Shown here: positions 1 to 64,000 of the stretch, one piece after another
Position numbering within the stretch: position 1 is the first letter of the stretch
Layout: every line of letters begins with the position of its first letter
Assembly (NCBI RefSeq): GCF_010728155.1
Contig: NZ_AP022605.1
Location: forward strand, 372,001 to 436,000
Length of the DNA: 64,000 bases
From: Mycolicibacterium doricum
Lineage (GTDB): Bacteria > Actinomycetota > Actinomycetes > Mycobacteriales > Mycobacteriaceae
Reading direction: 5' to 3'
Position numbers and translations under genes: made by a program
Notes under the pieces: model-generated
Told to the model about the DNA's origin: nothing
The model's database searches: none
The model's input: the letters and a program-made list of their open reading frames with translations, nothing else

Positions 1-236
1 TCGACTTCGTCCGCGACCGCGGAATCACGTTTCCCTCCATCTACGACCCGGCGATGCGCACGATGATCGCGTTCGGCGGCAAGTACCCGACCACGGTCAT
101 CCCGTCGACCGTCGTGTTGGACCGCGAGCACCGGGTCGCCGCGGTGTTCCTGCGTGAGCTGCTCGCCGAGGACCTGCAGCCGGTGGTCGAACGCCTCGCG
201 TCCGAACCGGCACCCGAACAGGAGCAGCAGCCGTGA
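1..236 (+). CDS. Thioredoxin-like cytochrome c maturation protein, C-terminal part
   Basis: The window opens inside this gene; 77 C-terminal residues remain, read from base 3 to the TGA at 234-236. They match the end of a TlpA/ResA-type thioredoxin fold: the cis-proline turn is visible in TTVIPSTVVLD, followed by the last strand and helix. The redox CxxC would lie upstream, outside the window. In mycobacteria such a protein precedes ccdA and is thought to keep the haem-binding cysteines of apocytochrome c reduced outside the membrane. Its stop overlaps the GTG of ccdA by 4 bp, so the two are translationally coupled. The assignment rests on fold features and context. Confidence 0.75.
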   Translation, partial: DFVRDRGITFPSIYDPAMRTMIAFGGKYPTTVIPSTVVLDREHRVAAVFLRELLAEDLQPVVERLASEPAPEQEQQP

Positions 237-1054
237 CCGGGTTCGCCGAGATCGCCGCGGCCGGGCCGGTGGCGCTGGCGCTGGCGGTCTGCGTGCTGGC
301 CGGTCTGGTGTCGTTCGCGTCGCCGTGCGTGGTGCCGCTGGTGCCCGGCTACCTGTCGTATCTCGCCGCGGTGGTGGGCGTCGACGACCACGTTCGCCCA
401 AACGAACAAACGGGCGCAAAAGTGCGAGACGGGGCCGCCATTTCGTCGATCTCGGCGGTGCGGACGCGACGGCTCAAGGTCGCTGGCGCCGCCGCGCTGT
501 TCGTCGCCGGCTTCACCGCGGTGTTCCTGCTGGGCACCGTGGCGGTGCTGGGCATGACGACCACGCTGATCACCAATCAACTCCTGCTGCAACGCATCGG
601 CGGCGTCGTCACGATCATCATGGGGCTGGTGTTCGTCGGGCTGATCCCCACTCTGCAACGTCAAGCGCGCTTCACCCCGCGGCAGTTGTCCACCGTCGCG
701 GGTGCGCCGCTGCTGGGCGCGGTATTCGCGCTGGGTTGGACGCCGTGCCTCGGCCCGACGCTGACCGGGGTCATCACCGTCGCGTCGGCGACCGACGGCG
801 CGAGCGTCGCCCGCGGTGTCGCGCTGGTCATCGCCTACTGCCTGGGCCTCGGCATCCCGTTCGTGCTTTTGGCGTTCGGGTCGGCGCGCGCGGTGCAGGG
901 GCTGGGCTGGCTGCGCCGGCACACCCGCACGATCCAGGTGTTCGGGGGCGTGTTGTTGCTGATCGTGGGCACTGCGCTGGTCACCGGACTCTGGAACGAC
1001 TTCGTCGCCTGGGTGCGCGATGCGTTCGTCAGCGATGTCAGGTTGCCGATCTGA
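233..1054 (+). CDS. ccdA: Cytochrome c biogenesis transmembrane protein CcdA
   Basis: A 273-residue polytopic membrane protein of the DsbD-gamma/CcdA family that passes electrons from cytoplasmic thioredoxin across the membrane to the extracytoplasmic thioredoxin of system II. The two conserved cysteines sit in ASPCVVPLVPGY (near residue 27) and GWTPCLGPTLTG (near residue 167). About six hydrophobic segments are visible. GTG start at 233 overlaps the preceding stop; its own TGA overlaps the resB ATG (ATG at 1054). The loop between the first two helices is unusually long and hydrophilic (about residues 50-78), partly from a compositionally different insert at 391-441. Confidence 0.93.
   Translation: MTGFAEIAAAGPVALALAVCVLAGLVSFASPCVVPLVPGYLSYLAAVVGVDDHVRPNEQTGAKVRDGAAISSISAVRTRRLKVAGAAALFVAGFTAVFLLGTVAVLGMTTTLITNQLLLQRIGGVVTIIMGLVFVGLIPTLQRQARFTPRQLSTVAGAPLLGAVFALGWTPCLGPTLTGVITVASATDGASVARGVALVIAYCLGLGIPFVLLAFGSARAVQGLGWLRRHTRTIQVFGGVLLLIVGTALVTGLWNDFVAWVRDAFVSDVRLPI
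391..441. repeat. Short compositionally atypical insert inside ccdA
   Basis: This stretch is richer in A than its surroundings and contains short inverted arms (CGGGCGCAAAAGTGCGAGAC and nearby GTTCGCC...GGGCG). It adds an in-frame hydrophilic stretch (RPNEQTGAKVRDG) to a CcdA loop that is normally short. It resembles small palindromic repeats scattered in mycobacterial genomes, but that likeness is recalled and untested. Confidence 0.3.
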
Positions 1055-2670
1055 TGCGGCGAATGCTCGCCTACGCGCGCAACACCTGGCGGACCCTCAC
1101 CTCCATGGGTACCGCGCTGGTGCTGCTGTTCCTGCTCGCGCTGGCCGCCATCCCGGGCGCCCTGCTGCCGCAGCGCAGCCTCAACGAGGCGAAGGTCGCC
1201 GAGTACATCGCCGATCGCCCCGCCCTTGGTCCGTGGCTGGACCGCCTCCAGGCTTTCGACGTGTTCTCGAGTTTCTGGTTCACGGCGATCTACGTGCTGC
1301 TGTTCATCTCACTCGTCGGCTGCCTGACACCGCGCCTCGTCGAACACGCGAAGAGCCTGCGCGCGGTTCCGGTGCCGGCGCCGCGAAACCTGGGCCGGCT
1401 ACCCAAACACCACACCGCCGAGGTCACCGGCGAGCCGCAGCAGGTGGCGGCCTCGATGAGCGAGGAGCTCAGGGGCTGGCGGAAGGTCATCCGCACCGAG
1501 GGGGAGGCGGCCGGGATATCGGCGGAGAAGGGCTATCTGCGGGAGTTCGGCAACATCGTCTTCCACTTCTCGCTGCTGGGCCTGCTCGTCGCGATCGCCG
1601 CGGGCAAGCTGTTCGGCTACGAGGGCAACGTCATCGTCATCGCCGACGGCGGCCCCGGCTTCTGTTCGGCCTCACCCGCTGCGTTCGACTCGTTCCGCGC
1701 GGGCAACACCGTCGACGGCACCTCGCTGTACCCGATCTGCCTGAAGGTCAACGAGTTCCAGGCCGACTACCTCGACAGCGGTCAGGCCACGTCGTTCTCG
1801 GCGGACATCGAATACCAGGCCGGCGATGATCTGACGACGGGCACATGGCGGCCCTACGAGCTGAAGGTCAACGAGCCGCTGCGCGTCGGCGGTGACCGGG
1901 TGTACCTGCAGGGCCACGGTTACGCACCGACCTTCACCGTCACGTTCCCCGACGGGCAGACCCGGACCCAGACGCTGCAGTGGCGGCCCGACGACCAGAT
2001 CACCTTCCTGTCCTCGGGGGTGATGCGGTTCGACCCGCCAGCGGGCACCTACCCCGACGCCGACGAACGCCGCAAGAACCAGATCGCGATCCAGGGCTTG
2101 TTCGCGCCGACGCAACTGCTGCACGGGAGCCTGCTGTCGTCGAGTTTTCCCGCGATGCGCGATCCCGGCGTCGCGATCGACGTCTACCGCGGTGACACCG
2201 GGCTCGACTCCGGCCGGCCGCAGAACATCTTCTCCCTCGACGAGCGGCTGGTCGGTCAGGGCCGGCTCACCCGCGAAGCCAGGGTGAACCTCAGCGTCGG
2301 CGGCGAAACCCGCCTCGACGACGGCACCGTCGTCCGTTTCGACGGCGCTGCGCCGTTCGTGAACGTGCAGGTCTCGCACGACCCGGCGCAAATGTGGGTG
2401 CTGGTGTTCGCGATGAGCATGATGGCGGGTCTACTGGTGTCGTTGATCGTGCGTCGCCGCCGGGTCTGGGTTCGGATCACGCCGGCGCATCCGGGTACCG
2501 TTGGCGTCGAATTCGGCGGGTTGGCCCGTACCGACAACTCCGGGTGGGGCGAGGAGTTCGAGCGGTTGACGGTGCGGCTGTTGGCCGGCCACCCCGACGC
2601 TGGTCACACCGACACGCAAGCCGACGCCGTGTCAGGAGCCGAAGCCGTGTCAGGAGAGAGAGTCACATGA
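1054..2670 (+). CDS. resB: Cytochrome c biogenesis protein ResB
   Basis: A 538-residue ResB/Ccs1 protein, half of the system II haem lyase that exports haem and attaches it to CxxCH motifs of apocytochrome c. Three hydrophobic segments lie near residues 18-36, 70-90 and 170-190, a large extracytoplasmic domain follows, and a final helix sits near 450-470 (WVLVFAMSMMAGLLVSLIV), the usual ResB layout. The ATG at 1054 overlaps the ccdA stop; a longer in-frame reading toward 154 is only open frame over ccdA. The stop overlaps the ccsB ATG. The tail after about residue 480 is acidic and repetitive (DAVSGAEAVSG). Confidence 0.93.
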   Translation: MRRMLAYARNTWRTLTSMGTALVLLFLLALAAIPGALLPQRSLNEAKVAEYIADRPALGPWLDRLQAFDVFSSFWFTAIYVLLFISLVGCLTPRLVEHAKSLRAVPVPAPRNLGRLPKHHTAEVTGEPQQVAASMSEELRGWRKVIRTEGEAAGISAEKGYLREFGNIVFHFSLLGLLVAIAAGKLFGYEGNVIVIADGGPGFCSASPAAFDSFRAGNTVDGTSLYPICLKVNEFQADYLDSGQATSFSADIEYQAGDDLTTGTWRPYELKVNEPLRVGGDRVYLQGHGYAPTFTVTFPDGQTRTQTLQWRPDDQITFLSSGVMRFDPPAGTYPDADERRKNQIAIQGLFAPTQLLHGSLLSSSFPAMRDPGVAIDVYRGDTGLDSGRPQNIFSLDERLVGQGRLTREARVNLSVGGETRLDDGTVVRFDGAAPFVNVQVSHDPAQMWVLVFAMSMMAGLLVSLIVRRRRVWVRITPAHPGTVGVEFGGLARTDNSGWGEEFERLTVRLLAGHPDAGHTDTQADAVSGAEAVSGERVT

Positions 2671-3698
2671 ACAGTCCCGACATCGACCTCGGTCTGGCCC
2701 GGTTTTCCGATTGGGCGTTCACCTCATCGGTCCTGGTCCTGGTGGGGGCGATGCTGCTGCTCGCCGTCGAACTGGCCTACAGCCGCAGCCGCGGGGTCGC
2801 CAACCGTGAGCTGATCGGCGCCGGAGCCGCCCCGGCGGCGACATCGGGTCTAGCCGCCCCGGCGGCGACATCGGGTCGCACCATCGGCGCCGACAGCGCG
2901 GGCCCGGGCGTCGTCGCCGACGTCCCCAAGCGTCCGCTCGGCGAGCGGATCGGTTCGTCGGGCGTGGCGCTGGTCTACGTGGGCACCGGGTTGCTGCTGG
3001 CCTGCATCGTGCTGCGCGGCCTGTCCACCTCACGGGTCCCGTGGGGCAACATGTACGAGTTCATCAACCTGACGTCGTTCTGCGGGCTGGTCGCCGCCGC
3101 GGTGGTGCTGCGCCGGCCCCAGTACCGCGCGCTGTGGGTGTTCGTCCTGGTGCCGGTCCTGATCCTGCTGACGGTGTCGGGTCGGTGGCTCTACTCGCAC
3201 GCCGCGCCGGTCATGCCGGCGTTGCAGTCGTACTGGCTGCCTATCCACGTGTCGGTGGTCAGTCTCGGCTCCGGGGTGTTCCTCGTGGGCGGCGTCGCCA
3301 GCATTCTGTTCCTGGTCAAGATGTCGCGGTTCGGCCAGCCCGAGAACGACGGGATGGTGTCGCGGGTGGTGCAGCGGCTGCCCGACGCGCAGACCCTCGA
3401 CCGGATCGCATACCGCACGACGATCTTCGCGTTCCCCGTCTTCGGGTTCGGCGTGATCTTCGGTGCCATCTGGGCCGAGGAGGCGTGGGGCCGCTACTGG
3501 GGCTGGGACCCCAAGGAGACGGTGTCGTTCATCGCCTGGGTGGTCTACGCCGCCTACCTGCACGCCCGCTCGACCGCGGGATGGCGCGACCGCAAGGCCG
3601 CGTGGATCAATGTGGCCGGGTTCACCGCGATGGTGTTCAACCTGTTCTTCATCAACCTCGTCACCGTCGGCCTGCACTCCTACGCCGGGGTCGGCTGA
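2667..3698 (+). CDS. ccsB: Cytochrome c biogenesis protein CcsB/CcsA
   Basis: A 343-residue haem-handling membrane protein, partner of ResB in the system II cytochrome c synthase. The tryptophan-rich WWD signature is present as WGRYWGWDPKETVSF near residue 277, with several helices before it and two after. The ATG at 2667 overlaps the resB TGA; the stop overlaps the next ATG, so four genes are coupled by 4-bp or 1-bp overlaps. The segment after the first helix (about residues 50-75) is a variable hydrophilic loop containing a 27-bp in-frame duplication. Mycobacterial annotation often calls this gene ccsA. Confidence 0.94.
   Translation: MNSPDIDLGLARFSDWAFTSSVLVLVGAMLLLAVELAYSRSRGVANRELIGAGAAPAATSGLAAPAATSGRTIGADSAGPGVVADVPKRPLGERIGSSGVALVYVGTGLLLACIVLRGLSTSRVPWGNMYEFINLTSFCGLVAAAVVLRRPQYRALWVFVLVPVLILLTVSGRWLYSHAAPVMPALQSYWLPIHVSVVSLGSGVFLVGGVASILFLVKMSRFGQPENDGMVSRVVQRLPDAQTLDRIAYRTTIFAFPVFGFGVIFGAIWAEEAWGRYWGWDPKETVSFIAWVVYAAYLHARSTAGWRDRKAAWINVAGFTAMVFNLFFINLVTVGLHSYAGVG
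2825..2877. repeat. 27-bp in-frame tandem duplication in ccsB
   Basis: A 26-base block at 2825-2850 recurs exactly at 2852-2877, a period of 27 bases (nine codons), duplicating an Ala/Pro/Thr/Ser/Gly peptide in a hydrophilic loop between membrane helices. The reading frame is kept. Confidence 0.9.
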
Positions 3699-4855
3699 TG
3701 GGTGACCACTCGGCGGGTGGGTTCCGGGCTCAGCAGCGGTTCCGCGACCCGGCGGCCGTCGAGCCGCAGGTGCCGCCGGAGTGGTCGGCCCCCACCCCGC
3801 CGGATGGCATCCCCGTCGTCGACCCGGCCGCCGTGGCCCCCACCCGGCCGGTCGCCGAACCCCCGCGACCGGTCTCGCATCCGGTGTCGCAACCGCTGCC
3901 CGTACCGCCGACGCCGTACCTGGATCTGTCGACGGTGGCGCTGCTGGGCCGGCCCAAACAGGCGCCCTCGCACGGGTGGCGCAAGTGGCTGTACCTGGCG
4001 ACGTTCCAACTGGTCAACATCGGTGAGAGCCGGGAGGCCGCACAGCAGGACAGCCTCGTCGCACGGGTGAAGCAACCGCTGGCCGGCTGCTATCGCATCG
4101 CAGTGCTCTCGCTGAAGGGCGGCGTCGGGAAGACCACGATCACCGCCACCCTGGGCGCCACTTTCGCCTCGATCCGCGGGGACCGCGTGGTGGCCGTCGA
4201 CGCCAACCCCGACCGGGGGACGTTGAGCCAGAAGGTGCCGTTGGAGACGACGGCGACGGTGCGTCACCTGCTCCGCGACGCCGAGGGTATCGAGCGCTAC
4301 AGCGACGTTCGCGCCTACACCTCACAGGGGTCGAGCCGGCTCGAGGTGCTCGCCTCGGAGACCGACCCGGCGGTGTCGGAGGCTTTCAGCTCCGACGACT
4401 ACACCCGCACACTCGAGGTGCTCGAACGGTTCTACAGCCTGGTCCTCACCGACTGCGGGACCGGTCTGATGCACTCGGCGATGACGTCGGTGCTTGCGCA
4501 CGCCGACGTGCTGGTGGTGATCAGTTCCGGCTCGGTCGACGGGGCGCGCAGCGCCTCAGCCACCCTGGACTGGCTCGACGCGCATGGCCACCAGGCGTTG
4601 GTGGCCAACGCGATCGCCGTCATCAACGCGGTGCGGCCGCGGTCGGGCAAGGTCGATCTGCAGAAGGTCTCCGACCACTTCTCGCGGCGGTGCCGCGCGG
4701 TGCAGGTGGTGCCGTTCGATCCGCATCTGGAAGAGGGCGCGGAGATCAGCCTGGACCGCCTCAAGCCCGCGACGCGGCAGGCGCTGCTGGAACTGGCGGG
4801 TGTGGTGGCCGACGGATTCGCCGGCGCCGTCCGCCGCGACGACGACCGCGGGTAG
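3698..4855 (+). CDS. MinD/ParA-like P-loop ATPase
   Basis: A 385-residue protein: a Pro-rich, low-complexity N-terminal third (to about residue 75) followed by a SIMIBI ATPase. The deviant Walker A LKGGVGKTT lies near residue 138 and an aspartate-rich DANPDRGTLS follows at about 168. C-terminal regions VLTDCGTGL and DVLVVISSG match the Walker B and switch areas of MinD/EspI-type proteins. ATG at 3698 overlaps the ccsB stop by one base. Its fixed place behind the cytochrome c genes in mycobacteria is known; its role is not. Membrane-associated partitioning or an assembly ATPase is only an inference. Confidence 0.82.
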   Translation: MGDHSAGGFRAQQRFRDPAAVEPQVPPEWSAPTPPDGIPVVDPAAVAPTRPVAEPPRPVSHPVSQPLPVPPTPYLDLSTVALLGRPKQAPSHGWRKWLYLATFQLVNIGESREAAQQDSLVARVKQPLAGCYRIAVLSLKGGVGKTTITATLGATFASIRGDRVVAVDANPDRGTLSQKVPLETTATVRHLLRDAEGIERYSDVRAYTSQGSSRLEVLASETDPAVSEAFSSDDYTRTLEVLERFYSLVLTDCGTGLMHSAMTSVLAHADVLVVISSGSVDGARSASATLDWLDAHGHQALVANAIAVINAVRPRSGKVDLQKVSDHFSRRCRAVQVVPFDPHLEEGAEISLDRLKPATRQALLELAGVVADGFAGAVRRDDDRG

Positions 4856-4872
4856 CGCCGCCCGACGCGGGG

Positions 4873-5037
4873 CTACTGCCGCGGGTTGTTGTCGTCCTGG
4901 CCGAGGCGCCGGAGAAAATCCGGGTCGTCGTCGGGCCCGATCACACGCCGCTGCGGCCGGGTCGCGCTGACCCGCATGAGACGCCAGCCGATGTAGACCG
5001 AGCCGGCCAGAACCAGTATCAGGAGCAAATACGCCAC
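4873..5037 (-). CDS. Small single-pass membrane protein
   Basis: A 54-residue reading frame on the minus strand, GTG at 5037 to TAG at 4873. A clear Shine-Dalgarno AGGAGG (5043-5048) lies 5 nt before the GTG. The N-terminus is one membrane helix (about residues 2-18, VAYLLLILVLAGSVYIGW) and the rest is a charged cytoplasmic tail with a DDDPDFLRRLGQDD acidic patch. It occupies the position of the small conserved Rv0530A-type gene between the MinD-like ATPase and the DUF4229 gene, and is divergent from the latter. No function is assigned. Confidence 0.72.
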   Translation of the reverse strand: MAYLLLILVLAGSVYIGWRLMRVSATRPQRRVIGPDDDPDFLRRLGQDDNNPRQ

Positions 5038-5071
5038 TCAAACCTCCTGCCATCGAATATACGCGCGTCGG

Positions 5072-5077
5072 TACGCT
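5072..5077 (+). promoter_or_regulatory. -10 element for a leaderless transcript
   Basis: TACGCT fits TANNNT and ends 7 nt before the GTG at 5085, the spacing expected if transcription starts at the start codon. No Shine-Dalgarno precedes that GTG. Confidence 0.5.
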
Positions 5078-5084
5078 CGGGTGC

Positions 5085-5402
5085 GTGTCAGAAGGTCGGC
5101 AGGGTCCACGTCTCGTTGCCGATGTGCTCGTCTACGTCGCAGCCCGCTTGTTACTGGTGGCGGCGCTCGCGGCGGCGATCTTGGGTGTCGGCCATCTGCT
5201 CGGTTTGCGGGAGTTCCCGTTGGTCATCGCGGTCCTGTTCGCCCTCGTGATCGCGCTGCCCCTGGGTATCTGGCTGTTCGCGCCGCTGCGGCAGCGGGCG
5301 ACCGCGAGCATCGCCGCGTTCGACGCGCAGCGGCGCAAGGACCGAGAACAGCTGCAGGCTCGTCTGCGCGGCGAAGACCCGCCCGGTGACGCCGAGGCAT
5401 GA
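5085..5402 (+). CDS. Two-helix membrane protein, DUF4229-like
   Basis: A 105-residue protein with two adjacent membrane helices (about residues 14-36 and 45-68) and a charged, probably coiled C-terminal tail (QRRKDREQLQARLRGEDP). This architecture and the position after the MinD-like ATPase fit the mycobacterial Rv0531/DUF4229 family, whose function is unknown. GTG at 5085 is preceded by a TACGCT hexamer rather than a ribosome site, suggesting a leaderless mRNA. The stop overlaps an ATG that opens a remnant aminotransferase tail. Confidence 0.75.
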   Translation: MSEGRQGPRLVADVLVYVAARLLLVAALAAAILGVGHLLGLREFPLVIAVLFALVIALPLGIWLFAPLRQRATASIAAFDAQRRKDREQLQARLRGEDPPGDAEA

Positions 5403-5578
5403 CGCCACACGCTCGGGCGCAGGCCGGGGCGGTCCGGCTCGGGTTCCATATCTCCAACACCTACGACATCTCCAACACCTACGACATCTCCAACACCTAC
5501 GACATCTCCAACACCTATGACACCGCCGACGGCCTCGACCGGTTGCTCGACGACCTCGCTGAGCCGTCGCCGGCATAA
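5399..5578 (+). pseudogene. Remnant C-terminus of a class V aminotransferase with repeat expansion
   Basis: An open frame of 59 codons begins at ATG 5399, overlapping the previous stop. Its sequence AGAVRLGFHISNTYD...DTADGLDRLLDDLA looks like the last strand and helix of a class V (cysteine-desulfurase-like) aminotransferase, where a sequence of the type VRxGxHxYNT-ADVDRLLxAL ends the fold. Everything upstream of that tail (about 350 residues) is missing. Inside it the hexapeptide ISNTYD is present four times. It could be translated as a short chimeric peptide, but a deletion remnant is the simpler reading. Confidence 0.5.
5448..5519. repeat. 18-bp minisatellite, four units
   Basis: Four consecutive 18-base units of the form ACATCTCCAACACCTACG fill 5448-5519; the first differs at one base and the last ends in TATG. 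The period is six codons, so the frame is preserved (ISNTYD repeated). The unit number could vary between strains by slippage. Confidence 0.95.
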
Positions 5579-5608
5579 CCGGGTGAGCAGCTGGGTAGCT
5601 GTCTGATC

Positions 5609-5914
5609 ATGACCAATGCCAAGGGCCTTTACGAGCAGTGGATCACCCGGTTGTGGGCCGCAGAGCCCGTCGCCTGACCGGGAGGTGCACGGCCCGCCGA
5701 GCTCCAAGCGATCATCGACCAGACCCACGAGATGCTCTCGGACCTGACGTTCGAGATCGAGCTGGGGCCGTTCGTCGAAGGCGACATGGTGGCCGGGCGC
5801 TGGCTGGGCAGCGGCGCCAGCGAGCAGGTCCCTGTGCGGTTCACCGGCAACGACATCCTCCGCATCGCCGACGGTAAGTTCGCCGGATACTGGACCGGCA
5901 CGTCGGCGAGTTGA
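5609..5914 (+). pseudogene. SnoaL-like (NTF2 fold) protein, broken
   Basis: ATG at 5609 opens MTNAKGLYEQWITRLW, which stops at TGA 5675-5677. The frame resumes as AELQAIIDQTHEMLSD and continues through GPFVEGDMVAGRWLGSG to TGA 5912-5914, the strand pattern of a SnoaL-like/ester-cyclase protein. Between the parts, about ten conserved residues are missing, and an out-of-frame DREVHGP shows that a one-base loss also occurred near 5690. The gene therefore looks inactivated by a small deletion plus a frameshift. Members of this family are usually about 110-140 residues. Confidence 0.6.
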
Positions 5915-5980
5915 CCTGCGGGGACAACGTCATCGGCTGCCAAACCCGGCTATCGGGAATCCTGCAAGCGTCGTGACGCC

Positions 5981-6850
5981 TCAACCGAAGGCGAGCGCGA
6001 GCGCGACGGCCACCGCCCAGACCAGCATGGCGAGCCCGGTGTCGCGGAGCACCGGGATCAGCTCGTTGCCGCCGAGCCCACCGCGCACCGGACGGGCGGC
6101 CCGCACCGCCAGCGGCAGTGCCACCAGCCCGACCGCACACCAGGGCGTGGCGAGCATAAGCACAAGCGTGAGCACCAGCGCGGTGCTCAGCAGCGCCTGA
6201 TACAGCAGCCGGGTGCGGGCGTCGCCGAGACGCACGGCCAGGGTGATCTTGCCCGATTCTCGGTCGGTCGGGATGTCCCGGAGGTTGTTGGCGACCAGCA
6301 CCGCCGACGACAGTGCACCCATCGCGACGGCGAGCGCGAGCCCGACCCAGTCGGCGCGCAGCGCCTGGGTGTACTGGGTGCCCAGCACGGCGACCAGCCC
6401 GAAGAAGACGAACACCGCAATCTCACCGAGCCCGATGTAGCCGTAGGGCTTCGAGCCGCCGGTGTAGAGCCACGCGCCCGCGATGCACACGGCGCCGACG
6501 GCGATCAGCCACGGTGCGCTGGCCACCGCGAGGACCAGTCCGGCCACCGCGCCGACGGCCAGGCTGGCGATCGCCGCGGTGAGCACCGCACGCGGCGACG
6601 CCAGCTTGGATCCGACGAGGCGCAGCGGACCGGCCCGTACGTCGTCGGTGCCGCGGATGCCGTCGGAGTAGTCGTTGGCGTAGTTGACCCCCACGATCAG
6701 CGCGACGGCAACGACGAACGCCAGCAGCGCCTTCCACCACACCGCGCCGTCCAACCACGCGGCGCCCCCGGTGCCTGCGATCACCGGTGCGATTGCGTTG
6801 GGCAACGTGCGGGGGCGAGCGCCCTCGACCCATTCGGCGAACCCTGCCAC
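5981..6850 (-). CDS. menA: 1,4-dihydroxy-2-naphthoate polyprenyltransferase MenA
   Basis: A 289-residue UbiA-family membrane prenyltransferase that joins the polyprenyl tail to 1,4-dihydroxy-2-naphthoate to give demethylmenaquinone. The first Asp-rich motif is [12 protein letters not shown] (near residue 55) and a second appears as [14 protein letters not shown] (near 185); about eight hydrophobic helices are visible. GTG at 6850 ([18 protein letters not shown]) matches the family N-terminus; a longer open frame extends upstream over the divergent mtnP gene and is not coding. It lies apart from the main men cluster, as in other mycobacteria. Confidence 0.95.
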
Positions 6851-6910
6851 GAGCGCAATCGTCGCACGTCTGGTGGCGACGGCCCCGTCGTCACCCCGTG
6901 GGAGATGGGC

Positions 6911-7705
6911 ATGGACGACAATGGACCGATGCTGGGAGTGATCGGTGGTAGCGGCTTCTACTCGTTCTTCGGCCCGGACGCGCGCAGCGTCATGCTCGAC
7001 ACCCCCTACGGTGCCCCCAGCGCAGCGATCACGGTCGGCACGGTGGGCGAGCACGAGGTCGCGTTCCTGCCCCGGCACGGCGTCGATCACCAGTTCAGCC
7101 CGCACACCGTGCCGTACCGGGCCAACATGTGGGCGCTGCGGGCGTTGGGCGTGCGGCGGATCTTCGGCCCGTGCGCGGTGGGCAGCCTCACCCCGGATCT
7201 CGGCCCGGGCTCGATGGTGGTGCCCGATCAGCTCGTGGACCGCACAAGCGGGCGGGACGACACCTACTTCGACTCCGGCGGCATCCACGTCGGTTTCGCC
7301 GATCCGTACTGCCCCACGCTGCGTGCGGCGGCCGCCGGGCTGCCCGGCGTCGTCGACGGCGGCACCATGGTGGTGATCCAGGGGCCGCGGTTCTCCACCC
7401 GCGCGGAGAGCAAGTGGTTTGCAAGCCAGGGTTTCACCTTGGTCAACATGACCGGCTATCCCGAGGCGGTGCTCGCCAGGGAACTTGAGATGTGTTATGC
7501 CGCAATCGCGTTGGTGACCGATCTGGACGCGGGTATCGGCAGCGGGGAAGGGGTGAAGGCGGTCGACGTGTTCGCCGAGTTCCAGCGCAACCTCGTACCG
7601 TTCAAGAAGGTCGTGCACGAGGCGATCGATCAGGTGGCCGTCGAACGGACCTGTGAGCACTGCCTGCCGCACGAAGGCGCGACACTGCCGATCGAGTTGC
7701 CGTGA
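6911..7705 (+). CDS. mtnP: S-methyl-5'-thioadenosine phosphorylase
   Basis: A 264-residue trimeric-type purine nucleoside phosphorylase that splits methylthioadenosine with phosphate, feeding methionine salvage. The phosphate loop is [11 protein letters not shown] at the N-terminus, with PRHG near residue 56 and the substrate region [20 protein letters not shown] near 185. ATG at 6911 is preferred because GGGAG (6900-6904) is 6 nt upstream; the in-frame ATG at 6905 leaves no spacing. The TGA overlaps the GTG of the galE-like gene by 4 bp. Confidence 0.92.
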
Positions 7706-8733
7706 GGGTGTTACTCACCGGTGCCGCCGGATTCGTCGGTTCACGCGTGCGCGTCGCGCTGGAATCGGCAGGTCACGACGTCGTCGCCGTCGACGTGATG
7801 CTGCCCGCCGCACACGGAGGATCGGCGCGACTGCCCGACGACACCCACCGGGTCGACGTCCGTGACTCCGCTGCTCTTACCCCGCTACTCGACGGCATCG
7901 ACGTCGTCTGTCACCAGGCGGCCGTGGTGGGCGCCGGGGTCAACGCGGCCGACGCACCGTCTTACGGCAGCCATAACGACTATGGGACCAGCGTCCTGCT
8001 CGCCGAGATGTTCGCCGCCGGCGTTCAGAAACTGGTGCTGGCGTCATCGATGGTGGTGTACGGGCAGGGCCGTTTCGAGTGCGCCGCACACGGCTCCGTC
8101 GACCCGTCGCCGCGTACCCGTGCCGATCTGGACGCCGGTGTGTTCGAGCACCGCTGCGGTCTCTGCGGGGAGGAACTGCAGTGGCGACTGGTCGGCGAAG
8201 AGGAGCCGCTGCGTCCCCGGAGTCTGTATGCGGCAAGCAAAGTCGCGCAGGAGCACTATGCGCTGGCATGGGCGGAAGCGACCGGTGGATCGGTGGTGGC
8301 CCTGCGGTACCACAACGTCTACGGCCCCCACATGCCCCGGGATACCCCGTACAGCGGGGTGGCGGCGATCTTCCGCTCCGCGCTGCAGAACGGGGATGTG
8401 CCGAGGGTCTTCGAGGACGGCGGTCAGATGCGCGACTTCGTGCACGTCGACGACGTCGCGGCGGCGAACCTCGCCGCGGTCGAGTCGTGTCTGCCGGCAT
8501 TCGAGGCGTTCAACGTCTGCTCCGGCCGGCCGATCTCGATCATCGAGGTCGCCACCGAACTCTGCGGGATCCGCGGGTCGGCACCGCCGTTGGTCACCGG
8601 GCAGTACCGCAGCGGCGACGTGCGCCACATCGTCGCCTCACCGCAGCGGGCGGCCGAACGGCTGGGCTTCCGGGCTGCGGTGGATCCGCGGGACGGTCTG
8701 CGAGAGTTTGCGTTCGCACCGTTGCGGGCGTGA
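7702..8733 (+). CDS. NAD-dependent epimerase/dehydratase, GalE-like
   Basis: A 343-residue extended short-chain dehydrogenase. The N-terminal glycine motif is TGAAGFVGS, the catalytic dyad is YAASK (near residue 180), and the SSMVVYGQG strand precedes it. The Mycobacterium equivalent in this position is called galE3, but the sugar-nucleotide substrate is unproven. An unusual inserted CxxC pair ([14 protein letters not shown], near residue 155) looks like half of a metal knuckle just before the catalytic Tyr. Start GTG 7702 overlaps the mtnP stop, so the two are coupled. Confidence 0.85.
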
Positions 8734-8854
8734 CATGCGCCGCTGGGCGTGTACTTCGGCCAGTGACCGCCCCGCGGCTGCCGAACAACCCTGGGACGGC
8801 GTGCAAATGGGCGAACACTGATGATCACCAACTTGCAACGGTGATACTGGCAGG

Positions 8855-9979
8855 GTGAAACCCGCGATATGTGAACAGTTCGGCATCGACTTTCCGCTTT
8901 TCGCGTTCAGCCACTGTCGCGATGTCGTCGCCGCCGTGACCAACGCCGGCGGCTTCGGGGTGCTCGGCGCGACGGCGTACACGCCGGAACAGTTGGACCG
9001 GGAACTCAGCTGGATCGACGAGCAGGTGGGCGCGAAGCCGTACGGCGCCGACATCATCGTGCCGGCCACGTTCGAGGGCAAGGGTGAGCACCTCTCGCGC
9101 GACGACCTCGGCGGACGAATCCCGGCCGAGTACCGCGAGTTCGTCACCCGACTGCTCGCCGACCACGACATCGAACTCGACGGGGCGCCGCGCCTCGGCG
9201 GGTCGGGACTGTCCGGGGACACCGGTCGGGAACTGCTCGACGTCGCGATGAGCCATCCGATCAAGCTGATCGCCAACGCCCTCGGGGTGCCGCCGGACTA
9301 CATGATCGAGGCGGGCCGCGAACGCGGTGTGCCGATCGCCGCCCTCGTCGGCGCCCGTGAGCACGCCGTCAAACAGGTCGCCGCCGGTGTCGACCTGATC
9401 GTCGCGCAGGGCACCGAGGCCGGGGGGCACTGCGGTGAGGTGACGACGCTCGTGCTGATCCCCGAAGTGATAGAAGCCATCGAGTCCGCCGGGACCAAGG
9501 TGCCGGTGCTCGCCGCCGGCGGCATCGTGACCGGACGGCAGATGGCCGCGGCGGTGGCGATGGGCGCCGACGGGGCGTGGACCGGCTCGGTGTGGCTGAC
9601 CACCGAAGAGGCCGAGACCGCACCGCACACGGTGGAGAAGATGCTGGCCGCGACCTCGCGGGACACGGTACGGTCGGCGGGCCGGACCGGTAAACCCGCC
9701 CGGCAGCTGGTGTCGGACTGGACGCAGGCCTGGGCGCCGCGCGGTGAGCGCCGGCCGCTCCCGCTGCCGCTGCAGAACATGCTCGCCGAACCGCTGCTGC
9801 GCCGCATCGACGTGCTGGCCGCGCAGGGGCACCCGGGCGCCCAGCAGTTGGCGACCTACTTCGTGGGACAGGGCGTCGGGTTGATGAACAAGGTCAAACC
9901 GGCGCGCGAGGTGGTCCGCGAGTTCATCGAGGACTATCTGGCCGCCGCGGAACGGCTGGGCAATTCGCTGCCGGACTGA
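8855..9979 (+). CDS. Nitronate monooxygenase family flavoprotein
   Basis: A 374-residue TIM-barrel FMN enzyme of the 2-nitropropane dioxygenase family, oxidising alkyl nitronates or, in some members, acting as an enoyl reductase. The catalytic His lies in QGTEAGGHCGEV (near residue 193) and the FMN phosphate region is AAGGIVTGRQMAAAVAMGAD (near 225). The N-terminus MKPAICEQFGIDFPLF is the usual first strand. No Shine-Dalgarno precedes GTG 8855. It stands alone between the galE-like gene and a convergent two-component system. Confidence 0.88.
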   Translation: MKPAICEQFGIDFPLFAFSHCRDVVAAVTNAGGFGVLGATAYTPEQLDRELSWIDEQVGAKPYGADIIVPATFEGKGEHLSRDDLGGRIPAEYREFVTRLLADHDIELDGAPRLGGSGLSGDTGRELLDVAMSHPIKLIANALGVPPDYMIEAGRERGVPIAALVGAREHAVKQVAAGVDLIVAQGTEAGGHCGEVTTLVLIPEVIEAIESAGTKVPVLAAGGIVTGRQMAAAVAMGADGAWTGSVWLTTEEAETAPHTVEKMLAATSRDTVRSAGRTGKPARQLVSDWTQAWAPRGERRPLPLPLQNMLAEPLLRRIDVLAAQGHPGAQQLATYFVGQGVGLMNKVKPAREVVREFIEDYLAAAERLGNSLPD

Positions 9980-9988
9980 CGCCTTCGG

Positions 9989-11023
9989 TCAGCCCGAGGT
10001 GTCCAACGCCAGCGGTAGCCGCACCTCGAAGCGGGCGCCGGTGTCGAGGTTGTGCGCCGACAGCGTCCCGCGATGTGCCTGCACCAGGCCCGCGGCGATG
10101 GCCAACCCGAGGCCCGAACCGCTGGGCAGCGACGAGTCCTCGCGCGGCACACGGTGATTCGAGCCCCGGTAGGCGACGTCGAACACCCGAGGCAGGTCGG
10201 CCTCGTCGATCCCGACCCCGGTGTCGTCGACACGCGCCCATGCCACGTTCTCGTCGGAGCCGAGCGCCAACTGCACGCGGCCGCCCTCCGGCGTGTGCGC
10301 GATCGCGTTGGCGACCAGGTTCGACAGCACCCGCACCAGTGCGCGGTCGCTGCCCAGCACCCGCACGGGTTCGTCGGGCAGTTCGGCGCGCAGCTGGACC
10401 CCCGCGCGTTCGGCGGCGATCCGGTGGGCCGCCAGCACGTCGTCGACCACCTCGTCGAGAGCGACGCGGTCGAAGGCCGGCTGCACCGCCCCGGCGTTGA
10501 TCTTGCTCACCTCGAAGAGGTCGTCGACCATCTCCGAAAGCCGGATGGACTCCTGTTCGATGTGCTTGGCGTGCGCGCGCACCTCGTCGCCGCCGACCAG
10601 ACCGTCGGCGATGGCTTCGGACACCGCGCGAATCCCGGCCAACGGCGTGCGCAGGTCGTGGCTGACGAACGCGACCAGCTGCCGCCGCGACATCTCGGCG
10701 GCCCGCTCGGAATCGCGGATCTCCTGTTCCCACACCGTGCGGCGGGCCTGGTAGCGGCCGAGCATCACCGCACCGGGGATGGTCACCACAGCGACCACCA
10801 CGAGCACGACGGCGATCGGCTCGAAGGTCTCGGTGACCATGAAGCCGCTGGCGCCCAGCACCCCGGTGAAGGTCGCGAGGACGGGGATCAGCACGAGCAC
10901 GACCATGCTGACCGCCAGCGACCACGTACGAGCCAGCCGGATGATCAGCGCGCCGGCCAGCACCACGGGAATCGAGCAGGCCAGCGCCCAGGCGCCGATC
11001 TCCCAGACGTCAGTCGACGGCAC
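9989..11023 (-). CDS. Sensor histidine kinase
   Basis: A 344-residue kinase encoded just behind its response regulator. Two to four short hydrophobic segments (residues about 8-90) lead into the dimerisation/H-box [12 protein letters not shown] (His near residue 128). The N-box is [12 protein letters not shown]1 is DDTGVGID and G2 is GSGLGLAI, all intact. GTG at 11023 is chosen because it overlaps the regulator's stop (TGA 11010-11012); the open frame upstream runs over the regulator gene. The trigger and targets are not evident. There is little extracytoplasmic domain, suggesting that sensing is within the membrane or cytoplasm. Confidence 0.88.
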
Positions 11024-11723
11024 CGGTGTCCAGGCCTTCGCGTGGGCGTGCCGCGCCGCTCCACATGTATCCGCGGCCCCATACCGTCTGCACCCGGTGG
11101 TGGTCGGCGAGCTTCGAACGCAACCGCTTGACGTGCACGGTGACCGTGGACAGATCGCCGAAATCCCAACGCCACACCTGCTTGAGCAGCTCTTCACGGG
11201 TGAAAACGGTGTCGGTGTGGCTGATGAAGAACAGCAGCAAGTCGAATTCGCGGTTGGTGAGGCTGACCGGCTGACCGTCGACGGTGACCGACCGGGCGGC
11301 CGCCGAGATCGTCAGGGCGCCGACTTTCAGCTCGACCGGTGTCAACCCGACCGGCGCCGGTGAACGGCGCAGCACCGAACGCACCCGCAGCGCCAGTTCC
11401 CGAGGGCTGAACGGTTTGGTCAAGTAGTCGTCGGCACCGGCTTCCAGGCCGGCGATGCGGTCGTCCTCTTCGCCGAGCGCGGTCAGGAGGATCACCGGGA
11501 CGGTGTTGTCCCCACGCTGGCGCAGGGTGCGGCAGAGCGTCAGCCCGTCGGGTCCGGGCATCATCACGTCGAGCACGGCGACGTCGAACCGCTCGGTGCC
11601 CAGCAAGCGCAGCGCCTCGCTGCCGTCGCTGGCGATGGCCACTTCCAGGCCGTCGTGTTCGAGATACCGGCGCACGACGTCCCGCACGACGGAGTCGTCG
11701 TCGGCGATCAGGACGCGTGTCAC
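11010..11723 (-). CDS. OmpR/PhoB-family response regulator
   Basis: A 237-residue regulator with an N-terminal receiver domain (acidic DDD near residue 9, phospho-acceptor in [13 protein letters not shown] near residue 52, Lys in LTKPFSP near 102) and a C-terminal winged helix (about 135-225, ending [13 protein letters not shown]). It is upstream of and overlaps the kinase gene by 14 bp, so both come from one mRNA. The next gene rightward (11825) is divergent, with about 100 bp between. Confidence 0.92.
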
Positions 11724-11811
11724 CCCCCGAGGGTAGCCGTCGGTGGCCGCTACCTGCGCTGATGTCAGAGAATTGTCACTGTTGTCCAGCTGGGGTGCCG
11801 GCGGGGATGGT

Positions 11812-11817
11812 TAGCCT
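11812..11817 (+). promoter_or_regulatory. -10 element for a leaderless transcript
   Basis: TAGCCT (TANNNT) ends 7 nt before the ATG at 11825, with no Shine-Dalgarno between. Confidence 0.5.
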
Positions 11818-11824
11818 CGTGCCT

Positions 11825-12481
11825 ATGCCCGAGTGTCCTGTGACGGTGGTGCTGCCGTGCCTGGACGAAGCGGCGTCGCTGCCGGCGGTGCTGGCCGCGC
11901 TTCCCGACGGCTACCGCGCTCTGGTGGTGGACAACAACAGCACGGACGGGACCGGGGAGGTGGCGCGGCAGCACGGCGCCGAGGTGGTGCACGAGGCACG
12001 CCCCGGATACGGCTCCGCGGTCCATGCCGGTGTGGTCGCGGCGCCCACCCCCGTGGTTGCTGTGCTCGACGCCGACGGATCGCTCGACCCGCGCGAATTG
12101 CCCGCTCTGGTGGCCGAGCTCGACCGCGGCACGCACCTGGTGGTCGGCCGGCGCCGGGCGGCGCCGGGCTTGCGCTGGCCGTGGCATGCCCGCCTGGGGA
12201 CGGCTGCGGTGTGCTGGCGGTTGCGGCAGCGCCACGGTCTGCCGGTCCATGACATCGCACCGATGCGGGTGGCCCGCCGCGACGATCTGCTCGCGCTCGG
12301 TGTGCAGGATCGCCGTTCCGGGTATCCACTGGAACTCCTGGTCCGCGCCGCCGCCGCGGGCTGGCGCGTCGTCGAAGTTGACGTAACCTACGGTCCGCGC
12401 ACCGGCGGAAGGTCGAAGGTCAGCGGCTCGTTGCGCGGCAGTGCGGTGGCCGCGCTCGACTTCTGGCGGGTGATCGAGTGA
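11825..12481 (+). CDS. GT2-family glycosyltransferase
   Basis: A 218-residue cytosolic GT-A enzyme resembling dolichyl-/polyprenyl-phosphate sugar synthases. It opens with VVLPCLDEAASLPAVL, has VVDNNSTDGTGEVA, and a DxD equivalent in VVAVLDADGSLDP (near residue 83). No membrane anchor is visible. It matches the mycobacterial Rv0539 position. The GTG of the next gene overlaps its stop, and a methyltransferase follows, so the three probably form one operon for glycan or lipid modification. Donor and acceptor are unknown. Confidence 0.82.
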   Translation: MPECPVTVVLPCLDEAASLPAVLAALPDGYRALVVDNNSTDGTGEVARQHGAEVVHEARPGYGSAVHAGVVAAPTPVVAVLDADGSLDPRELPALVAELDRGTHLVVGRRRAAPGLRWPWHARLGTAAVCWRLRQRHGLPVHDIAPMRVARRDDLLALGVQDRRSGYPLELLVRAAAAGWRVVEVDVTYGPRTGGRSKVSGSLRGSAVAALDFWRVIE

Positions 12482-13152
12482 CGCAGTTGCCGGTGACGGT
12501 TCTCGTGGTCGCCAAGGCCCCGGTGCCTGGGTTGGCGAAGACGCGGCTGGCGGTCACCGTCGGGTTGGAGATGGCCGCGGTGATCGCTGCGGCGGCGCTG
12601 CTCGACACCCTCGACGCGGTTTTGGCCGCGCCGGTGCAGGCGCGGGTGGTCGCGCTGACCGGCGACATCGACGCGGCGCAGCACAACAGCGGGGTGCTGC
12701 GCGCAAAACTCTCCGGGTTCACCGTCGTCGACCAACGCGGTGACTCGTTCGCCGAACGGCTGGTGCACGCACACGCCGATGCGGCGGCGGCGGTGGGGGA
12801 CCGCCCGATCCTGCAGATCGGCATGGACACCCCCCAGGTCACCGCCGACCTGCTGGGCCGGTGCGCACAGACGCTGCTCGGTGCCGACGCGGTGCTGGGG
12901 CCGGCGCGCGACGGCGGCTGGTGGCTGCTAGGGGTTCGGACCGCGGGGATGGCCGACTGTCTGCGCGAGGTGCCGATGTCGCGGGGGGACACCGGCGCGT
13001 TGACGCGGAAGCGGTTGCAGGACAGGGGGATCGATGTGGTGATGGTCGACGAGGTCGCCGATGTGGACACCGCCGCGGACGTCGGACCGGTCCGGCGGTG
13101 CTGCCCGCCCGGTGGGCGGTTTCCGTTCGCGACGGCAGCGGCAGGGCTGTGA
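12478..13152 (+). CDS. DUF2064 / glycosyltransferase-A-like protein
   Basis: A 224-residue protein of the DUF2064 family, a GT-A fold relative of nucleotidyltransferases. The N-terminal VVAKAPVPGLAKTRL carries the nucleotide-binding loop, and QIGMDTPQVTADLL (near residue 120) and GPARDGGWWLLGVR (near 142) hold the acidic and aromatic signature. It overlaps the glycosyltransferase by 4 bp and is followed after 3 nt by a methyltransferase. Family knowledge links such proteins to glycan or arsenosugar biosynthesis; the substrate here is unknown. Confidence 0.78.
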   Translation: MTQLPVTVLVVAKAPVPGLAKTRLAVTVGLEMAAVIAAAALLDTLDAVLAAPVQARVVALTGDIDAAQHNSGVLRAKLSGFTVVDQRGDSFAERLVHAHADAAAAVGDRPILQIGMDTPQVTADLLGRCAQTLLGADAVLGPARDGGWWLLGVRTAGMADCLREVPMSRGDTGALTRKRLQDRGIDVVMVDEVADVDTAADVGPVRRCCPPGGRFPFATAAAGL

Positions 13153-13155
13153 CCG

Positions 13156-13785
13156 ATGCTCGGTAACCTCTACGACCGCGCGCTCGACGGTGAACGGTGC
13201 TGGATCCGCGGCGGTGACGGAGAGGTGAAGACACTTCCGGTGCGAAGTTGGCTCGGCGGACGTCACGCCGACCGGCTCTTCGACCGGGCAGTCGTGCTGT
13301 TGTGCGAGGGTCCGACGATCGATTTGGGCTGCGGCCCCGGGCGTCTGGTCGCCGATCTGGTTCGTCGCGGCATCCCCGCGCTGGGCGTCGACCAGTCCGC
13401 CACCGCCGTCGAGTTGGCGCGGCGCAACGGAGCGCCGGCGTTGCGCCGCGACGTGTTCGGGGCGTTACCAGGTATCGGGAGATGGCAGACCGCACTGTTG
13501 GCCGACGGCAACATCGGCCTCGGCGGAGACCCGGGGCGGGTGCTGCGGCGCGCGGCCGAACTGCTGCGGCCCGGCGGCCGATGCGTCGTGGAGTTCGACG
13601 CCGAAACCCACGGGCTGCAGGACCGTCTCGTGCGTCTGGAGTCCTCCAACACGGTGGGCCCGTGGTTCAGGTGGGCTTCGGTGGGGGTGGATTGCGCGGC
13701 CGCGCTCGCCGAAGAAGCGGGGTTGGCGATGACGGGTCTGTATCCCGCCGGCCGTCGGGTGCTCGCGACGTTGGCGACGTCGTGA
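13156..13785 (+). CDS. SAM-dependent methyltransferase, class I
   Basis: A 209-residue Rossmann methyltransferase. Motif I is TIDLGCGPGRL (near residue 55), followed by GVDQSATAVELA (motif II region) and RRAAELLRPGGRCVVEFD (motif III region, near 130). The start at ATG 13156 lies 3 nt after the preceding stop. It is the third gene of the glycosyltransferase-DUF2064 run and likely acts on the same product. Confidence 0.8.
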   Translation: MLGNLYDRALDGERCWIRGGDGEVKTLPVRSWLGGRHADRLFDRAVVLLCEGPTIDLGCGPGRLVADLVRRGIPALGVDQSATAVELARRNGAPALRRDVFGALPGIGRWQTALLADGNIGLGGDPGRVLRRAAELLRPGGRCVVEFDAETHGLQDRLVRLESSNTVGPWFRWASVGVDCAAALAEEAGLAMTGLYPAGRRVLATLATS

Positions 13786-13879
13786 CGGACCGTCGGGACC
13801 TTCCCGACCGGACTGCGTACACCGCGGCGCTGAGCGCGAACGTCGCGGCGACCAGCAGCAGCCAGCGGCCGAGGAACGG

Positions 13880-15235
13880 TCACCAGTTGGTCAGGATGAG
13901 GTGGTTGATCAGCAGCGCGCCGAGCACGTTGAGCGAAAGCCACCACCGCTGCGCGCGCACCGGGAGCAGTGCCCCGGCCGCGACCAGCCACATCGTGAAG
14001 GGCAGCCAGATCCGTTCGGTCTCGGCCTTGCTGAGCATGCTCAGATCGGCGAGGAGGATCGACGCCAGGGCTCCCAGCATCAACAGGTGCAGACCGGAGC
14101 GGGCACGGATGGCCGCGACGTCGAAGACCCGGCCCAGCCCCGCGACGCTGCCCAATCCGATCGCGCAGACGACGGAGGCGAAGTTCGCCCAGCCCCAGTA
14201 CTGGAACGGCCGGTCGGCGGCGATGCCCTGCCAGTAGCGTTCCTGCACCAGCTGGTATCCGTCGAACCACCAGAACCCGGCGATGACGAACAGCACGACG
14301 ATCACCAGGGCCGCGCCGACCGCGGGCAGCAGCGCGCGTCGGGCCGCGCGCCAGTCGGGCGAACAGATCAGTACCGCGACCGCGGGCAGCGCCATCAGCA
14401 CCAAGCCGTAGTTGAGGAAGATCGCCCATCCCAGCAGCACGCCCGCACCGACGGCGAAGAGTTCGGGGCGGCGGCCGACGCCGCGCACCGCCAACGCCAG
14501 CAGCGCGATACCCCAGGCAGCGACACCGGCGAAGTACCCGTCGGCCGACACCGCCACCCAGATCGCGGTCGGCGCGACGGCGAGGAACGGCGCGGCGAGG
14601 CGCGCGGTGTGCTCGTCGGCCAGTGCGCGCACCGCCACGAGGATCGCCGCCGCCACGCTGGAACCGGCGATCAGGCACAGCAGTCCAGCCCAGACGCCGC
14701 CCCCGAGGCCGATGCGGTCCATCCACACGAACGTCAGCAGGGCGCCCGGTGGGTGGCCGGACACGTGGGTGATCCACGAATCGGGTTGGTAGTCGAGGAT
14801 CCGATCGGCGAAGGTGCGGACGGCCTCGGGGATGTCGGTGACGGTGGGCACCTGCCGCAGGTACTCATGGCGTGCGGTCAGCCGACCGGCGAACCCGCGT
14901 TGCCACCCGTCGACCAGCGCAAGCGAAAGCGCCCACGCCGCAGACGTCGCCCATGTCCCCGTCACGAGCGTTCGCCAGTTCAGCCGCTGCGCCAGCGACT
15001 GCCCCCAGACCACTGCGGCGACGCCCAGGAAGACGGCGGGCACGGTGCCCCATCCGACATGGGCGTTCCACCAGCCGAAGATGGGCGCGACTCCGGCGAA
15101 GTCGCGGAGTCGTTCGGGGCTCGCGTTGATCAACGGCGTGACGACACCGAGGCCGAGGTGGGGCACCACGAAGGCCGCCACCACGAGCACCAGGCCGATG
15201 GCTGCAGCGATCGTCTCCCTGCGGTGGGCACGCAC
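13880..15235 (-). CDS. Polytopic membrane protein, probable GT-C-type glycosyltransferase
   Basis: A 451-residue integral membrane protein with about ten hydrophobic helices, matching mycobacterial Rv0541c in position and size. The long extracytoplasmic loop after the first helix contains ERLRDFAGVAP and, further on, DSWITHVSGHPPGALL, the kind of acidic and HPPG elements found in polyprenyl-phosphate-sugar-dependent mannosyltransferases. The donor is inferred. The TGA at 13880 follows NHLILTNW, and another hydrophobic segment lies in frame directly behind it (see findings), so the protein may be slightly truncated. Confidence 0.75.
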   Translation of the reverse strand: MRAHRRETIAAAIGLVLVVAAFVVPHLGLGVVTPLINASPERLRDFAGVAPIFGWWNAHVGWGTVPAVFLGVAAVVWGQSLAQRLNWRTLVTGTWATSAAWALSLALVDGWQRGFAGRLTARHEYLRQVPTVTDIPEAVRTFADRILDYQPDSWITHVSGHPPGALLTFVWMDRIGLGGGVWAGLLCLIAGSSVAAAILVAVRALADEHTARLAAPFLAVAPTAIWVAVSADGYFAGVAAWGIALLALAVRGVGRRPELFAVGAGVLLGWAIFLNYGLVLMALPAVAVLICSPDWRAARRALLPAVGAALVIVVLFVIAGFWWFDGYQLVQERYWQGIAADRPFQYWGWANFASVVCAIGLGSVAGLGRVFDVAAIRARSGLHLLMLGALASILLADLSMLSKAETERIWLPFTMWLVAAGALLPVRAQRWWLSLNVLGALLINHLILTNW

Positions 15236-15348
15236 CCGGCCAGCCTAGGGCGTGGAATGAACGGCTTTGTAAGCCGCGTCACCGCCGCAGCGCCTCACAG
15301 CAGGTCATGGCCGTCGGTGAACTAAGCGTGACGCGCTGTCAAAGACGC

Positions 15349-15364
15349 GTTACGTCTACGACAC
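15349..15364. promoter_or_regulatory. Candidate GlnR-type operator ahead of the transporter-cyanase operon
   Basis: GTTAC-GTCTAC-GACAC at 15349-15364 has the half-site spacing (5-6-5) of actinobacterial GlnR boxes, with one departure from the GTNAC-N6-GNAAC pattern. It lies 80 bp before the ATG at 15445. This is a by-eye match. Confidence 0.3.
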
Positions 15365-15444
15365 ATCCGGTCGCCAAGCTGAGGGGCACCTTCAGTGCCG
15401 TCGTCCGCCACTGCCACTCACCGTCCCAAGAGGAGCGACGACTC

Positions 15445-16299
15445 ATGTCCTATGTGGATCCAGCGCAGTTCGTCACGAAGATGATCGACGCCGGGGAGGC
15501 CAAGGCCTTCATGTCGACGCGCGACACCGTGATCCGCGCCTACATGGCCGGGGCGATCCTCGCGCTGGCCGCGGCGTTCGCGGTCACCGTCACCGTGCAG
15601 ACAGGTAACGCGCTCGTCGGCGCCCTGCTGTTCCCGGTCGGGTTCTGCCTGCTGTACCTGCTCGGGTTCGATTTGCTGACCGGTGTTTTCACGCTCGTCC
15701 CGCTCGCCCTTCTCGACAAGCGGCGAGGTGTGACCATGCGGGGGCTGCTGCGCAACTGGGGACTGGTGTTCGTCGGCAACTTCGCCGGCGCGCTCACCGT
15801 CGCCTTCATGATGGCGATCATCTTCACCTACGGATTCTCGGTCGATCCGAACGAGGTCGGTCAGAGGCTGGGCGAGATCGGCCAAAGCCGCACCGTCGGG
15901 TACGCCCAGTACGGAGCCGCAGGCATGCTCACGTTGTTCATCCGGGGTGTGCTGTGCAACTGGATGGTGTCCACCGGTGTGGTGGCGGCGATGATGTCGA
16001 CCTCGGTGTCGGGCAAGGTGATCGGGATGTGGATGCCGATCATCGTGTTCTTCTACATGGGGTTCGAGCACTCGGTGGTCAACATGTTCCTGTTCCCGTC
16101 CGGTCTGATGCTCGGCGGTGACTTCTCGGTCATGGACTACCTGCTGTGGAACGAGATCCCCACGGTCATCGGCAATCTCGTCGGCGGCCTGGCCTTCGTC
16201 GGGTTGACGCTCTACGCCACCCACGCTCGCACCGGCTCAGAATGGAACCGGCCGGCCGAACCCGAGCAGTTCACGCTCCCGGTGGAGGCTCGGACATGA
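15445..16299 (+). CDS. Formate/nitrite transporter (FNT) family channel
   Basis: A 284-residue FocA/NirC-family pentameric anion channel with six membrane helices. The helix-breaking slit motif region GFDLLTGVFTLVP and the GVLCNWMVSTGVV signature (near residue 170) are present, as is FEHSVVNMFLFPSG (near 210), which contains the conserved FNT His. The ATG at 15445 follows AGAGGAG-type ribosome site sequence (around 15429-15434). The stop overlaps the cynS ATG, so transport and cyanate breakdown are coupled; the likely cargo is cyanate, nitrite or bicarbonate/formate. Confidence 0.9.
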   Translation: MSYVDPAQFVTKMIDAGEAKAFMSTRDTVIRAYMAGAILALAAAFAVTVTVQTGNALVGALLFPVGFCLLYLLGFDLLTGVFTLVPLALLDKRRGVTMRGLLRNWGLVFVGNFAGALTVAFMMAIIFTYGFSVDPNEVGQRLGEIGQSRTVGYAQYGAAGMLTLFIRGVLCNWMVSTGVVAAMMSTSVSGKVIGMWMPIIVFFYMGFEHSVVNMFLFPSGLMLGGDFSVMDYLLWNEIPTVIGNLVGGLAFVGLTLYATHARTGSEWNRPAEPEQFTLPVEART

Positions 16300-16751
16300 C
16301 GCGGGACGAGATCACCGCCGACATCGTGGCGGCACGGCTGGCGAAACAGTTGACCTGGCAACAACTCGCCGACGCCATCGACCGGCCGGTGATGTGGACC
16401 ATCGCCGCCCTGCTCGGCCAGCATCCGATTCCGGCCGACAGCGGCACGGTGCTCGTCGACGTGCTCGGTCTGGACCAGGCCGCCGTTCCGGTGCTGGCGG
16501 CGTCCCCCGTGCGCGGTGGCCTCGCGACCGCGGTGCCGACTGATCCGACCATCTACCGTTTCTACGAAGTGCTCCAGGTGTACGGCGGTGCCATCAAGGA
16601 ACTCATCCACGAGGAGTTCGGCGACGGCATCATGAGCGCGATCAACTTCAGCATCGACGTGCAGCGCAAACCGCATTCCGCCGGTGACCGCGTGGTCGTC
16701 ACACTCGACGGCAAGTTCCTGCCCTACGACTGGACGGCCGCCGAAGGCTGA
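16296..16751 (+). CDS. cynS: Cyanate hydratase (cyanase)
   Basis: A 151-residue cyanase, which converts cyanate and bicarbonate to ammonia and CO2. An N-terminal helical DNA-binding-like domain (residues 1-75) precedes the catalytic domain. The three catalytic residues of the family are visible: Arg88 and Glu91 in YRFYEVLQVYG and Ser114 in DGIMSAINF. The C-terminus VVVTLDGKFLPYDW is typical. The ATG overlaps the transporter stop. Possible nitrogen control is suggested by a GlnR-like site upstream of the operon. Confidence 0.95.
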   Translation: MTRDEITADIVAARLAKQLTWQQLADAIDRPVMWTIAALLGQHPIPADSGTVLVDVLGLDQAAVPVLAASPVRGGLATAVPTDPTIYRFYEVLQVYGGAIKELIHEEFGDGIMSAINFSIDVQRKPHSAGDRVVVTLDGKFLPYDWTAAEG

Positions 16752-16765
16752 TCGAGCTTCGAGCG

Positions 16766-16785
16766 TTCGGGACCTTGGTCCTTCG
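16766..16785. promoter_or_regulatory. Possible DosR-type dyad upstream of the universal stress gene
   Basis: TTCGGGACCTTGGTCCTTCG shares the GGGAC...GTCC dyad of the mycobacterial DosR box, matching about 14 of 20 consensus positions, and lies 78 bp before the ATG at 16864. Universal stress genes are classic DosR targets. Match by eye only. Confidence 0.35.
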
Positions 16786-16863
16786 ACTCGCGGACCAGCG
16801 CCTCGCTCCGCGGGGCGGCCACCTCGGCTAACCTGTGCCGGAACCGCACAGGGAGGTGTCGAG

Positions 16864-17748
16864 ATGTCCTCGTCGGAAAGACCTCATGGAATCGTCGTGG
16901 GTGCCGACGGGTCGGCGGCCGGCAACGTCGCCGTGGACTGGGCGGCGCGCAGCGCCGTCCGTCGGGGGGTGCCGCTCACACTCGTCCACGTCATCGCGCC
17001 CAAGGACGTCCGGATGTGGATCGAGGTGCCGGCTCCGCAGGAGTACCTGCGCTGGCAGGCCGAACGCAGTACGCGGGTGATGGACGAGGCCATGGCGATC
17101 GCCGAGCGGGCCGCCGGCAACCGGAAGCTCACCGTGGTCAAACAGGTCATCCCAGGCGACGCGAAGGCCACGCTGATCGACATGTCGAAGGACGCCGGCC
17201 TGGTCGTGGTCGGTAGCCGCCGCCTCGGCGCCCTGGGCAGGCGGCTACTCGGTTCGGTGAGCACTGCCGTGGTGCACCATGCCCACTGTCCGGTCGCGGT
17301 GATCCACGATGAGGATCCGCTGATGGACCACCCGGACCAGGCGCCGGTCGTGGTCGGCGTCGACGGCTCCGCCGCCTCCGACAATGCGATCGCGATCGCC
17401 TTCGACGAGGCATCCCGACGCGGTGTCGATCTGGTCGCCGTGCACGCCTGGAACGATGTCGACTACGAGTTCCCGGACATCAAGTGGGTTGACTACACCG
17501 AACGCGGCGAGCGCATCATCGGCGAGTGTCTTGCCGGCTACTGCGAGACCTATCCCGACGTCTCGGTGCACAAGGTGCTCGTGCGTGACCGCCCGGCGCA
17601 CCAGCTGCTACAGCAGGCAGAAGCGGCGCAGTTGCTCGTCGTCGGGAGCCGCGGCCGGGGCGGTTTCGAGGGCATGCTACTCGGCTCGGTCAGCTCCGAG
17701 GTGGTGCAATCCGCCCGCATGCCGGTGATCGTCGCCCGCGGCGGTTGA
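16864..17748 (+). CDS. Tandem-domain universal stress protein
   Basis: A 294-residue protein of two UspA domains (about 7-148 and 158-292). Each carries the ATP-binding start (VVGADGSAAG; VVGVDGSAAS) and the C-terminal loop GSRRLGALGRRLLGS and GSRGRGGFEGMLLGS with G-2x-G-9x-G(S) spacing, so both probably bind ATP. GGGAGGTG precedes the ATG. Mycobacterial tandem Usp proteins are often induced by hypoxia through DosR, and a possible DosR-type dyad lies upstream. It is convergent with menE. Confidence 0.92.
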   Translation: MSSSERPHGIVVGADGSAAGNVAVDWAARSAVRRGVPLTLVHVIAPKDVRMWIEVPAPQEYLRWQAERSTRVMDEAMAIAERAAGNRKLTVVKQVIPGDAKATLIDMSKDAGLVVVGSRRLGALGRRLLGSVSTAVVHHAHCPVAVIHDEDPLMDHPDQAPVVVGVDGSAASDNAIAIAFDEASRRGVDLVAVHAWNDVDYEFPDIKWVDYTERGERIIGECLAGYCETYPDVSVHKVLVRDRPAHQLLQQAEAAQLLVVGSRGRGGFEGMLLGSVSSEVVQSARMPVIVARGG

Positions 17749-17761
17749 TCAGCGCGCGCTT

Positions 17762-17812
17762 GCTGAATTGCGCGCTCAGCGCGCGTTAGCTGAATTGCGC
17801 GCTCAGCGCGCG
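17762..17812. repeat. 27-bp direct duplication of the menE tail, palindromic
   Basis: A 24-base block at 17762-17785 recurs exactly at 17789-17812. The right copy encodes the last residues of MenE (ALSAQFS, minus strand) and the left copy repeats them behind the stop. Each copy contains the near-perfect palindrome GCGCGCTCAGCGCGC, so the pair may also act as a bidirectional terminator between convergent genes. Confidence 0.8.
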
Positions 17813-18874
17813 GCGGTCCACCTTGCCGATCCCCCTGCGCGGCACCTCCTCCACCACGTGCACCTCACGCGGTGCCGCGGTGGCGTCCAAGTCGGCCGCG
17901 ACGTGCACCCGTAACTCATCCGCCGTCGGCGCCGACGCACCCGGTGCGAGGACGATCGCGGCCACCACCCGCTGCCCCAACCGCTCGTCGGCCACCCCGA
18001 AGACCGCGCAGTCGACGACCGCCGGGTGGCGCGACAGCACCGCCTCGACGAGAGGGGGCATCACGGTAAGTCCCCCGGTGCTGATCGCGTCGTCGACACG
18101 GCCCAACACCCGCAGCACCCCGCGCTCCAGCGCACCGACGTCGTTGGTGCGGAACCAGCCCGGCTTGGCGAAGGGGTCCGGCGACACGGGGTTGCGGTAA
18201 CCCTTGGCCAGCGTCGCCCCGCCGAGCAGGACCCGGGACCCCTCGAGACGCACCTGCACCCCGTCCAGCGGCACCCCGTCGTAGACGCATCCGCCGGCGG
18301 TTTCACTCATACCGTACGTCCGGACCACCGAAACCCCGGCCGCAGCGGCCTGCTCGTCCAGGCCTGCGGGCATCGGCCCCCCGCCGACCAGCACCGCGTC
18401 GAACGTGGTGAGCGCTGTGGTGGCCGCCGGATCGCGCAGCGCCTTGTCCAGCTGGACGCTCACCAGCGACACGTATCGCCGTCCCGTACCCATACCCGCC
18501 GCCGCCGACACCAGATCCGACGGCTCGAAACTCGCCGGCATGGCTACCGGCCGCTCACCGGCAACGACACTGCGCACCAGGACCTGCAGCCCGGCGATGT
18601 GATGGGCGGGAAGGGCGAGCAGCCACCGACCCGGCCCACCCAGCCGGGCATGGGTGGCGTGCGCGCTAGCGGTCAACGCCGCGGCGGACAGCATTGCGCC
18701 CTTCGGGGTGCCGGTGGTGCCCGAGGTCGGCACCACCACGGCGACGTCGTCGTCGATCGGCGCACCGGCCAGCAGCGCCTCGCTCAGCAGCGCGCGGTGG
18801 CCGGTCTCGTCGGCCGGGATGGGCAGCAACGCCGGGCCCCGGCCGTTCAGCACGTCCTCGATGACCGGGAGCAC
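17786..18874 (-). CDS. menE: o-succinylbenzoate-CoA ligase MenE
   Basis: A 362-residue acyl-adenylate enzyme activating o-succinylbenzoate with ATP and CoA in menaquinone synthesis. The adenylate P-loop is VVPTSGTTGTPKGAM (near residue 50), followed by RTYGMSETAGGC (near 185), TNDVGALE (near 245) and the C-terminal catalytic Lys in PRRGIGKVDRRAL. GTG at 18874 gives the length usual for mycobacterial MenE. The coding pattern continues 17 codons upstream to an ATA preceded by GGGGAGGG, where it overlaps the previous gene's stop, so a non-standard earlier start is possible. Confidence 0.93.
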   Translation of the reverse strand: MLPVIEDVLNGRGPALLPIPADETGHRALLSEALLAGAPIDDDVAVVVPTSGTTGTPKGAMLSAAALTASAHATHARLGGPGRWLLALPAHHIAGLQVLVRSVVAGERPVAMPASFEPSDLVSAAAGMGTGRRYVSLVSVQLDKALRDPAATTALTTFDAVLVGGGPMPAGLDEQAAAAGVSVVRTYGMSETAGGCVYDGVPLDGVQVRLEGSRVLLGGATLAKGYRNPVSPDPFAKPGWFRTNDVGALERGVLRVLGRVDDAISTGGLTVMPPLVEAVLSRHPAVVDCAVFGVADERLGQRVVAAIVLAPGASAPTADELRVHVAADLDATAAPREVHVVEEVPRRGIGKVDRRALSAQFS

Positions 18875-18921
18875 CTCGAGCGCCGCAGCGCCGGACGGAA
18901 CGGCGAGGGCCCGCAGGACGG

Positions 18922-19080
18922 CTATGCGCCCTCCCCGGATTCTCGGTCGTCGAGCGGCCAGCTGCCTGCGGCGAGCCGCTCGCGCACCCGGTCGGTCTCC
19001 GCCGGGGCGGGCATGTCTGCGGTGATCCAGGCGAGGATGCTGGCGAGGAAGTTGGGCACGTGCGTCACTTTCCCGGGCAT
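18922..19080 (-). CDS. Short DUF3349-like protein lacking its central region
   Basis: A 52-residue frame from ATG 19080. Its beginning (VPNFLASILAWI) resembles the first helix of mycobacterial DUF3349 proteins and its end (ADMPAPAETDRVRERLAAGSWPLDD) is a good match to their C-terminus, but the roughly 50 residues that normally lie between (the GYPxGVPPxDYxPLLALL core) are absent. It holds the place of Rv0543c between menE and the VOC gene. Either a compact derivative or a deletion remnant; translation cannot be judged. The family comparison is from memory. Confidence 0.5.
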   Translation of the reverse strand: MPGKVTHVPNFLASILAWITADMPAPAETDRVRERLAAGSWPLDDRESGEGA

Positions 19081-19219
19081 GCCGAAGAGCTTCGCCCGCA
19101 GGCAGTCGATGGTAACTCCGGCCGACGGGGTTGGCGACGGCGGGCGGTGATTTGGACCCTGGTTCCGGCCTGGCCGCGACGCCAAGCCGGCCGTCGGCCG
19201 CACCGGTGCGCTGACACCG

Positions 19220-19591
19220 TCAGCCGCGGGTGTCGCGGCGCAGCGGATGGTCGTCGGGCACCTGCACGAAGATCAGCGTGACGCCGTCGGGATCGGTCAC
19301 GTGCATCTCGTGCAGTCCCCACGGCTCCTGGCGGGCCTGCCTGGCGATCTCGACGCCGCGGCCGCGCAACTCGTCCTGCACGGCGTGGAGGTCGCGTACC
19401 TGCAGCCACAGGGTGCCGCCGGCGTCGGGGCCGCCATGAGCGGCAAGTTCGATCAGTGATTGACCGGCGTAGAACACGGTGCCTGCGCCGTACTCGCGGG
19501 CGATGGCGAGCCCGAGTCCGTCACGGTAGAAGCGCAGCGACCGTTCATAGTCCGCCGGCCGGAACAGCATCCGGCTGGCCAGGATCTCCAT
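19220..19591 (-). CDS. VOC-superfamily (glyoxalase/bleomycin-resistance) protein
   Basis: A 123-residue vicinal oxygen chelate protein made of two babbab modules. The first starts LFRPADYERSLRFYRDGLGL and the last is LHEMHVTDPDGVTLIFVQVP, with Glu in the usual C-terminal metal position (IELAAHGG carries another). ATG at 19591. Its place between SDR and DUF3349 genes follows Rv0546c. The substrate is unknown. Confidence 0.85.
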   Translation of the reverse strand: MEILASRMLFRPADYERSLRFYRDGLGLAIAREYGAGTVFYAGQSLIELAAHGGPDAGGTLWLQVRDLHAVQDELRGRGVEIARQARQEPWGLHEMHVTDPDGVTLIFVQVPDDHPLRRDTRG

Positions 19592-19626
19592 AGGCCCTGT
19601 CTATCACTGCGACGGTCACCGGCCGG

Positions 19627-20502
19627 TCAGGCCTCCGGCTGCAGCCCCTGGCGTTTGACGACGGCGTTGAACCACGTCGGCGCCAGCGAGTCGAGCGCCC
19701 GAGCGGTGACCGCCATCCGTGGCGTGATGCGCACCGGGCGGTTACGCGCCGCGTCGATCATCCAATCGGCCGCTTCGGTTGCGGTCAGCCCCGGCACACC
19801 GTCATAGGCCCGAGTCGGCGCGATCATCGGTGTCTTGACCAGTGGGTAGTACAGCGTGGTGGAGTGCACACCTTTGGTGGACCACTCGGTCTCGATGACG
19901 CGGCTCACCGCCGACAGCGCCGCTTTGGAGGCGTTGTAGACGGCGAACAGCGGGGAGGCCTCACTGAACACGCCCCAGGTCGCCACATTCACGATGTGGC
20001 CGTCGCCGCGCTCGATCATGCCCGGCGCGAGTCCGCGGATCAAGCGCAGCGGTGAGTAGTAGTTCAGCGTCATCGTGCGTTCCACGTCGTGCCAGCGGTC
20101 CAGCGATTCCGCCAGCGGGCGGCGAATCGACTTGCCGGCGTTGTTGACCAGGATGTCGACGCCGCCGAGTTGTGCCTCCACGTCGGTCACCAGCGCGTCG
20201 ACGGCATCCAAGTCGGACAGATCGCACGCCCGCGCTGTGGCATCGCCGCCGGCAGTGGTGATCCGTTCGACGAGCGCGTCGAGCAGATCCTGCCGGCGCG
20301 CGACCACCACCACCCTGGCACCGCATCGGGCGAACTTCTCGGCCGCGGCCTCACCGATCCCCGAGGAGGCACCCGTCAGCACGATGCGCTTGCCGGCGAG
20401 TTCGACAGAGGCGCGCGGTTGCAGGAACTGCTCGGCCCGCGAGGGCCGCATACCGGCCAACAGCAGGCTGTCGGACAAGCGGCGCAACGGGTTCTTGCTC
20501 AC
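19627..20502 (-). CDS. Short-chain dehydrogenase/reductase
   Basis: A 291-residue classical SDR. The cofactor motif is TGASSGIGEAAA (near residue 45), with VNNAGKS (near 118), Ser in VNVATWG and the catalytic YNASK (near 190). A 35-residue N-terminal extension and a C-terminal GLTATEAADWMIDAARNRP helix are typical of mycobacterial lipid-related SDRs such as Rv0547c. GTG at 20502 is used. The substrate is not evident. Confidence 0.87.
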   Translation of the reverse strand: MSKNPLRRLSDSLLLAGMRPSRAEQFLQPRASVELAGKRIVLTGASSGIGEAAAEKFARCGARVVVVARRQDLLDALVERITTAGGDATARACDLSDLDAVDALVTDVEAQLGGVDILVNNAGKSIRRPLAESLDRWHDVERTMTLNYYSPLRLIRGLAPGMIERGDGHIVNVATWGVFSEASPLFAVYNASKAALSAVSRVIETEWSTKGVHSTTLYYPLVKTPMIAPTRAYDGVPGLTATEAADWMIDAARNRPVRITPRMAVTARALDSLAPTWFNAVVKRQGLQPEA

Positions 20503-20560
20503 CGGAGAAGTCTAGGCGGCCGGCACGACCACCTCGGGGTGCATGCGGCCATGCCGGCGC

Positions 20561-20636
20561 GCGTGTCGAGACAGACCGCGCGTGTCGAGACAGACCCCGC
20601 GTGTCGAGACAGACCCCGCGTGTCGAGACAGACACA
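20561..20636. repeat. 19-bp tandem repeat, four units
   Basis: Four units beginning GCGTGTCGAGACAGAC lie head to tail between the SDR gene and the convergent-side kinase gene; units 2 and 3 are identical over 19 bases and units 1 and 4 vary at the last three. There are no spacers of differing sequence, so it is a minisatellite rather than a CRISPR array. Confidence 0.9.
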
Positions 20637-20686
20637 GAAAGCGGCTATCGAGGTCGGTGAGGTAGTCGGTGAGGTAGTGGTGTGTC

Positions 20687-21874
20687 CTAGCGGGAGAGGG
20701 GGATTGTGACGGTGACGGTCAGCCCGCCCGTCCCATGGGCAATCGCTTCCACGTCGCCGTGATGGCTCTGGACGACTGAACGTGTGATCGACAGGCCAAG
20801 TCCGGCGCCTCGGCCCGCCGCTCCATGCTTGGGGTCGGTGAGACGTTCGGAGGTGGCGAGACGGCGAAACGGCTCGAAAAGACCATCGACGTCCTCGGGT
20901 GCAATGACCGGTCCGGTGTTCTCGACGATCAGGCGCGCCGACGACCCGCTTGCGCCGACGGTGACTTGCAACCAGCCGTGCTCGGGGAGGTTGTAGCGCA
21001 CCGCGTTGTCGATGAGGTTGTGAGCGATACGTTCGAGCAGCGTCGGATCGCCGGTCACGCTTACCGGATCAAGCTGTGAGGTGATCTTGACGCCGAAACG
21101 CTCGGCGAGCGGTGATGCGGTGTCGATGGCCCGCCGAACGATGTCAGCGAGGTCAACGCCTGGCCTCAAGTCCAGCTGGTGCTGGCTGCTGGCCAGCACC
21201 AGCAACCCATCGATGAGTCGCTCGTTGCGAGCATTGACTCCCAACAGGGTCGCCCCGAGTTGCCGAGTGGATTCAGGTGTGTCCGGATCGTCGAGCGCGA
21301 CTTCGATCAGGGTGCGGTTGATCGCCAGCGGTGTACGCAACTCATGGGAGGCGTTGGCGACGAACCGCCGTTGACCGTCGAAGGCACGATCGAGTCGCTC
21401 CAGCATCGCGTCGAACGTGTCGGCGAGATCCTTGATCTCGTCGAAGGGACCGTCCAGTGCGATGCGCTCATGCAGGCTGCGGTCTGCCACGCGGCGAGCG
21501 GTTGCGGTGATCTGTTGCAGGGGACGCAGCGCCCTTCCTGCCAGCAGCCAGCCCAGGCCGGCGGCCGCGATGCCCACGGCGACGAGGGTGACCACGGAAC
21601 GCACCAGCAAATTTCGCAGGGTTTCGGTGCGTTCCTGGGCAGCCTGCTCGGTCACCGCGGCAAAGATCCGGTCGGCGATCGGATGGCTGCCTTGCCCCCG
21701 ATCGTCAAGGAACCGGCTGACCGCCTCCTGCACTCCCGCACCGGGCGGATCTTGCAGTGACTGCTGCACGTTGAAGTACATGAGCGCGACCAGGATCACG
21801 CCGCAGAGGAAGAACGCGCCCGCGTAGAGCACCGTCAGACGCAGTCGAATTGTTGATCTTGGTCTGCTGTTCAT
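20687..21874 (-). CDS. Sensor histidine kinase with HAMP domain
   Basis: A 395-residue membrane kinase. Helices at about 12-34 and 92-114 bracket a roughly 60-residue extracytoplasmic sensor; HAMP follows (RALRPLQQITATARRVADR), then the H-box FVANASHELRTPLAI, N-box NLIDNAVRYN and the G-region GRGAGLGLSITRS. ATG at 21874 overlaps the regulator stop (ATGA). Pairs like this are common in mycobacteria, and the neighbours (Gly/Pro-rich exported protein, hemophore-like protein) hint at an envelope or iron/haem signal, but nothing proves it. Confidence 0.9.
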   Translation of the reverse strand: MNSRPRSTIRLRLTVLYAGAFFLCGVILVALMYFNVQQSLQDPPGAGVQEAVSRFLDDRGQGSHPIADRIFAAVTEQAAQERTETLRNLLVRSVVTLVAVGIAAAGLGWLLAGRALRPLQQITATARRVADRSLHERIALDGPFDEIKDLADTFDAMLERLDRAFDGQRRFVANASHELRTPLAINRTLIEVALDDPDTPESTRQLGATLLGVNARNERLIDGLLVLASSQHQLDLRPGVDLADIVRRAIDTASPLAERFGVKITSQLDPVSVTGDPTLLERIAHNLIDNAVRYNLPEHGWLQVTVGASGSSARLIVENTGPVIAPEDVDGLFEPFRRLATSERLTDPKHGAAGRGAGLGLSITRSVVQSHHGDVEAIAHGTGGLTVTVTIPLSR

Positions 21875-22527
21875 GGGATGCGGTAGCCCACACCCGGTTC
21901 GGTTTCGATCACCGGAGGTTCTCCCAACTTCCGCCGCAGCATCATGATCGTGTAGCGGACCACTCCGGTGAATGGATCGATGTGCTCGTCCCACGCTTTC
22001 TCCAGGAGTTGCTCTGCAGACACGATCCCTCCCTCGGCGCGCAGGAGTTCGGCCAGCACAGCGAACTCCTTGGGTGACAGCGGCACGGGGCGATGGTCGC
22101 GTTCCACAGTCCGGCGATGAGGGTCCAGCCGAATCCCGCTCCGCTCCAGTACCGGGGGCACCGCCGGCCGGGAACGCCGCGCCAATGCCTGCACCCGGGC
22201 GGTCAGTTCCGCGAAGGCAAAGGGCTTGGTGAGGTAGTCGTCGGCACCGAGGCCCAACCCGTTGACTCGATCAGCGATGGCGGTGGCAGCGGTGAGCATC
22301 AAAATCCGTGTCGCCGCGCCGCTTTCGACCAGCGATGTGCACACCGAGTCCCCAGAGACCACCGGTAAGTCGCGATCCAACACGATCACGTCGTAATCGT
22401 TGACAGTGGCACGCTCCAGCGCCGACGCGCCGTCATAAACCACATCCACGGCCATAGCGTGGCGGCGCAGCCCCGAGGCGATCGCATCGGCCAACAACGT
22501 TTCGTCTTCCACCACCAGAACGCGCAT
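21871..22527 (-). CDS. OmpR-family response regulator
   Basis: A 218-residue receiver plus winged-helix regulator. Acidic pocket VEDE at residues 6-9, phospho-acceptor in VIVLDRDLP (near 51), Lys in LTKPFAF (near 101). The DNA-binding half runs from about 125 to the end (RRKLGEPPVIETEPGVGYRIP). ATG at 22527. It is the first gene of the pair with the HAMP kinase and reads away from the exported-protein genes. Confidence 0.92.
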   Translation of the reverse strand: MRVLVVEDETLLADAIASGLRRHAMAVDVVYDGASALERATVNDYDVIVLDRDLPVVSGDSVCTSLVESGAATRILMLTAATAIADRVNGLGLGADDYLTKPFAFAELTARVQALARRSRPAVPPVLERSGIRLDPHRRTVERDHRPVPLSPKEFAVLAELLRAEGGIVSAEQLLEKAWDEHIDPFTGVVRYTIMMLRRKLGEPPVIETEPGVGYRIP

Positions 22528-22634
22528 GACGACATACTGCCTGTTCGACGCGTTGGCGCAGTGTGAGAGCGCCGCCGCAGTGAGAGGCGCGCCGAGCTTG
22601 GATTAGCTCGACGCGCTCCCATTTCACCGACGGT

Positions 22635-23009
22635 TTAGATGAGACCCGGCCCGGGAAGACCGAAGCCTGCCCCGGGGAGCAAGCCCAGGCCAGAAGCCGG
22701 ACCACCGAAGCCGCCCAACCCGGGCCCGGGAAGTACCCCAATCCCGGGGGCGCCGACACCGGGCCCTGGCAGAATACCTGGGCCAGGCGCACCGAACCCC
22801 GCACCGGGAAGCAGTCCCAGACCCGACGCGGGTCCGCCGAAGCCGCCCAGGCCGGGGCCAGGCAGGATTCCCGGCCCGGGTGCACCCCAATCCGGCCCAG
22901 GATCAGCCCCCGCCACACCGGCGGTGGCTGCGAAAGGCAGCATCGACAGCGCAGCGGCACCGATCGCGACTCCGATTGCGCGGCGTGCCATAACACGTAC
23001 CTTTGTCAC
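22635..23009 (-). CDS. Exported Gly/Pro-rich repeat protein
   Basis: A 124-residue protein with a Sec signal peptide (MARRAIGVAIGAAALS...ATAGVAGA, cleavage probably after the last Ala, near residue 35) and a mature part made almost wholly of Gly, Pro, Leu, Ala and Phe. A block LPGPGLGGFGGPASGLGLLP occurs twice, about 45 residues apart, each followed by GAGFG. GTG 23009 is used because GAGGAGG lies 7 nt upstream; ATG 22991 is the alternative. Likely a cell-surface or secreted low-complexity protein; no enzymatic motif is seen. Confidence 0.75.
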   Translation of the reverse strand: MTKVRVMARRAIGVAIGAAALSMLPFAATAGVAGADPGPDWGAPGPGILPGPGLGGFGGPASGLGLLPGAGFGAPGPGILPGPGVGAPGIGVLPGPGLGGFGGPASGLGLLPGAGFGLPGPGLI

Positions 23010-23341
23010 TTCGTTGCCTCCTCAATTCCCGTAGGAGCACAATCACTCCTACTCAGGCGATGGTAGCGACGAGGGCGTTTGGGCGGTGTGAGGTCAAAGA
23101 ACGCCGGATTCCTACCGGGGAAACGACGTCAACCAAGCGCGACGGCGCGAAGTCACTCCAGGCGACACCGACACCACCGACACCTGCGGTCACCGGGCTT
23201 ACTCCACGGGTGTTCCGCGCCGTCGCCGGGCCCGGCGCATGCGGCCGGCAACCCCCTAGCGCCAACCAAACGGCTGAGGGTGTGGACTGGGGAATCGCCC
23301 GCCCAACCGGCGGTACCGATACCCACGAAGGGGACAGCACC
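23010..23341. other. Intergenic region between divergent exported-protein genes
   Basis: About 330 bases without a supportable gene. It must hold the promoters of the Gly/Pro-rich gene (leftward; GAGGAGG at its right edge) and of the hemophore-like gene (rightward). GC-rich throughout. No convincing operator was recognised. Confidence 0.5.
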
Positions 23342-23728
23342 GTGGAACGTTCGTCAGTTCTCAAACCCGCCATGACGCTCGTCGCGACTTTTGGCGTCGC
23401 CCTCATGGGGCCGACTAGCGGTGTAGCCGGCGCCAAACCTCTCGATCCGGTCATCAACACCACGTGCACCTATGACCAGATCGTCGCGGCCCTCCGCATC
23501 GAGGCACCAGATCTGGCAAGCGCCTTGGATGCCCATCCCGAGGCCCAAACCAAACTGCGTGAGTTCGTTGCACTCTCGCCGGAGCAACGTCGAGCACGTG
23601 TCGACCAGCGCCTCAATGCCCATCCGGAGTGGCGCACCACCCTGGAACAGAAACGCGCCACACCTCAGGGGCAGGAGAAAGAACAAATGCTCCTGCGGAT
23701 CGCCGATACCTGCCACAACTACGCGTGA
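23342..23728 (+). CDS. Hemophore-related exported protein
   Basis: A 128-residue protein with an N-terminal signal peptide (SVLKPAMTLVATFGVALMG, cleavage near GVAGA) and the small helical domain of mycobacterial hemophore-like proteins: TTCTYDQIVAAL near the start and IADTCHNYA at the end form the conserved Cys pair (disulphide), with HPEAQTKLREFVALSPEQRR between. Family members such as Rv0203 carry haem, but the Tyr/His ligands vary and binding is not certain. GTG 23342 follows AAGGGGA. The stop overlaps the next GTG. Confidence 0.75.
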   Translation: MERSSVLKPAMTLVATFGVALMGPTSGVAGAKPLDPVINTTCTYDQIVAALRIEAPDLASALDAHPEAQTKLREFVALSPEQRRARVDQRLNAHPEWRTTLEQKRATPQGQEKEQMLLRIADTCHNYA

Positions 23729-24102
23729 GTGACGTGTCGTGCTCCGGTGATTGCATCGGGCCGCCTCACAGTTCGGTGTATGGCCTCGACGAGAACCAAC
23801 CGTTGAACACCGGCCAGGCTCGCGAACTGGCTACGGCACCACTCGCTGCGGCGGCCGAGCTCGACGGGTTCCGCTGCTTCGAAGGATCCATGCGGCAACT
23901 CCCGGGTCTTACCTACCGGGACAGTTCACCCGTACTGGTCACGATCACCAGCACCCAACTTCCGGACGGCACCATCGAAGGCCGATCCATCCGCATGTCC
24001 GGGCCTCACTGGGACGACGAGATCGACAGCCAGACGGCACGAACCATCGCCCGGGCGCTACTGGATGCTGCTGACGACCTCGATCGGCTACGGCAGCACT
24101 GA
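23725..24102 (+). CDS. Hypothetical protein coupled to the hemophore-like gene
   Basis: A 125-residue protein, GTG 23725 overlapping the preceding stop by 4 bp. No signal peptide or membrane helix. Its second half (VLVTITSTQLPDGTIEG, then MSGPHWDDEIDSQTARTIARALLDAADDLDRL) looks like a beta-hairpin plus amphipathic helix, a layout seen in DUF6907-like actinobacterial proteins, but I do not recognise it firmly. The coupling suggests a shared role with the exported protein. Confidence 0.65.
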   Translation: MSDVSCSGDCIGPPHSSVYGLDENQPLNTGQARELATAPLAAAAELDGFRCFEGSMRQLPGLTYRDSSPVLVTITSTQLPDGTIEGRSIRMSGPHWDDEIDSQTARTIARALLDAADDLDRLRQH

Positions 24103-24131
24103 GACCAATTCAGGTGGTCAGTTTGATCACA

Positions 24132-24506
24132 TCACCAACTAGCCATGCCTGGGCTGTTACGCGCAGGGCCCATGGAGATACCGGTCCCAATACCGCCCGT
24201 GATCGACGGCACCGCCCGCAGGCTGTCCTTCACCTCACCACCAGGGGGTGCCATCGGCGAACCCTCGGCCGAGCGGCGCACGTCGGAGGACCCAGCGTTA
24301 GCGACACCTCTGTTGCTGGTGCGGACGCCGCCTTCGGGCGCCGGGTTGGCGTCGAACACCGGATTCGGCTTACCGCCGATGTCGATCACGTCGGCATGGG
24401 CGGTGCCCGCGCCGAACACGAGGACCGCCCCTGCCAGCGCGAGCGCACCCGCCACGGCGACCGCCGATCTCTTGGGCCGACCTGCGAAAGCATCGTCACG
24501 TCGCAC
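24132..24506 (-). CDS. Exported hypothetical protein
   Basis: A 124-residue protein with a clear signal peptide (RSAVAVAGALALAGAVLVFG, cleavage after GTAHA) and a short, disordered, Gly/Pro/Ala-rich mature chain beginning DVIDIGGKPNPVFDANP. GTG 24506 is preferred since GGGGA is 7 nt upstream; an in-frame ATG at 24539 has no ribosome site. Convergent with the preceding gene, 29 bp apart. No family recognised. Confidence 0.65.
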   Translation of the reverse strand: MRRDDAFAGRPKRSAVAVAGALALAGAVLVFGAGTAHADVIDIGGKPNPVFDANPAPEGGVRTSNRGVANAGSSDVRRSAEGSPMAPPGGEVKDSLRAVPSITGGIGTGISMGPARNSPGMASW

Positions 24507-24724
24507 TTCGGCTTCCCCTTTTTTCCGCGGGATCCTCATCCCTGACCTCGAATGCCGTCTTGCGAACCATATCAGCGAATGGTCGTCGTGCAGGGCTGTC
24601 GCACCAGACAGGGGAAGCGTTACAGCGCATACGGAAACGGCCTGACGTTCGGCGGTGGATCAGCCAAAATCGGCCTGCCACAGGGCGTTTGGACCGCCGA
24701 ATCCAATCGCCGCACCGCGTGCCG

Positions 24725-25636
24725 TCAGAAGTAGCGCGGGAACGCCGACCAGTCCGGGTCGCGCTTCTCCAGGAACGCGTCGCGGCCCTCGACAGCCTCG
24801 TCGGTCATGTACGCCAGCCTCGTCGCCTCGCCGGCGAACACCTGCTGACCGACCAACCCGTCGTCGACGAGGTTGAACGAGAACTTCAGCATCCGCACCG
24901 CCTGCGGGGACTTGCCGTTGATCTCGGCCGCCCACTGCAGCGCCTCGGATTCCAGGTCGGCGTGGTCGACGACGGCATTGACCGCGCCCATGGCGAGCAT
25001 CTGCTCGGCGTCGTAGGCGCGGCCGAGGAAGAAGATCTCCCTGGCGAATTTCTGGCCTGTCTGGCGGGCGAGGTACGCGCTGCCGAATCCACCGTCGAAG
25101 CTGCCGACGTCGGCGTCGGTCTGCTTGAACCGGGCGTGTTGACGGCTGGCGAGCGTGAGGTCGCAGGTGACATGCAGGCTGTGCCCACCGCCGGCCGCCC
25201 ACCCGTTCACCAGGCAGATCACCACCTTCGGCATGAACCGGATCAGCCGCTGCACCTCGAGGATGTGCAACCGGCCCGCCCGTGCCGGGTCGACCGACTC
25301 GGCGGTTTCCCCAGCGGCGTACTGATAGCCGGTGCGCCCGCGGATGCGCTGGTCGCCCCCGGAGCAGAACGCCCAGCCGCCGTCCTTGGCGGACGGGCCG
25401 TTGCCGGTGAGCAGCACCACCCCCACGTCCGACGACATCCGAGCATGGTCGAGCACCCCGTACAGTTCGTCGACGGTATGCGGACGGAAGGCGTTGCGCA
25501 CCTCGGGCCGGTTGAAGGCGACCCGAACCGTCGGCTGCGGGGCACCGTCGACGACGTGGCGGTGATAGGTGATGTCGGTCAGGTCGAACCCGGGCACCGG
25601 CTGCCAGACCGACGGGTCGAACGGGTTGTCGCTCAT
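24725..25636 (-). CDS. menB: 1,4-dihydroxy-2-naphthoyl-CoA synthase MenB
   Basis: A 303-residue crotonase-fold enzyme that closes the second ring of menaquinone from o-succinylbenzoyl-CoA. Signature segments are FCSGGDQRIRGRTGYQ (oxyanion hole and CoA site, near residue 90), LVNGWAAGGGHSLHVTCDL (near 143) and KQTDADVGSFDGGFGSAYLA (catalytic Asp, near 172). ATG at 25636 and length agree with mycobacterial MenB. It is divergent from the amidohydrolase gene, with the other men genes beyond it. Confidence 0.96.
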   Translation of the reverse strand: MSDNPFDPSVWQPVPGFDLTDITYHRHVVDGAPQPTVRVAFNRPEVRNAFRPHTVDELYGVLDHARMSSDVGVVLLTGNGPSAKDGGWAFCSGGDQRIRGRTGYQYAAGETAESVDPARAGRLHILEVQRLIRFMPKVVICLVNGWAAGGGHSLHVTCDLTLASRQHARFKQTDADVGSFDGGFGSAYLARQTGQKFAREIFFLGRAYDAEQMLAMGAVNAVVDHADLESEALQWAAEINGKSPQAVRMLKFSFNLVDDGLVGQQVFAGEATRLAYMTDEAVEGRDAFLEKRDPDWSAFPRYF

Positions 25637-25742
25637 GTCAGGAACCTACGTGATGGTCTTCGAACCGTGATGGTGTGTGAACGTAGTGGGCGCTCGATTT
25701 CTCGATTTCTGTCGCCTTGCGCGAATTCCCGGGTCGCTTGGC

Positions 25743-25748
25743 TACGAT
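25743..25748 (+). promoter_or_regulatory. -10 element for a leaderless transcript
   Basis: TACGAT (TANNNT) ends 6 nt before ATG 25755; no Shine-Dalgarno is present. Confidence 0.5.
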
Positions 25749-25754
25749 GCGGCA

Positions 25755-27365
25755 ATGGCGACCGCCGACCTCGTTCTGACGGGGACCGTGCTCACCGTCA
25801 ACGACGCACAACCCGCCGCCGAAGCGCTCGCCGTCGCCGGCGGGCGCATCGTCGCGGTGGGAGACCGCTCCGGGATCGAGCGGTGGATCGGCCCGGACAC
25901 CGAGGTCGTCGACGTCGGTGCGGGCTGCGTGCTGCCCGGCCTGGTGGAGGCGCACGGGCATCCGCTGATGGAGGCCGTCGCCCTCTCTGGTCGAATGGTC
26001 GACATCCGTCCGGTGACGATGACTTCCGCCGACGAGGTCGTCGCCGCGGTGCGCACCGAAGTGGCCGGGCGCGGACGGCAGGGTTCTTACCTCAACGGCT
26101 GGGACCCGTTGCTCCAGAAGGGCCTTCCGGACCCGACGCTGACCTGGCTGGACGGTCTCGCACCGGACAGTCCGCTCGTGATCGTCCACAACTCAGGCCA
26201 CAAGGCGTTCTTCAACAGCGTCGCGGCCGAACGGGCCGGTCTGCACCGCGACATCCCGGATCCGAAGGGTGCGCGCTTCGGCCGCGACCCCAACGGCGAA
26301 CTCGACGGCACCGCCGAGGAGACCGCCGCGGTGTTCCCGCTACTCGCCGGGGTGATCGCGCCGAGTGACTACCCGTCGAAGCTGGTGGCCGAATGCGCGC
26401 GGTTGAACCGCGCGGGCCTCACCACGTGTTCGGACATGGCGTTCGATCCGGTGTTCCGCCCCATCCTCGACCAGCTGCGCGATGAACTGACTATCCGGTT
26501 GCGCGCGTACGAGGTCTCCAACCCGCAGATGACCACTGACGCGCATCCGGGCGACGGCGACGACATGGTGCGCCAGGTCGGCATCAAGATCTGGGTCGAC
26601 GGGTCACCCTGGATCGGCAACATCGACCTGACCTTCCCCTACCTCGACACCGCGGCCACCCGAACGATCGGGGTGGTGCCGGGCTCGTGCGGGCACGCCA
26701 ACTACACCCGCGAGCAACTGCGCGAGATCGTCGGCGCCTACTTCCCGCTGGGCTGGCAGATGGCTTGCCATGTTCAAGGCGACGCGGGGGTCGACACGAT
26801 CCTCGACGTCTACGAGGAGGTGCTCGAGGCTCATCCCCGAACCGATCACCGCCTGCGCCTAGAACACGTCGGCGCGATCACCGACGAACAGTTGAAGCGA
26901 GCGCACGCCCTCGGTGTGACTTGCAGCATCTTCGTCGACCAGATCCACTACTGGGGCGACGTCATCGTGGACGGGCTTTTCGGCCCGGAACGCGGGAACC
27001 GGTGGATGCCGTGCGGATCGGCCGTCGCGACCGGCATGCGGATCTCGCTGCACAACGATCCACCGGTCACCCCGGAGGAGCCGCTGCGCAACATCAGCGT
27101 CGCGGTGACCCGCAGGGCGCCGAGCGGACGGGTCCTCGGGCCTGAGCAACGGTTGACCGTCGACCAGGCGATCCGCGCCCAGACCCTCGACGCCGCGTGG
27201 CAGTTGTTCGCCGACGACGTGATCGGTTCGATCGAGCTGGGCAAGTACGGCGATCTGGTGGTGCTGTCGGCCGATCCGCGCAGTGTGCCGCCGGAGGACA
27301 TCGCCGAACTCGACGTCCTGGCCACCTATCTGGCGGGCCGCCGTGTCTACGCCGAACAACTCTGA
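25755..27365 (+). CDS. Amidohydrolase family protein
   Basis: A 536-residue metal-dependent hydrolase of the YtcJ/Amidohydro_3 type. Metal-site elements: LVEAHGHPLME near residue 65 (HxH), a Lys candidate in VGIKIWVDGSPW (near 275), MACHVQGDAGVD (near 336), LRLEHVGAITDEQ (near 370) and SLHNDPPVTP (catalytic Asp, near 432). It starts MATADLVLTGTVLTVNDAQP. It matches Rv0552 between menB and menC; substrate unknown. A fragment of a paralogue lies at 52190-52393. Confidence 0.88.
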   Translation: MATADLVLTGTVLTVNDAQPAAEALAVAGGRIVAVGDRSGIERWIGPDTEVVDVGAGCVLPGLVEAHGHPLMEAVALSGRMVDIRPVTMTSADEVVAAVRTEVAGRGRQGSYLNGWDPLLQKGLPDPTLTWLDGLAPDSPLVIVHNSGHKAFFNSVAAERAGLHRDIPDPKGARFGRDPNGELDGTAEETAAVFPLLAGVIAPSDYPSKLVAECARLNRAGLTTCSDMAFDPVFRPILDQLRDELTIRLRAYEVSNPQMTTDAHPGDGDDMVRQVGIKIWVDGSPWIGNIDLTFPYLDTAATRTIGVVPGSCGHANYTREQLREIVGAYFPLGWQMACHVQGDAGVDTILDVYEEVLEAHPRTDHRLRLEHVGAITDEQLKRAHALGVTCSIFVDQIHYWGDVIVDGLFGPERGNRWMPCGSAVATGMRISLHNDPPVTPEEPLRNISVAVTRRAPSGRVLGPEQRLTVDQAIRAQTLDAAWQLFADDVIGSIELGKYGDLVVLSADPRSVPPEDIAELDVLATYLAGRRVYAEQL

Positions 27366-27404
27366 CAACTGCCAGTGTCGTATGAAACCGGCGAGACTGG
27401 CGGC

Positions 27405-28367
27405 GTGCACCCCACCCTCGACGACCTCTTGGACCGCCTGCACGTCGTCGCCCTGCCCATGCGGGTGCGTTTCCGGGGCATCATGGTCCGTGAACTGGCG
27501 TTGATCGAGGGGCCGGCCGGGTGGGGGGAGTTCGGGCCGTTCATCGAATACGCACCGCCGGAGGCGTCGACGTGGCTGGCGGCCGCGATGGAGGCGGCTT
27601 ACGCGGCGCCGCCCGCGGTTCGGCGCGACCGGATCCCGATCAACGCGACGGTGCCCGCGGTGAGCGCCGCGCACGTGCCCGAGGTGCTGGCGCGCTTCGC
27701 GGGCGCGCGGACGGCCAAGGTCAAGGTCGCCGAACCGGGGCAGACGCTGGCCGACGACGTCGACCGGGTCAACGCCGTGCGGGCCACGGTGCCGACGGTG
27801 CGCGTGGACGCCAACGGCGGCTGGACCGTCGAAGAGGCGGTGGCCGCGGCGGCGGCGTTGACCGCCGACGGACCGCTCGAGTACCTCGAACAGCCGTGCC
27901 GGACAGTGCCGGAACTCGCCGAATTACGCTCGCGCATCGACGTTCCCGTCGCGGCGGACGAGAGCATCCGTAAAGCCAACGATCCCTTGCATGTGGTCAG
28001 GGCGCAGGCGGCCGACGTCGCGGTGCTCAAGGTGGCACCGCTGGGCGGGGTGCGCCCACTGCTCGACATCGCCGCGCAGATCGAGATCCCGATCGTGGTG
28101 TCGAGCGCACTGGACTCGGCGGTCGGTATCTCACACGGTTTACGTGCGGCGGCCGCGCTGCCCCGGCTCCAGTACGCCTGCGGACTGGGGACCGGCGGGC
28201 TGTTCGTCGAGGACGTCGCCGCGCCGTTGATTCCCGTGGACGGTCACCTCCCGGTGGCGGTGGTGGTACCGGACCCGGACCGCCTGACGGCGTTGGCCGC
28301 AGGACCCGAGCGCCGGCAGTGGTGGATCGACCGCGTCGCCGAATGCCTGCAGGTACTCGAACCTTGA
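27405..28367 (+). CDS. menC: o-succinylbenzoate synthase MenC
   Basis: A 320-residue enolase-superfamily enzyme dehydrating SHCHC to o-succinylbenzoate. Catalytic Lys in TAKVKVAEPG (near residue 104), metal ligands in VRVDANGGW (near 133), YLEQPC (near 162) and VAADESIR (near 185), and second Lys in VLKVAPLGG (near 207). GTG 27405 aligns with the known N-terminus (LLDRLHVVALPMRVRFRG); the open frame 10 codons further upstream is not supported. It follows the amidohydrolase by 39 bp. Confidence 0.95.
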   Translation: MHPTLDDLLDRLHVVALPMRVRFRGIMVRELALIEGPAGWGEFGPFIEYAPPEASTWLAAAMEAAYAAPPAVRRDRIPINATVPAVSAAHVPEVLARFAGARTAKVKVAEPGQTLADDVDRVNAVRATVPTVRVDANGGWTVEEAVAAAAALTADGPLEYLEQPCRTVPELAELRSRIDVPVAADESIRKANDPLHVVRAQAADVAVLKVAPLGGVRPLLDIAAQIEIPIVVSSALDSAVGISHGLRAAAALPRLQYACGLGTGGLFVEDVAAPLIPVDGHLPVAVVVPDPDRLTALAAGPERRQWWIDRVAECLQVLEP

Positions 28368-28473
28368 CAACATGTTATTCCGTGGGGTGTGGGACCCGGC
28401 GCTGCAGGCCGTCCGCACGGGTAACGGCCGCCGGACGATGTCTGCATAGGATCGCCGCCTGGGCATACCAGAG

Positions 28474-28771
28474 GTGGAACCGACCGCCGGCTCGCCGATG
28501 CTGGAACTCGGCGCACGACTGCTGCGCCCCGGCCGGTGCGCTACCTGGTTCGTCACCTCGTGCCGCGCATCGACCCGCCGCTGCTGCGCCTGTCCGGCGG
28601 CCGGGTGGTCGCTACGAGGGCACGTTCGTCGGCGAGGAGGTCACCGGCGCCGAGCGTGACCGGCTGTGGGAGCTGGCGAAGAACTGGATCCCCAGCTACA
28701 CCGACTACGAGAAGTCGACCCAGGGACGCACCATCCCGATCCTCGCGTTCACCGAGATCGCCCTCCAGTAG
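28474..28771 (+). pseudogene. Broken F420-dependent nitroreductase-like (Ddn family) gene
   Basis: Three frames carry consecutive pieces of one small protein. GTG 28474 opens VEPTAGSPMLELGARLLRPG; the next piece RYLVRHLVPRIDPPLLRLSG is in another frame from 28536; the end EGTFVGEEVTGAERDRLWE...AFTEIALQ is in a third frame, ending TAG 28771. The pieces fit the two ends of a deazaflavin-dependent nitroreductase family protein, with the central FMN/F420-binding part (about 65 residues) deleted. The remnant sits between menC and bpoC. Confidence 0.55.
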
Positions 28772-28774
28772 CGT
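28769..28774 (+). promoter_or_regulatory. -10 element for bpoC leaderless transcript
   Basis: TAGCGT ends 7 nt before GTG 28782; the hexamer overlaps the stop codon of the broken upstream gene. Confidence 0.5.
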
Positions 28775-28781
28775 CGGTCGC

Positions 28782-29564
28782 GTGAATCTCGCATACGACG
28801 ATCGCGGCACCGGCATCCCGGTGCTGTTCATCGCCGGTCGCGGCGGCGCCGGACGCACCTGGCATCTGCACCAGGCGCCGGAGTTCGTGCGCAATGGCTA
28901 CCGGGCCATCACCTTCGACAACCGCGGGGTCGGCGCCACCGAGAACGCCGAGGGCTTCGGCGTCGAGCAGATGATTGCCGATACCGCCGCGCTGATCGAG
29001 AAGCTCGATGCGGCACCGGTCCGGATCGTGGCGGTGTCCATGGGGTCCTTCATCGCCCAGGAACTCATGCTGGCACGCCCGGAGCTGGTCCGGTCCGCGG
29101 TGTTGATGGCCACCCGCGGCCGCCACGACCGCGCCCGCAACTTCTTTTTCGAAGCCGAGCGTGAACTGGTCGACGCCGGCGTCACCCTGCCGCCGCGATA
29201 CGACGCCAAAGTTCGTGTACTGGAGAACTTTTCATCGAAGACGATCAACGACGACCGCATGATCGGCGACTGGATCGAGATGTTCACCATGTGGCCGACC
29301 AAGTACACGCCGGGGCTGCGGACACAGGGGTCGGTGGGGCCGAAGGACAACCGCCTGCCGGCCTATCGCAGCATCCGGATCCCCACGCTGGTGATCGGTT
29401 TCGCCGACGACGTGCTGCTGCCCCCGCATCTGGGCAAAGAGGTCGCCGACGCGATGCCGCACGGCCGCTACCTGGAGATCCCCGACGCCGGCCACCTCGG
29501 CTTCCTCGAGAGGCCGCAGGAAGTCAACGCCGCGGCGCTGAAATTCTTCGCCGATATCCTGTAG
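28782..29564 (+). CDS. bpoC: Alpha/beta hydrolase BpoC, possible MenH
   Basis: A 260-residue alpha/beta hydrolase. Oxyanion region [12 protein letters not shown], nucleophile elbow VSMGSF (Ser near residue 87), acid FADDV (near 210) and catalytic His DAGHLGF (near 240) form an intact triad. Historic annotation calls it a non-haem peroxidase, but its fixed place between menC and menD supports the SHCHC synthase (MenH) step, which no other gene in the window covers. The menD ATG follows 2 nt after its stop. Confidence 0.85.
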
Positions 29565-29566
29565 CG

Positions 29567-31210
29567 ATGAACCCCTCGACGGCACAGGCCCGGGTCGTCG
29601 TCGACGAACTCGTTCGCGGCGGCGTGCACGACGTCGTGCTGTGCCCGGGGTCGCGTAACGCGCCGCTGGCCTTCGCCCTGGCCGATGCCGACCGCGCGGG
29701 ACGGCTGCGTCTGCACGTCCGCATCGACGAACGCACCGCCGGCTTCCTGGCGATCGGGCTGGCGGTCGCCGACCAGGCGCCGGTGTGCGTGGCGATGACG
29801 TCGGGCACCGCGGTCGCGAACCTGGGCCCCGCCGTCGTCGAGGCAAACTACGCCCGGGTCCCGCTGATCGTGCTGAGCGCCAACCGGCCCTACGAACTGC
29901 TGGGCACCGGCGCCAACCAGACTTTCGAGCAGCTCGGCTACTTCGGCAACCAGGTCCGCGCGAACATCAGTCTCGGCCTCGCCCCAGAATTCAGCTCGGG
30001 CGGTCCGGGCGATATGACTTCCCTCAACGCGCAGTGGCGTTCGGCGACGTGCCGGGTCGTCGTGGCGGCCACGGGCTCGCGCAGCGCCAACGCCGGTCCG
30101 GTGCAGTTCGACATCCCGTTGCGCGAACCGCTGGTGCCGACGTTCGACGACGACGGCTGCTGCCCGCCCGGCCGCCCCGACGGGAAGCCGTGGACCCACA
30201 CCCCACCCGTGACGTTCGACCAGCCGCTCGACATCGACGTCACGTCCGACACCGTGGTGATCGCCGGGCACGGCGCGGGTGTGCATCCGAATCTCGCCGA
30301 GCTGCCCACCGTTGCCGAGCCGACCGCGCCAACGGCGGCCAACCCGCTGCATCCGATGGCGTTGCGGCTGCTGCGGCCCAAGCAGGTCATCATGCTCGGC
30401 CGCCCGACGCTGCACCGGCCGGTCTCCGCGCTGCTCGCCGACCCCTCGGTGCCGGTGTACGCGCTGACCACGGGTCCGCGCTGGCCCGACGTCAGCGGTA
30501 ACTCGCAGGCCACGGGCACCCGCGCGGTCACCAGCGGGACCCCGGATCCGGCCTGGTTGCGGCGCTGCGCGGAGGTCAACCGGCACGCCGTCACCGCGGT
30601 GCGCGAACAACTCGCCGCCCACCCGCTGACCACCGGCCTGCATGTCGCCGCCGCGGTGGCCGCCGCGGTCCGGCCGGGCGATCAACTGGTGCTGGGCGCG
30701 AGCAACCCGGTGCGTGACGCCGCGCTGGTCGGGTTCACCCCCAGTGGTGTGCGGGTGCGCTCCAACCGCGGGGTCGCCGGCATCGACGGCACCGTGTCGA
30801 CGGCCATCGGCGCCGCGCTGGCCCACGACCGCACCGGTGGCCGCACGATCGCGCTGATGGGCGATCTGACCTTCGTGCACGACAGTTCCGGTCTGCTGAT
30901 CGGGCCGACCGAGCCGACCCCCCGCGACCTGACGATCGTGGTGTCCAACGACAACGGTGGCGGCATCTTCGAGTTGCTCGAACAGGGCGACCCGCGGTTC
31001 AGCGACGTGTCGTCGCGGGTGTTCGGCACCCCGCACGACGTCGACGTCGGCGCGCTGTGCCGCGCTTACCACGTCGACAATCGCCAGATCGAGGCCGACC
31101 AGCTCGCCGACGCGCTCGACGAACCGCACGAGGGGCTGCGGGTGCTGGAGGTGAAAGCCGACAGGTCGTCGCTGCGCGCGCTGCACGCCTCGATCAAGGC
31201 CGCGTTGTGA
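29567..31210 (+). CDS. menD: SEPHCHC synthase MenD
   Basis: A 547-residue thiamine-diphosphate enzyme joining 2-oxoglutarate and isochorismate, the first committed step of menaquinone synthesis. N-terminal [15 protein letters not shown] and [15 protein letters not shown] (ThDP-activating Glu near residue 55) and the C-terminal ThDP/Mg motif [12 protein letters not shown]...SNDNGGGIF (near 430-465) are intact. ATG 29567 is 2 nt after bpoC; the stop overlaps the next GTG. Confidence 0.97.
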
Positions 31211-31719
31211 AGCTGCCCGAAGCGTTGGCGACCGTCCAGCGCATGGTCGTCCCGCACCTCTACGGGGACGAGGACCAGACGCGGGCCGAACGCGTCATCC
31301 GGCGGGTCCGCATCGGGGTCGTACTGGCCGCGGGCCTGGTCACGCTGCAGTCGGTGCTGATGGTCGTCGGCGCCTGGCGTAACGACCGTCAGATCGAACG
31401 GCACCTGGGTGTCGCCGAGGCGACGGTGCTCAGCGCGGGCCCCCGCCGGTCCACCATCGAGTTCGTCACGCCGGACCGCGTCACCTATCGTCCCGAGCTC
31501 GGCGTGCTTTACCCGTCGGAGTTGGAGACGGGAATGCGCATCTATGTCGAATACGACCGCAACAACCCGGACCTGGTGCGGGTCCGCGACCGCGACGCGT
31601 CGCTGGCGATCATCCCGGCCGGTTCCATCGCGGTGGTCGGCTGGCTCGTCGCCGGAGGCGCGCTGATCGGTCTGGCGGTACTGCAGAAACGACTGGCCCG
31701 GGAGCCGCAGCCGGTCTGA
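31207..31719 (+). CDS. DUF3592 membrane protein
   Basis: A 170-residue protein with a membrane helix near residues 34-56 and another near 137-158, flanking an extracytoplasmic domain with [14 protein letters not shown] strands ([19 protein letters not shown]) and [19 protein letters not shown], the DUF3592 pattern. GTG 31207 overlaps the menD stop by 4 bp, as with Rv0556. Function unknown; co-translation with menD suggests a respiratory or quinone-related membrane role. Confidence 0.78.
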
Positions 31720-31774
31720 GGCGTTTGGCCGTTCCCCCGCCGGGTATCGCCCCGCGCGACGGAGGGAGCGGGAC

Positions 31775-32284
31775 ATGTCGATTCTGGAGGCCGCCAAGGA
31801 CCGGGCCACCAACTTGGCCGCAGGCGTGGTCAGCTTGGTCGGCGACAAGACGCCGGCCGACGCGAGCAACGGCCAGTCGGTGACGATCAACGCCGACGTC
31901 GTCGAGGTCGAGGAGTTGTGGCGTGACGCGCGACGCCTGTCGATCGTCCTCGGCGAACTCGGCGACGTCGAGTACACCGAACCCGACCGGTACCGATGGA
32001 AACTGCACGCAGGGCCGGTGGAGACCACGTGGGAATCCCGGATCCACAGCACGGACGGCGGATTGCGGTTCACCGGTGACGACGGCAACGAGATCCTGGT
32101 CAGCTTCCGGCCCGCGCCGAAGCACCTCGGCTCCGAGGTGACCTTGAAGACCAAGACCCCGGCGCCCGACCTGCTCTCCGGGGCGCTGGCGTTCAAGCTG
32201 CTCTACCGCTGCCGGGCGCTACTGCAGACCGGCGAGGTGCCCACCATCGGCAAAAACCCCAGTGCGCGGCCGTCCGCGCGGTAA
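31775..32284 (+). CDS. SRPBCC-fold protein
   Basis: A 169-residue protein with an N-terminal helix (ILEAAKDRATNLAAGVVSLVG) and a Bet v 1/SRPBCC core: VTINADVVEVEELWRDARRL at the start, RWKLHAGPVETTWES in the middle, and LLSGALAFKLLYRCRALLQTG as the long final helix. It begins 55 bp after the DUF3592 gene and ends 12 bp before a zinc dehydrogenase; the pairing recurs in actinobacteria, perhaps as a lipid- or small-molecule-binding partner. Confidence 0.72.
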   Translation: MSILEAAKDRATNLAAGVVSLVGDKTPADASNGQSVTINADVVEVEELWRDARRLSIVLGELGDVEYTEPDRYRWKLHAGPVETTWESRIHSTDGGLRFTGDDGNEILVSFRPAPKHLGSEVTLKTKTPAPDLLSGALAFKLLYRCRALLQTGEVPTIGKNPSARPSAR

Positions 32285-32296
32285 GGAAGGTCACTC

Positions 32297-33463
32297 ATGC
32301 GCGCACTGTGCTGGAACGGTGTCAACAACCTGTCCGTCGAGACCGTCGACGACCCGGAGATCCTCAACCCCCACGACGTCATCCTCGAGGTCACGCTGAC
32401 CACGACGTGCGGATCGGATCTGCACTTCATCGACGGTTACCTGCCCGGGATGCGGGAGGGTGACGTGTTCGGTCACGAGTTCATGGGCAGGATCGTCGAA
32501 GTCGGCCGCGAGGTCGGCGACGTCAAGATCGGCGACCGTGTCGTCGTCCCGTCGTTCATCGGCTGCGACCGGTGCTGGTACTGCGAGCACGACCTGTACT
32601 CGTGTTGCGACACCACCAATCCCAATGCCGAACTGCAGCAACCGCTTCTGGGTTACCCGTCCGGCGGGATCTACGGTTACACCCACCCCTTCGGCGGCTA
32701 CGCCGGCTCGCACGCCCAGTTCGTTCGGGTGCCGTTCGGCGACACGAACTGTTTCCCCATCCCCGGCGACGTCACCGACGAACAGGCCCTGTTCCTGTCC
32801 GACGCCGCCCCGACCGGGTTCATGGGTGCCGATTTCTGCGACATCAGCGGCGGCGACACCGTCGCGGTCTGGGGCGCCGGGGGAGTGGGCTTGATGGCGG
32901 CCAAGAGTGCTTTGCTCCTGGGGGCCGAGCGCGCCATCGTCATCGACCGCATTCCTGAACGGCTGGCGCTGGCCCGTGAGTTCGGGCTGGAGACGATCGA
33001 TTACAGCGCGGCGGACAGCGTGCAGGAGTCGCTGCGCGAGATGACCGGCGGCCGCGGACCCGACGCGTGTATCGACGCGGTCGGCATGGAGGGACACAGC
33101 ACCGGCCTGCAACAGGCCTACGACCGGGCCAAGCAGCTGCTGCGTCTGGAGACCGACCGCGCGAGCGCTCTGCGGCAGGCGGTCCTGGCCTGCCGCAAGG
33201 GCGGCGTGGTGTCGGTGCTGGGTGTCTACGGTGTGACCGACAAGTTCCCGATGGGCGTGGTGACCAACAAGGCGCTTACGATCAAATCCGCTCAGCAACA
33301 CGGTCAGCGGTACATGCCGCGACTGTTCGACTACGTCGGGCAGGGCGACCTCGACCCGGCGAAGCTGATCACCCACGACCTCCCGCTCGAAGAGGGGGTG
33401 CGCGCCTACGACATGTTCAAGAACAAGCAGGACAACTGCATCCGGGTGGCGCTGCGTCCCTAG
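32297..33463 (+). CDS. Zinc-dependent alcohol dehydrogenase
   Basis: A 388-residue MDR-family dehydrogenase. Catalytic zinc: Cys in [10 protein letters not shown] (near residue 38) and GHEFMG (near 60). Structural zinc: Cys-rich lobe [17 protein letters not shown] (near 95-111). NAD fold: [14 protein letters not shown] (near 195) with an acidic VIDRI. A long insertion between the domains makes it like glutathione-independent formaldehyde dehydrogenases. Coupled to the SRPBCC gene 12 bp upstream with AAGGAAGG before the ATG. Confidence 0.9.
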
Positions 33464-33475
33464 GCCGGCCTAGCC

Positions 33476-33528
33476 CACACCCGCACAAGACAGCACACCG
33501 CACAAGACAGCACACCCGCACAAGACAG
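33476..33528. repeat. 17/18-bp tandem repeat, three units
   Basis: Units CACACCCGCACAAGACAG (33476-33493), CACACCGCACAAGACAG (33494-33510) and CACACCCGCACAAGACAG (33511-33528) follow each other directly, downstream of the dehydrogenase and upstream of mgtA. Confidence 0.9.
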
Positions 33529-33603
33529 ACGGTAGCGCGCCTGCTCTTCGTGTCGCGTATTCCGGGACGCAACCTCCGCGACAGTTTTCGCTGCGACTCT
33601 CAG

Positions 33604-34734
33604 GTGGTGCGCGTTGCGATCGTCGCCGAGTCCTTCCTGCCCAACGTCAACGGCGTCACCAACTCGGTGCTGCGGGTGCTGGAGCATCTGCGCCGCACCG
33701 GACACGAGGTGATCGTCATCGCCCCGGACGCCCCGCACGGTGAACCTCCGGCCGAGCGGGTGCACGACGGGGTCAGGGTGCACCGGGTGCCGTCGCGGAT
33801 GTTCCCGAAGGTGACCTCCCTGCCGCTGGGTGTGCCGCGGCCCCGCATGGTAGGGGTCCTGCGCGGATTCGACCCCGACGTCGTGCACCTGGCATCCCCG
33901 GCGCTGCTCGGCTATGGCGGTCTCCATGCCGCCCGCCATCTCGGTATCCCGACGGTCGCAGTGTTCCAGACCGACGTCGCCGGTTTCGCACAGAGCTACG
34001 GCATCGGTGCGATGTCGCGCGCCGCGTGGGCGTGGACCCGGCATCTGCACAGCCGCGCCGATCGCACGCTGGCGCCGTCGACCTCGGCGATGGAGAACCT
34101 CGAGGCGCACGGCGTCCCCCGGGTGTACCGCTGGGCGCGCGGTGTCGACATCACCGGTTTCGCACCGTCGGCGCGGGACGAGGGGTTGCGCCGACGTTGG
34201 TCGCCACCGGGCAAGCCGATCGTCGGGTTCGTCGGGCGCTTGGCACCGGAGAAGCATGTCGAACGGTTGGCGGCACTGAGCGCGCGCGACGACCTGCAAG
34301 TGGTCGTCGTCGGCGACGGTGTCGACCGGCCGAAGCTCGAGTCGTCCCTGCCCACCGCTGTGTTCACCGGGGCGCTCTACGGTGACGAGCTGGCCTCGGC
34401 GTACGCCAGCATGGACGTCTTCGTCCATCCCGGTGAGCACGAGACGTTCTGTCAGGCGGTGCAGGAGGCGATGGCCTCCGGTCTGCCGGTGATCGCCCCG
34501 AACGCCGGAGGACCGCGCGATCTGGTCGCGCCGTACCGCACCGGCCTGCTGCTCGACGTCACCGACTTCGAGGACAGGCTCAGTGAGTCCGTCGATCACC
34601 TGATCGCCGAGCGCCGGCGGTACTCGCCGGCAGCGCGGCGCAGCGTGCTCCACCGCACCTGGCCGGCGATCTGCGATGAATTGCTCGCCCATTACGAGGA
34701 CGTGGTGGGGCAACGCCGGCTGCGCGCGGCTTGA
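33604..34734 (+). CDS. mgtA: GDP-mannose-dependent alpha-mannosyltransferase MgtA
   Basis: A 376-residue GT4-family GT-B glycosyltransferase. N-terminal [16 protein letters not shown] and [16 protein letters not shown] bind the acceptor; [15 protein letters not shown] and [19 protein letters not shown] form the nucleotide-sugar site with the E-x7-E motif. The mycobacterial enzyme mannosylates glucuronosyl diacylglycerol, a lipomannan-like precursor. GTG 33604 or 33607 is the start; the open frame further upstream is not coding. It lies between the 17/18-bp repeat and menG. Confidence 0.9.
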
Positions 34735-34788
34735 CGCCTAACAAGGGCAGCGGCGCACCCTCCTTCCCGATGGCAGCAGATTCACAGG

Positions 34789-34794
34789 TAGCGT
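34789..34794 (+). promoter_or_regulatory. -10 element for menG leaderless transcript
   Basis: TAGCGT ends 7 nt before GTG 34802 (and 4 nt before GTG 34799), supporting the second GTG as the translation start. Confidence 0.5.
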
Positions 34795-34801
34795 CGGCGT
34801 G

Positions 34802-35509
34802 GTGAGCCGGGCGACGTTGGACAAGAACCCCCACGAAGTCGCGTCGATGTTCGACGCGGTGGCGCGCCGCTACGACCTGACGAACACGGTGCTCTCATTC
34901 GGGCAGGACCGGTTCTGGCGTCGCGAGACCTGTTCGGCTTTGGGCATCGGCCCGGGCGACAAGGTGCTCGACGTCGCGGCCGGCACGGCCGTGTCGACGG
35001 TCGAACTCGCCGCCTCCGGCGCTTGGTGTGTGGCCGCCGACTTCTCGGTGGGCATGCTGTCGGCGGGCCGCCGGCGCGACGTCCCGAAGGTCGCCGCCGA
35101 TGCGACCAGGCTGCCGTTCGCGGACGAGTCGTTCGACGCGGTGACCATCAGCTTCGGTCTGCGTAACGTGGTCGACCACGTCGCGGGGCTCAAAGAGATG
35201 GCGCGGGTGACGCGGCCGGGTGGACGGCTCGTGGTGTGCGAGTTCTCCACCCCGACCAACGGCGTCTTCTCCACGCTCTACAAGGAGTACCTGATGAAGG
35301 CGCTGCCGCGGATGGCGCGTGCGGTGGCCTCCAATCCCGATGCCTACGTCTATCTGGCCGAGTCGATCCGCGCCTGGCCGGACCAGGTGGGTCTCGCGAA
35401 GCGCATCGAGGATGCGGGGTGGTCGCAGGTGCGCTGGCGCAACCTGACCGGCGGCATCGTGGCACTGCACGCCGCGGTCAAACCGCCGCGCCCCCGAACA
35501 TCCGGATGA
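34802..35509 (+). CDS. menG: Demethylmenaquinone methyltransferase MenG (UbiE)
   Basis: A 235-residue UbiE/MenG methyltransferase that makes menaquinone from demethylmenaquinone with SAM. Signature [18 protein letters not shown] near residue 18, motif [16 protein letters not shown] (near 58), and [20 protein letters not shown] (near 120) are present. The -10 spacing favours GTG 34802 ([10 protein letters not shown]). Annotated as menH or ubiE in older mycobacterial genomes. The 3' end overlaps a small minus-strand frame. Confidence 0.95.
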
Positions 35510-35582
35510 CGAAACAGACCGCCGCGGTGCCGATCACGGCGAACACGTCGAGCGCGAACAGCAGCGGCGGTTGGGTGTTCAC
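35478..35582 (-). pseudogene. Tiny hydrophobic frame, possible TRIC-channel remnant
   Basis: A 34-residue frame, GTG 35582 to TGA 35478, whose 3' end overlaps menG by 32 bp. PPLLFALDVFAV resembles the first helix of TRIC (YadS/UPF0126) cation channels and [11 protein letters not shown] resembles their last helix, with everything between missing. It could equally be a spurious hydrophobic frame; AGGCAGGA before the GTG is a weak ribosome site. Confidence 0.35.
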
Positions 35583-35603
35583 GCGTCCTGCCTGTCACGG
35601 GGG

Positions 35604-37796
35604 TCAGTAGGCGCGGCGCAGCCGCATTCCCAGCGGCCGTCCGTCCGGATCGAGCACGATCCGGTACGCGGGTATGGTCAACCACCGGTGGGGTGCCGGC
35701 GGTCGCGTTCGATCGTGTCCGAACACGTGCGGGCGCAGCCTCCCGGGTGGTCGTGGCCCCCGACATCCGCTGGCATGCCATGTGTCGAGGGCCGTCGCCC
35801 GCGCGCGCACGGTGGCGGCCGCCCGCGCCGGGTCGAGTAAGTCGTCGTCCGCCGCGAGGGCGAGGTGTTCGCGCATCAGGTCGACTCGCAGCCCGCGCGC
35901 GAACTTTCGGGCTCCGTCGCCCAACCCGCCGGGGTCGTCCGGCGCGCGGGGGTCGCGCTCGTCGTCGATGATCGCGGCCGCCAGTTCCGAGTCATGCGTC
36001 CAGGAGCGGTTGTTGAGGTTGTTGCTGCCCACCACTGCCCAGACGTCGTCGACGATGCACACCTTGGCGTGGACGTAGATCGGCCTGCCTTCGTCGTTCT
36101 CGATGTCGAAGATCTGGACGCGCGAACCTCCCGCGGCCCGCACCATCGCCATGGCTTCCAGCTGACCCAGCCCGGCCGCCCGCGTGGCCACCTTCTGGTC
36201 GACGCGGCGCGGCACCACGGCGATCAGATGCAGATCCGGTGAACGTCGCAGCGCCGCGGCGAAGAGGCGCGCCACGTCGGCCGACCACAGGTACTGGTCC
36301 TCGAGATAGATCAGTCGGCGGGCTCGCCGCAACGCCTTGGCGTAGCCACGGGCGACGCTGCGTTCACCGAGCGGGGCGAACGGATGCGGCGGCCGGCGGC
36401 GCGGATAGGTCCGCAGGAACTGCACTGCACAGTGACCGGCATCCGGTGGGTCCGGCGCGGGTTCCGGAAGCGGTGATGCGGTGCGCGGTGAGCCGTTGAT
36501 CCGGTCGCCGAGGACGTGCCACGGCAACCGGGTCGTCGGCGCGGGATCGTCCCACCGTTCTCGGATCGCATCCTCGACCTCCCGCACAGCTGGTCCGCGC
36601 AACTCGACCTGGATGTCGTGGCGGGCGGGGGTGGCGCCGTACAACTCGTCGGACGAAGCGGCCTGCGGGTCACCTTGATGGCCGGCGTCGTCGCGGCTGC
36701 CGCGGTCGAAGTCGATCCCGCCGACGAACGCCAGGTCGTCGCCGGGGCGACCGGCGTAGCGGATCGCGACAGCCTTCTGATGGTGGCTGCCCAGGGCCCG
36801 GACCCGTTGGTCGAGAAGCACTTCGACGCCTGCGGCAGCCATCTCCGCGGCGAAGTTCCGGTTCTGCTCGAGGTGGTAGCCGAAGGTGCCCCGATGCGCA
36901 CGCCACAACAGGCCGCGGACCAGCGCACCGCGCCCAGATGCGGCGGCGAGCGCCTCGCCGATCGTCGGCCCGCCGTCGGCGAGCAACTCCTCGGAGTCGG
37001 CACGCCACCCGGCGAACAGGATCACGTCGCCCGGCCCGGCGGCGGCGACCGCCTCGGCGAGTGCGGCGAAATAGGTGCGCCCGTGCACCAGCGGGCGGAC
37101 GGCGTTGTTCGCCGTCCAGGGACGCAGCCGGGTGACATCGTTGCCCCGTTCACCCGCGGTGAGGAACCACGCGTCGACGGCGGTACGCTGCTGTGGCTCC
37201 AGGCCCAGGCTCGCGTCCAGTTTCGGCAGCATCTCCTCGGCGTTCGGAGCCGCCACCACCTCGACGCCGGGCAGGTCGTCGCCGTCGAGAAGCCGCCGCG
37301 ATTGCAGGCGGTCCTGGCGCAGCGCGATCACCGCCACCCGCCCCGGATGGCGGCGGGCGAAATCGGCGAACAGGTCCGGATCCGGTCCGGCGTCGTCGCC
37401 GATGAGGATCCAGCGCAGCTGCGGTTGCCGCTCGGCCAGACGATCGAGGGCGGCGCGCTTGGGTGCCAGGCTGTGGCCGACGAGCCAGCCGGGGGCGAGG
37501 TCGCCTCCCGCGGGCAACGCCGTGCCGCCCGGGTAGCCGTTGCGGTTCAGCGCCTCGGTGACCAAGGGTGCGGAGACGTCCGGCGCGGCGGTCAGGTAAA
37601 ACACCTGGGGTTCGAGGTCTGAGTGCGCGAGGTGCCGCAGGAGATGCGGCATGCCCAGCACTGACCGGCGATCGCCAGGGCTGCGGTTGAACAGCGCGCC
37701 CACTCTGCCCAGCTGTCGGCGCACATGCGTGATCGGCAGCACCCCGTCCACGTCGCACACCACGCCGAACTCGGGCTCGACGGGTGGGCTCGGCAT
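35604..37796 (-). CDS. APP1-type phosphatase / phospholipase D fusion protein
   Basis: A 730-residue two-part protein. Residues about 1-190 look like the APP1/DUF2183 phosphatidate phosphatase catalytic domain: VVCDVDGVLPITHV gives the DxD start, and ILIGDDAGPDPDLFADF the later acidic motif. Residues about 210-690 are a phospholipase D domain with two HKD-type motifs, SHHQKAVAI (near 370) and YVHAKVCIVDDVWAVVGSNN (near 605). The ATG at 37796 starts MPSPPVEPEF. A single chain could cut a phospholipid and dephosphorylate the phosphatidate; that order of action is inference. No signal peptide is seen. Confidence 0.82.
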   Translation of the reverse strand: MPSPPVEPEFGVVCDVDGVLPITHVRRQLGRVGALFNRSPGDRRSVLGMPHLLRHLAHSDLEPQVFYLTAAPDVSAPLVTEALNRNGYPGGTALPAGGDLAPGWLVGHSLAPKRAALDRLAERQPQLRWILIGDDAGPDPDLFADFARRHPGRVAVIALRQDRLQSRRLLDGDDLPGVEVVAAPNAEEMLPKLDASLGLEPQQRTAVDAWFLTAGERGNDVTRLRPWTANNAVRPLVHGRTYFAALAEAVAAAGPGDVILFAGWRADSEELLADGGPTIGEALAAASGRGALVRGLLWRAHRGTFGYHLEQNRNFAAEMAAAGVEVLLDQRVRALGSHHQKAVAIRYAGRPGDDLAFVGGIDFDRGSRDDAGHQGDPQAASSDELYGATPARHDIQVELRGPAVREVEDAIRERWDDPAPTTRLPWHVLGDRINGSPRTASPLPEPAPDPPDAGHCAVQFLRTYPRRRPPHPFAPLGERSVARGYAKALRRARRLIYLEDQYLWSADVARLFAAALRRSPDLHLIAVVPRRVDQKVATRAAGLGQLEAMAMVRAAGGSRVQIFDIENDEGRPIYVHAKVCIVDDVWAVVGSNNLNNRSWTHDSELAAAIIDDERDPRAPDDPGGLGDGARKFARGLRVDLMREHLALAADDDLLDPARAAATVRARATALDTWHASGCRGPRPPGRLRPHVFGHDRTRPPAPHRWLTIPAYRIVLDPDGRPLGMRLRRAY

Positions 37797-37976
37797 CCCT
37801 GAATTGTGCCCGACTGCCCAGGTATGACGTGCCAAAGCGCAGAATCGATCGGTCATCGGTTCGGACACCATGCGCGGCAACGGATTCAGGACCGTGCCGC
37901 CCGTAGTCGGAGCGCTGTACATCCGCGCACTGCCAGTCGGCGGGCCGGCTCGACCGGCCACCGTACCGACGCGTGA

Positions 37977-39197
37977 TCAGCTGAACGGTTTGCGCGCATC
38001 CAGTCCGCGCGAGGCCAGACCGCCCGCACGCCACACGTGGGCAATCCAGTCGGCGTCCTCGTCGGTGACCAGGTTGCCCATGACGCGGACCGCGATGCGC
38101 ATCAGCGTCGTCGACCGCATCGCCACCGGGCCGGTCACCGGCAGGAACCTCGGCAGGGTGAGCAGCAACGCCAACCTGCGCGCGACGGAGAAGCCGCGGG
38201 CGTAGTGCGCGCCCAGCACGGTGGGCCACGCCTGCGACAAGTCACCGGAGCCGAGCAGGTCGGCGGCCAGCCGGCCGGTCTCGAGCCCATAGTCGATGCC
38301 CTCACCGTTGAGCGGATTCACACACGCGGCCGCGTCGCCGATCAGCATCCAGTTCGGGCCGGCGACACCCGAGACCGCGCCACCCATGGGCAGCAGTGCG
38401 GACAGCGGGGCGCGTGGTTCCCCCTCGAAACCCCATTCCTCCCGCCGCAACGCCGTGTAATACGACATCAGCGGGCGCAAGGCCGCATCGGCGGGCCGTT
38501 TTGCGGTCGCCAGGGCACCGACGCCGATGTTCACTTCGCCGTTGCCCAGCGGGAAGACCCAGCCGTAGCCGGGCAGCACCTTGCCCTCGGGTGAGCGCAA
38601 CTCGAGGTGCGAGGTGATCCACTGTTCGTGGCTCCGGGGGCTGGGGAGGTATCCGCGCACGGCGACGCCGTAGACGGTCTGCTGATGCCAGCGACGGCCG
38701 AGCGCGCGGCCGAGCGTCGAACGCGCGCCGTCGGCGACGATCAACGTTCCCACGCCGACCTCGTCGCCCGAGTCGAGTGTCAGCGTGTCGACGTGTCCGG
38801 ACGAATCATGGCTGACGTCAACAGCTTTGGTGCCCAGCATCATCCTTGCGCCGTCGTCGGCGGCGACGCAGCGGATGCGGTCGTCAAGTTCGGTTCGGGG
38901 CACCGCACTGCCCGTGGACGGGAACGACGGCCCCGGCCAGGCGACTTCCACGGCGGCGCCGAATCCCGACATGCGCAGCCCTCGGTGGCGGATGCGGGTG
39001 TCCAGCCAGGGGCCGAGGCCGAGGCGTTCGAGCTCGGCGACCGCTCGCGGAGTGAGCCCGTCACCGCAGGCCTTGTCGCGCGGGAAGCGGGCGGAGTCGA
39101 TCACGAGCACGTCGCGGCCGGCGCGGGCCGCCCACGCCGCGGCCGACGAACCCGCCGGTCCGGCGCCGACCACCACCACATCCGCCTGGGTCTTCAT
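37977..39197 (-). CDS. menJ: Menaquinone beta-isoprene reductase MenJ (geranylgeranyl reductase family)
   Basis: A 406-residue FAD-dependent reductase that saturates one isoprene unit of the menaquinone tail in mycobacteria. FAD motifs: VVVVGAGPAGSSAAAW at the N-terminus, ARFPRDKACGDGLTP (near residue 40) and MLIGDAAACVNPLNGEGIDY (near 283). ATG 39197 is preceded by CATACT 6 nt upstream, pointing to a leaderless transcript sharing its promoter with the divergent polyprenyl synthase gene. Equivalent to Rv0561c. Confidence 0.93.
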   Translation of the reverse strand: MKTQADVVVVGAGPAGSSAAAWAARAGRDVLVIDSARFPRDKACGDGLTPRAVAELERLGLGPWLDTRIRHRGLRMSGFGAAVEVAWPGPSFPSTGSAVPRTELDDRIRCVAADDGARMMLGTKAVDVSHDSSGHVDTLTLDSGDEVGVGTLIVADGARSTLGRALGRRWHQQTVYGVAVRGYLPSPRSHEQWITSHLELRSPEGKVLPGYGWVFPLGNGEVNIGVGALATAKRPADAALRPLMSYYTALRREEWGFEGEPRAPLSALLPMGGAVSGVAGPNWMLIGDAAACVNPLNGEGIDYGLETGRLAADLLGSGDLSQAWPTVLGAHYARGFSVARRLALLLTLPRFLPVTGPVAMRSTTLMRIAVRVMGNLVTDEDADWIAHVWRAGGLASRGLDARKPFS

Positions 39198-39203
39198 TGT
39201 CAC

Positions 39204-39211
39204 AGTATGTT
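39204..39211. promoter_or_regulatory. Overlapping divergent -10 elements for menJ and the polyprenyl synthase
   Basis: On the plus strand TATGTT (39206-39211) ends 6 nt before GTG 39218. On the minus strand CATACT (39209-39204) ends 6 nt before ATG 39197. The two hexamers share 39206-39209, so polymerase can probably serve only one gene at a time. Confidence 0.5.
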
Positions 39212-39217
39212 GGCAGG

Positions 39218-40225
39218 GTGAGGACACCGGCGACTGTGGTGGCGGGCGTGGATTTCGGCGACGCGGCCTTCGCGGCTGAAGTCCGCGCCGGAGTCACCCG
39301 CATCGAGGATCTGATGTCGACGGAGCTGGGCAAGGCGGACGAGCTGATGGCCGAGGCGGTCCAGCATCTCTTCCAGGCCGGTGGCAAGCGGTTCCGTCCG
39401 CTGTTCACGGTGCTCTCGGCTCAGCTCGGACCCGATCCCAACGCCTGGCAGGTGACGGTGGCTGGTGCGGTGATCGAGCTGGTGCATCTGGCGACGCTGT
39501 ACCACGACGACGTCATGGACGAGGCGGAGGTGCGGCGCGGGGCGCCGAGCGTCAACGCCCGCTGGAGCAACAACATCGCGATCCTCGCCGGTGACTATCT
39601 GTTCGCCACGGCGTCGAGGCTGGTTTCGCGGCTCGGACCGGAGGCGGTGCGCATCATCGCCGACACGTTCGCCCAGCTGGTCACCGGCCAGATGCGTGAG
39701 ACGCGTGGCGCGGTCGAGGGCGTCGACGACATCGAGCACTACCTCAAGGTGGTCTACGAGAAGACGGCGTGCCTGATCGCCGCGTCCGGCCGGTTCGGCG
39801 CCACGTTCTCCGGTGCCGGCGAGTCCCAGATCGAGCGGTTGGCGCGCCTCGGCGGCATCGTCGGCACCGTGTTCCAGATCTCCGACGACATCATCGACAT
39901 CGACAGCGATCCGGACGAGTCGGGCAAGGTTCCGGGCACCGACCTACGTGAGGGTGTTCACACTCTGCCGGTTCTCTACGCGTTGCGGGAGTCCGGCCCC
40001 GAGGCCGACCGGCTGCACGAACTGCTCGCCCGGCCCGTCGACAACGACGACGATCTGGCCGAAGCCCTGCGGCTGCTGCGCCGCTCACCAGGCATGGAGC
40101 TGGCCAAGGCGACCGTGACACGCTACGCGCAGCAGGCCCGCGACGAATTGGCGGCGCTGCCGGACGTGCCGGGACGCCAGGCGCTGGCCTCGTTGGTCGA
40201 CTACACGGTCACCCGGCACGGCTAA
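39218..40225 (+). CDS. grcC1: Polyprenyl diphosphate synthase (GrcC1-like)
   Basis: A 335-residue trans-prenyltransferase extending allylic diphosphates, likely supplying the menaquinone side chain. First Asp-rich motif LYHDDVMDEA (near residue 92), second QISDDIIDIDSD (near 218), with GGKRFRPLFTVLS (near 50) for isopentenyl diphosphate. GTG 39218 gives VRTPATVVAGVD, the known N-terminus; the earlier in-frame start at 39197 overlaps the divergent menJ and is unlikely. Matches Rv0562. Confidence 0.93.
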   Translation: MRTPATVVAGVDFGDAAFAAEVRAGVTRIEDLMSTELGKADELMAEAVQHLFQAGGKRFRPLFTVLSAQLGPDPNAWQVTVAGAVIELVHLATLYHDDVMDEAEVRRGAPSVNARWSNNIAILAGDYLFATASRLVSRLGPEAVRIIADTFAQLVTGQMRETRGAVEGVDDIEHYLKVVYEKTACLIAASGRFGATFSGAGESQIERLARLGGIVGTVFQISDDIIDIDSDPDESGKVPGTDLREGVHTLPVLYALRESGPEADRLHELLARPVDNDDDLAEALRLLRRSPGMELAKATVTRYAQQARDELAALPDVPGRQALASLVDYTVTRHG

Positions 40226-40302
40226 AAGTCGTCGGAACCCAGACGGCGGTATGCAGCGTTGGATCAGCGAAGACTTCACCAGGAGACTTCGCGAGGAGGT
40301 AG

Positions 40303-41181
<879 letters not shown>

Positions 41182-41326
41182 CCCCTCCGGCGCCGAGTGG
41201 GAGCCGTAATGGGCGAACGGCTGCGGCACACAGGCAGCCGCGAAAGCACGAAACGAATCCCACCCCCGACGCGATGATCAGTTCATGCACCAGCAGTCAG
41301 CCCATGCGCGCGGTCGCACCGACACA

Positions 41327-41332
41327 TATGGT
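41327..41332 (+). promoter_or_regulatory. -10 element for an exported-protein gene
   Basis: TATGGT ends 6 nt before GTG 41339, the expected spacing for a leaderless mRNA and support for that start over upstream ones. Confidence 0.45.
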
Positions 41333-41338
41333 GTGGGC

Positions 41339-41872
41339 GTGCTCAGCAGAATCCTGGCAGGAACCGCGACGGTCGTCGGCGCCGCGGTGATGACCGCAGG
41401 CCTCGCCGCCGCCCAGCCCCCCGCGCCCGGCCCGCCACCGGCGCCCAACGTCAACGCGTGGCCGCCCGTGAGCCCCGCGGAGTTTACCGCGATGAACGGC
41501 ACCTGGTACACGTTCGGCGCGCCGGGTGGGCTGACCTGCGTCATCCAGCGCGGCGGCGCCTACGGCTGCAGCGGCGCGATCCCCGCTGCACCCGGCGGTG
41601 CGAACCTGGTGAGCGGCGGCATCGGCGGCGTCCCGACGTTCGCCAACGCGGCGGCGCCGTTCTCCGACGCCGTCGAGACGGTCAAGCCGTTGCCGCCCAA
41701 CACGCGCATCAGCTTCCAGACCGTCAGCTGCGGCACCGACGGCACGATGACCACGTGCGTGGACGCCCACAACGGCGCCGGCTTCGTCATCAGCCCCGCG
41801 GCCAGCTTCGTCCTGCAGCCGAGCAACCCGCTGCTGCTGCCCCGCGAAGGTGACAACCCTTACTTCAACTGA
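41339..41872 (+). CDS. Exported hypothetical protein
   Basis: A 177-residue secreted protein. GTG 41339 gives a compact signal peptide (VLSRILAGTATVVGAAVMTA, cleavage after LAAA), while the frame open from 41285 would add an untypical 18-residue lead. The mature part begins with a Pro-rich stretch, then NGTWYTFGAPGGLTCVIQRG and TVSCGTDGTMTTCVD, giving three or four cysteines and a beta-rich look. Similar proteins are frequent in mycobacterial culture filtrates; the function is unknown. Convergent with gpsA, 3 bp apart. Confidence 0.75.
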   Translation: MLSRILAGTATVVGAAVMTAGLAAAQPPAPGPPPAPNVNAWPPVSPAEFTAMNGTWYTFGAPGGLTCVIQRGGAYGCSGAIPAAPGGANLVSGGIGGVPTFANAAAPFSDAVETVKPLPPNTRISFQTVSCGTDGTMTTCVDAHNGAGFVISPAASFVLQPSNPLLLPREGDNPYFN

Positions 41873-41875
41873 CGT

Positions 41876-42901
41876 CTAGAAGCCCGAGCCGTGCACCTCA
41901 TGGCCGGGCTTCTCGGCGATCAGGCCGCGGTAGGCCTGCTCCACCGTCGACCCGTGGTTGATCACGCCGTCGACCTCTCGGGCGATCGGCATGTTCAGTC
42001 CGTACTCGTCGGCGAACTCCATGATCACCTTGGAGGCCTTCACCCCCTCGGCGACCTGGTTCATCGCCGCGATGATCTCCTCGATCGACTTACCCGCGCC
42101 GAGCTGCTCACCGACGTGACGGTTGCGGCTGCGCTGGCTGGTGCACGTGACGATCAAGTCGCCCATCCCGGCCAGACCCGCGAAGGTGTCGCGATGCCCG
42201 CCCATGGCCTCGCCGAGTTTCGACATCTCGCGGACCGCACGGGCGATCACCATGGCGCGGGTGTTCTCGCCGATGCCAAGTGAATAACCCATGCCGACCG
42301 CGATCGCGTAGACGTTCTTGAGGGCGCCGGCCATCTCGACACCCACCACATCGTCGGTGGTGTAGGTGCGAAAACGCTTGGTGCGAAACAACCCCGCCAG
42401 GTGTGCGCAAAGGTGCGGATCGGGCATCGCCAGCACCGCCGCCGCGGCGTATCCATCGGCGACCTCGCGGGCGATGTTGGGGCCGGCCAGGATTCCCGCC
42501 GGGTGGCCGGGCAGCACCTCGTCGATTATCTGGCTCATCCGCATGTTGGTGCCCTGCTCGAGCCCCTTGACCAACGACACCACCGGAACCCACGGCCGCA
42601 GTTCGGCGGCGAGTTCCCCGAGCACGCCGCGGAACCCGTGCGACGGCACCCCCATGACGACGACGTCGGCGCTGTTGGCCGCCTCGGCGAAGTCGGTCGT
42701 CGCGCGCAACGTCTCGCTGAGGAGGCAGTCGTCGCCGAGGTAGCGGGGGTTTCGGTGGTTGGCGTTGATGTCCTTGGCGGTGTCTTCCGAGCGCACCCAC
42801 TGGATCGTGGGTGCGCGCCGTGAGCAGATCGATGCGACGGTGGTGCCCCAGGCTCCACCTCCGAGGACGACGACCTTGGGCTGTCGTTTCTCGTGCGCCA
42901 T
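41876..42901 (-). CDS. gpsA: Glycerol-3-phosphate dehydrogenase [NAD(P)+]
   Basis: A 341-residue enzyme making sn-glycerol 3-phosphate for phospholipids. N-terminal VVVLGGGAWGTTVASI binds NAD(P); ILAGPNIAREVADG (near residue 145), the catalytic Lys region EMAGALKNVYAIAVG (near 198) and ENTRAMVIARAVREM (near 220) are conserved. ATG 42901 has TACGCT (42914-42909, minus) 7 nt upstream, so leaderless. Equivalent to Rv0564c (gpdA1). Confidence 0.95.
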   Translation of the reverse strand: MAHEKRQPKVVVLGGGAWGTTVASICSRRAPTIQWVRSEDTAKDINANHRNPRYLGDDCLLSETLRATTDFAEAANSADVVVMGVPSHGFRGVLGELAAELRPWVPVVSLVKGLEQGTNMRMSQIIDEVLPGHPAGILAGPNIAREVADGYAAAAVLAMPDPHLCAHLAGLFRTKRFRTYTTDDVVGVEMAGALKNVYAIAVGMGYSLGIGENTRAMVIARAVREMSKLGEAMGGHRDTFAGLAGMGDLIVTCTSQRSRNRHVGEQLGAGKSIEEIIAAMNQVAEGVKASKVIMEFADEYGLNMPIAREVDGVINHGSTVEQAYRGLIAEKPGHEVHGSGF

Positions 42902-42908
42902 GGCGATC

Positions 42909-42914
42909 AGCGTA
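42909..42914 (-). promoter_or_regulatory. -10 element for gpsA
   Basis: TACGCT on the minus strand ends 7 nt before ATG 42901. Confidence 0.45.
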
Positions 42915-43102
42915 GGACCGGTGCCCCGCTCAGGGGGGTGATTCGAGTGGTGCAGCAACCGCGTCGCGCACCGGGCGATGATGAGGTCCGGTCGGCCCCC
43001 CTGGGGGTGTGGTGACGGTTTCGCCGTCGTGGTGTGCCGCAACACCACCGAATCACCGCGACGACGGCAAGACCGTCGGCCCCGACACCATCGCGGAGTT
43101 GC

Positions 43103-43594
43103 TCAGCGGTAGTTGACGAACTGCAGTGCCACGTCGAGGTCGGCCTGCTTGAGCAGTGCGATGACGGTCTGCAGGTCGTCACGCTTCTTGCTGCTCACCC
43201 GGATCTCGTCGCCCTGGATCTGGGCCTTGACGCCCTTGGGGCCCTCGTCCCGGATGATCTTGGTGATCTTCTTGGCCTGCTCGCTGGTGATGCCCTCTTT
43301 GATGGTGCCGGACACCTTGTAGGTCTTGCCGCTGGGCTGCGGGTCACCGGCGTCGAAGGCCTTCATCGAGATGTCCCTGCGGATGAGTTTCTCCTTGAAG
43401 ACGTCGACGGCGGCCTTCACGCGTTCCTCGGTGGAGCTGACGATCTCGATGGCCTCGTCGCCCTTCCAGGCGATCGTGGTGTCGGTGCCCCGGAAGTCGA
43501 AGCGGGTGCTCAACTCCTTGGCTGCCTGGTTCAACGCGTTGTCGACCTCCTGGCGATCGACCTTGCTCACGACGTCGAAGCTGGAATCCGCCAT
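43103..43594 (-). CDS. yajQ: YajQ-family nucleotide-binding protein
   Basis: A 163-residue YajQ/UPF0234 protein (two RNP-like folds). It opens [20 protein letters not shown] and carries [19 protein letters not shown] and the C-terminal [19 protein letters not shown]. Homologues bind nucleotides or cyclic di-GMP. ATG 43594 follows GGAGGGAG; the in-frame extension upstream is not supported. Equivalent to Rv0566c. It diverges from tRNA-Tyr. Confidence 0.94.
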
Positions 43595-43695
43595 GGACTC
43601 GCTCCCTCCTGGCTTGTTCGGACGTTTTCGTCTTCGGCCCATCCTCGTTGTACCCTGCTAGTCGCACCAAATCCGAGAGGACGGTGCGACCACCC

Positions 43696-43778
43696 GGCAG
43701 GTTGCCCGAGCGGCCAATGGGAGCGGACTGTAAATCCGTCGGCTTACGCCTACGCAGGTTCGAATCCTGCACCTGCCA
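43696..43778 (+). tRNA. tRNA-Tyr (GTA anticodon)
   Basis: A class II tRNA of 83 bases. The acceptor stem pairs GGCAGGT (43696-43702) with ACCTGCC (43771-43777), with A as discriminator. The anticodon loop CTGTAAA holds GTA, a long variable arm (GTCGGCTTACGCC) follows, and GGTTCGAATCC is the T-arm. CCA is not encoded. Confidence 0.96.
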
Positions 43779-43784
43779 CACTGG

Positions 43785-43810
43785 TCAGGCCCCCTTTCGA
43801 GGGGGCCTGA
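43785..43810. terminator. Intrinsic-type hairpin after tRNA-Tyr
   Basis: TCAGGCCCCCT and AGGGGGCCTGA form an 11-bp stem around TTCG. No U-run follows, which is usual in mycobacteria. It could stop both the tRNA and the convergent GAF-ANTAR transcript. Confidence 0.75.
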
Positions 43811-43823
43811 TTGCGTGTGGCCG

Positions 43824-44507
43824 CTACAGGGAGTCGATCACCCTCCGGGCGATCACCCTCACGGGCGTGTTGCTGTCCTGTGAGAGCCGGACCATCAACT
43901 CGAAAGCGCGCACCGCGTCGATCGAGAATTCCTTCATCAGAATGCCTTTGGCCTGTCCGATCTCATCGCGACTGGCTATGGCAGATCGGTATTGCCGGTG
44001 CTTGTTGGCGGCCATGATCGCAATGGCGGCGTGGGTGGCGAGCAGCGCACCGAGCGCCTCGCCCTCGCTGTCGATGGCGTGCGGTGAGCGGCTGAGGAGG
44101 TTCAGAGCGCCCGAGGGACCTCGCTGGACGAACAGTTGGAATGACACCAGGCTACGAACACCCGCCGCGACCGCGGCTGAGCTGAAGGCCGGCCACCTCG
44201 GATCCTGCTCCAGGTCGGGGCTCCGGATCGCCGTGTGGTCCTCTGCGGCCTCCAGGCACGGCCCCTGTTCGGTTCGCATCTGGAGTTCGTCGAGGTCACT
44301 CACGATTGCATCGGTGGGTGCCACAGACCGGAACCGGCCGCCGTCGATCAGCAACACGTCGGCGTAGTCGACGCCGTCGATCAGCTCGACCGCGGCAGCG
44401 GTCACCCTGCCCAGGGTCTGGTCGAGGTCCGCTTCGTCGACGAAGTTCTCCGTCAGCTCTCGCATCGACGCGATGAGCGCCGGTTGATGCCCGCTTTCGG
44501 TGGCCAT
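43824..44507 (-). CDS. GAF-ANTAR domain protein
   Basis: A 227-residue regulator: a GAF sensor domain (about residues 12-160; GVDYADVLLIDGG, EQGPCLEAAEDH, SLVSFQLFVQRG) and a C-terminal ANTAR RNA-binding module (SAIASRDEIGQAKGILMKEF, then AFELMVRLSQDSNTPVRVIA). ANTAR proteins bind paired hexaloop hairpins to block termination. ATG 44507. Such genes are numerous in mycobacteria; the target RNA is unknown. Confidence 0.87.
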   Translation of the reverse strand: MATESGHQPALIASMRELTENFVDEADLDQTLGRVTAAAVELIDGVDYADVLLIDGGRFRSVAPTDAIVSDLDELQMRTEQGPCLEAAEDHTAIRSPDLEQDPRWPAFSSAAVAAGVRSLVSFQLFVQRGPSGALNLLSRSPHAIDSEGEALGALLATHAAIAIMAANKHRQYRSAIASRDEIGQAKGILMKEFSIDAVRAFELMVRLSQDSNTPVRVIARRVIDSL

Positions 44508-44604
44508 AGGGCCTCTTCCCGGACGCGATCGACCGCGGTGCAACGCCCTTGGAGCCATCCTATGCCCGACAGTCAGCTCCGCCGCCATCGCCGAGAGGAC
44601 AAAA

Positions 44605-44641
44605 GCTTGTCTACTTGCCGCCCGCCGGCAGGTAGACAAGC
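44605..44641. repeat. Inverted repeat (hairpin or operator)
   Basis: GCTTGTCTACTTGCCG (44605-44620) pairs with CGGCAGGTAGACAAGC (44626-44641), 15 of 16 positions complementary plus one G-T, around a 5-base loop. It lies 98 bp upstream of the GAF-ANTAR gene. It could be a regulator's operator, a terminator, or an mRNA-leader hairpin. Confidence 0.7.
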
Positions 44642-44747
44642 AATCGTGACGTCGCATCCCCCGGCCGACGCACCTGGACTCGATTCCGCTCGCCGGCGCC
44701 GCAGATCGTCGCCGAGTCCTTGTCCAATAAACCAAGTTCCCGACCGC

Positions 44748-45060
44748 TCAGGAATCGGGGTTTCCCCTACGTTGCCCGTCCGAGTGCAGGATTCGGGTGC
44801 CGACCTTGCCGCTCAACCGTTGTGGCTCCAGTCCGGCCTGCGCACACGTGCGCGACACGAGACCGGGTTCACATCCGTCGAACACGCCGTAGAGCACCTC
44901 GTCTGCCGGCACGGCGACCGTCAGGGCCCAGGTGGATGTCGGTCCCCTCGGCGCGCATCTGCGCCGTGACCGACTCTATGCGGGCGACGAAGGCGTCGAT
45001 CAGCTCCTCGCCCACAGCGGCACTGCGCCACGCCCACAACCACCTTGTGGGGGCGGAGCG
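44748..45060 (-). pseudogene. Frameshifted remnant of a small protein
   Basis: Three minus-strand frames hold consecutive pieces of what was one protein of about 100 residues: HKVVVGVAQCRC, then GEELIDAFVARIESVTAQMR, then VPADEVLYGVFDGCEPGLVS through to TGA 44750-44748. The last piece resembles the second half of DUF4242/nickel-binding-type small proteins (a strand with DEV, then a helix and AGL-x-P). At least two indels separate the pieces. The identification is weak. The rest of 44508-45336, apart from the inverted repeat at 44605 and the 20-nt motif at 44751, shows no supportable gene. Confidence 0.4.
44751..44770. promoter_or_regulatory. Recurrent 20-nt dyad motif, copy 1
   Basis: GGAATCGGGGTTTCCCCTAC. 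Two near-identical 20-mers occur at 55419 and 59169, the last in a regulatory intergenic region. The centre is a GGGG-N3-CCCC dyad of a kind bound by LuxR-type regulators. This copy overlaps the end of a decayed gene. Confidence 0.45.
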
Positions 45061-45336
45061 CCACTGCATGACGAACACTGGGAAGGGCTGGTCTCGGCCC
45101 ACCCCCGGGCGGTCTTGCGTAGCCGCGTGCGCGATGGTTCCCAACTCGCTCCCACCGGCTCATCGTACCGTCGCATCGGAACGTATGTTCGATGCGACGG
45201 CGCGAATGGGATGGCGGACCGACGCTGTGCGCACAACGATCACTTGTGATGAGACACAAGCAATGCTTGTAGGTGTCCCCGGGGTGGTGGATAGCGTCCC
45301 CCATGTGTTGATAATGCGCCGCGAGTGGGACGCCAC

Positions 45337-45729
45337 ATGACCGCGGGCGATCCCACCGTGGCGCTGATACAAGCTGCGGCGCAACGTGATGCCGACACCT
45401 TCGCGGCAAGGATGGCCGACTCGTCGCTAGAGGCGGCTATAGACATTTGGCTTCGCCGCGTAGCCCGCCGCAAGGTCAGCCCCACCGTACGCAATCGACT
45501 GGTCCGCGCCGTTGAGCGCGGCGACGCGACCGAAACCAAGGACGTTCAACTGACCCGCGCCGCGCTGCTGCGCAAAGCGGGCCTAGACGAGCGGCCAGCC
45601 GCCGCCGCGGCAATTGCCGCCGGCGCGACCTACACCGAGGTCGGTGCCGTCCTGGGAATGACTCAGCAGGGAGCCAGCGCCCGAATCCGCCCCTACCTAG
45701 TGCGCGACGACCGCGAGGTCCAAACGTGA
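45337..45729 (+). CDS. Hypothetical protein with helix-turn-helix-like C-terminus
   Basis: A 130-residue protein. The ATG at 45337 is preferred to GTG 45325. The N-terminal half is helical and basic (WLRRVARRKVSPTVRNRLVR); the second half AAIAAGATYTEVGAVLGMTQQGASARIRPYL has the spacing of a sigma-like or transposase-like helix-turn-helix. A GATAAT hexamer at 45307-45312 is a possible -10. The stop overlaps the GTG of the broken long gene, so the pair was an operon, probably from a plasmid or integrated element. No family recognised. Confidence 0.6.
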   Translation: MTAGDPTVALIQAAAQRDADTFAARMADSSLEAAIDIWLRRVARRKVSPTVRNRLVRAVERGDATETKDVQLTRAALLRKAGLDERPAAAAAIAAGATYTEVGAVLGMTQQGASARIRPYLVRDDREVQT

Positions 45730-47117
45730 CCGGGCCGGCGCCGAGCATTGATCGCCATATCGTCATCGTCGCCGCGGATGGTTCGTTCACCGCGGCGGGA
45801 GACCGGCTCACCGGCGCTGTCGATACCGCCGACAAACTCGAGAAGCTCATCGAGTGGGTGCATCAGCGAGGAGGGCTCCAGCCCGTACCTGGTGAAGGAT
45901 AGCCTGAGCCGGCCCGCGTATGGGTGGTTGGGGCCGCATGCGACCTACTGGCGGGAACGCCTGTCGCCCAGGCTGCCGACGACAACGAAGCCGAACGCAT
46001 CGGGCAAGTGCTCGCCCCGCTGGTCACGCGCGGGTGGGAACTGCGCGGCAGACCGACCTCAGCGCTCCTGCTCACCCGTGGCCAGTGCGCGCAGCGGATC
46101 CGCGTGGAAGTCCTCGCCGAGCGCCAACCCTGGCTCGCCGCCGGACATGCGGCGGTGGTCGGGAATCCGGCAGAACTCGGCCGCCGGGTTACGCGCGTGG
46201 TATGCCGCAGTGGGAACCCTGCCGGCCCGCAGCGGCGCAGCCTCGGCAGCAGTCCTCCACGACCACATCATGCGTGCCCGGACAGGCCGTCGCGGCGCTG
46301 TCGTGTCGACCCCCGGCGTCATGCCAGCCTGGGTGCAGCCCGACATGCGGATCCAACCAACCTGGTGTGCCTCCGCGGACGAGGCGGAGCGTGAGTTCGA
46401 GCGCTCAGACGAACTGGTGTGTCTAACACAGCTGTGCCCGCAACTGGCCTCAGCTGGAATGCTGACCCTCGGCTACGGCCAGCCACAGGTGCTTGACGGC
46501 TAGGCCGCGGCCGAATCCAAGCGGCCATTCGGCCTGTGGGGTGCGACTCTGCCTGCCGCCGAAGAGTCCAACCTTCCCGCGATGCTGCCGCTGCCGCACC
46601 CCCAGATGCGGCCCGACCAGCCCGCCCAGGCGTGGCTGACCACCGAGGACCTCGACGGTCTGGCTAAAGACACCCGTGACGGCGGCGCCGGCCTGAGCGC
46701 CGGGCAGCTCGCCATTGACGAGGCGACCGTCTGGCCGCAGCAGGGCCGGGTCCTAGAAGCGTGGGCGACGCGGCTGAGGGAGGCCCGAGAGACTTTCCGT
46801 GACGATTCGGTACTGCAGTCTCTGGTCGACATCGCCGCCGACTACCTCACTGCGCTGGCCGCCCCGGACACCTGGCGGGAGGACGCCTGGCGCACCACTT
46901 CCAGCCCGCGTGGCCGCGGCGATCGCCGCCCACATCCGGTTCCGCGGCCGGCGGGCAGCGATGCGGCTGTCCCGTAAATACCGCAGCTGGCCGGTCTGGG
47001 CGCACGACGCCGCCATGATCTACACCCCGGCACGTCGGACAAGTCGCCGAACTGGCCTACACCCACCACATCGGATACCAGCTCACCCCGAATACACAGA
47101 AGCCGAAGGGGAATGTC
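45726..47117 (+). pseudogene. Long gene broken by two amber codons and frameshifts
   Basis: Beginning at GTG 45726 a single protein of roughly 450 residues can be followed across frames. Piece 1 (to TAG 45900-45902) starts VTGPAPSIDRHIVIVAADGS. The same frame resumes RVWVVGAACDLLAGTPV up to about 46195. A one-base insertion shifts to RAWYAAVGTLPARSGAAS...GYGQPQVLDG, ending TAG 46501-46503. The same frame goes on FGLWGATLPAAEESNLPA...DTWREDAW to about 46890. A further shift gives IRFRGRRAAMRLSRKYRSWP, and another VGQVAELAYTHHIGYQLTP. I do not recognise the family; actinobacterial plasmid or telomere-associated proteins are only a guess. Piece 1 could still be made as a 58-residue peptide. Confidence 0.6.
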
Positions 47118-47293
47118 GTGACTGCTGTGGTTGAGGGTTCGGTGGGTGTGGTGTCGCGTTCGGTCTCGGAGGCGCTGCAGGGCCGACGACGGCAGTCGGA
47201 GATCGGCATGATCAGCCCAGTTGAGTTCGAAGACCGCCACAATCAGACGGCACAAGCCGCCTGCCCCGTGTCCACCATCCGGGGTCAACCTCA
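47118..47293 (+). mobile_element. IS3-family 3' remnant fused to the start of another gene
   Basis: GTG 47118 opens [20 protein letters not shown], apparently the start of an unrelated gene. From about 47183 the frame becomes RRRQSEIGMISPVEFEDRHN, the C-terminal signature of IS3-type transposase OrfB (RRRHSxLGYxSPxEFE). The element's right end follows: GGTCAACCTCA at 47283-47293, complementary to an IS3-like terminus. Only about 110 bp of the element remain. The matching left end is at 51198. Confidence 0.65.
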
Positions 47294-47391
47294 GGCGGCG
47301 CTGAATCGGTGGTGTTTGTCGGTGACGGGCAGCATGATGGGTTGCGTGGCCGCAGACGGTGGATTGGTGTAGGTCGAGGGGATGCTTGGCT

Positions 47392-47565
47392 GTGAGTGTC
47401 GATACGAGCGTCCGGCCGCTGTGGGCGAGAACCGGGTACAAGTTCTTTCCCTACGCAGCGCGACAGGCTGATCAGTGGTGGGTGCTGAGGTTTAACGTCG
47501 GCTTCCCAGAACACGATATGTACAGGATCTTCATCGGAACTCTTCTGATTACTGACGGGGCATAG
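47392..47565 (+). CDS. Small hypothetical protein
   Basis: A 57-residue frame from GTG 47392 (VSVDTSVRPLWARTGYKFFP), rich in aromatic residues (WWVLRFNVGFPEHDMYRIFIG). It may be the N-terminal piece of a longer protein cut short by TAG 47563-47565. No family recognised. The stretch 47566-47738 behind it shows nothing I can name. Confidence 0.35.
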   Translation: MSVDTSVRPLWARTGYKFFPYAARQADQWWVLRFNVGFPEHDMYRIFIGTLLITDGA

Positions 47566-47738
47566 CGTCCAATCCTCCTATAGAGATCAGAACGAAACCT
47601 GGGGTACTTCATCGGTAGTTTGTTGAGGTAGTCGTGCGCAGGCTGTCGCCGACGTAGTGGGGGGTCCATGCACGCTCTTCGTCCACTGGCCGGGTCTTCC
47701 TTCCATCTCCTGATCGCGTTCGCAGGATGTAGGGCGCA

Positions 47739-48323
47739 TCAAGGCGCGGCCGGCGGGTGGACGGAGATCAACAGCATTTCGAGAAACTCCGTCAGTTTCG
47801 CCGTGAGATAGTCCATCAGGGGCTGGTCAGCACGAAACGCCCACCACGTAATGGCTCCTTGCCAGTAGGCGGCAAGCGCGAATCCGATCCCGGCAGGCGC
47901 CTGTGGGATGGAAGCGAAGCGCTCGTCCAAAGCCGCCGTCAACTCAGATTCCCACTCGACGCCGTGCCGGCGCAGAGTGGGATCGCGGACGTCCTCACGA
48001 AGAAGCAAAAGCCCGTGTCCGTACGCATCGATGTCCTCGTACTGCCGGGAGAGACCGACCAACATAGCGATCGCACCACTTGGCGTGCAAGGCGTGCTCG
48101 AGGCGAGTTCCTTGGTCATTGCATGCAGTCGGCACCACGCATGCAATAACGTGCGTTGCGTCAACGTGTCCTTGTTCGTAAAGCGCTGCACGAGGGTCGC
48201 CGAGGCCAAGCCGCTGCGATCGGCCAGCGCTGCGAACGTCAGGCCACCGACACCCGACTGTTGCACGATTGCGAGCGCAGCCTCGAGCACCTGCTCATCC
48301 GTCTGTGTCTTGAATCGGGCCAT
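47739..48323 (-). CDS. TetR-family transcriptional regulator
   Basis: A 194-residue TetR regulator. N-terminal helix-turn-helix: ALAIVQQSGVGGLTFAALADRSGLASATLVQRFTN in residues 16-50 shows the usual spacing. The C-terminal ligand domain ends in an amphipathic helix (YLTAKLTEFLEMLLI). It diverges from a reductase gene; an imperfect palindrome at 48333-48352 between them is a likely operator, suggesting that it controls itself and the reductase/membrane-protein pair. Confidence 0.85.
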   Translation of the reverse strand: MARFKTQTDEQVLEAALAIVQQSGVGGLTFAALADRSGLASATLVQRFTNKDTLTQRTLLHAWCRLHAMTKELASSTPCTPSGAIAMLVGLSRQYEDIDAYGHGLLLLREDVRDPTLRRHGVEWESELTAALDERFASIPQAPAGIGFALAAYWQGAITWWAFRADQPLMDYLTAKLTEFLEMLLISVHPPAAP

Positions 48324-48332
48324 TCCGCTATC

Positions 48333-48352
48333 ATAACCGAATGATCGTTTAT
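48333..48352. promoter_or_regulatory. Imperfect palindrome, probable TetR operator
   Basis: ATAACCGAATGATCGTTTAT reads ATAAMCGAT from both ends. It lies 10 bp upstream of the TetR start and 63 bp upstream of the divergent reductase gene, in an AT-richer stretch. Confidence 0.5.
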
Positions 48353-48414
48353 AAAGCCCAGGTAACCGTAGTCGTTGTCTTGGTCACGACACCGAACTCC
48401 AACTAAGGAGCATC

Positions 48415-48969
48415 GTGACGAGGTTCTTCTTCGACACATCGACGACCCTCAATGGCTGGATTGCCGACGGCCACAACTCGCTGGACTGGCTGTTCGCTGT
48501 TCCTGGCGCGGGCAACCTTCCACCCGAGCTACAGCCGCAGCCCGCTGCCGTCCTTGTCGAGGGATCGACGACGTATGAATGGATGCTGAAGCAGTTCGAC
48601 ATCCTCGCAAAGCCCGAGAATTGGCGCGACTTCCACGGCGACCGTCCCACTTTTGTCTTCACCACACGAGATCTCCCAAAACCCGAGGGTGCGGATGTGC
48701 GTTTCGTCCGTGGCCTCATCGCCGACGCAATGCCGGCGATCCGCGACGCGGCGGGCAACGGTGACGTCTGGGTAGTTGGAGGTGGAGAGCTCGCCGCGCA
48801 GTTCATCGATGCCGGAGCCCTCGACGAGCTCGCCCTCTCGATAGCGCCTGTCGCACTCGATGGGGGAGCACCGCTGCTGCCCCGCCGCATCGAGTCCGAC
48901 CGGCTGCATCTCGTGTCTGCAGCGGCTTACGGTCAGTTCGCGCGAATCGTCTATCAAATCACTCATTAG
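48415..48969 (+). CDS. Dihydrofolate reductase-fold (RibD C-terminal-like) reductase
   Basis: A 184-residue protein of the RibD_C/DHFR superfamily that uses NADPH. It starts RFFFDTSTTLNGWIADG (strand with the substrate-side motif), contains VEGSTTYEWML (near residue 50) and WVVGGGELAAQFIDAGALDE (cofactor glycines near 120). Such proteins are often controlled by TetR regulators. GTG 48415 follows AAGGAG. A membrane protein gene follows after 10 bp. Confidence 0.83.
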   Translation: MTRFFFDTSTTLNGWIADGHNSLDWLFAVPGAGNLPPELQPQPAAVLVEGSTTYEWMLKQFDILAKPENWRDFHGDRPTFVFTTRDLPKPEGADVRFVRGLIADAMPAIRDAAGNGDVWVVGGGELAAQFIDAGALDELALSIAPVALDGGAPLLPRRIESDRLHLVSAAAYGQFARIVYQITH

Positions 48970-48979
48970 GGCAACGGTA

Positions 48980-49405
48980 ATGAGATCGCCTGATGTGCAC
49001 CGAGGCTCGAGGATGGGGACACCGCTCTTTATCGCGGCCGCAATATATCTCGCAGCCATCGGCTTGGCATTATTGCTCGTGCCGGCACAGTTCGGCGTCG
49101 GTGCCGTGCCCGATGACGCCACACCGGAGTTACTCGCATTGCTTCGACTGATGGGGGGCCCGTTTCTTGGGGTCGCCGTCTTGGACTGGTTGTCCCGCAA
49201 CGCCGAACCCTCCGGCATGCGAAATATCGTGGTGCTCGCCAATGTCATCGGTTTCGGCACAGTTGCCGCAAATGACGTATGGGGGGTTATCAGCGGTGAC
49301 GCACGCGACCTCGCTAAGGTGTTCCTCATCGTGCATCTGGCGTTCACCGTCGCTTTCATCGTCGAGTTCGCATGGGTCCGATCGTCCCGACGGAGACAAG
49401 GCTGA
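48980..49405 (+). CDS. Four-helix membrane protein
   Basis: A 141-residue protein with about four membrane helices (FIAAAIYLAAIGLALLLVP; LMGGPFLGVAVLDWLS; NIVVLANVIGFGTVAAND; VFLIVHLAFTVAFIVEFAW). The ATG 48980 is 10 bp behind the reductase; ATG 49013 is an alternative. No function is assigned; its small polytopic look suits a DoxX- or DUF4345-like sensor/carrier, but I do not recognise a signature. Confidence 0.65.
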   Translation: MRSPDVHRGSRMGTPLFIAAAIYLAAIGLALLLVPAQFGVGAVPDDATPELLALLRLMGGPFLGVAVLDWLSRNAEPSGMRNIVVLANVIGFGTVAANDVWGVISGDARDLAKVFLIVHLAFTVAFIVEFAWVRSSRRRQG

Positions 49406-49436
49406 GATGTATCGGCCGACCCAACAAGCTTGATTC

Positions 49437-49457
49437 GTCCGGACCTTCGGGCCGGAC
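49437..49457. terminator. Hairpin after the membrane-protein gene
   Basis: GTCCGG and CCGGAC enclose ACCTTCGGG, 32 bp behind the stop at 49405; plausible rho-independent stop for the reductase/membrane-protein operon. Confidence 0.5.
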
Positions 49458-49592
49458 GCCTCTGAATCTTTGCGCGGCACTGGATCGGCATGTACCCCTG
49501 ACGCGGGGTCCGCTCGACACCCAGGGGCCGGAAAGGTCGATGTGTAGGGCTGTGACCTTGGTATTGATCTGTGGCCGGCTGTCTGCTGTTGC

Positions 49593-49655
49593 GGTGTGAC
49601 CTCTGGGCTTGGGTTCGGGGTTACGAAGCCAACGATCCGAACCCAACGTCACACC
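49593..49655. repeat. Two-step inverted repeat
   Basis: GGTGTGAC...TTGGGTTCGG (49593-49600 and 49609-49618) is complementary, in mirror order, to CCGAACCCAA...GTCACACC (49637-49646 and 49648-49655). The inner arms are 10 bp and the outer 8 bp, around an 18-base loop. It could be a transposon end, a recombination site or a strong terminator. Confidence 0.75.
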
Positions 49656-49656
49656 C

Positions 49657-49764
49657 GTGCGTGCCGCGCTGGAGAAGATGCGCGACGCGGAAAGTGAATT
49701 GGATCGCGACGATGCGCACCGCATGATCCATGCGGCCGTCGTGGCGTTGGCCCGAAACCGCTAA
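49657..49764 (+). CDS. Very small frame in the gap before the DUF4188 gene
   Basis: GTG 49657 to TAA 49764 encodes 35 residues, helical and charged (MRDAESELDRDDAHRMIHAA). It begins directly behind a large inverted repeat and may be the tail of a lost gene. The surrounding 49458-49987 holds no other supportable gene. Confidence 0.2.
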   Translation: MRAALEKMRDAESELDRDDAHRMIHAAVVALARNR

Positions 49765-49987
49765 CTCGACATGGCCTTGGAACCGATTCTGCTCAAGTCG
49801 CAGCTGCCGATGGCGATGAACATGCGTGAAGAGTCCCGCCGCCACGGCACCGACGACGGAATCGACCGGCCGGTGTTTGCGTTCCTTGGCTCGGCGGAGC
49901 TCGATTCGTCATGGAACTGTTCAGAAGTCGTAATATGTTGTGCTGCCAAGTCTCCCATCGCGTCCAAGCGCGTCCTGAGGCTGTAGT

Positions 49988-50506
49988 CTAGTACGGATCG
50001 ACTGGGGCTTGATCATCGCGGCGGGCACCGATGCGGGAGGCGGCCGTCTGTTGTTCCGGGGTAATCGGGGCTAACGCTGTTGTCGCGGCCAGTCCGAAGA
50101 CCGGCATATTGCCGTAGAAGGTCTCGATGTCGCCCACCGCCAGCCGGTAGGTCTCGTGGAAGATACCGACCGACCCGTTGTCGCGGACACGCCGATTGAA
50201 CGCACGCCAGGCCGGAAGGTGGTTTGCCTCCGGATCCCGGGCATAGCGCTCGAGGTCCTCAAAGGAGTTCCAGTACTGCACCAGCAGAATCGTCCGGCCC
50301 GAAATGTAGGCACGTGGCCGGGCCAACAGCCCCCTTGACGGATCCCTGGCCAACTCCACAATCATCCGCGGCATCGCGATAAATACCGGAAGCCATGCCC
50401 GGACCCGCCACAGCCGGTTGATCCGTATACCGATCAGGAACACCACGACACCGTCGCGGTCACGCAGGTCCGCCGTCCGGCGGCCCGGCACAATCTTCGC
50501 CATCAT
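49988..50506 (-). CDS. DUF4188 protein
   Basis: A 172-residue protein of the DUF4188 family: VVVFLIGIRINRLWRVRAWL near the start, LLARPRAYISGRTILLVQYW and the signature YARDPEANHLPAWRAFNRRV and GIFHETY later. The fold is monooxygenase-like (ABM-related); chemistry is unknown. GGGAGG precedes the paired ATGs at 50506/50503. It diverges from a TetR gene, with a perfect 9-bp dyad between, so it is probably repressed by that regulator. Confidence 0.82.
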   Translation of the reverse strand: MMAKIVPGRRTADLRDRDGVVVFLIGIRINRLWRVRAWLPVFIAMPRMIVELARDPSRGLLARPRAYISGRTILLVQYWNSFEDLERYARDPEANHLPAWRAFNRRVRDNGSVGIFHETYRLAVGDIETFYGNMPVFGLAATTALAPITPEQQTAASRIGARRDDQAPVDPY

Positions 50507-50516
50507 CCGCCTCCCT

Positions 50517-50537
50517 TATGTGAACACCGTTCACATA
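50517..50537. promoter_or_regulatory. Perfect palindrome, probable TetR operator
   Basis: TATGTGAAC and GTTCACATA flank ACC exactly. It sits between the divergent DUF4188 (11 bp away) and TetR genes (about 50 bp away), the classic place for a TetR operator. Confidence 0.75.
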
Positions 50538-50587
50538 TCCTGCGTGTGCATGCGAATATTGTCAACATCCCTGGCAAGCTCTTCGCC

Positions 50588-51190
50588 GTGAAGTCCGACG
50601 GCTACCACCACGGCGCCTTGCACGAAGCGATTCTCGATGCAGCAGTGACCGAGGCCACCAAGAGCGGATCGCAGGCAATCGGTGTGCGTGCGTTGGCCAA
50701 GGCCGTGGGCGTGTCCCCCTCGGCGATCTACCGGCACGTGCCGAGCATCGACGCCCTACTTGCCGAAGTTTCCCAAGTGGCTCGACAGCACCTCGCGGCA
50801 CGAATGATCGAGCGGCGCGAGAACGTGCCCAAGCACGGCACTCCACTAGATCGAGCATTCGCGCGGTTTCGGGCCGTGGGCCAAGCCTATGTCGAGTTTG
50901 CGCTGAGCGATCCGCATCTTTTCGACACGGCATTCACACCGACAACGCTGACACTTCCGAAGCCGGATGGCCCGTCAGCATGGCAGGTGGTGGTCGATGG
51001 GGTGCAGGAACTTGTTGACGCCGGCGCCCTCGGATCGGCTGCCGCCCCGGACGCGGTACTAATCGCCTGGTCAAGCGTGCACGGAATCGCGTCGATCTTG
51101 CGACGCGGGTTGCTAATGGACACAGTTATCACGGATCACGCGATCGATGTTGTCCTCGACGGTGTGAGGCGCTCGATCGAGGCGCTATAA
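50588..51190 (+). CDS. TetR-family transcriptional regulator
   Basis: A 200-residue TetR protein. GTG 50588 gives VKSDGYHHGALHEAILDAA, the usual first helix; the frame extends upstream to 50546, but that would run into the operator region. The helix-turn-helix is GVRALAKAVGVSPSAIYRHV (near residues 30-49), followed by a TetR_C-like domain. With the palindrome at 50517 it probably controls itself and the divergent DUF4188 gene. Stop at 51190 is 7 bp before an IS3-like left end. Confidence 0.85.
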   Translation: MKSDGYHHGALHEAILDAAVTEATKSGSQAIGVRALAKAVGVSPSAIYRHVPSIDALLAEVSQVARQHLAARMIERRENVPKHGTPLDRAFARFRAVGQAYVEFALSDPHLFDTAFTPTTLTLPKPDGPSAWQVVVDGVQELVDAGALGSAAAPDAVLIAWSSVHGIASILRRGLLMDTVITDHAIDVVLDGVRRSIEAL

Positions 51191-51197
51191 ATGGCTT

Positions 51198-51310
51198 GGG
51201 GTTGACCTTGGGCTGACCCATGACGGTGGACGCCTGACTGGTGGACTGCTGGTCCCGCGGGACGGATGTCCCTATGTCGGGCAAGTGCAGGAAGTACACC
51301 CCAACCAGCT
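51198..51310 (+). mobile_element. IS3-family 5' remnant
   Basis: TGGGGTTGACC at 51198-51208 matches the complement of the end at 47283-47293 in 10 of 11 positions. An ATG at 51274 opens MSGKCRKYTP, the start of an IS3-type OrfA (helix-turn-helix transposase subunit); the frame then loses resemblance after TP. About 110 bp of the element are kept, in the same orientation as the 3' remnant at 47.2 kb. Confidence 0.55.
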
Positions 51311-51368
51311 TGTGTCACCGGCATTTTCGTGTCAGAGTCGGAACGGGTGCTGGAGCTGGCGTGAACTT

Positions 51369-51791
51369 TCAATTGATGATGACACCGCGATGGCTTGAGA
51401 GCAGCGCCGACAGACGTTTCCGCCAGGTCTGCAGCTGCTCGGGGCTCAGTCTCGTCCACTCGGTGATCTCGCCGACGATCCGCAAAGGCGCGTTACTGCG
51501 GTAGGACCGAGTGGGGTTACCGGGGAACTTTTTGTCGGTCACATTGGGGTCATTCTCGAAGGCACCGGTGGGCTCCACCTGATACACCCTCGGAACGGCG
51601 CCACCTCCTGCGAGTTCTGCAGCGATCTCCGCGGCGAGTCCGGCTCCGTCGACAAGAGCGGTGAAGTAAATATGGTTCATCACTATCTCGGGGTGATAGT
51701 TCGACGGGCGGCCCGCGATGAGGAAGTCACCGACACCCAGGTCCGCGATCGTGCCATGGAAGAACGGGCCTTCATCAAGCGATTTGGACAC
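51369..51791 (-). CDS. arr: Arr-type NAD-dependent ADP-ribosyltransferase
   Basis: A 140-residue protein of the rifamycin ADP-ribosyltransferase family. The H-Y-D catalytic triad is visible: His in FFHGTIADLGVGD (residue 18), Tyr in MNHIYFTALVD and Asp in ENDPNVTDKKFPGNPTRSYR. GTG 51791 follows AGAAGGG; the open frame upstream is not supported. Family members inactivate rifampicin by ADP-ribosylation. Compared with the M. smegmatis enzyme as I recall it, the N-terminus and the helix after MNHIYFT differ, so it may be a divergent paralogue. Confidence 0.88.
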   Translation of the reverse strand: MSKSLDEGPFFHGTIADLGVGDFLIAGRPSNYHPEIVMNHIYFTALVDGAGLAAEIAAELAGGGAVPRVYQVEPTGAFENDPNVTDKKFPGNPTRSYRSNAPLRIVGEITEWTRLSPEQLQTWRKRLSALLSSHRGVIIN

Positions 51792-51931
51792 CAAAATCCC
51801 TTCTGCCGTAATGGTGGAACGGGCAAGTGTGCAGCACAACCGGGGCCTTGCCACAAGCCCCCAACCTCGGCATATTATGGAGAAGGATGGGGAGTACAGC
51901 TTCGGATCTTGCGTAGCGACGTCATACCGCA

Positions 51932-52189
51932 TTACGTGTGTCGCCGGTCACTGAGGCTGCAGACGACGTGTCACGGTCGTTACCGATATTGCGGGGGCCC
52001 TGCACAGCATCTCGCGTGGGCCCAGGATCAGAATGCTCACCCCGCGCAGATCCAGGAAAACCGGATCAGGACACTTCACCTGGAAGTCCACAGCGGTGAC
52101 CACGGCGGCGAGCAGCAGGTGAGCAGCAGGAGCCAGTCTGCGCAGGTGCGCACCCAGCGAACCACCAACTAGGGGGACAACCGTCGACC
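51932..52189. other. Stretch without a supportable gene
   Basis: Between arr and the amidohydrolase fragment, about 260 bases carry no frame I can defend. A minus-strand frame (51948-52229) continues out of the amidohydrolase remnant but loses family resemblance after EAHG, and it contains KCPDPVFLDLRGV, which I do not recognise. Confidence 0.4.
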
Positions 52190-52393
52190 CGTGCGCCTCA
52201 ACCAAGCCCGGGCACCACGCCCGCCGCACCGACGTCGACGACCTCGGTGTCGGGGCCGATCCAGGATCTCGACGTCGCAGCGAGGCCCCACGGCGACGAT
52301 GCGCCCGTCGGCAACGGCGAGCCCTTCGGCGGTGGGGTGGGCGTCGTTGACAGTGAGCATGGTCGCGGTAAGGACGAGGTCGGCGGTCGCCAT
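52190..52393 (-). pseudogene. N-terminal fragment of an amidohydrolase paralogue
   Basis: ATG 52393 opens MATADLVLTATMLTVNDAHP...GRIVAVG, about 80% like the start of the full amidohydrolase at 25755. A frameshift follows near 52280, after which WIGPDTEVVDVG...VVPGLVEAHG continues in another frame. Only the first 70 or so codons remain. TAATAT (52405-52400, minus) ends 6 nt before the ATG, the same leaderless layout as the intact copy. Confidence 0.8.
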
Positions 52394-52559
52394 AGCGGCA
52401 TATTAGCGACCCTGCTGACCTGTGACCTGCGGTTCCGAGCGCATGAGAATTCCGGATACTTTTTTTCTGTCGCCGGTGTCGATTAGGTGCGCCGCCGTTC
52501 GACGTCAGTACGAGGGCACGATGAGAAGCCCTTCACCCACTTCGAGAAGGAGAGAAGCA

Positions 52560-53024
52560 ATGGCGCGTTACATGCTGATCATGCGGGTCGGGCCGGAGGC
52601 CGAGAAGGCCATGACCGAGCAGGAGATCGACTTCGATCAGATTATCGAATCGATGGGGCGCTTCAACGAAGAACTGATCAAGGCGGGTGTGCTGCTGGCC
52701 GGTGAGGGCCTCACCGGTCCGGAGGACGGCTTCGTCGTCGACTTCGACTCCGATCCGCCGGTGGTGACCGATGGCCCGTACACCGAGGCGAAGGAGCTGT
52801 TCAACGGCTTCTGGATCCTCGACGTCGCCTCGAAGGAGGAGGCGAAGCAGTGGGCGAAAAAGGTGCCGCTGGGCCCCGGCGTGAAGCTCGAGGTGCGGCG
52901 GGTCTCGGAGACCGAGGAGTTCCCCCAGGAGAATCCGTGGGTCCAGAAGGAGATCCGGTGGAAGGCCGAACTCGCCGAGAAGATCGCCGCGCAGGCAAGG
53001 GCCGACGCCGACCGGCTGGGCTAG
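52560..53024 (+). CDS. YCII (DGPF)-family protein
   Basis: A 154-residue YCII-related protein, the kind that accompanies ECF42 sigma factors. RYMLIMRVGPEAEK starts the ferredoxin-like fold, and the DGP signature is VVTDGPYTEAKELFNGFWIL (near residue 70). ATG 52560 follows GGAG. A sigma-factor gene starts 120 bp downstream in the same direction. YCII domains can be small-molecule-binding or lyase-like; the precise role is unknown. Confidence 0.85.
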   Translation: MARYMLIMRVGPEAEKAMTEQEIDFDQIIESMGRFNEELIKAGVLLAGEGLTGPEDGFVVDFDSDPPVVTDGPYTEAKELFNGFWILDVASKEEAKQWAKKVPLGPGVKLEVRRVSETEEFPQENPWVQKEIRWKAELAEKIAAQARADADRLG

Positions 53025-53144
53025 GAGTCGTCACCGACCTGCAATTGCGCACTTGTGTGATTGTGATCGGCACGCCCGACGAGGAGTGGGGCGAGGCGGT
53101 GACGGCCGGTGGTGGTGGCCGACGTAGTTGGTCACAATGAACCC

Positions 53145-54395
53145 GTGGCCCCCGGCATCCAGCAGACCGTCGACGCGGTGTGGCGGATGGAGGCCGCCAG
53201 GATCGTCGCCACACTGACCCGCATCGTCGGCGACGTCGGGACGGCCGAGGAGTTCGCCGCCGACGCCCTCGTCGACGCGCTCATGCAGTGGCCGTCGTCC
53301 GGTGTGCCGAACAACCCCGGCGCCTGGCTGACCACCGTCGCTAAACGCAAGGCGATCGACCATTGGCGGCGCCAGGACAACCTCAGCGCCAAGTACATCG
53401 AACTGGCGCGCGACCTCGAAACCCACCTCGACGAACCCGCGTGGGACCCCGACCGCATCGACGACGACGTGTTGCGGCTCATCTTCATCGCCGCGCACCC
53501 GGTGCTGGCGCGGGAGAACCAGATCGCGCTGACGCTGCGTACCGTCGGCGGGTTGACCACCGAGGAGATCGCCCGAGCCTTCTTCGCCTCGCGCGCCTCC
53601 GTGGCACAACGGATCGTCCGGGCCAAGAAGACCCTCGCCGAGGCCCGCGTCCCTTTCGAGGTGCCGCCCCGCGAGCAGTACCCGCAGCGCCTGTCGGCGG
53701 TGTTGAGCGTCATCTACCTCATCTACAACGAGGGGTACTCGGCGTCGTCGGGGCAGCGTTGGATCCGCGACGAACTGTGCCGGGAGGCGTTGCGCCTTGG
53801 CCGCATCCTCGCCGCGCTAGTGCCCGACGAACCCGAGGCACACGGCCTCGTGGCGCTGATGGAAATGCAGACGTCGCGGTTCGCGGCACGCACCGACGAC
53901 GCAGGCCGGCCGATCCTGCTCGAAGACCAGGACCGCACGAAGTGGGACCGCGCCCAAATCGGGCGCGGCGTCGCGGCGCTGCGCAGGGCGGTGACGGCCA
54001 TCGACCGGCGCGGTGCAGGGTGGGGCCCGTATGCGCTGCAGGCCGCGCTCGCCGAATGCCATGCGACCGCCCCGTCGACCACCGAGACCGACTGGCGGCG
54101 CATCGTGACCATCTACGACGGGCTGCGGCAGATCGCACCGTCGCCGGTCGTCGAACTCAACCGCGCCGTGGCCGTCGCGATGGCTGACGGCCCCGCCACC
54201 GGACTTGAAGTCGTCGACGGGATCACCGGGCTCGCCGACTCCTATCTGGTGCCCAGCGTGCGCGGCGAACTGCTGGCCCGCCTGGGCCGTATCGAGGAGG
54301 CCGCGGCGCAGTTCGAGCGGGCCGCCGCACTCGCCGACAACGAGCGCGAACGAGACGTGCTGATGCACAAAGCATGTCGCATGCGTCAGGCATGA
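53145..54395 (+). CDS. ECF sigma factor with C-terminal DUF6596/TPR-like domain (ECF42 type)
   Basis: A 416-residue sigma factor. Region 2 spans about 10-75 (AAEEFAADALVDALMQWP-type helices, AWLTTVAKRKAIDHWRR), region 4 about 120-170 (LRTVGGLTTEEIARAFFASR, then QRIVRAKKTL), and a long helical extension follows (VIYLIYNEGYSAS; later repeats GLADSYLVPSVRGELLARLG). The extension and the YCII neighbour define the ECF42 group, which has no classical anti-sigma factor. GTG 53145 has CACAAT 6 nt upstream. Confidence 0.9.
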   Translation: MAPGIQQTVDAVWRMEAARIVATLTRIVGDVGTAEEFAADALVDALMQWPSSGVPNNPGAWLTTVAKRKAIDHWRRQDNLSAKYIELARDLETHLDEPAWDPDRIDDDVLRLIFIAAHPVLARENQIALTLRTVGGLTTEEIARAFFASRASVAQRIVRAKKTLAEARVPFEVPPREQYPQRLSAVLSVIYLIYNEGYSASSGQRWIRDELCREALRLGRILAALVPDEPEAHGLVALMEMQTSRFAARTDDAGRPILLEDQDRTKWDRAQIGRGVAALRRAVTAIDRRGAGWGPYALQAALAECHATAPSTTETDWRRIVTIYDGLRQIAPSPVVELNRAVAVAMADGPATGLEVVDGITGLADSYLVPSVRGELLARLGRIEEAAAQFERAAALADNERERDVLMHKACRMRQA

Positions 54396-55021
54396 CGTGG
54401 CCCGATGGTCGGGATGAGTTTGGGAGCGGCGCTTTTCGACGTCTCGGAGCGATTTTCCGACTCGAGTAGGAAGACGGTGGACGGGCGCGGCGTCCTCAGC
54501 GGCGACAAACGATCTGTGAGCTGCCGCCAGGCGCGCCTCTTAGCGATTAGCCTGTGTCCGAATACTTTCCATCCTCCATGGTAGGTTGTCCGGACGCGTT
54601 CTCCCAATTACGACGGTCGGCTGTTTTGACTTCCGATCGGCCGATCGACGGGGGGTGTGAGCACACCGATCACTTCGGCGTGGTCGTCGACATGGAGCTC
54701 GTGTTTCTCCAGCGGGGGAGTAGAGATGGACTTCTACCTCGTCAAGCCCTGATACCGAGCGTGAGGGTGAGGTCACCCCCGACGGATACAGCGGAGGTGA
54801 CCTACACCCGCCACCTGCCGGAAGCTGTCATCGTTGAAACCGCCGACCGCCAGCACACCGCCCGGCTCTACCCAGTAGCGGACGCGCCTGGCACCTGGCG
54901 GCAGGTCGAGTCCGACCAGGCGCCGGTGAGGCCGGGCGAGCTGCACAGCGGTGGCGGTGTCCGGCAGTGGGCACCGGCCGCCACGGCGCGGAGCGCTGAA
55001 ATGCGGCATATGAAAGACAGA
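54396..55021. other. Long stretch without a convincing gene
   Basis: About 620 bases after the sigma gene. Frames exist on both strands over 54780-55020 (plus-strand VTYTRHLPEAVIVETADRQH; minus-strand VRYWVEPGGVLAVGGFNDDS) but neither is clearly real. Short hairpins are present, for example GGTGTG-AG-CACACC near 54655-54668 and the palindrome CGATCGGCCGATCG just before it. GC content falls toward the right end. Confidence 0.4.
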
Positions 55022-55400
55022 GTGTGACAGCGCAAGTGATTGCCGGAGGTATAGTATGACGGTGATTGACAACGCAATCCATACCTACCGCGCAAGCGGT
55101 AGCGTCAACCGCGAAATCAGTTGCAGCGCAATACTGAACGCCGCATGGTAGGGGAGAAGTTGCTCGGCACGGCACCGCGTCAGCGGTGCAAGTAGCGAAA
55201 TACGAACCGCAACAACGCGACTCGGAGGCAACCGAGTAAGCGGTTGGCGCACAGGCGGCTCGTGGGCGGGCTTGCCCGCTCGATCATGGGGGCCGGCGCA
55301 GCCGGCCGGCAAAGACAGACGGGTCGGAGAGGTCTGGGAGGTACCACTCGGCCAGACATCTCGACGAATGAGCGTCGACAGCGAGCATGCCCACATGGTA
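55022..55400 (+). ncRNA. Candidate structured RNA (unknown class, perhaps a group II intron 5' part)
   Basis: A dense row of perfect hairpins: CTACCGC-GCAA-GCGGTAG (55085-55102), GCACCGC-GTCA-GCGGTGC (55172-55189), ACTCGG-AGGCAA-CCGAGT (55220-55237) nested within AACCGC/GCGGTT (55205-55210, 55240-55245), GGCCGGC-GCA-GCCGGCC (55291-55307), GTCTGG/CCAGAC and TCGACG-AATGAG-CGTCGA further on. The run opens with GTGTG (55022-55026), the 5' rule of group II introns (GUGYG), and TATAGT (55050-55055) could be a promoter. A 31-codon frame (ATG 55056) with GGAGG is present but disrupted by hairpins. No reverse transcriptase is nearby. Class not established. Confidence 0.4.
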
Positions 55401-55418
55401 AAGCGCGTCGGGCCTGGA

Positions 55419-55438
55419 TGAATTGGGGTACTCCCTAC
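55419..55438. promoter_or_regulatory. Recurrent 20-nt dyad motif, copy 2
   Basis: TGAATTGGGGTACTCCCTAC, sharing 15 or more of 20 positions with copies at 44751 and 59169. It lies between the candidate structured RNA and the 3' end of the giant LuxR gene. Confidence 0.45.
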
Positions 55439-55564
55439 CCCTTCCGGGGAACGTCCGATTGGTGAGCGCTACGTCCGCCCAAGATCAGCGATTTGCGGCG
55501 GACTACACCGCCGATTCCGGGGGCGAACCTGGTGCAGGTGGTGTGCCGGGAGGAGACCGAGGGG

Positions 55565-58333
55565 TCAGGGCTCGTCGTCGGAACTCCATGCTTCTCGCCG
55601 GCGAGCCAGCGCGACGCGCCCCCGAACGCCGAGCTTGCGGTAGACGCGGCCCAGATTGGCCTCGACGGTCTTGATGCTGATGAACAGCGTCGCGGCGATG
55701 TCGCGATTGCTCATCCCCGACGCGGCCAGTTCGGCGACCCGCCGCTCTGACGGTGTGAGGCTCTGATCCCGGCGGGGACGCACATTGACGCGCGCCAGTT
55801 CGTCGCGTGCGCGCTGGGCCCACAGCGCGGTGCCGATGTCCTCGAAAGTCTGCAGCGCTTCGCGCAGTGTCGCCGACGCCGCTTCCTTGCGTCGCTGTCT
55901 GCGCTGCAGCTGCCCGAGAAGCAGTGCGGTGCGGGCCCGTTCGAACGGCATCGGCACCCGATCATGGTGCGCCATCGCCTCGGTTACCGCGGCGATCGCA
56001 CCGTCGACGTCGCCGCGCGCGGCCAGCTCCATACCGCGGCCACGCCCCGCGACGGCCGACATCCACGGGCGGTGCAGGCGTCGTCCTTCGTGCGCGAGTC
56101 TCTCGATGAGCGGGCGTGCATCGTCGTTTCGGCCCACCGCCACCAACGCCTCGATGGCATCCGGGACGAAGAAGGATCCGACGATCTCGTTGCCGGGGGT
56201 GGCGAGGTACTCATCGATCAGCGGCTCCAGCACGGTAAGTGCCTGTGGGTAATTGCCCAGAGACACCTCGAGGAAGATCAGCACACCGCGGGGCCACCAC
56301 GTCGTCCGCCTCATCCCGCTGCGGTGCGCCATCTCCAGCGCCGTCTCGGAATCCGCGCGGGCGGCGCGCACCCGGCCCGCGTAGGCGCTGACGATCCCAC
56401 GCACGCCCAGCGCCACCAGCCGCGAGTTGTCGCCACCGACCTGTTCGGCGCGTTCGACGGCGTCGTCGGCGTAGGTTTCGGCCTCGTCGAGACGTCCGCG
56501 CCACAACTCGACCAGCGTGCCGCTCACTGACAGCGCGAGCAGGTCGCGGTCGGCGCCGCGGTCCAGGCTCCGGCGCCGCAGACCCTCGAGCGTGTCGGAC
56601 GCCTCGTCGAGCTGACCAGTCCACGAGTTGATCAGGGCGGCCACGGCGCGGGCCCGAAAAGGCAGCGGCACATCGGCTTCGGGTTCCTCGTAGTCGAGAG
56701 CGCGCTGCAGGTCCTGCTCGTCGAGCCCCAATCCGAAGATGAAGCGGGTGAACAACCGAACGGTAAGGGAGTGGCCGATCAGCTGATGCTGACCGGTCTG
56801 TTCGGCGATCTCGACCGCGCGGTCGGTATTGCGCAGTGCCGCTTCGTGATCGTTGTCATTCGTCTGCGCCATGCCGAGCGTGAGGAGGCAGTGCACCTGC
56901 AGGGTGGGGTCGGACTCGCTGTCGGCGAGCGCTTCGTCGAGCATCTCGATACCACGTTGGTACTCGTTGTGGTCGATGACGATTCCGGCGAGGTGCATCG
57001 AGGCAATCGCCCGCAACGGACCGTGCGGCATGCGGGGCAGCGTGGCGGTCAGTAGTTCCTCGGCGCGCGCGCTGTCACCCGCGGTGAAGTAGTGGGCGGC
57101 GGCCTGCAGGCGGCGCAGATCGGTGTCCCCGCCGAGACGCATGGCGAAGTCGAGGAGTTCGGCCGCCGCTGCCGGGGCGCCGCGGGCCCGCGCCGCGTTG
57201 GCGGCCGCGTCCAGTGCGGCAAGCGTGTCGTCGTCCTGGCTGGTCGCTGCGAGCGCGAGGTGACGGGCCTTCTGTTCCGGTTGGGAGATCACGCCCGCCA
57301 GTCGCCTGTGCATGTGTCGGCGACGGGCTGGCCCTGCCTCGGAGTAGACACCGCGCGCCAGCAGAGGGTGCGTGAAACGGATCGTCACGCCGTCGATCTC
57401 GATCAGACCCTCGTTCTCGGCGGTTTCGAGGAGCTCGAGCACCTCCTCGCGGTCCTTCTCGGTGGCGCTCGCCACGAGGTCCACGGTCGGAGTGGCGACG
57501 CAGGCGGCGGCGAGCAGGACGTCACGCACCACCTCGTCGACGCCTCGGATGCGTCGGCGCACGACGTCGGCCAGTGACGCAGGCAGGGCAGGCTCGCCCG
57601 CGGCGGTCTGCTCAGTGATGGCGCGGGCCAGTTCGAGCGCGTAGAGCGGGTTTCCGCCTGACGTCTCCGCGATTCGGACGAGGGTGGGGCGCGGGAACGA
57701 GCGGCCGAGCCGCTCTGTGAGCATCGCGTGCAGGCCGCCGAGGGTGAGCGGCGCCACCCGGTGGCGTCGCAGCCGATCCGGATTGCCGAGTCGCAGCCAC
57801 TCAGTGTGGTGGTGCCCCGGCTCCTCGGTGCGTTCGGTGAACAGCAGCCCGAGCGGGCAGGTGAGGCGCCGTGCTACGAAGCCGAGCACATCCCGGCTGC
57901 ACACGTCGAGCCACTGCACGTCGTCGACGGCCAGGATCAGCGGTGTATCGCTGCAGAGGATCTCGAGAGTGTTCAGGACGGCTGCGGCGGCCACCCGGTG
58001 GTCGGTGCCGGGCCCGTCCACGTCGCCGCGCAGCATCAGCCGGTCCAGCGCCAGCCGCTGCACCTCGGGAAGGTCCTTGGTGACCTCGGTGTCGACGTCC
58101 TCGAGAAGCTCGGCGACCACGGCGTAGGCCAGTGACGTCTCGGCCTGACCCGCGCGGGCAGACAAGACCTGGTATCCAAGCCGGTGGGCTTCCTCGAGGG
58201 CGCTCAGCCACAGCCGGGTCTTGCCGATCCCGGCCTCGCCCTGTAGGAGCAGTCCGGATGGGCCATCGGTGACCGCAGCCAGGAACTCGGCGACGGCCGA
58301 CCGACCGGCCGGCGTGTTCCGCGCCGGGTCCAT
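55565..58333 (-). CDS. LAL-type large LuxR-family ATP-binding regulator
   Basis: A 922-residue regulator. N-terminal AAA+/STAND ATPase: Walker A GEAGIGKTRL (near residue 34), Walker B LILAVDDVQWLD (near 135). The middle is a TPR-like superhelix of about 500 residues (for example ALAATSQDDDTLAALDAAAN and MHLAGIVIDHNEY). The C-terminal GerE-type helix-turn-helix is LTPSERRVAELAASGMSNRD...SIKTVEANLGRVYRKLGV. Such proteins switch genes on in response to small molecules. ATG 58333. It diverges from nothing nearby: the MarR gene is upstream on the same strand. Confidence 0.93.
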   Translation of the reverse strand: MDPARNTPAGRSAVAEFLAAVTDGPSGLLLQGEAGIGKTRLWLSALEEAHRLGYQVLSARAGQAETSLAYAVVAELLEDVDTEVTKDLPEVQRLALDRLMLRGDVDGPGTDHRVAAAAVLNTLEILCSDTPLILAVDDVQWLDVCSRDVLGFVARRLTCPLGLLFTERTEEPGHHHTEWLRLGNPDRLRRHRVAPLTLGGLHAMLTERLGRSFPRPTLVRIAETSGGNPLYALELARAITEQTAAGEPALPASLADVVRRRIRGVDEVVRDVLLAAACVATPTVDLVASATEKDREEVLELLETAENEGLIEIDGVTIRFTHPLLARGVYSEAGPARRRHMHRRLAGVISQPEQKARHLALAATSQDDDTLAALDAAANAARARGAPAAAAELLDFAMRLGGDTDLRRLQAAAHYFTAGDSARAEELLTATLPRMPHGPLRAIASMHLAGIVIDHNEYQRGIEMLDEALADSESDPTLQVHCLLTLGMAQTNDNDHEAALRNTDRAVEIAEQTGQHQLIGHSLTVRLFTRFIFGLGLDEQDLQRALDYEEPEADVPLPFRARAVAALINSWTGQLDEASDTLEGLRRRSLDRGADRDLLALSVSGTLVELWRGRLDEAETYADDAVERAEQVGGDNSRLVALGVRGIVSAYAGRVRAARADSETALEMAHRSGMRRTTWWPRGVLIFLEVSLGNYPQALTVLEPLIDEYLATPGNEIVGSFFVPDAIEALVAVGRNDDARPLIERLAHEGRRLHRPWMSAVAGRGRGMELAARGDVDGAIAAVTEAMAHHDRVPMPFERARTALLLGQLQRRQRRKEAASATLREALQTFEDIGTALWAQRARDELARVNVRPRRDQSLTPSERRVAELAASGMSNRDIAATLFISIKTVEANLGRVYRKLGVRGRVALARRREAWSSDDEP

Positions 58334-58493
58334 CGCATCATGATCGCAAACAGCAAAGCAAATACGAAACCGACCCTCGGTAGAGAACGTCGCAGTCTGT
58401 ACGGTCAGAGGGATATCAGCGATGTTGTCCTTGCAACCGCAACAGCACCACGCGCAAACTAGCGGTTGCGTCAGTAACCCGCCGTGGGGCGAT

Positions 58494-58958
58494 TCAGTTC
58501 GCAGGCCGCAGTTCGTCGGAGAGCCCAGCGTTTATGCGACGGCAGTTCTCCGCCATGGCAGCGATCTGGGGCTGGCTCAGCGGTTCCAGGTAATGCGTGC
58601 GGACAGTGCTGCCGTAGACGGTCATCGCCTTGTCCAGCAGGCAGCGGCCTTCGTCGGTGATGGCGGCCAGGACGTAACGGCCGTCGCGGTCGCTGGACGC
58701 GCGGTGCGCCAGGTTTCGCGCCTCGAGCCGGTCGACGCGGCGGCTCACCCGGCTTGGCGTGGACACCAGGGTCTGCGCCAGCGTGCCCATGCGCACCGAC
58801 CCGGTGGCCGACTTCGCGAGTTCATGCAGCAGCCGGACGTCTTCGAGGGTGAGCCGACAGGCCTCGTTGAGCTCCTGGTTCAGCTTCGCCTGCAGCCGCA
58901 GCGCAGCGTCCAAGTAGTTCTGCCACGACTTCAGCTCGGCGATGTCGAGACCTGGCAT
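58494..58958 (-). CDS. MarR-family transcriptional regulator
   Basis: A 154-residue winged-helix regulator. Helix SVRMGTLAQTLVSTPSRVSR (near residues 54-73) is the recognition region and RASSDRDGRYVLAAITDEG (near 86) the wing. ATG 58958 is used; GTG 58988 with GGGGGAAG upstream is an alternative that adds ten residues. It lies between the LuxR regulator and the divergent ketosynthase gene, which it may control. Confidence 0.87.
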   Translation of the reverse strand: MPGLDIAELKSWQNYLDAALRLQAKLNQELNEACRLTLEDVRLLHELAKSATGSVRMGTLAQTLVSTPSRVSRRVDRLEARNLAHRASSDRDGRYVLAAITDEGRCLLDKAMTVYGSTVRTHYLEPLSQPQIAAMAENCRRINAGLSDELRPAN

Positions 58959-59059
58959 GTCACTCGGGGTTCGTCCCGTCCCTGTCACTTGCAAGCTTCC
59001 CCCGGTGCCGGCGCGACGGTCTCCCCCGTCCGCGCGGTGATCGATACTGGTTTGTCGGT

Positions 59060-59392
59060 CCGCGACCTGCTGTAACACGTCTTCTCCCCTCCGTGGCCCC
59101 TCGGACCGACTGCCCCGCCCCCCTCGGCAGTTCGTTGCCGCCAAGTGTCGGGTGCAGGGATGGGCCGAGGAATCGGGGGTTTCCCTACCCTTCACCCAAT
59201 TTGCCATAACTGCAGCTTCTCGCGACTCGACGGCGGTGTGCACTGGACAACAGGGGGCGCGACACCATTCGGGCGCTACCAGCTGCGGAAGCTGGTCGGC
59301 GGGGGCGCGATGGCGAAGGGCTCGGCGGGCGCTGTGCGCTGGCCCGCGTGCCGACGCGCGAAATGCATGGTGCCACAAGCTAATCTTCGGGC
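59060..59392. other. Regulatory gap between divergent MarR and ketosynthase genes
   Basis: About 330 bases without a supportable gene. It holds copy 3 of the recurrent dyad (59169-59188). Minus-strand frames over it are extensions of the MarR frame and are not credible as protein. Confidence 0.5.
59169..59188. promoter_or_regulatory. Recurrent 20-nt dyad motif, copy 3
   Basis: GGAATCGGGGGTTTCCCTAC, about 205 bp before the ketosynthase ATG and about 210 bp before the MarR start. See copies at 44751 and 55419. Confidence 0.5.
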
Positions 59393-60643
59393 ATGGCCAA
59401 GTTGAGAACCGGGAGCGGATTTGCCGATGTGGTGGTGACCGCGGTGGCCTCCACCACGGCGCTGGCGCCGGACGCCGAGGACACCTGGCAGCAGCTGCTG
59501 GCCGGACACAGTGGTATCCGCCCGCTGGATTCTTGGTTCGTCGACGAACTGGACTCGCCGGTGCGCATCGGCGGTCAGCTGCGGGAGGATTTCGACGCCC
59601 ACCTCAACCGCGTCGAACTACGCCGGTTGTCCTACATGCAGCAGATGTCCACGGTGCTGGGCCGCCGGCTGTGGGAGGCCGCGGGTACGCCGGACATCGA
59701 CGAACGGCGGTTGATGGTGTCGATCGGGCTCGCGCTGGGCTCGACCGAGGAGATCCCGGCGCAGTACGACACCTGGCGGCAGAAGGGTATGCGCGCGGTG
59801 TCGCCGCTGGCCGTGCAGATGTATATGCCCAATGCCCCGGCCGCCGCCGTCGGGCTGGAACGGCAGGCCAAGGGCGGCATCATTTCTCCGGTGATGGCCG
59901 ACGCGTCGGGGGCGGCCGCCATCGCGCAGGCATGGCGCCAGATCGTCCTCGGTGAGGTGGAGATGGCCATCTGCGGCGGCGTGGAGACGCGGATCGAGGC
60001 GGTCCCGGTCGGTGCGTTCACCGCCTTGGGCATGCTGTCGGTCAACAACGACAACCCCGCCGGCGCCTGCCGACCGTTCGACAAGGACCGCGACGGCATG
60101 GTGTTCGGTGAAGGCGGGGCACTGTTGCTCATTGAGACCGAGGAGCACGCCAAGGCCCGCGGCGCCACCATCCTCGCCCGTATCCTGGGCGCGGCCATGA
60201 CGTCGGACGGCTACGACGTCGTCGAACCGGACCCGAGTGGCGTGCCCGCCGGTGACGCGATCAGGCATGCGGTCGATCTGGCCGGTCTGGAGCCCTCCGA
60301 CATCGGATTCGTCAACGCCCACGCCGCCGGCACGGCGTTCGGCGACGTGGCAGAGGAGCGCGCCATCCGGCATGCGCTGGGCGAGCACCGGCCGGCGGTG
60401 TACGCGCCCAAGGCGGCGCTGGGTCACTCACTGGGCGCCACCGGGGCCGTCGAGGCGGTGCTCACCGTCCAGTCGTTGCGTGACGGGGTCGTGCCGCCGA
60501 CGCTCAACGTGCAGCACCTCGACGCCGACATCGACCTGGACGTCGTCACCGGCGAGCCGCGTCGCGGTGACTACCGGTATGCGGTCAGCGACTCGTTTGG
60601 CCTCGGTGGACACAACGTCGCGCTGGTGTTCGGCGCCTACTGA
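59393..60643 (+). CDS. KasA/KasB-like beta-ketoacyl-ACP synthase lacking the catalytic cysteine
   Basis: A 416-residue thiolase-fold enzyme whose closest recalled relatives are the mycolate-elongating KasA and KasB: TGSGFADVVVTAV, HAKARGATILARILGA, SLRDGVVPPTLNVQHLD and DSFGLGGHNVALVFG are all KasA-like. At the nucleophile, where KasA has SACSSG, this protein has MADASG, so Cys171 is replaced by Asp170. Other active-site elements remain: His in VNAHAAGTAFGD, and Lys/His in PKAALGHSLGAT. It may be a decarboxylase, a non-condensing partner subunit, or dead. ATG 59393. The neighbours are mycolate methyltransferases. Confidence 0.88.
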   Translation: MAKLRTGSGFADVVVTAVASTTALAPDAEDTWQQLLAGHSGIRPLDSWFVDELDSPVRIGGQLREDFDAHLNRVELRRLSYMQQMSTVLGRRLWEAAGTPDIDERRLMVSIGLALGSTEEIPAQYDTWRQKGMRAVSPLAVQMYMPNAPAAAVGLERQAKGGIISPVMADASGAAAIAQAWRQIVLGEVEMAICGGVETRIEAVPVGAFTALGMLSVNNDNPAGACRPFDKDRDGMVFGEGGALLLIETEEHAKARGATILARILGAAMTSDGYDVVEPDPSGVPAGDAIRHAVDLAGLEPSDIGFVNAHAAGTAFGDVAEERAIRHALGEHRPAVYAPKAALGHSLGATGAVEAVLTVQSLRDGVVPPTLNVQHLDADIDLDVVTGEPRRGDYRYAVSDSFGLGGHNVALVFGAY

Positions 60644-60770
60644 CTCCGAACCGGCCTCCGAACCGGCGTGATCCCGGACTTCGACCCGACGCCCGGTGTG
60701 TTCACGGAGATGACATGGGAACTGGGCGACGAAGTCGATCCGGGGCGATGTCAGCTCACGCTGACGGCCG

Positions 60771-61670
60771 CTACTTGACCAGCGTGAACTGCTCGACGTA
60801 GCTGACGTTGCGGTTGAAGAAGTCCGCGCAGCCGAGCAGGTACTTCATGTACCGCTCGTAGACCTCTTCGCTGGTCGCCGCGATCGCCTCTTCGCGGTGC
60901 TGCTCGAGGCTGTCGGCCCAGGTGGTCAGCGTCCGGACGTAGCTGGCTGTCAGGTCGTCCCGGTCGGCGACGGAAAACCCGGCGGCGGTCGAAAATTCGA
61001 CGACGTCCTCGTCGCACGGGACCGAGCCGCCGGGGAAGATCTCCTTGGCGATGAATCGCATGAACCGCAGATCGCTCATGGTGATCGGCACGCCGAGATC
61101 GGGCCAGCGCTTGAGCGGGTGGCCCATGATCGTCTGCAGCACCATGCGCCCGTCGTCGGGCATGATGCGGTGGCACAGGTCGAAGAACGCCTTGTAGCGC
61201 TCCTTCGGGAACGCCTCGAACGCCTCGATGCTGACGATGCGGTCGACGGGCTGTTCGAACTCCTCCCAGCCGCGCAGCATGACCTGGCGCGACCGGGAGG
61301 TGTCGATTCCGTCGAGGACCTGCTGACCCAGTGACTGCTGGTTCTTGCTCAGGGTGAGGCCGATGACGTTGACGTCGTGGCGCTCGACCGCGCGCTTCAT
61401 CATCGCGCCCCAGCCGCAGCCGACGTCGAGCAGCGTCATCCCGGGGTGCAGGTCGAGCTTGTCGAGGGCCAGGTCGATCTTGGCCAGCTGCGCCTCTTCG
61501 AGCGTCATGTCGTCGCGCTCGAAGTAGGCGGAGCTGTACGTCCGCGTCCGATCTTGCCAGAGTCCGAAGAAGTCGTTGGAGATGTCGTAGTGGGCCTGAA
61601 CGTCTTCGTAGGCCACCTTCATCGTCTTTGTCGAAGTGCCTGCTGAGCCCACCGACCCGCTGTCCGTCAT
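60771..61670 (-). CDS. Mycolic-acid-type SAM methyltransferase with altered active site
   Basis: A 299-residue CmaA/MmaA/PcaA-family protein. SAM motif LLDVGCGWGAMMKRAVE (near residue 72), N-terminal AYEDVQAHYDISNDFFGLW and C-terminal ERYMKYLLGCADFFN are family signatures. At the bicarbonate/active-site loops the usual GAFEHF is EAFEAF (near 147) and the usual LLHTI is VLQTI (near 177), so two conserved His are gone. It may still bind SAM and lipid. ATG 61670. It is downstream of, and on the same strand as, the other methyltransferase. Confidence 0.87.
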   Translation of the reverse strand: MTDSGSVGSAGTSTKTMKVAYEDVQAHYDISNDFFGLWQDRTRTYSSAYFERDDMTLEEAQLAKIDLALDKLDLHPGMTLLDVGCGWGAMMKRAVERHDVNVIGLTLSKNQQSLGQQVLDGIDTSRSRQVMLRGWEEFEQPVDRIVSIEAFEAFPKERYKAFFDLCHRIMPDDGRMVLQTIMGHPLKRWPDLGVPITMSDLRFMRFIAKEIFPGGSVPCDEDVVEFSTAAGFSVADRDDLTASYVRTLTTWADSLEQHREEAIAATSEEVYERYMKYLLGCADFFNRNVSYVEQFTLVK

Positions 61671-61732
61671 TTGCGTCGTCCTCCGCTTTCCCGAAAATGG
61701 ATCTTGCACTGTTTGCGCAGATTGCCCTGGCG

Positions 61733-62695
61733 TTAAGCGGGCGCCTTCTCGAGGGTGAACTGCGCGACGTCGGTGTAGCCCTGGCGGAACAGGTCGGCGC
61801 AGCCGTCGAGGTACTTGAGGAAGCGCTCGTAGATCACCTCGTCGGTGATCTCGATGGCCTCGTCCTTGTGCGCCTCGAGGTTGCGCGCCCAGGTGTCCAG
61901 GGTCTTGACATAGTGGGGCTGCAGGTGCTGCGCGCGGGTCACGGTGTAGCCGGCCTTGACGGCGTGCTCCTTGACCATCGATGCCAGCGGTAGACGGCCG
62001 CCGGGGTAGATCTCGTCCATGATGAACTTGATGAACCGCACGCGCGACATCGTGAGCGGCAGGTTCTTGGCTTTGATCTCTTCATCCTCGGGAATGATGA
62101 TGGTGTGCAGCATCTGCACACCGTCCTCGGGGAGCCAGTCGAAGGTTTTCTTGAAGTAGTCGTCGTACTTGTTGAAGCCGAAGTGCTCGAACGCGCCGAT
62201 GGACACGATCCGGTCGACCCGGCCGTCGAAGTCCTCCCACGGCTGCAGCCGGACCTCCATCTTGCGGTGGCTCTTCGAGTTGGCGAACCAGTGCTCCTCG
62301 ATGTGGCGCTTCTGATTCTCGGAGAGCGTGAGGCCGACGACGTTGACGTCGTACTTCTCCACCGCCCGCATGATCGTGGCGCCCCAGCCGCAGCCGATGT
62401 CCAGCAGCGTCATGCCCGGCTCGAGGCGGAGTTTGCCCAGTGACAGGTCGATCTTGGCCAGCTGGGCCTGTTCGAGCGTGTAGTCGTCCTTCTCGAAGTA
62501 GGCGCAGCTGTAGACCTGATTGGGGTCCTGCCACAGCTTGAAGAATTCGTTGGAGATGTCGTAGTGAAACTGGACCTCGCCCTTGTCGGAGCCGCGGGTC
62601 TGCGAAGCCGACTTCGACAGCCACTTGGACTCTGCCTTGGGTGACTCTGCCTTGGGTGACTCTGCCTTGGGTGCTGCGCTCGATGAATCTGCCAC
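61733..62695 (-). CDS. Mycolic acid cyclopropane synthase/methyltransferase
   Basis: A 320-residue CmaA/MmaA/PcaA-family methyltransferase modifying meromycolate double bonds. Family residues are intact: FHYDISNEFFKLWQD, LLDIGCGWGATIMRAVEKYD (SAM site, near residue 94), IVSIGAFEHFGFNKY (Glu-His, near 168) and QMLHTIIIPEDEE (His, near 200), YERFLKYLDGCADLFR near the end. GTG 62695 is used. The N-terminus carries three tandem PKAES pentapeptides, an unusual extension before the fold starts at about residue 37. Confidence 0.93.
   Translation of the reverse strand: MADSSSAAPKAESPKAESPKAESKWLSKSASQTRGSDKGEVQFHYDISNEFFKLWQDPNQVYSCAYFEKDDYTLEQAQLAKIDLSLGKLRLEPGMTLLDIGCGWGATIMRAVEKYDVNVVGLTLSENQKRHIEEHWFANSKSHRKMEVRLQPWEDFDGRVDRIVSIGAFEHFGFNKYDDYFKKTFDWLPEDGVQMLHTIIIPEDEEIKAKNLPLTMSRVRFIKFIMDEIYPGGRLPLASMVKEHAVKAGYTVTRAQHLQPHYVKTLDTWARNLEAHKDEAIEITDEVIYERFLKYLDGCADLFRQGYTDVAQFTLEKAPA
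62628..62672. repeat. 15-bp tandem repeat in the methyltransferase N-terminus
   Basis: GACTCTGCCTTGGGT occurs three times in direct succession (plus strand), encoding PKAES repeats on the minus strand. The frame is preserved, so copy number may vary without breaking the gene. Confidence 0.9.
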
Positions 62696-62928
62696 TGTCC
62701 GTCCTGGTGAAGTTGCTCTGTTCGGGGCTCAAACACTCCGGTGCCTGCTGCTCGACACGGTGCCGAGACTACGCCTGCCGTCCTGGCGCGGACGCGGTAT
62801 GTCGTCACTATGGCGGTCGCGTGTTGGGAACGCCAATCGTGAGGAGAACCGGCAGGTTCGCCCAATGTGGGGAGCTCTCGGTGAGCTGCCGGCGTGCCCT
62901 TGCAGGGCAATCACTCACTGCGGGGTTC

Positions 62929-64000
62929 TCACTGCGAGGGCGACCTCAGCAAGGGGTGCGGGTAATCCGGGCCGCGATTCTGGAAGTCGAGGATGGCGGG
63001 GTTGAGCACGGTGCCGCCGCGGATCTCGATCGCGCGAGAGATCGTGGCGCTGTCACCCCACGCGTCCGGCCCGGCGAGGACGGTGTCGAGGTGCGGCAGC
63101 AGGGCCTCGCTGATCTCCCAGGTCGCCGAGTTCCACAGATAGGAGGGGCTGTGGTCGACAGCGTAGTACAGCAGCCCGTTGCCCATCTCGACGGTGGGTT
63201 CGCGGAATGTGGTGGGCTCTGACCAGCTGAAGCCCATGCCGACGTCGCAGGAGACGTCGATGAGCAGGCTGCCGGGTGTGAACGCGGGCAGGTCGTCGGC
63301 GGTGAGGAAGATCAGCGGCGCGGCCGGGTTCTGCAGGACGCAGTTGGCGACGATGTCGTGGCCGGCGAGGAACTCGGCGATGGGAACGTCGCCGTTCTCC
63401 GGGGTGTCGGCCCACGTGCGGCCGTTGTCGTCCTGCCCCATCTGGACGATCTGCGTGCCGGGGATGGGGGAGCCGACGGCGGCGACCTCGCGGGTGGTCA
63501 GCACCCGCACGTCGTCGACGCCGTGGGCGTTGAGTGCGGTGACCGCACCCCGGGCGGTGGCGCCGAAGCCGATGACCGCGGCCCGCAGCCGTCGCCCGTA
63601 GCTGCCGGTGATGCCGGCGAGCTGCATGGCGTGCAGGACGGAGCAGTAGCCGGCGAGTTCGTTGTTCTTGTGGAAGACGTGAAGGCCGAAGCCGCCGTCG
63701 GCCTGCCAGTGATTCATCGCCTCGAACGCGATCAGCGTGAGGCGGCGGTCGATGGCGACCTGGGTCAGCGCCGTGTCCTGGACGCAGTGCGGCCAACCCC
63801 AGACGATCTGCCCTTCGGGCATCTCCGCGAGATCCTCGGCCTGCACCTTGGGCAGCAGGATGACTCCGCACTCGTCGATCAGTTGCGCGCGCGTACGGAT
63901 ACCGCCGACCCATTCGGCCAGCGCGTGGTCGGTGGCACCGAAGTCGGTTCCGTAACCGGTCTCGAGGAAGATCCGGTGGCGGAGGTGGGGAGCGATTCTG
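62929..64000 (-). CDS. N5-(carboxyethyl)ornithine synthase-like dehydrogenase, partial
   Basis: The window cuts the 5' end; the visible part is about 357 residues ending at 62929. RIFLETGYGTDFGATDHALA and CGVILLPKVQAEDL are the N-terminal lobe of the alanine dehydrogenase/PNT family, and RRLRAAVIGFGATARGAVTAL (near the middle) is the Rossmann lobe. QIVWGWPHCVQDTALTQVAI and GFGLHVFHKNNELAGYCSVLH match carboxyethyl-ornithine synthase-like enzymes, which join pyruvate to an amino acid amine. Substrate unknown. The 5' end lies beyond 64000. Confidence 0.78.
   Translation of the reverse strand, partial: RIAPHLRHRIFLETGYGTDFGATDHALAEWVGGIRTRAQLIDECGVILLPKVQAEDLAEMPEGQIVWGWPHCVQDTALTQVAIDRRLTLIAFEAMNHWQADGGFGLHVFHKNNELAGYCSVLHAMQLAGITGSYGRRLRAAVIGFGATARGAVTALNAHGVDDVRVLTTREVAAVGSPIPGTQIVQMGQDDNGRTWADTPENGDVPIAEFLAGHDIVANCVLQNPAAPLIFLTADDLPAFTPGSLLIDVSCDVGMGFSWSEPTTFREPTVEMGNGLLYYAVDHSPSYLWNSATWEISEALLPHLDTVLAGPDAWGDSATISRAIEIRGGTVLNPAILDFQNRGPDYPHPLLRSPSQ

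What the first reader, a model, noticed from the sequence alone, without database searches (positions are those of the whole stretch)
59393..60643. KasA/KasB-like ketosynthase with Asp in place of the catalytic Cys, beside two mycolate methyltransferases
The overall sequence is close to mycolate-elongating KasA/KasB, including the His and Lys active-site loops, yet the SACSSG nucleophile motif is MADASG (Asp170). Chain-length-factor partners and KSQ decarboxylases carry Gln or other residues here; Asp in a KasA-like protein is unusual. Its divergence from a MarR gene and proximity to two methyltransferases suggest a regulated mycolate-modifying partner subunit rather than random decay.
Basis: partly seen in the sequence, partly recalled or inferred. 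Interest (0 to 1): 0.72.

Follow-up and report, generated by a model that had tools for sequence, protein, structure and literature searches.

The report
Mycolate ketosynthase with conserved catalytic aspartate
Many environmental mycobacteria carry a third copy of a cell-wall lipid-building enzyme in which the essential catalytic cysteine has become an aspartate, apparently several times independently and usually next to lipid-modifying methyltransferases, so it is probably a repurposed, non-elongating partner and not a broken gene.

Summary
ORF 59393-60643 is an intact 416-aa KasB-type ketosynthase with Asp170 (GAC) where KasA/KasB have the nucleophilic Cys. It is no local mutation: the 120 best listed homologues all have Asp, as do 82 of 83 same-genus hits (396 genomes searched; one hit not read). 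Among 94 distinct genes codon 170 switched between GAC and GAT at least 12 times. In 71 of 83 genomes the gene lies within about 10 kb of the same mycolate methyltransferase (MT1), usually paired with a second. New here: a sister clade, six members of which were found beside MT1, mixes Cys, Asp, Gly and Ser at this site; trees indicate four to five separate Cys-to-Asp replacements (AU tests reject a single origin). His310, Lys340 and the likely AcpM-docking arginines are kept; the Phe gate and pocket residues changed. Best reading: a non-condensing KasB paralogue that still docks AcpM and serves the methyltransferases; a KSQ-like decarboxylase is the main rival. The MarR link is local: a kinase relic lies between the genes. 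No function was tested, and the structure prediction gave no usable model.

The parts
59393..60643 (+). KasB-derived ketosynthase paralogue with Asp at the nucleophile site (D-KS), 416 aa
   Evidence: dN/dS 0.10-0.13 against seven nearest relatives
59900..59902 (+). codon 170, GAC = Asp, at the KasA/KasB catalytic Cys position
   Evidence: Asp in 120/120 listed homologues; GAC 76 / GAT 18 in 94 distinct D-clade genes, which were sorted by this residue
60320..60322 (+). His310, first catalytic His (NAHA)
   Evidence: H in 93/94 D-clade genes, S in 1
60410..60412 (+). Lys340 (PKAALGH)
   Evidence: K in 93/94, R in 1
60425..60427 (+). His345, second catalytic His
   Evidence: H 82, N 11, T 1 of 94; kept in 75/78 loci with MT1 against 5/13 without
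60602..60604 (+). Leu404 in place of the Phe gate (GFGG loop)
   Evidence: D clade L100 I32 F14 M13 V2 of 161; KasB 56/56 and KasA 53/53 F
60771..61709 (-). MT1: mycolate methyltransferase; Glu/Ala/Gln at the CmaA1 Gly/His/His positions
61733..62695 (-). MT2: CmaA1/PcaA-like mycolate cyclopropane synthase
59247..59318 (+). relic of a Ser/Thr kinase / solute-binding-domain gene that is intact upstream of D-KS in relatives
   Evidence: 58-68% identity over 22-24 aa, E 1e-4 to 4e-4; domains of the intact gene
60659..60742 (+). relic of an esterase-like gene that lies directly downstream of D-KS in relatives
   Evidence: 89-96% identity over 28 aa, E 9e-13 to 2e-11
58494..59078 (-). MarR-family regulator, start placed by relatives; association with D-KS is local

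Best explanation
D-KS is a KasB paralogue that has lost condensation and is kept as a non-elongating FAS-II subunit serving the neighbouring mycolate methyltransferases. Shown from sequence: Cys-to-Asp replacement fixed under purifying selection in a large clade, several separate origins, retained His/Lys and likely AcpM-docking residues, altered gate and pocket residues, and lasting linkage to MT1. Inferred: the carboxylate stands in for the resting Cys thiolate and keeps the His-Lys network in shape, so the protein can bind AcpM-held meroacyl (or malonyl) groups without being acylated, and, as homodimer or heterodimer with KasB, it holds the chain or complex for MT1/MT2, as KasA and KasB are reported to bind such methyltransferases. 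Split: conserved, functional, non-condensing paralogue about 0.8; methyltransferase-partner role about 0.5.
For: Asp in 120/120 best listed homologues and in 82/83 genus hits, one not read. At least 12 silent and no amino-acid changes at codon 170 among 94 D-clade genes (sorted by residue), and no other residue among the 182 sequences of the main clade on an unsorted tree. Median dN/dS 0.232 against 0.117 (KasB) and 0.111 (KasA). Separate origins: minimum 6 changes D/non-D on trees of 137 and 48 rows; AU p = 0.00017 against one Asp clade and 0.00002 against one sister-Asp clade (52 rows, quick tree). Linkage: 72/83 D-KS genomes have MT1 (count checked), 71 within about 10 kb (positions); all 79 distinct MT1 genes at D-KS loci are convergent with it, 66 under 100 bp away. 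Arginines 73, 77 and 78 are 161/161 and Arg134 is 158/161; they fall in the FabF-AcpP contact regions (PMC7138838, passages; residue matching by recall). In M. tuberculosis all eight mycolate methyltransferases tested scored + with KasB, and seven + and one +/- with KasA, in two-hybrid/co-IP (PMC3245277, abstract and passages).
Against: No biochemistry. 11 of 83 D-KS genomes lack MT1 and one has it far away; MT1 occurs without a nearby ketosynthase in 19 of 40 loci read. Convergent genes are not co-transcribed. A Cys-bearing ketosynthase of another lineage sits in the same place in 5 loci and Cys sister-clade enzymes beside MT1 in 4, so the locus does not require Asp. A pure scaffold would not need both histidines. 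Gly and Ser also occur in the sister clade, so loss of Cys may matter more than gain of Asp.
Confidence: 0.5

Rival explanations
1. KSQ-like malonyl-AcpM decarboxylase: with the nucleophile gone, the two His and the oxyanion Thr residues decarboxylate malonyl-AcpM to acetyl-AcpM, priming or regulating a specialised FAS-II line.
For: His310, Lys340 and Thr314 in 93/94 D-clade genes and His345 in 82/94; His345 kept in 75/78 loci with MT1 against 5/13 without (not corrected for kinship). In the KSQ-based model of this step two His hold the carboxyl group and two Thr the thioester (PMC12267109, passages). The FabF gating pair Asp265/Asn404 is matched by Asp272/Asn408, both 161/161.
Against: The residue is Asp, not Gln, and its charge would oppose the malonyl carboxylate. 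Thr312 is replaced in 16/94 D-clade genes, here by Ala. Mycobacterial FAS-II is primed by acyl-CoA through FabH (recalled), so acetyl-AcpM has no obvious use.
Confidence: 0.22
2. Chain-length-factor-like subunit: obligate heterodimer with KasA or KasB that sets meroacyl length across the shared tunnel.
For: Cys loss with altered pocket residues (T113L, G114A, F236M, gate F404L); condensing enzymes of M. tuberculosis FAS-II interact with each other (PMC3245277, figure legend passage).
Against: In 100 D-KS loci over 9 kb no AcpM-like gene and no second full ketosynthase was found (one 57-aa piece near a stretch end), unlike known KS-CLF pairs; Lys and His retained; no heterodimer shown.
Confidence: 0.13
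3. Relaxed decay: a redundant KasB copy losing catalysis, with Asp as one of several tolerated residues.
For: Higher dN/dS than KasA/KasB; Gly, Ser and changed residue 345 (24 of 120) in the sister set; neighbouring genes of this locus are relics.
Against: Only Asp seen in the main clade with at least 12 silent changes at the codon; no in-frame stops in the 83 hits; Asp needs two base changes from Cys codons, yet Fitch counts 5 C>D against 1 C>S; dN/dS 0.10-0.13 in the window's close lineage while its neighbours decayed.
Confidence: 0.1
4. It still condenses, by an Asp-assisted non-covalent route from acyl-AcpM.
For: Intact His/Lys and likely docking surface.
Against: No precedent turned up in the paper searches (open-licence library); the established ping-pong reaction needs a Cys acyl-enzyme.
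Confidence: 0.05

Closest known systems
KasB / KasA (mycolate FAS-II beta-ketoacyl-AcpM synthases)
   Same: family model, 68% / 58% identity to the own copies, His, Lys, gating Asp-Asn pair, likely AcpM-docking arginines
   Different: Asp for the catalytic Cys; Phe gate mostly Leu/Ile/Met; T113L, G114A, S168M, E175A, F236M, H275D; separate locus, usually beside methyltransferases
KSQ loading-module decarboxylases (e.g. GfsA KSQ)
   Same: nucleophile replaced while both His are usually kept
   Different: Asp not Gln; stand-alone type II protein; one oxyanion Thr variable; activity untested
Chain length factors and AmcG-type partner subunits of type II PKS
   Same: ketosynthase relatives without the nucleophile that act as partners
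   Different: no adjacent catalytic ketosynthase or ACP; catalytic His and Lys kept; heterodimer not shown
MmaA4/UmaA/MmaA1/CmaA1 mycolate methyltransferases
   Same: MT1 and MT2 belong to this family (NF040660)
   Different: MT1 subfamily combines Glu162, Ala166 and mostly Gln (65) or Glu (14) at 192; product unknown

Membership tests
KasA/KasB family (NF005916) | model score above cut-off | tested here: met
   741 bits against 560
KasA/KasB family, as condensing enzyme | nucleophilic Cys | tested here: not met
   Asp170; KasB 56/56 and KasA 53/53 have Cys
KasA/KasB family | His, Lys, His active-site residues | tested here: met
   window has all three; D clade 93/94, 93/94, 82/94
KasA/KasB family | condensing activity on acyl-AcpM | not testable with these tools
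   needs enzyme assay
KSQ decarboxylase | Gln at the nucleophile site | tested here: not met
   Asp
KSQ decarboxylase | both catalytic His | tested here: met
   present here; 82/94 keep the second
KSQ decarboxylase | malonyl-ACP decarboxylation | not testable with these tools
   needs assay
Chain length factor | encoded beside a catalytic ketosynthase and ACP | tested here: not met
   100 D-KS loci over 9 kb: 0 with an AcpM-like hit (the same query hits 59 other loci), 1 with a 57-aa ketosynthase piece near the end of its stretch
Chain length factor | obligate heterodimer with the ketosynthase | not testable with these tools
   no complex prediction was available; the single-chain model is unusable (mean pLDDT 36)
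Pseudogene / decay | broken frame or loss of constraint | tested here: not met
   no stops in 83 hits; dN/dS median 0.232
Mycolic acid methyltransferase family (MT1, MT2) | NF040660 above cut-off | tested here: met
   443 and 447 bits against 390

The most novel reading that the evidence does not exclude
Mycobacteria have repeatedly (at least four well-separated times) converted a methyltransferase-linked KasB copy into an Asp-ketosynthase, a distinct functional class in which a carboxylate replaces the thiolate, giving a non-acylatable AcpM-binding subunit that commits meroacyl chains to a particular methyltransferase pair.
Probability: 0.33. Interest if true: 0.78.

Novelty: new variant of a known kind. 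Interest (0 to 1): 0.6.

Why it matters
How mycobacteria direct a given meromycolate chain to a given methyltransferase is an open question. A third, nucleophile-less KasB kept beside methyltransferases gives a direct genetic and biochemical handle on it. If the independent origins of Asp hold, nature has run the same replacement several times. That would add Asp to the known Gln cases of ketosynthase repurposing, and the database name 'KasA/KasB family beta-ketoacyl-ACP synthase' would be misleading for these proteins.

Tried and rejected
Rejected: local mutation or sequencing error. Rejected: plain pseudogene. Rejected: MarR-regulated pair as a general feature (kinase gene or relic between). 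Not found: plasmid-borne D type; of 1291 plasmid records with a match the best reaches 64.3% identity, and the 5 KasA/KasB-like ones that I read have Cys. Not found: hits outside the genus at E 1e-190 in 201 family-wide genomes of 31 genera. Led nowhere: structure prediction (mean pLDDT 36 with 30 similar sequences), so no fold search was run; CLF comparison (three Streptomyces plasmid regions with no gene annotated as CLF). In the subclade without MT1 the neighbours of one example locus (L173: a cytochrome oxidase subunit, an esterase, a PAP2 protein, a LuxR regulator) gave no clue. Literature: ten searches showed no report of an Asp KasB paralogue; this covers only the open-licence library, and I read passages (for two also the outline and abstract) of seven papers, none whole.

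Counting cautions: locus rows were put in the D set by their residue 170, so 161/161 and the codon counts are partly by construction; the counts not sorted by residue are 120/120, 82 of 83 and the 182-member main clade. 83/396 is a lower bound: nine further D-clade genes below that cut-off turned up. KasB scores overlap the lowest D scores. The six sister loci were found by looking near MT1, so their adjacency to it is not an independent count. The comparison (91 loci) is not corrected for kinship. Genome-wide adjacency was counted for MT1 only; MT2 was seen with it in 37 of 45 loci and in most. The AU tests were on a quick tree and the sister group was chosen after the tree was seen.

Full report
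What is there. The window's ORF at 59393-60643 (+) encodes 416 aa with motif VMADASG. It belongs to the KasA/KasB family model with 741 bits against a cut-off of 560, and its nearest solved relative is 2gp6, then KasA entries. The genome (4.03 Mb, one contig) has separate KasB (68%) and KasA (58%) genes at 2.49 Mb, both with Cys. So this is a third, dispersed KasB-type copy, with Asp170 at the Cys position. His310, Lys340 and His345 are present.

Is it conserved? All 120 listed homologues (of 5,431 above the threshold; 75-93% identity) carry Asp. A profile of 30 members found it in 83 of 396 same-genus genomes. I read the residue in 82 of these, all Asp (one of them, G013, through the matching named record L054), and did not read one (G027). 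Nine more D-clade genes below that cut-off appeared later. Named carriers include M. asiaticum, M. novocastrense, M. litorale, M. monacense, M. wolinskyi, M. elephantis and M. deserti. In 201 genomes of 31 genera in the family, only the window's genus gave hits at E 1e-190. Among 94 distinct genes the codon is GAC in 76 and GAT in 18, with at least 12 switches between them. These genes were sorted by this residue, but on a tree of 352 sequences not sorted by residue the main clade of 182 also has only Asp. Median pairwise dN/dS is 0.232 for the D clade, 0.117 for KasB and 0.111 for KasA; the window gene against its seven nearest relatives gives 0.10-0.13. The gene is constrained, less tightly than the housekeeping pair.

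What changed around the site. Against KasB (56 sequences) and KasA (53), the D clade (161) has near-fixed switches T113L, G114A, S168M, E175A, F236M and H275D, and the Phe gate is Leu 100, Ile 32, Phe 14, Met 13, Val 2. Kept are Asp272 and Asn408, which match FabF Asp265 and Asn404 of the gating network (PMC7138838, passages), and Arg73/77/78 (161/161) and Arg134 (158/161), in the regions that in FabF contact the carrier protein (residue matching recalled). His310, Lys340 and Thr314 are in 93 of 94, His345 in 82 of 94, Thr312 in 78 of 94; the window protein has Ala312. Two divergent D-clade members have lost further residues: L223 has Ser at 310 and L232 Arg at 340.

Neighbours. In 45 D-KS loci the commonest neighbours are two mycolate methyltransferases on the opposite strand, downstream (38 loci have at least MT1, 37 both). 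Using genome-wide searches, 72 of 83 D-KS genomes have the MT1 subfamily (154 of 396 overall; counts checked) and 71 have it within about 10 kb (positions). All 79 distinct MT1 genes at D-KS loci converge on D-KS, 66 with under 100 bp between. MT2 keeps the CmaA1-type Cys, Gly, Glu, His and His (70/70 each). MT1 at D-KS loci has invariant Glu162, Glu165 and Ala166, and Gln (65) or Glu (14) at 192, where CmaA1 has Gly, Glu, His and His: MmaA4 shares the Glu162 and Gln192 letters, MmaA1 Glu162 and Ala166, UmaA Ala166. His345 is kept in 75 of 78 D-KS loci with MT1 but in 5 of 13 without (Fisher p 2e-6, not corrected for kinship). In 100 D-KS loci over 9 kb there is no AcpM-like gene and no second full ketosynthase.

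Relics in the window. Close relatives have a kinase/solute-binding gene just upstream and an esterase-like gene just downstream of D-KS. The window keeps only fragments at 59247-59318 and 60659-60742.

The sister clade. Reading 40 MT1 loci (39 from genomes without a D-KS hit, plus the distant MT1 of G182) gave 9 lower-scoring D-KS, 6 sister-clade ketosynthases, 5 ketosynthases of another lineage (60% identity, Cys) in the same convergent position, 1 fragment at a contig end and 19 without a ketosynthase. The six sister genes run in the same direction as MT1; four have Cys, two Asp. A profile of them found 120 listed relatives (of 5,490): Cys 102, Asp 12, Gly 4, Ser 2, and 24 of the 120 have Tyr, Asn, Asp or Cys at 345. 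With the site itself left out of the tree, D against non-D needs at least 6 changes (137 rows; 48 rows). The AU test rejects all Asp rows as one clade (p 0.00017) and the sister Asp rows as one clade (p 0.00002; 52 rows, quick tree). With a Cys root, Fitch gives 5 C>D and 1 C>S, and D>G, G>D, G>S inside one weak group. Four separate Asp groups are well supported in the careful tree: the main clade (100/100), L234/P0193 inside a 100/100 group with two Cys members, P0146 inside a 100/98 group with two Cys members, and the P0212 group (100/96); a fifth (P0227/P0167) is uncertain and could join the P0212 group. From the genetic code, Cys to Asp needs two base changes while Ser, Gly, Tyr, Phe, Arg and Trp need one, so simple drift would be expected to favour the latter.

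Mechanism. Without a thiol there is no acyl-enzyme, so ordinary condensation is very unlikely (established ping-pong mechanism). The retained arginines, gate network and His/Lys argue that AcpM and its cargo are still bound. In M. tuberculosis all eight mycolate methyltransferases scored + with KasB, and seven + and one (MmaA1) +/- with KasA, in two-hybrid and co-IP tests, and the authors write that the elongation complexes might have a methyltransferase binding site (PMC3245277, abstract and passages). I therefore favour a non-condensing AcpM-binding subunit dedicated to MT1/MT2, with KSQ-like decarboxylation as the main rival. In the KSQ-based model two His hold the carboxyl group and two Thr the thioester (PMC12267109, passages), and the link between His345 and MT1 fits that rival as well.

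Limits. The structure prediction gave no usable model (mean pLDDT 36), so pocket statements rest on sequence and on recalled FabF/KasA numbering. Ten paper searches in an open-licence library showed no report of such a paralogue. That is not proof of absence in print.

Noticed in passing
59247-59318 and 60659-60742: Relics of a kinase/solute-binding gene and an esterase-like gene flank the intact ketosynthase; relatives have both genes whole.
   Followed up: yes
L211, L222, L225, L236, L237: A different, Cys-bearing KasB-like ketosynthase (60% identity) occupies the same convergent position beside MT1-MT2.
   Followed up: partly
L145 (M. intracellulare subsp. chimaera plasmid): Plasmid-borne kasB (Cys) directly behind a hadA gene; Rhodococcus and Tsukamurella plasmids also carry KasA/KasB-family genes with Cys.
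   Followed up: partly
60771-61709 and its orthologues: MT1 subfamily has mostly Gln or Glu where CmaA1 has an active-site His, and the window copy has Ser at 60 where most have Cys.
   Followed up: partly
L173, L174, L176, L180, L185, L193: D-KS members without MT1 neighbours tend to have Asn at the second His (8 of 13).
   Followed up: partly
55565-58333: 922-aa LuxR-type AAA/TPR regulator next to the MarR gene, its cluster present in 11 of 45 loci.
   Followed up: no
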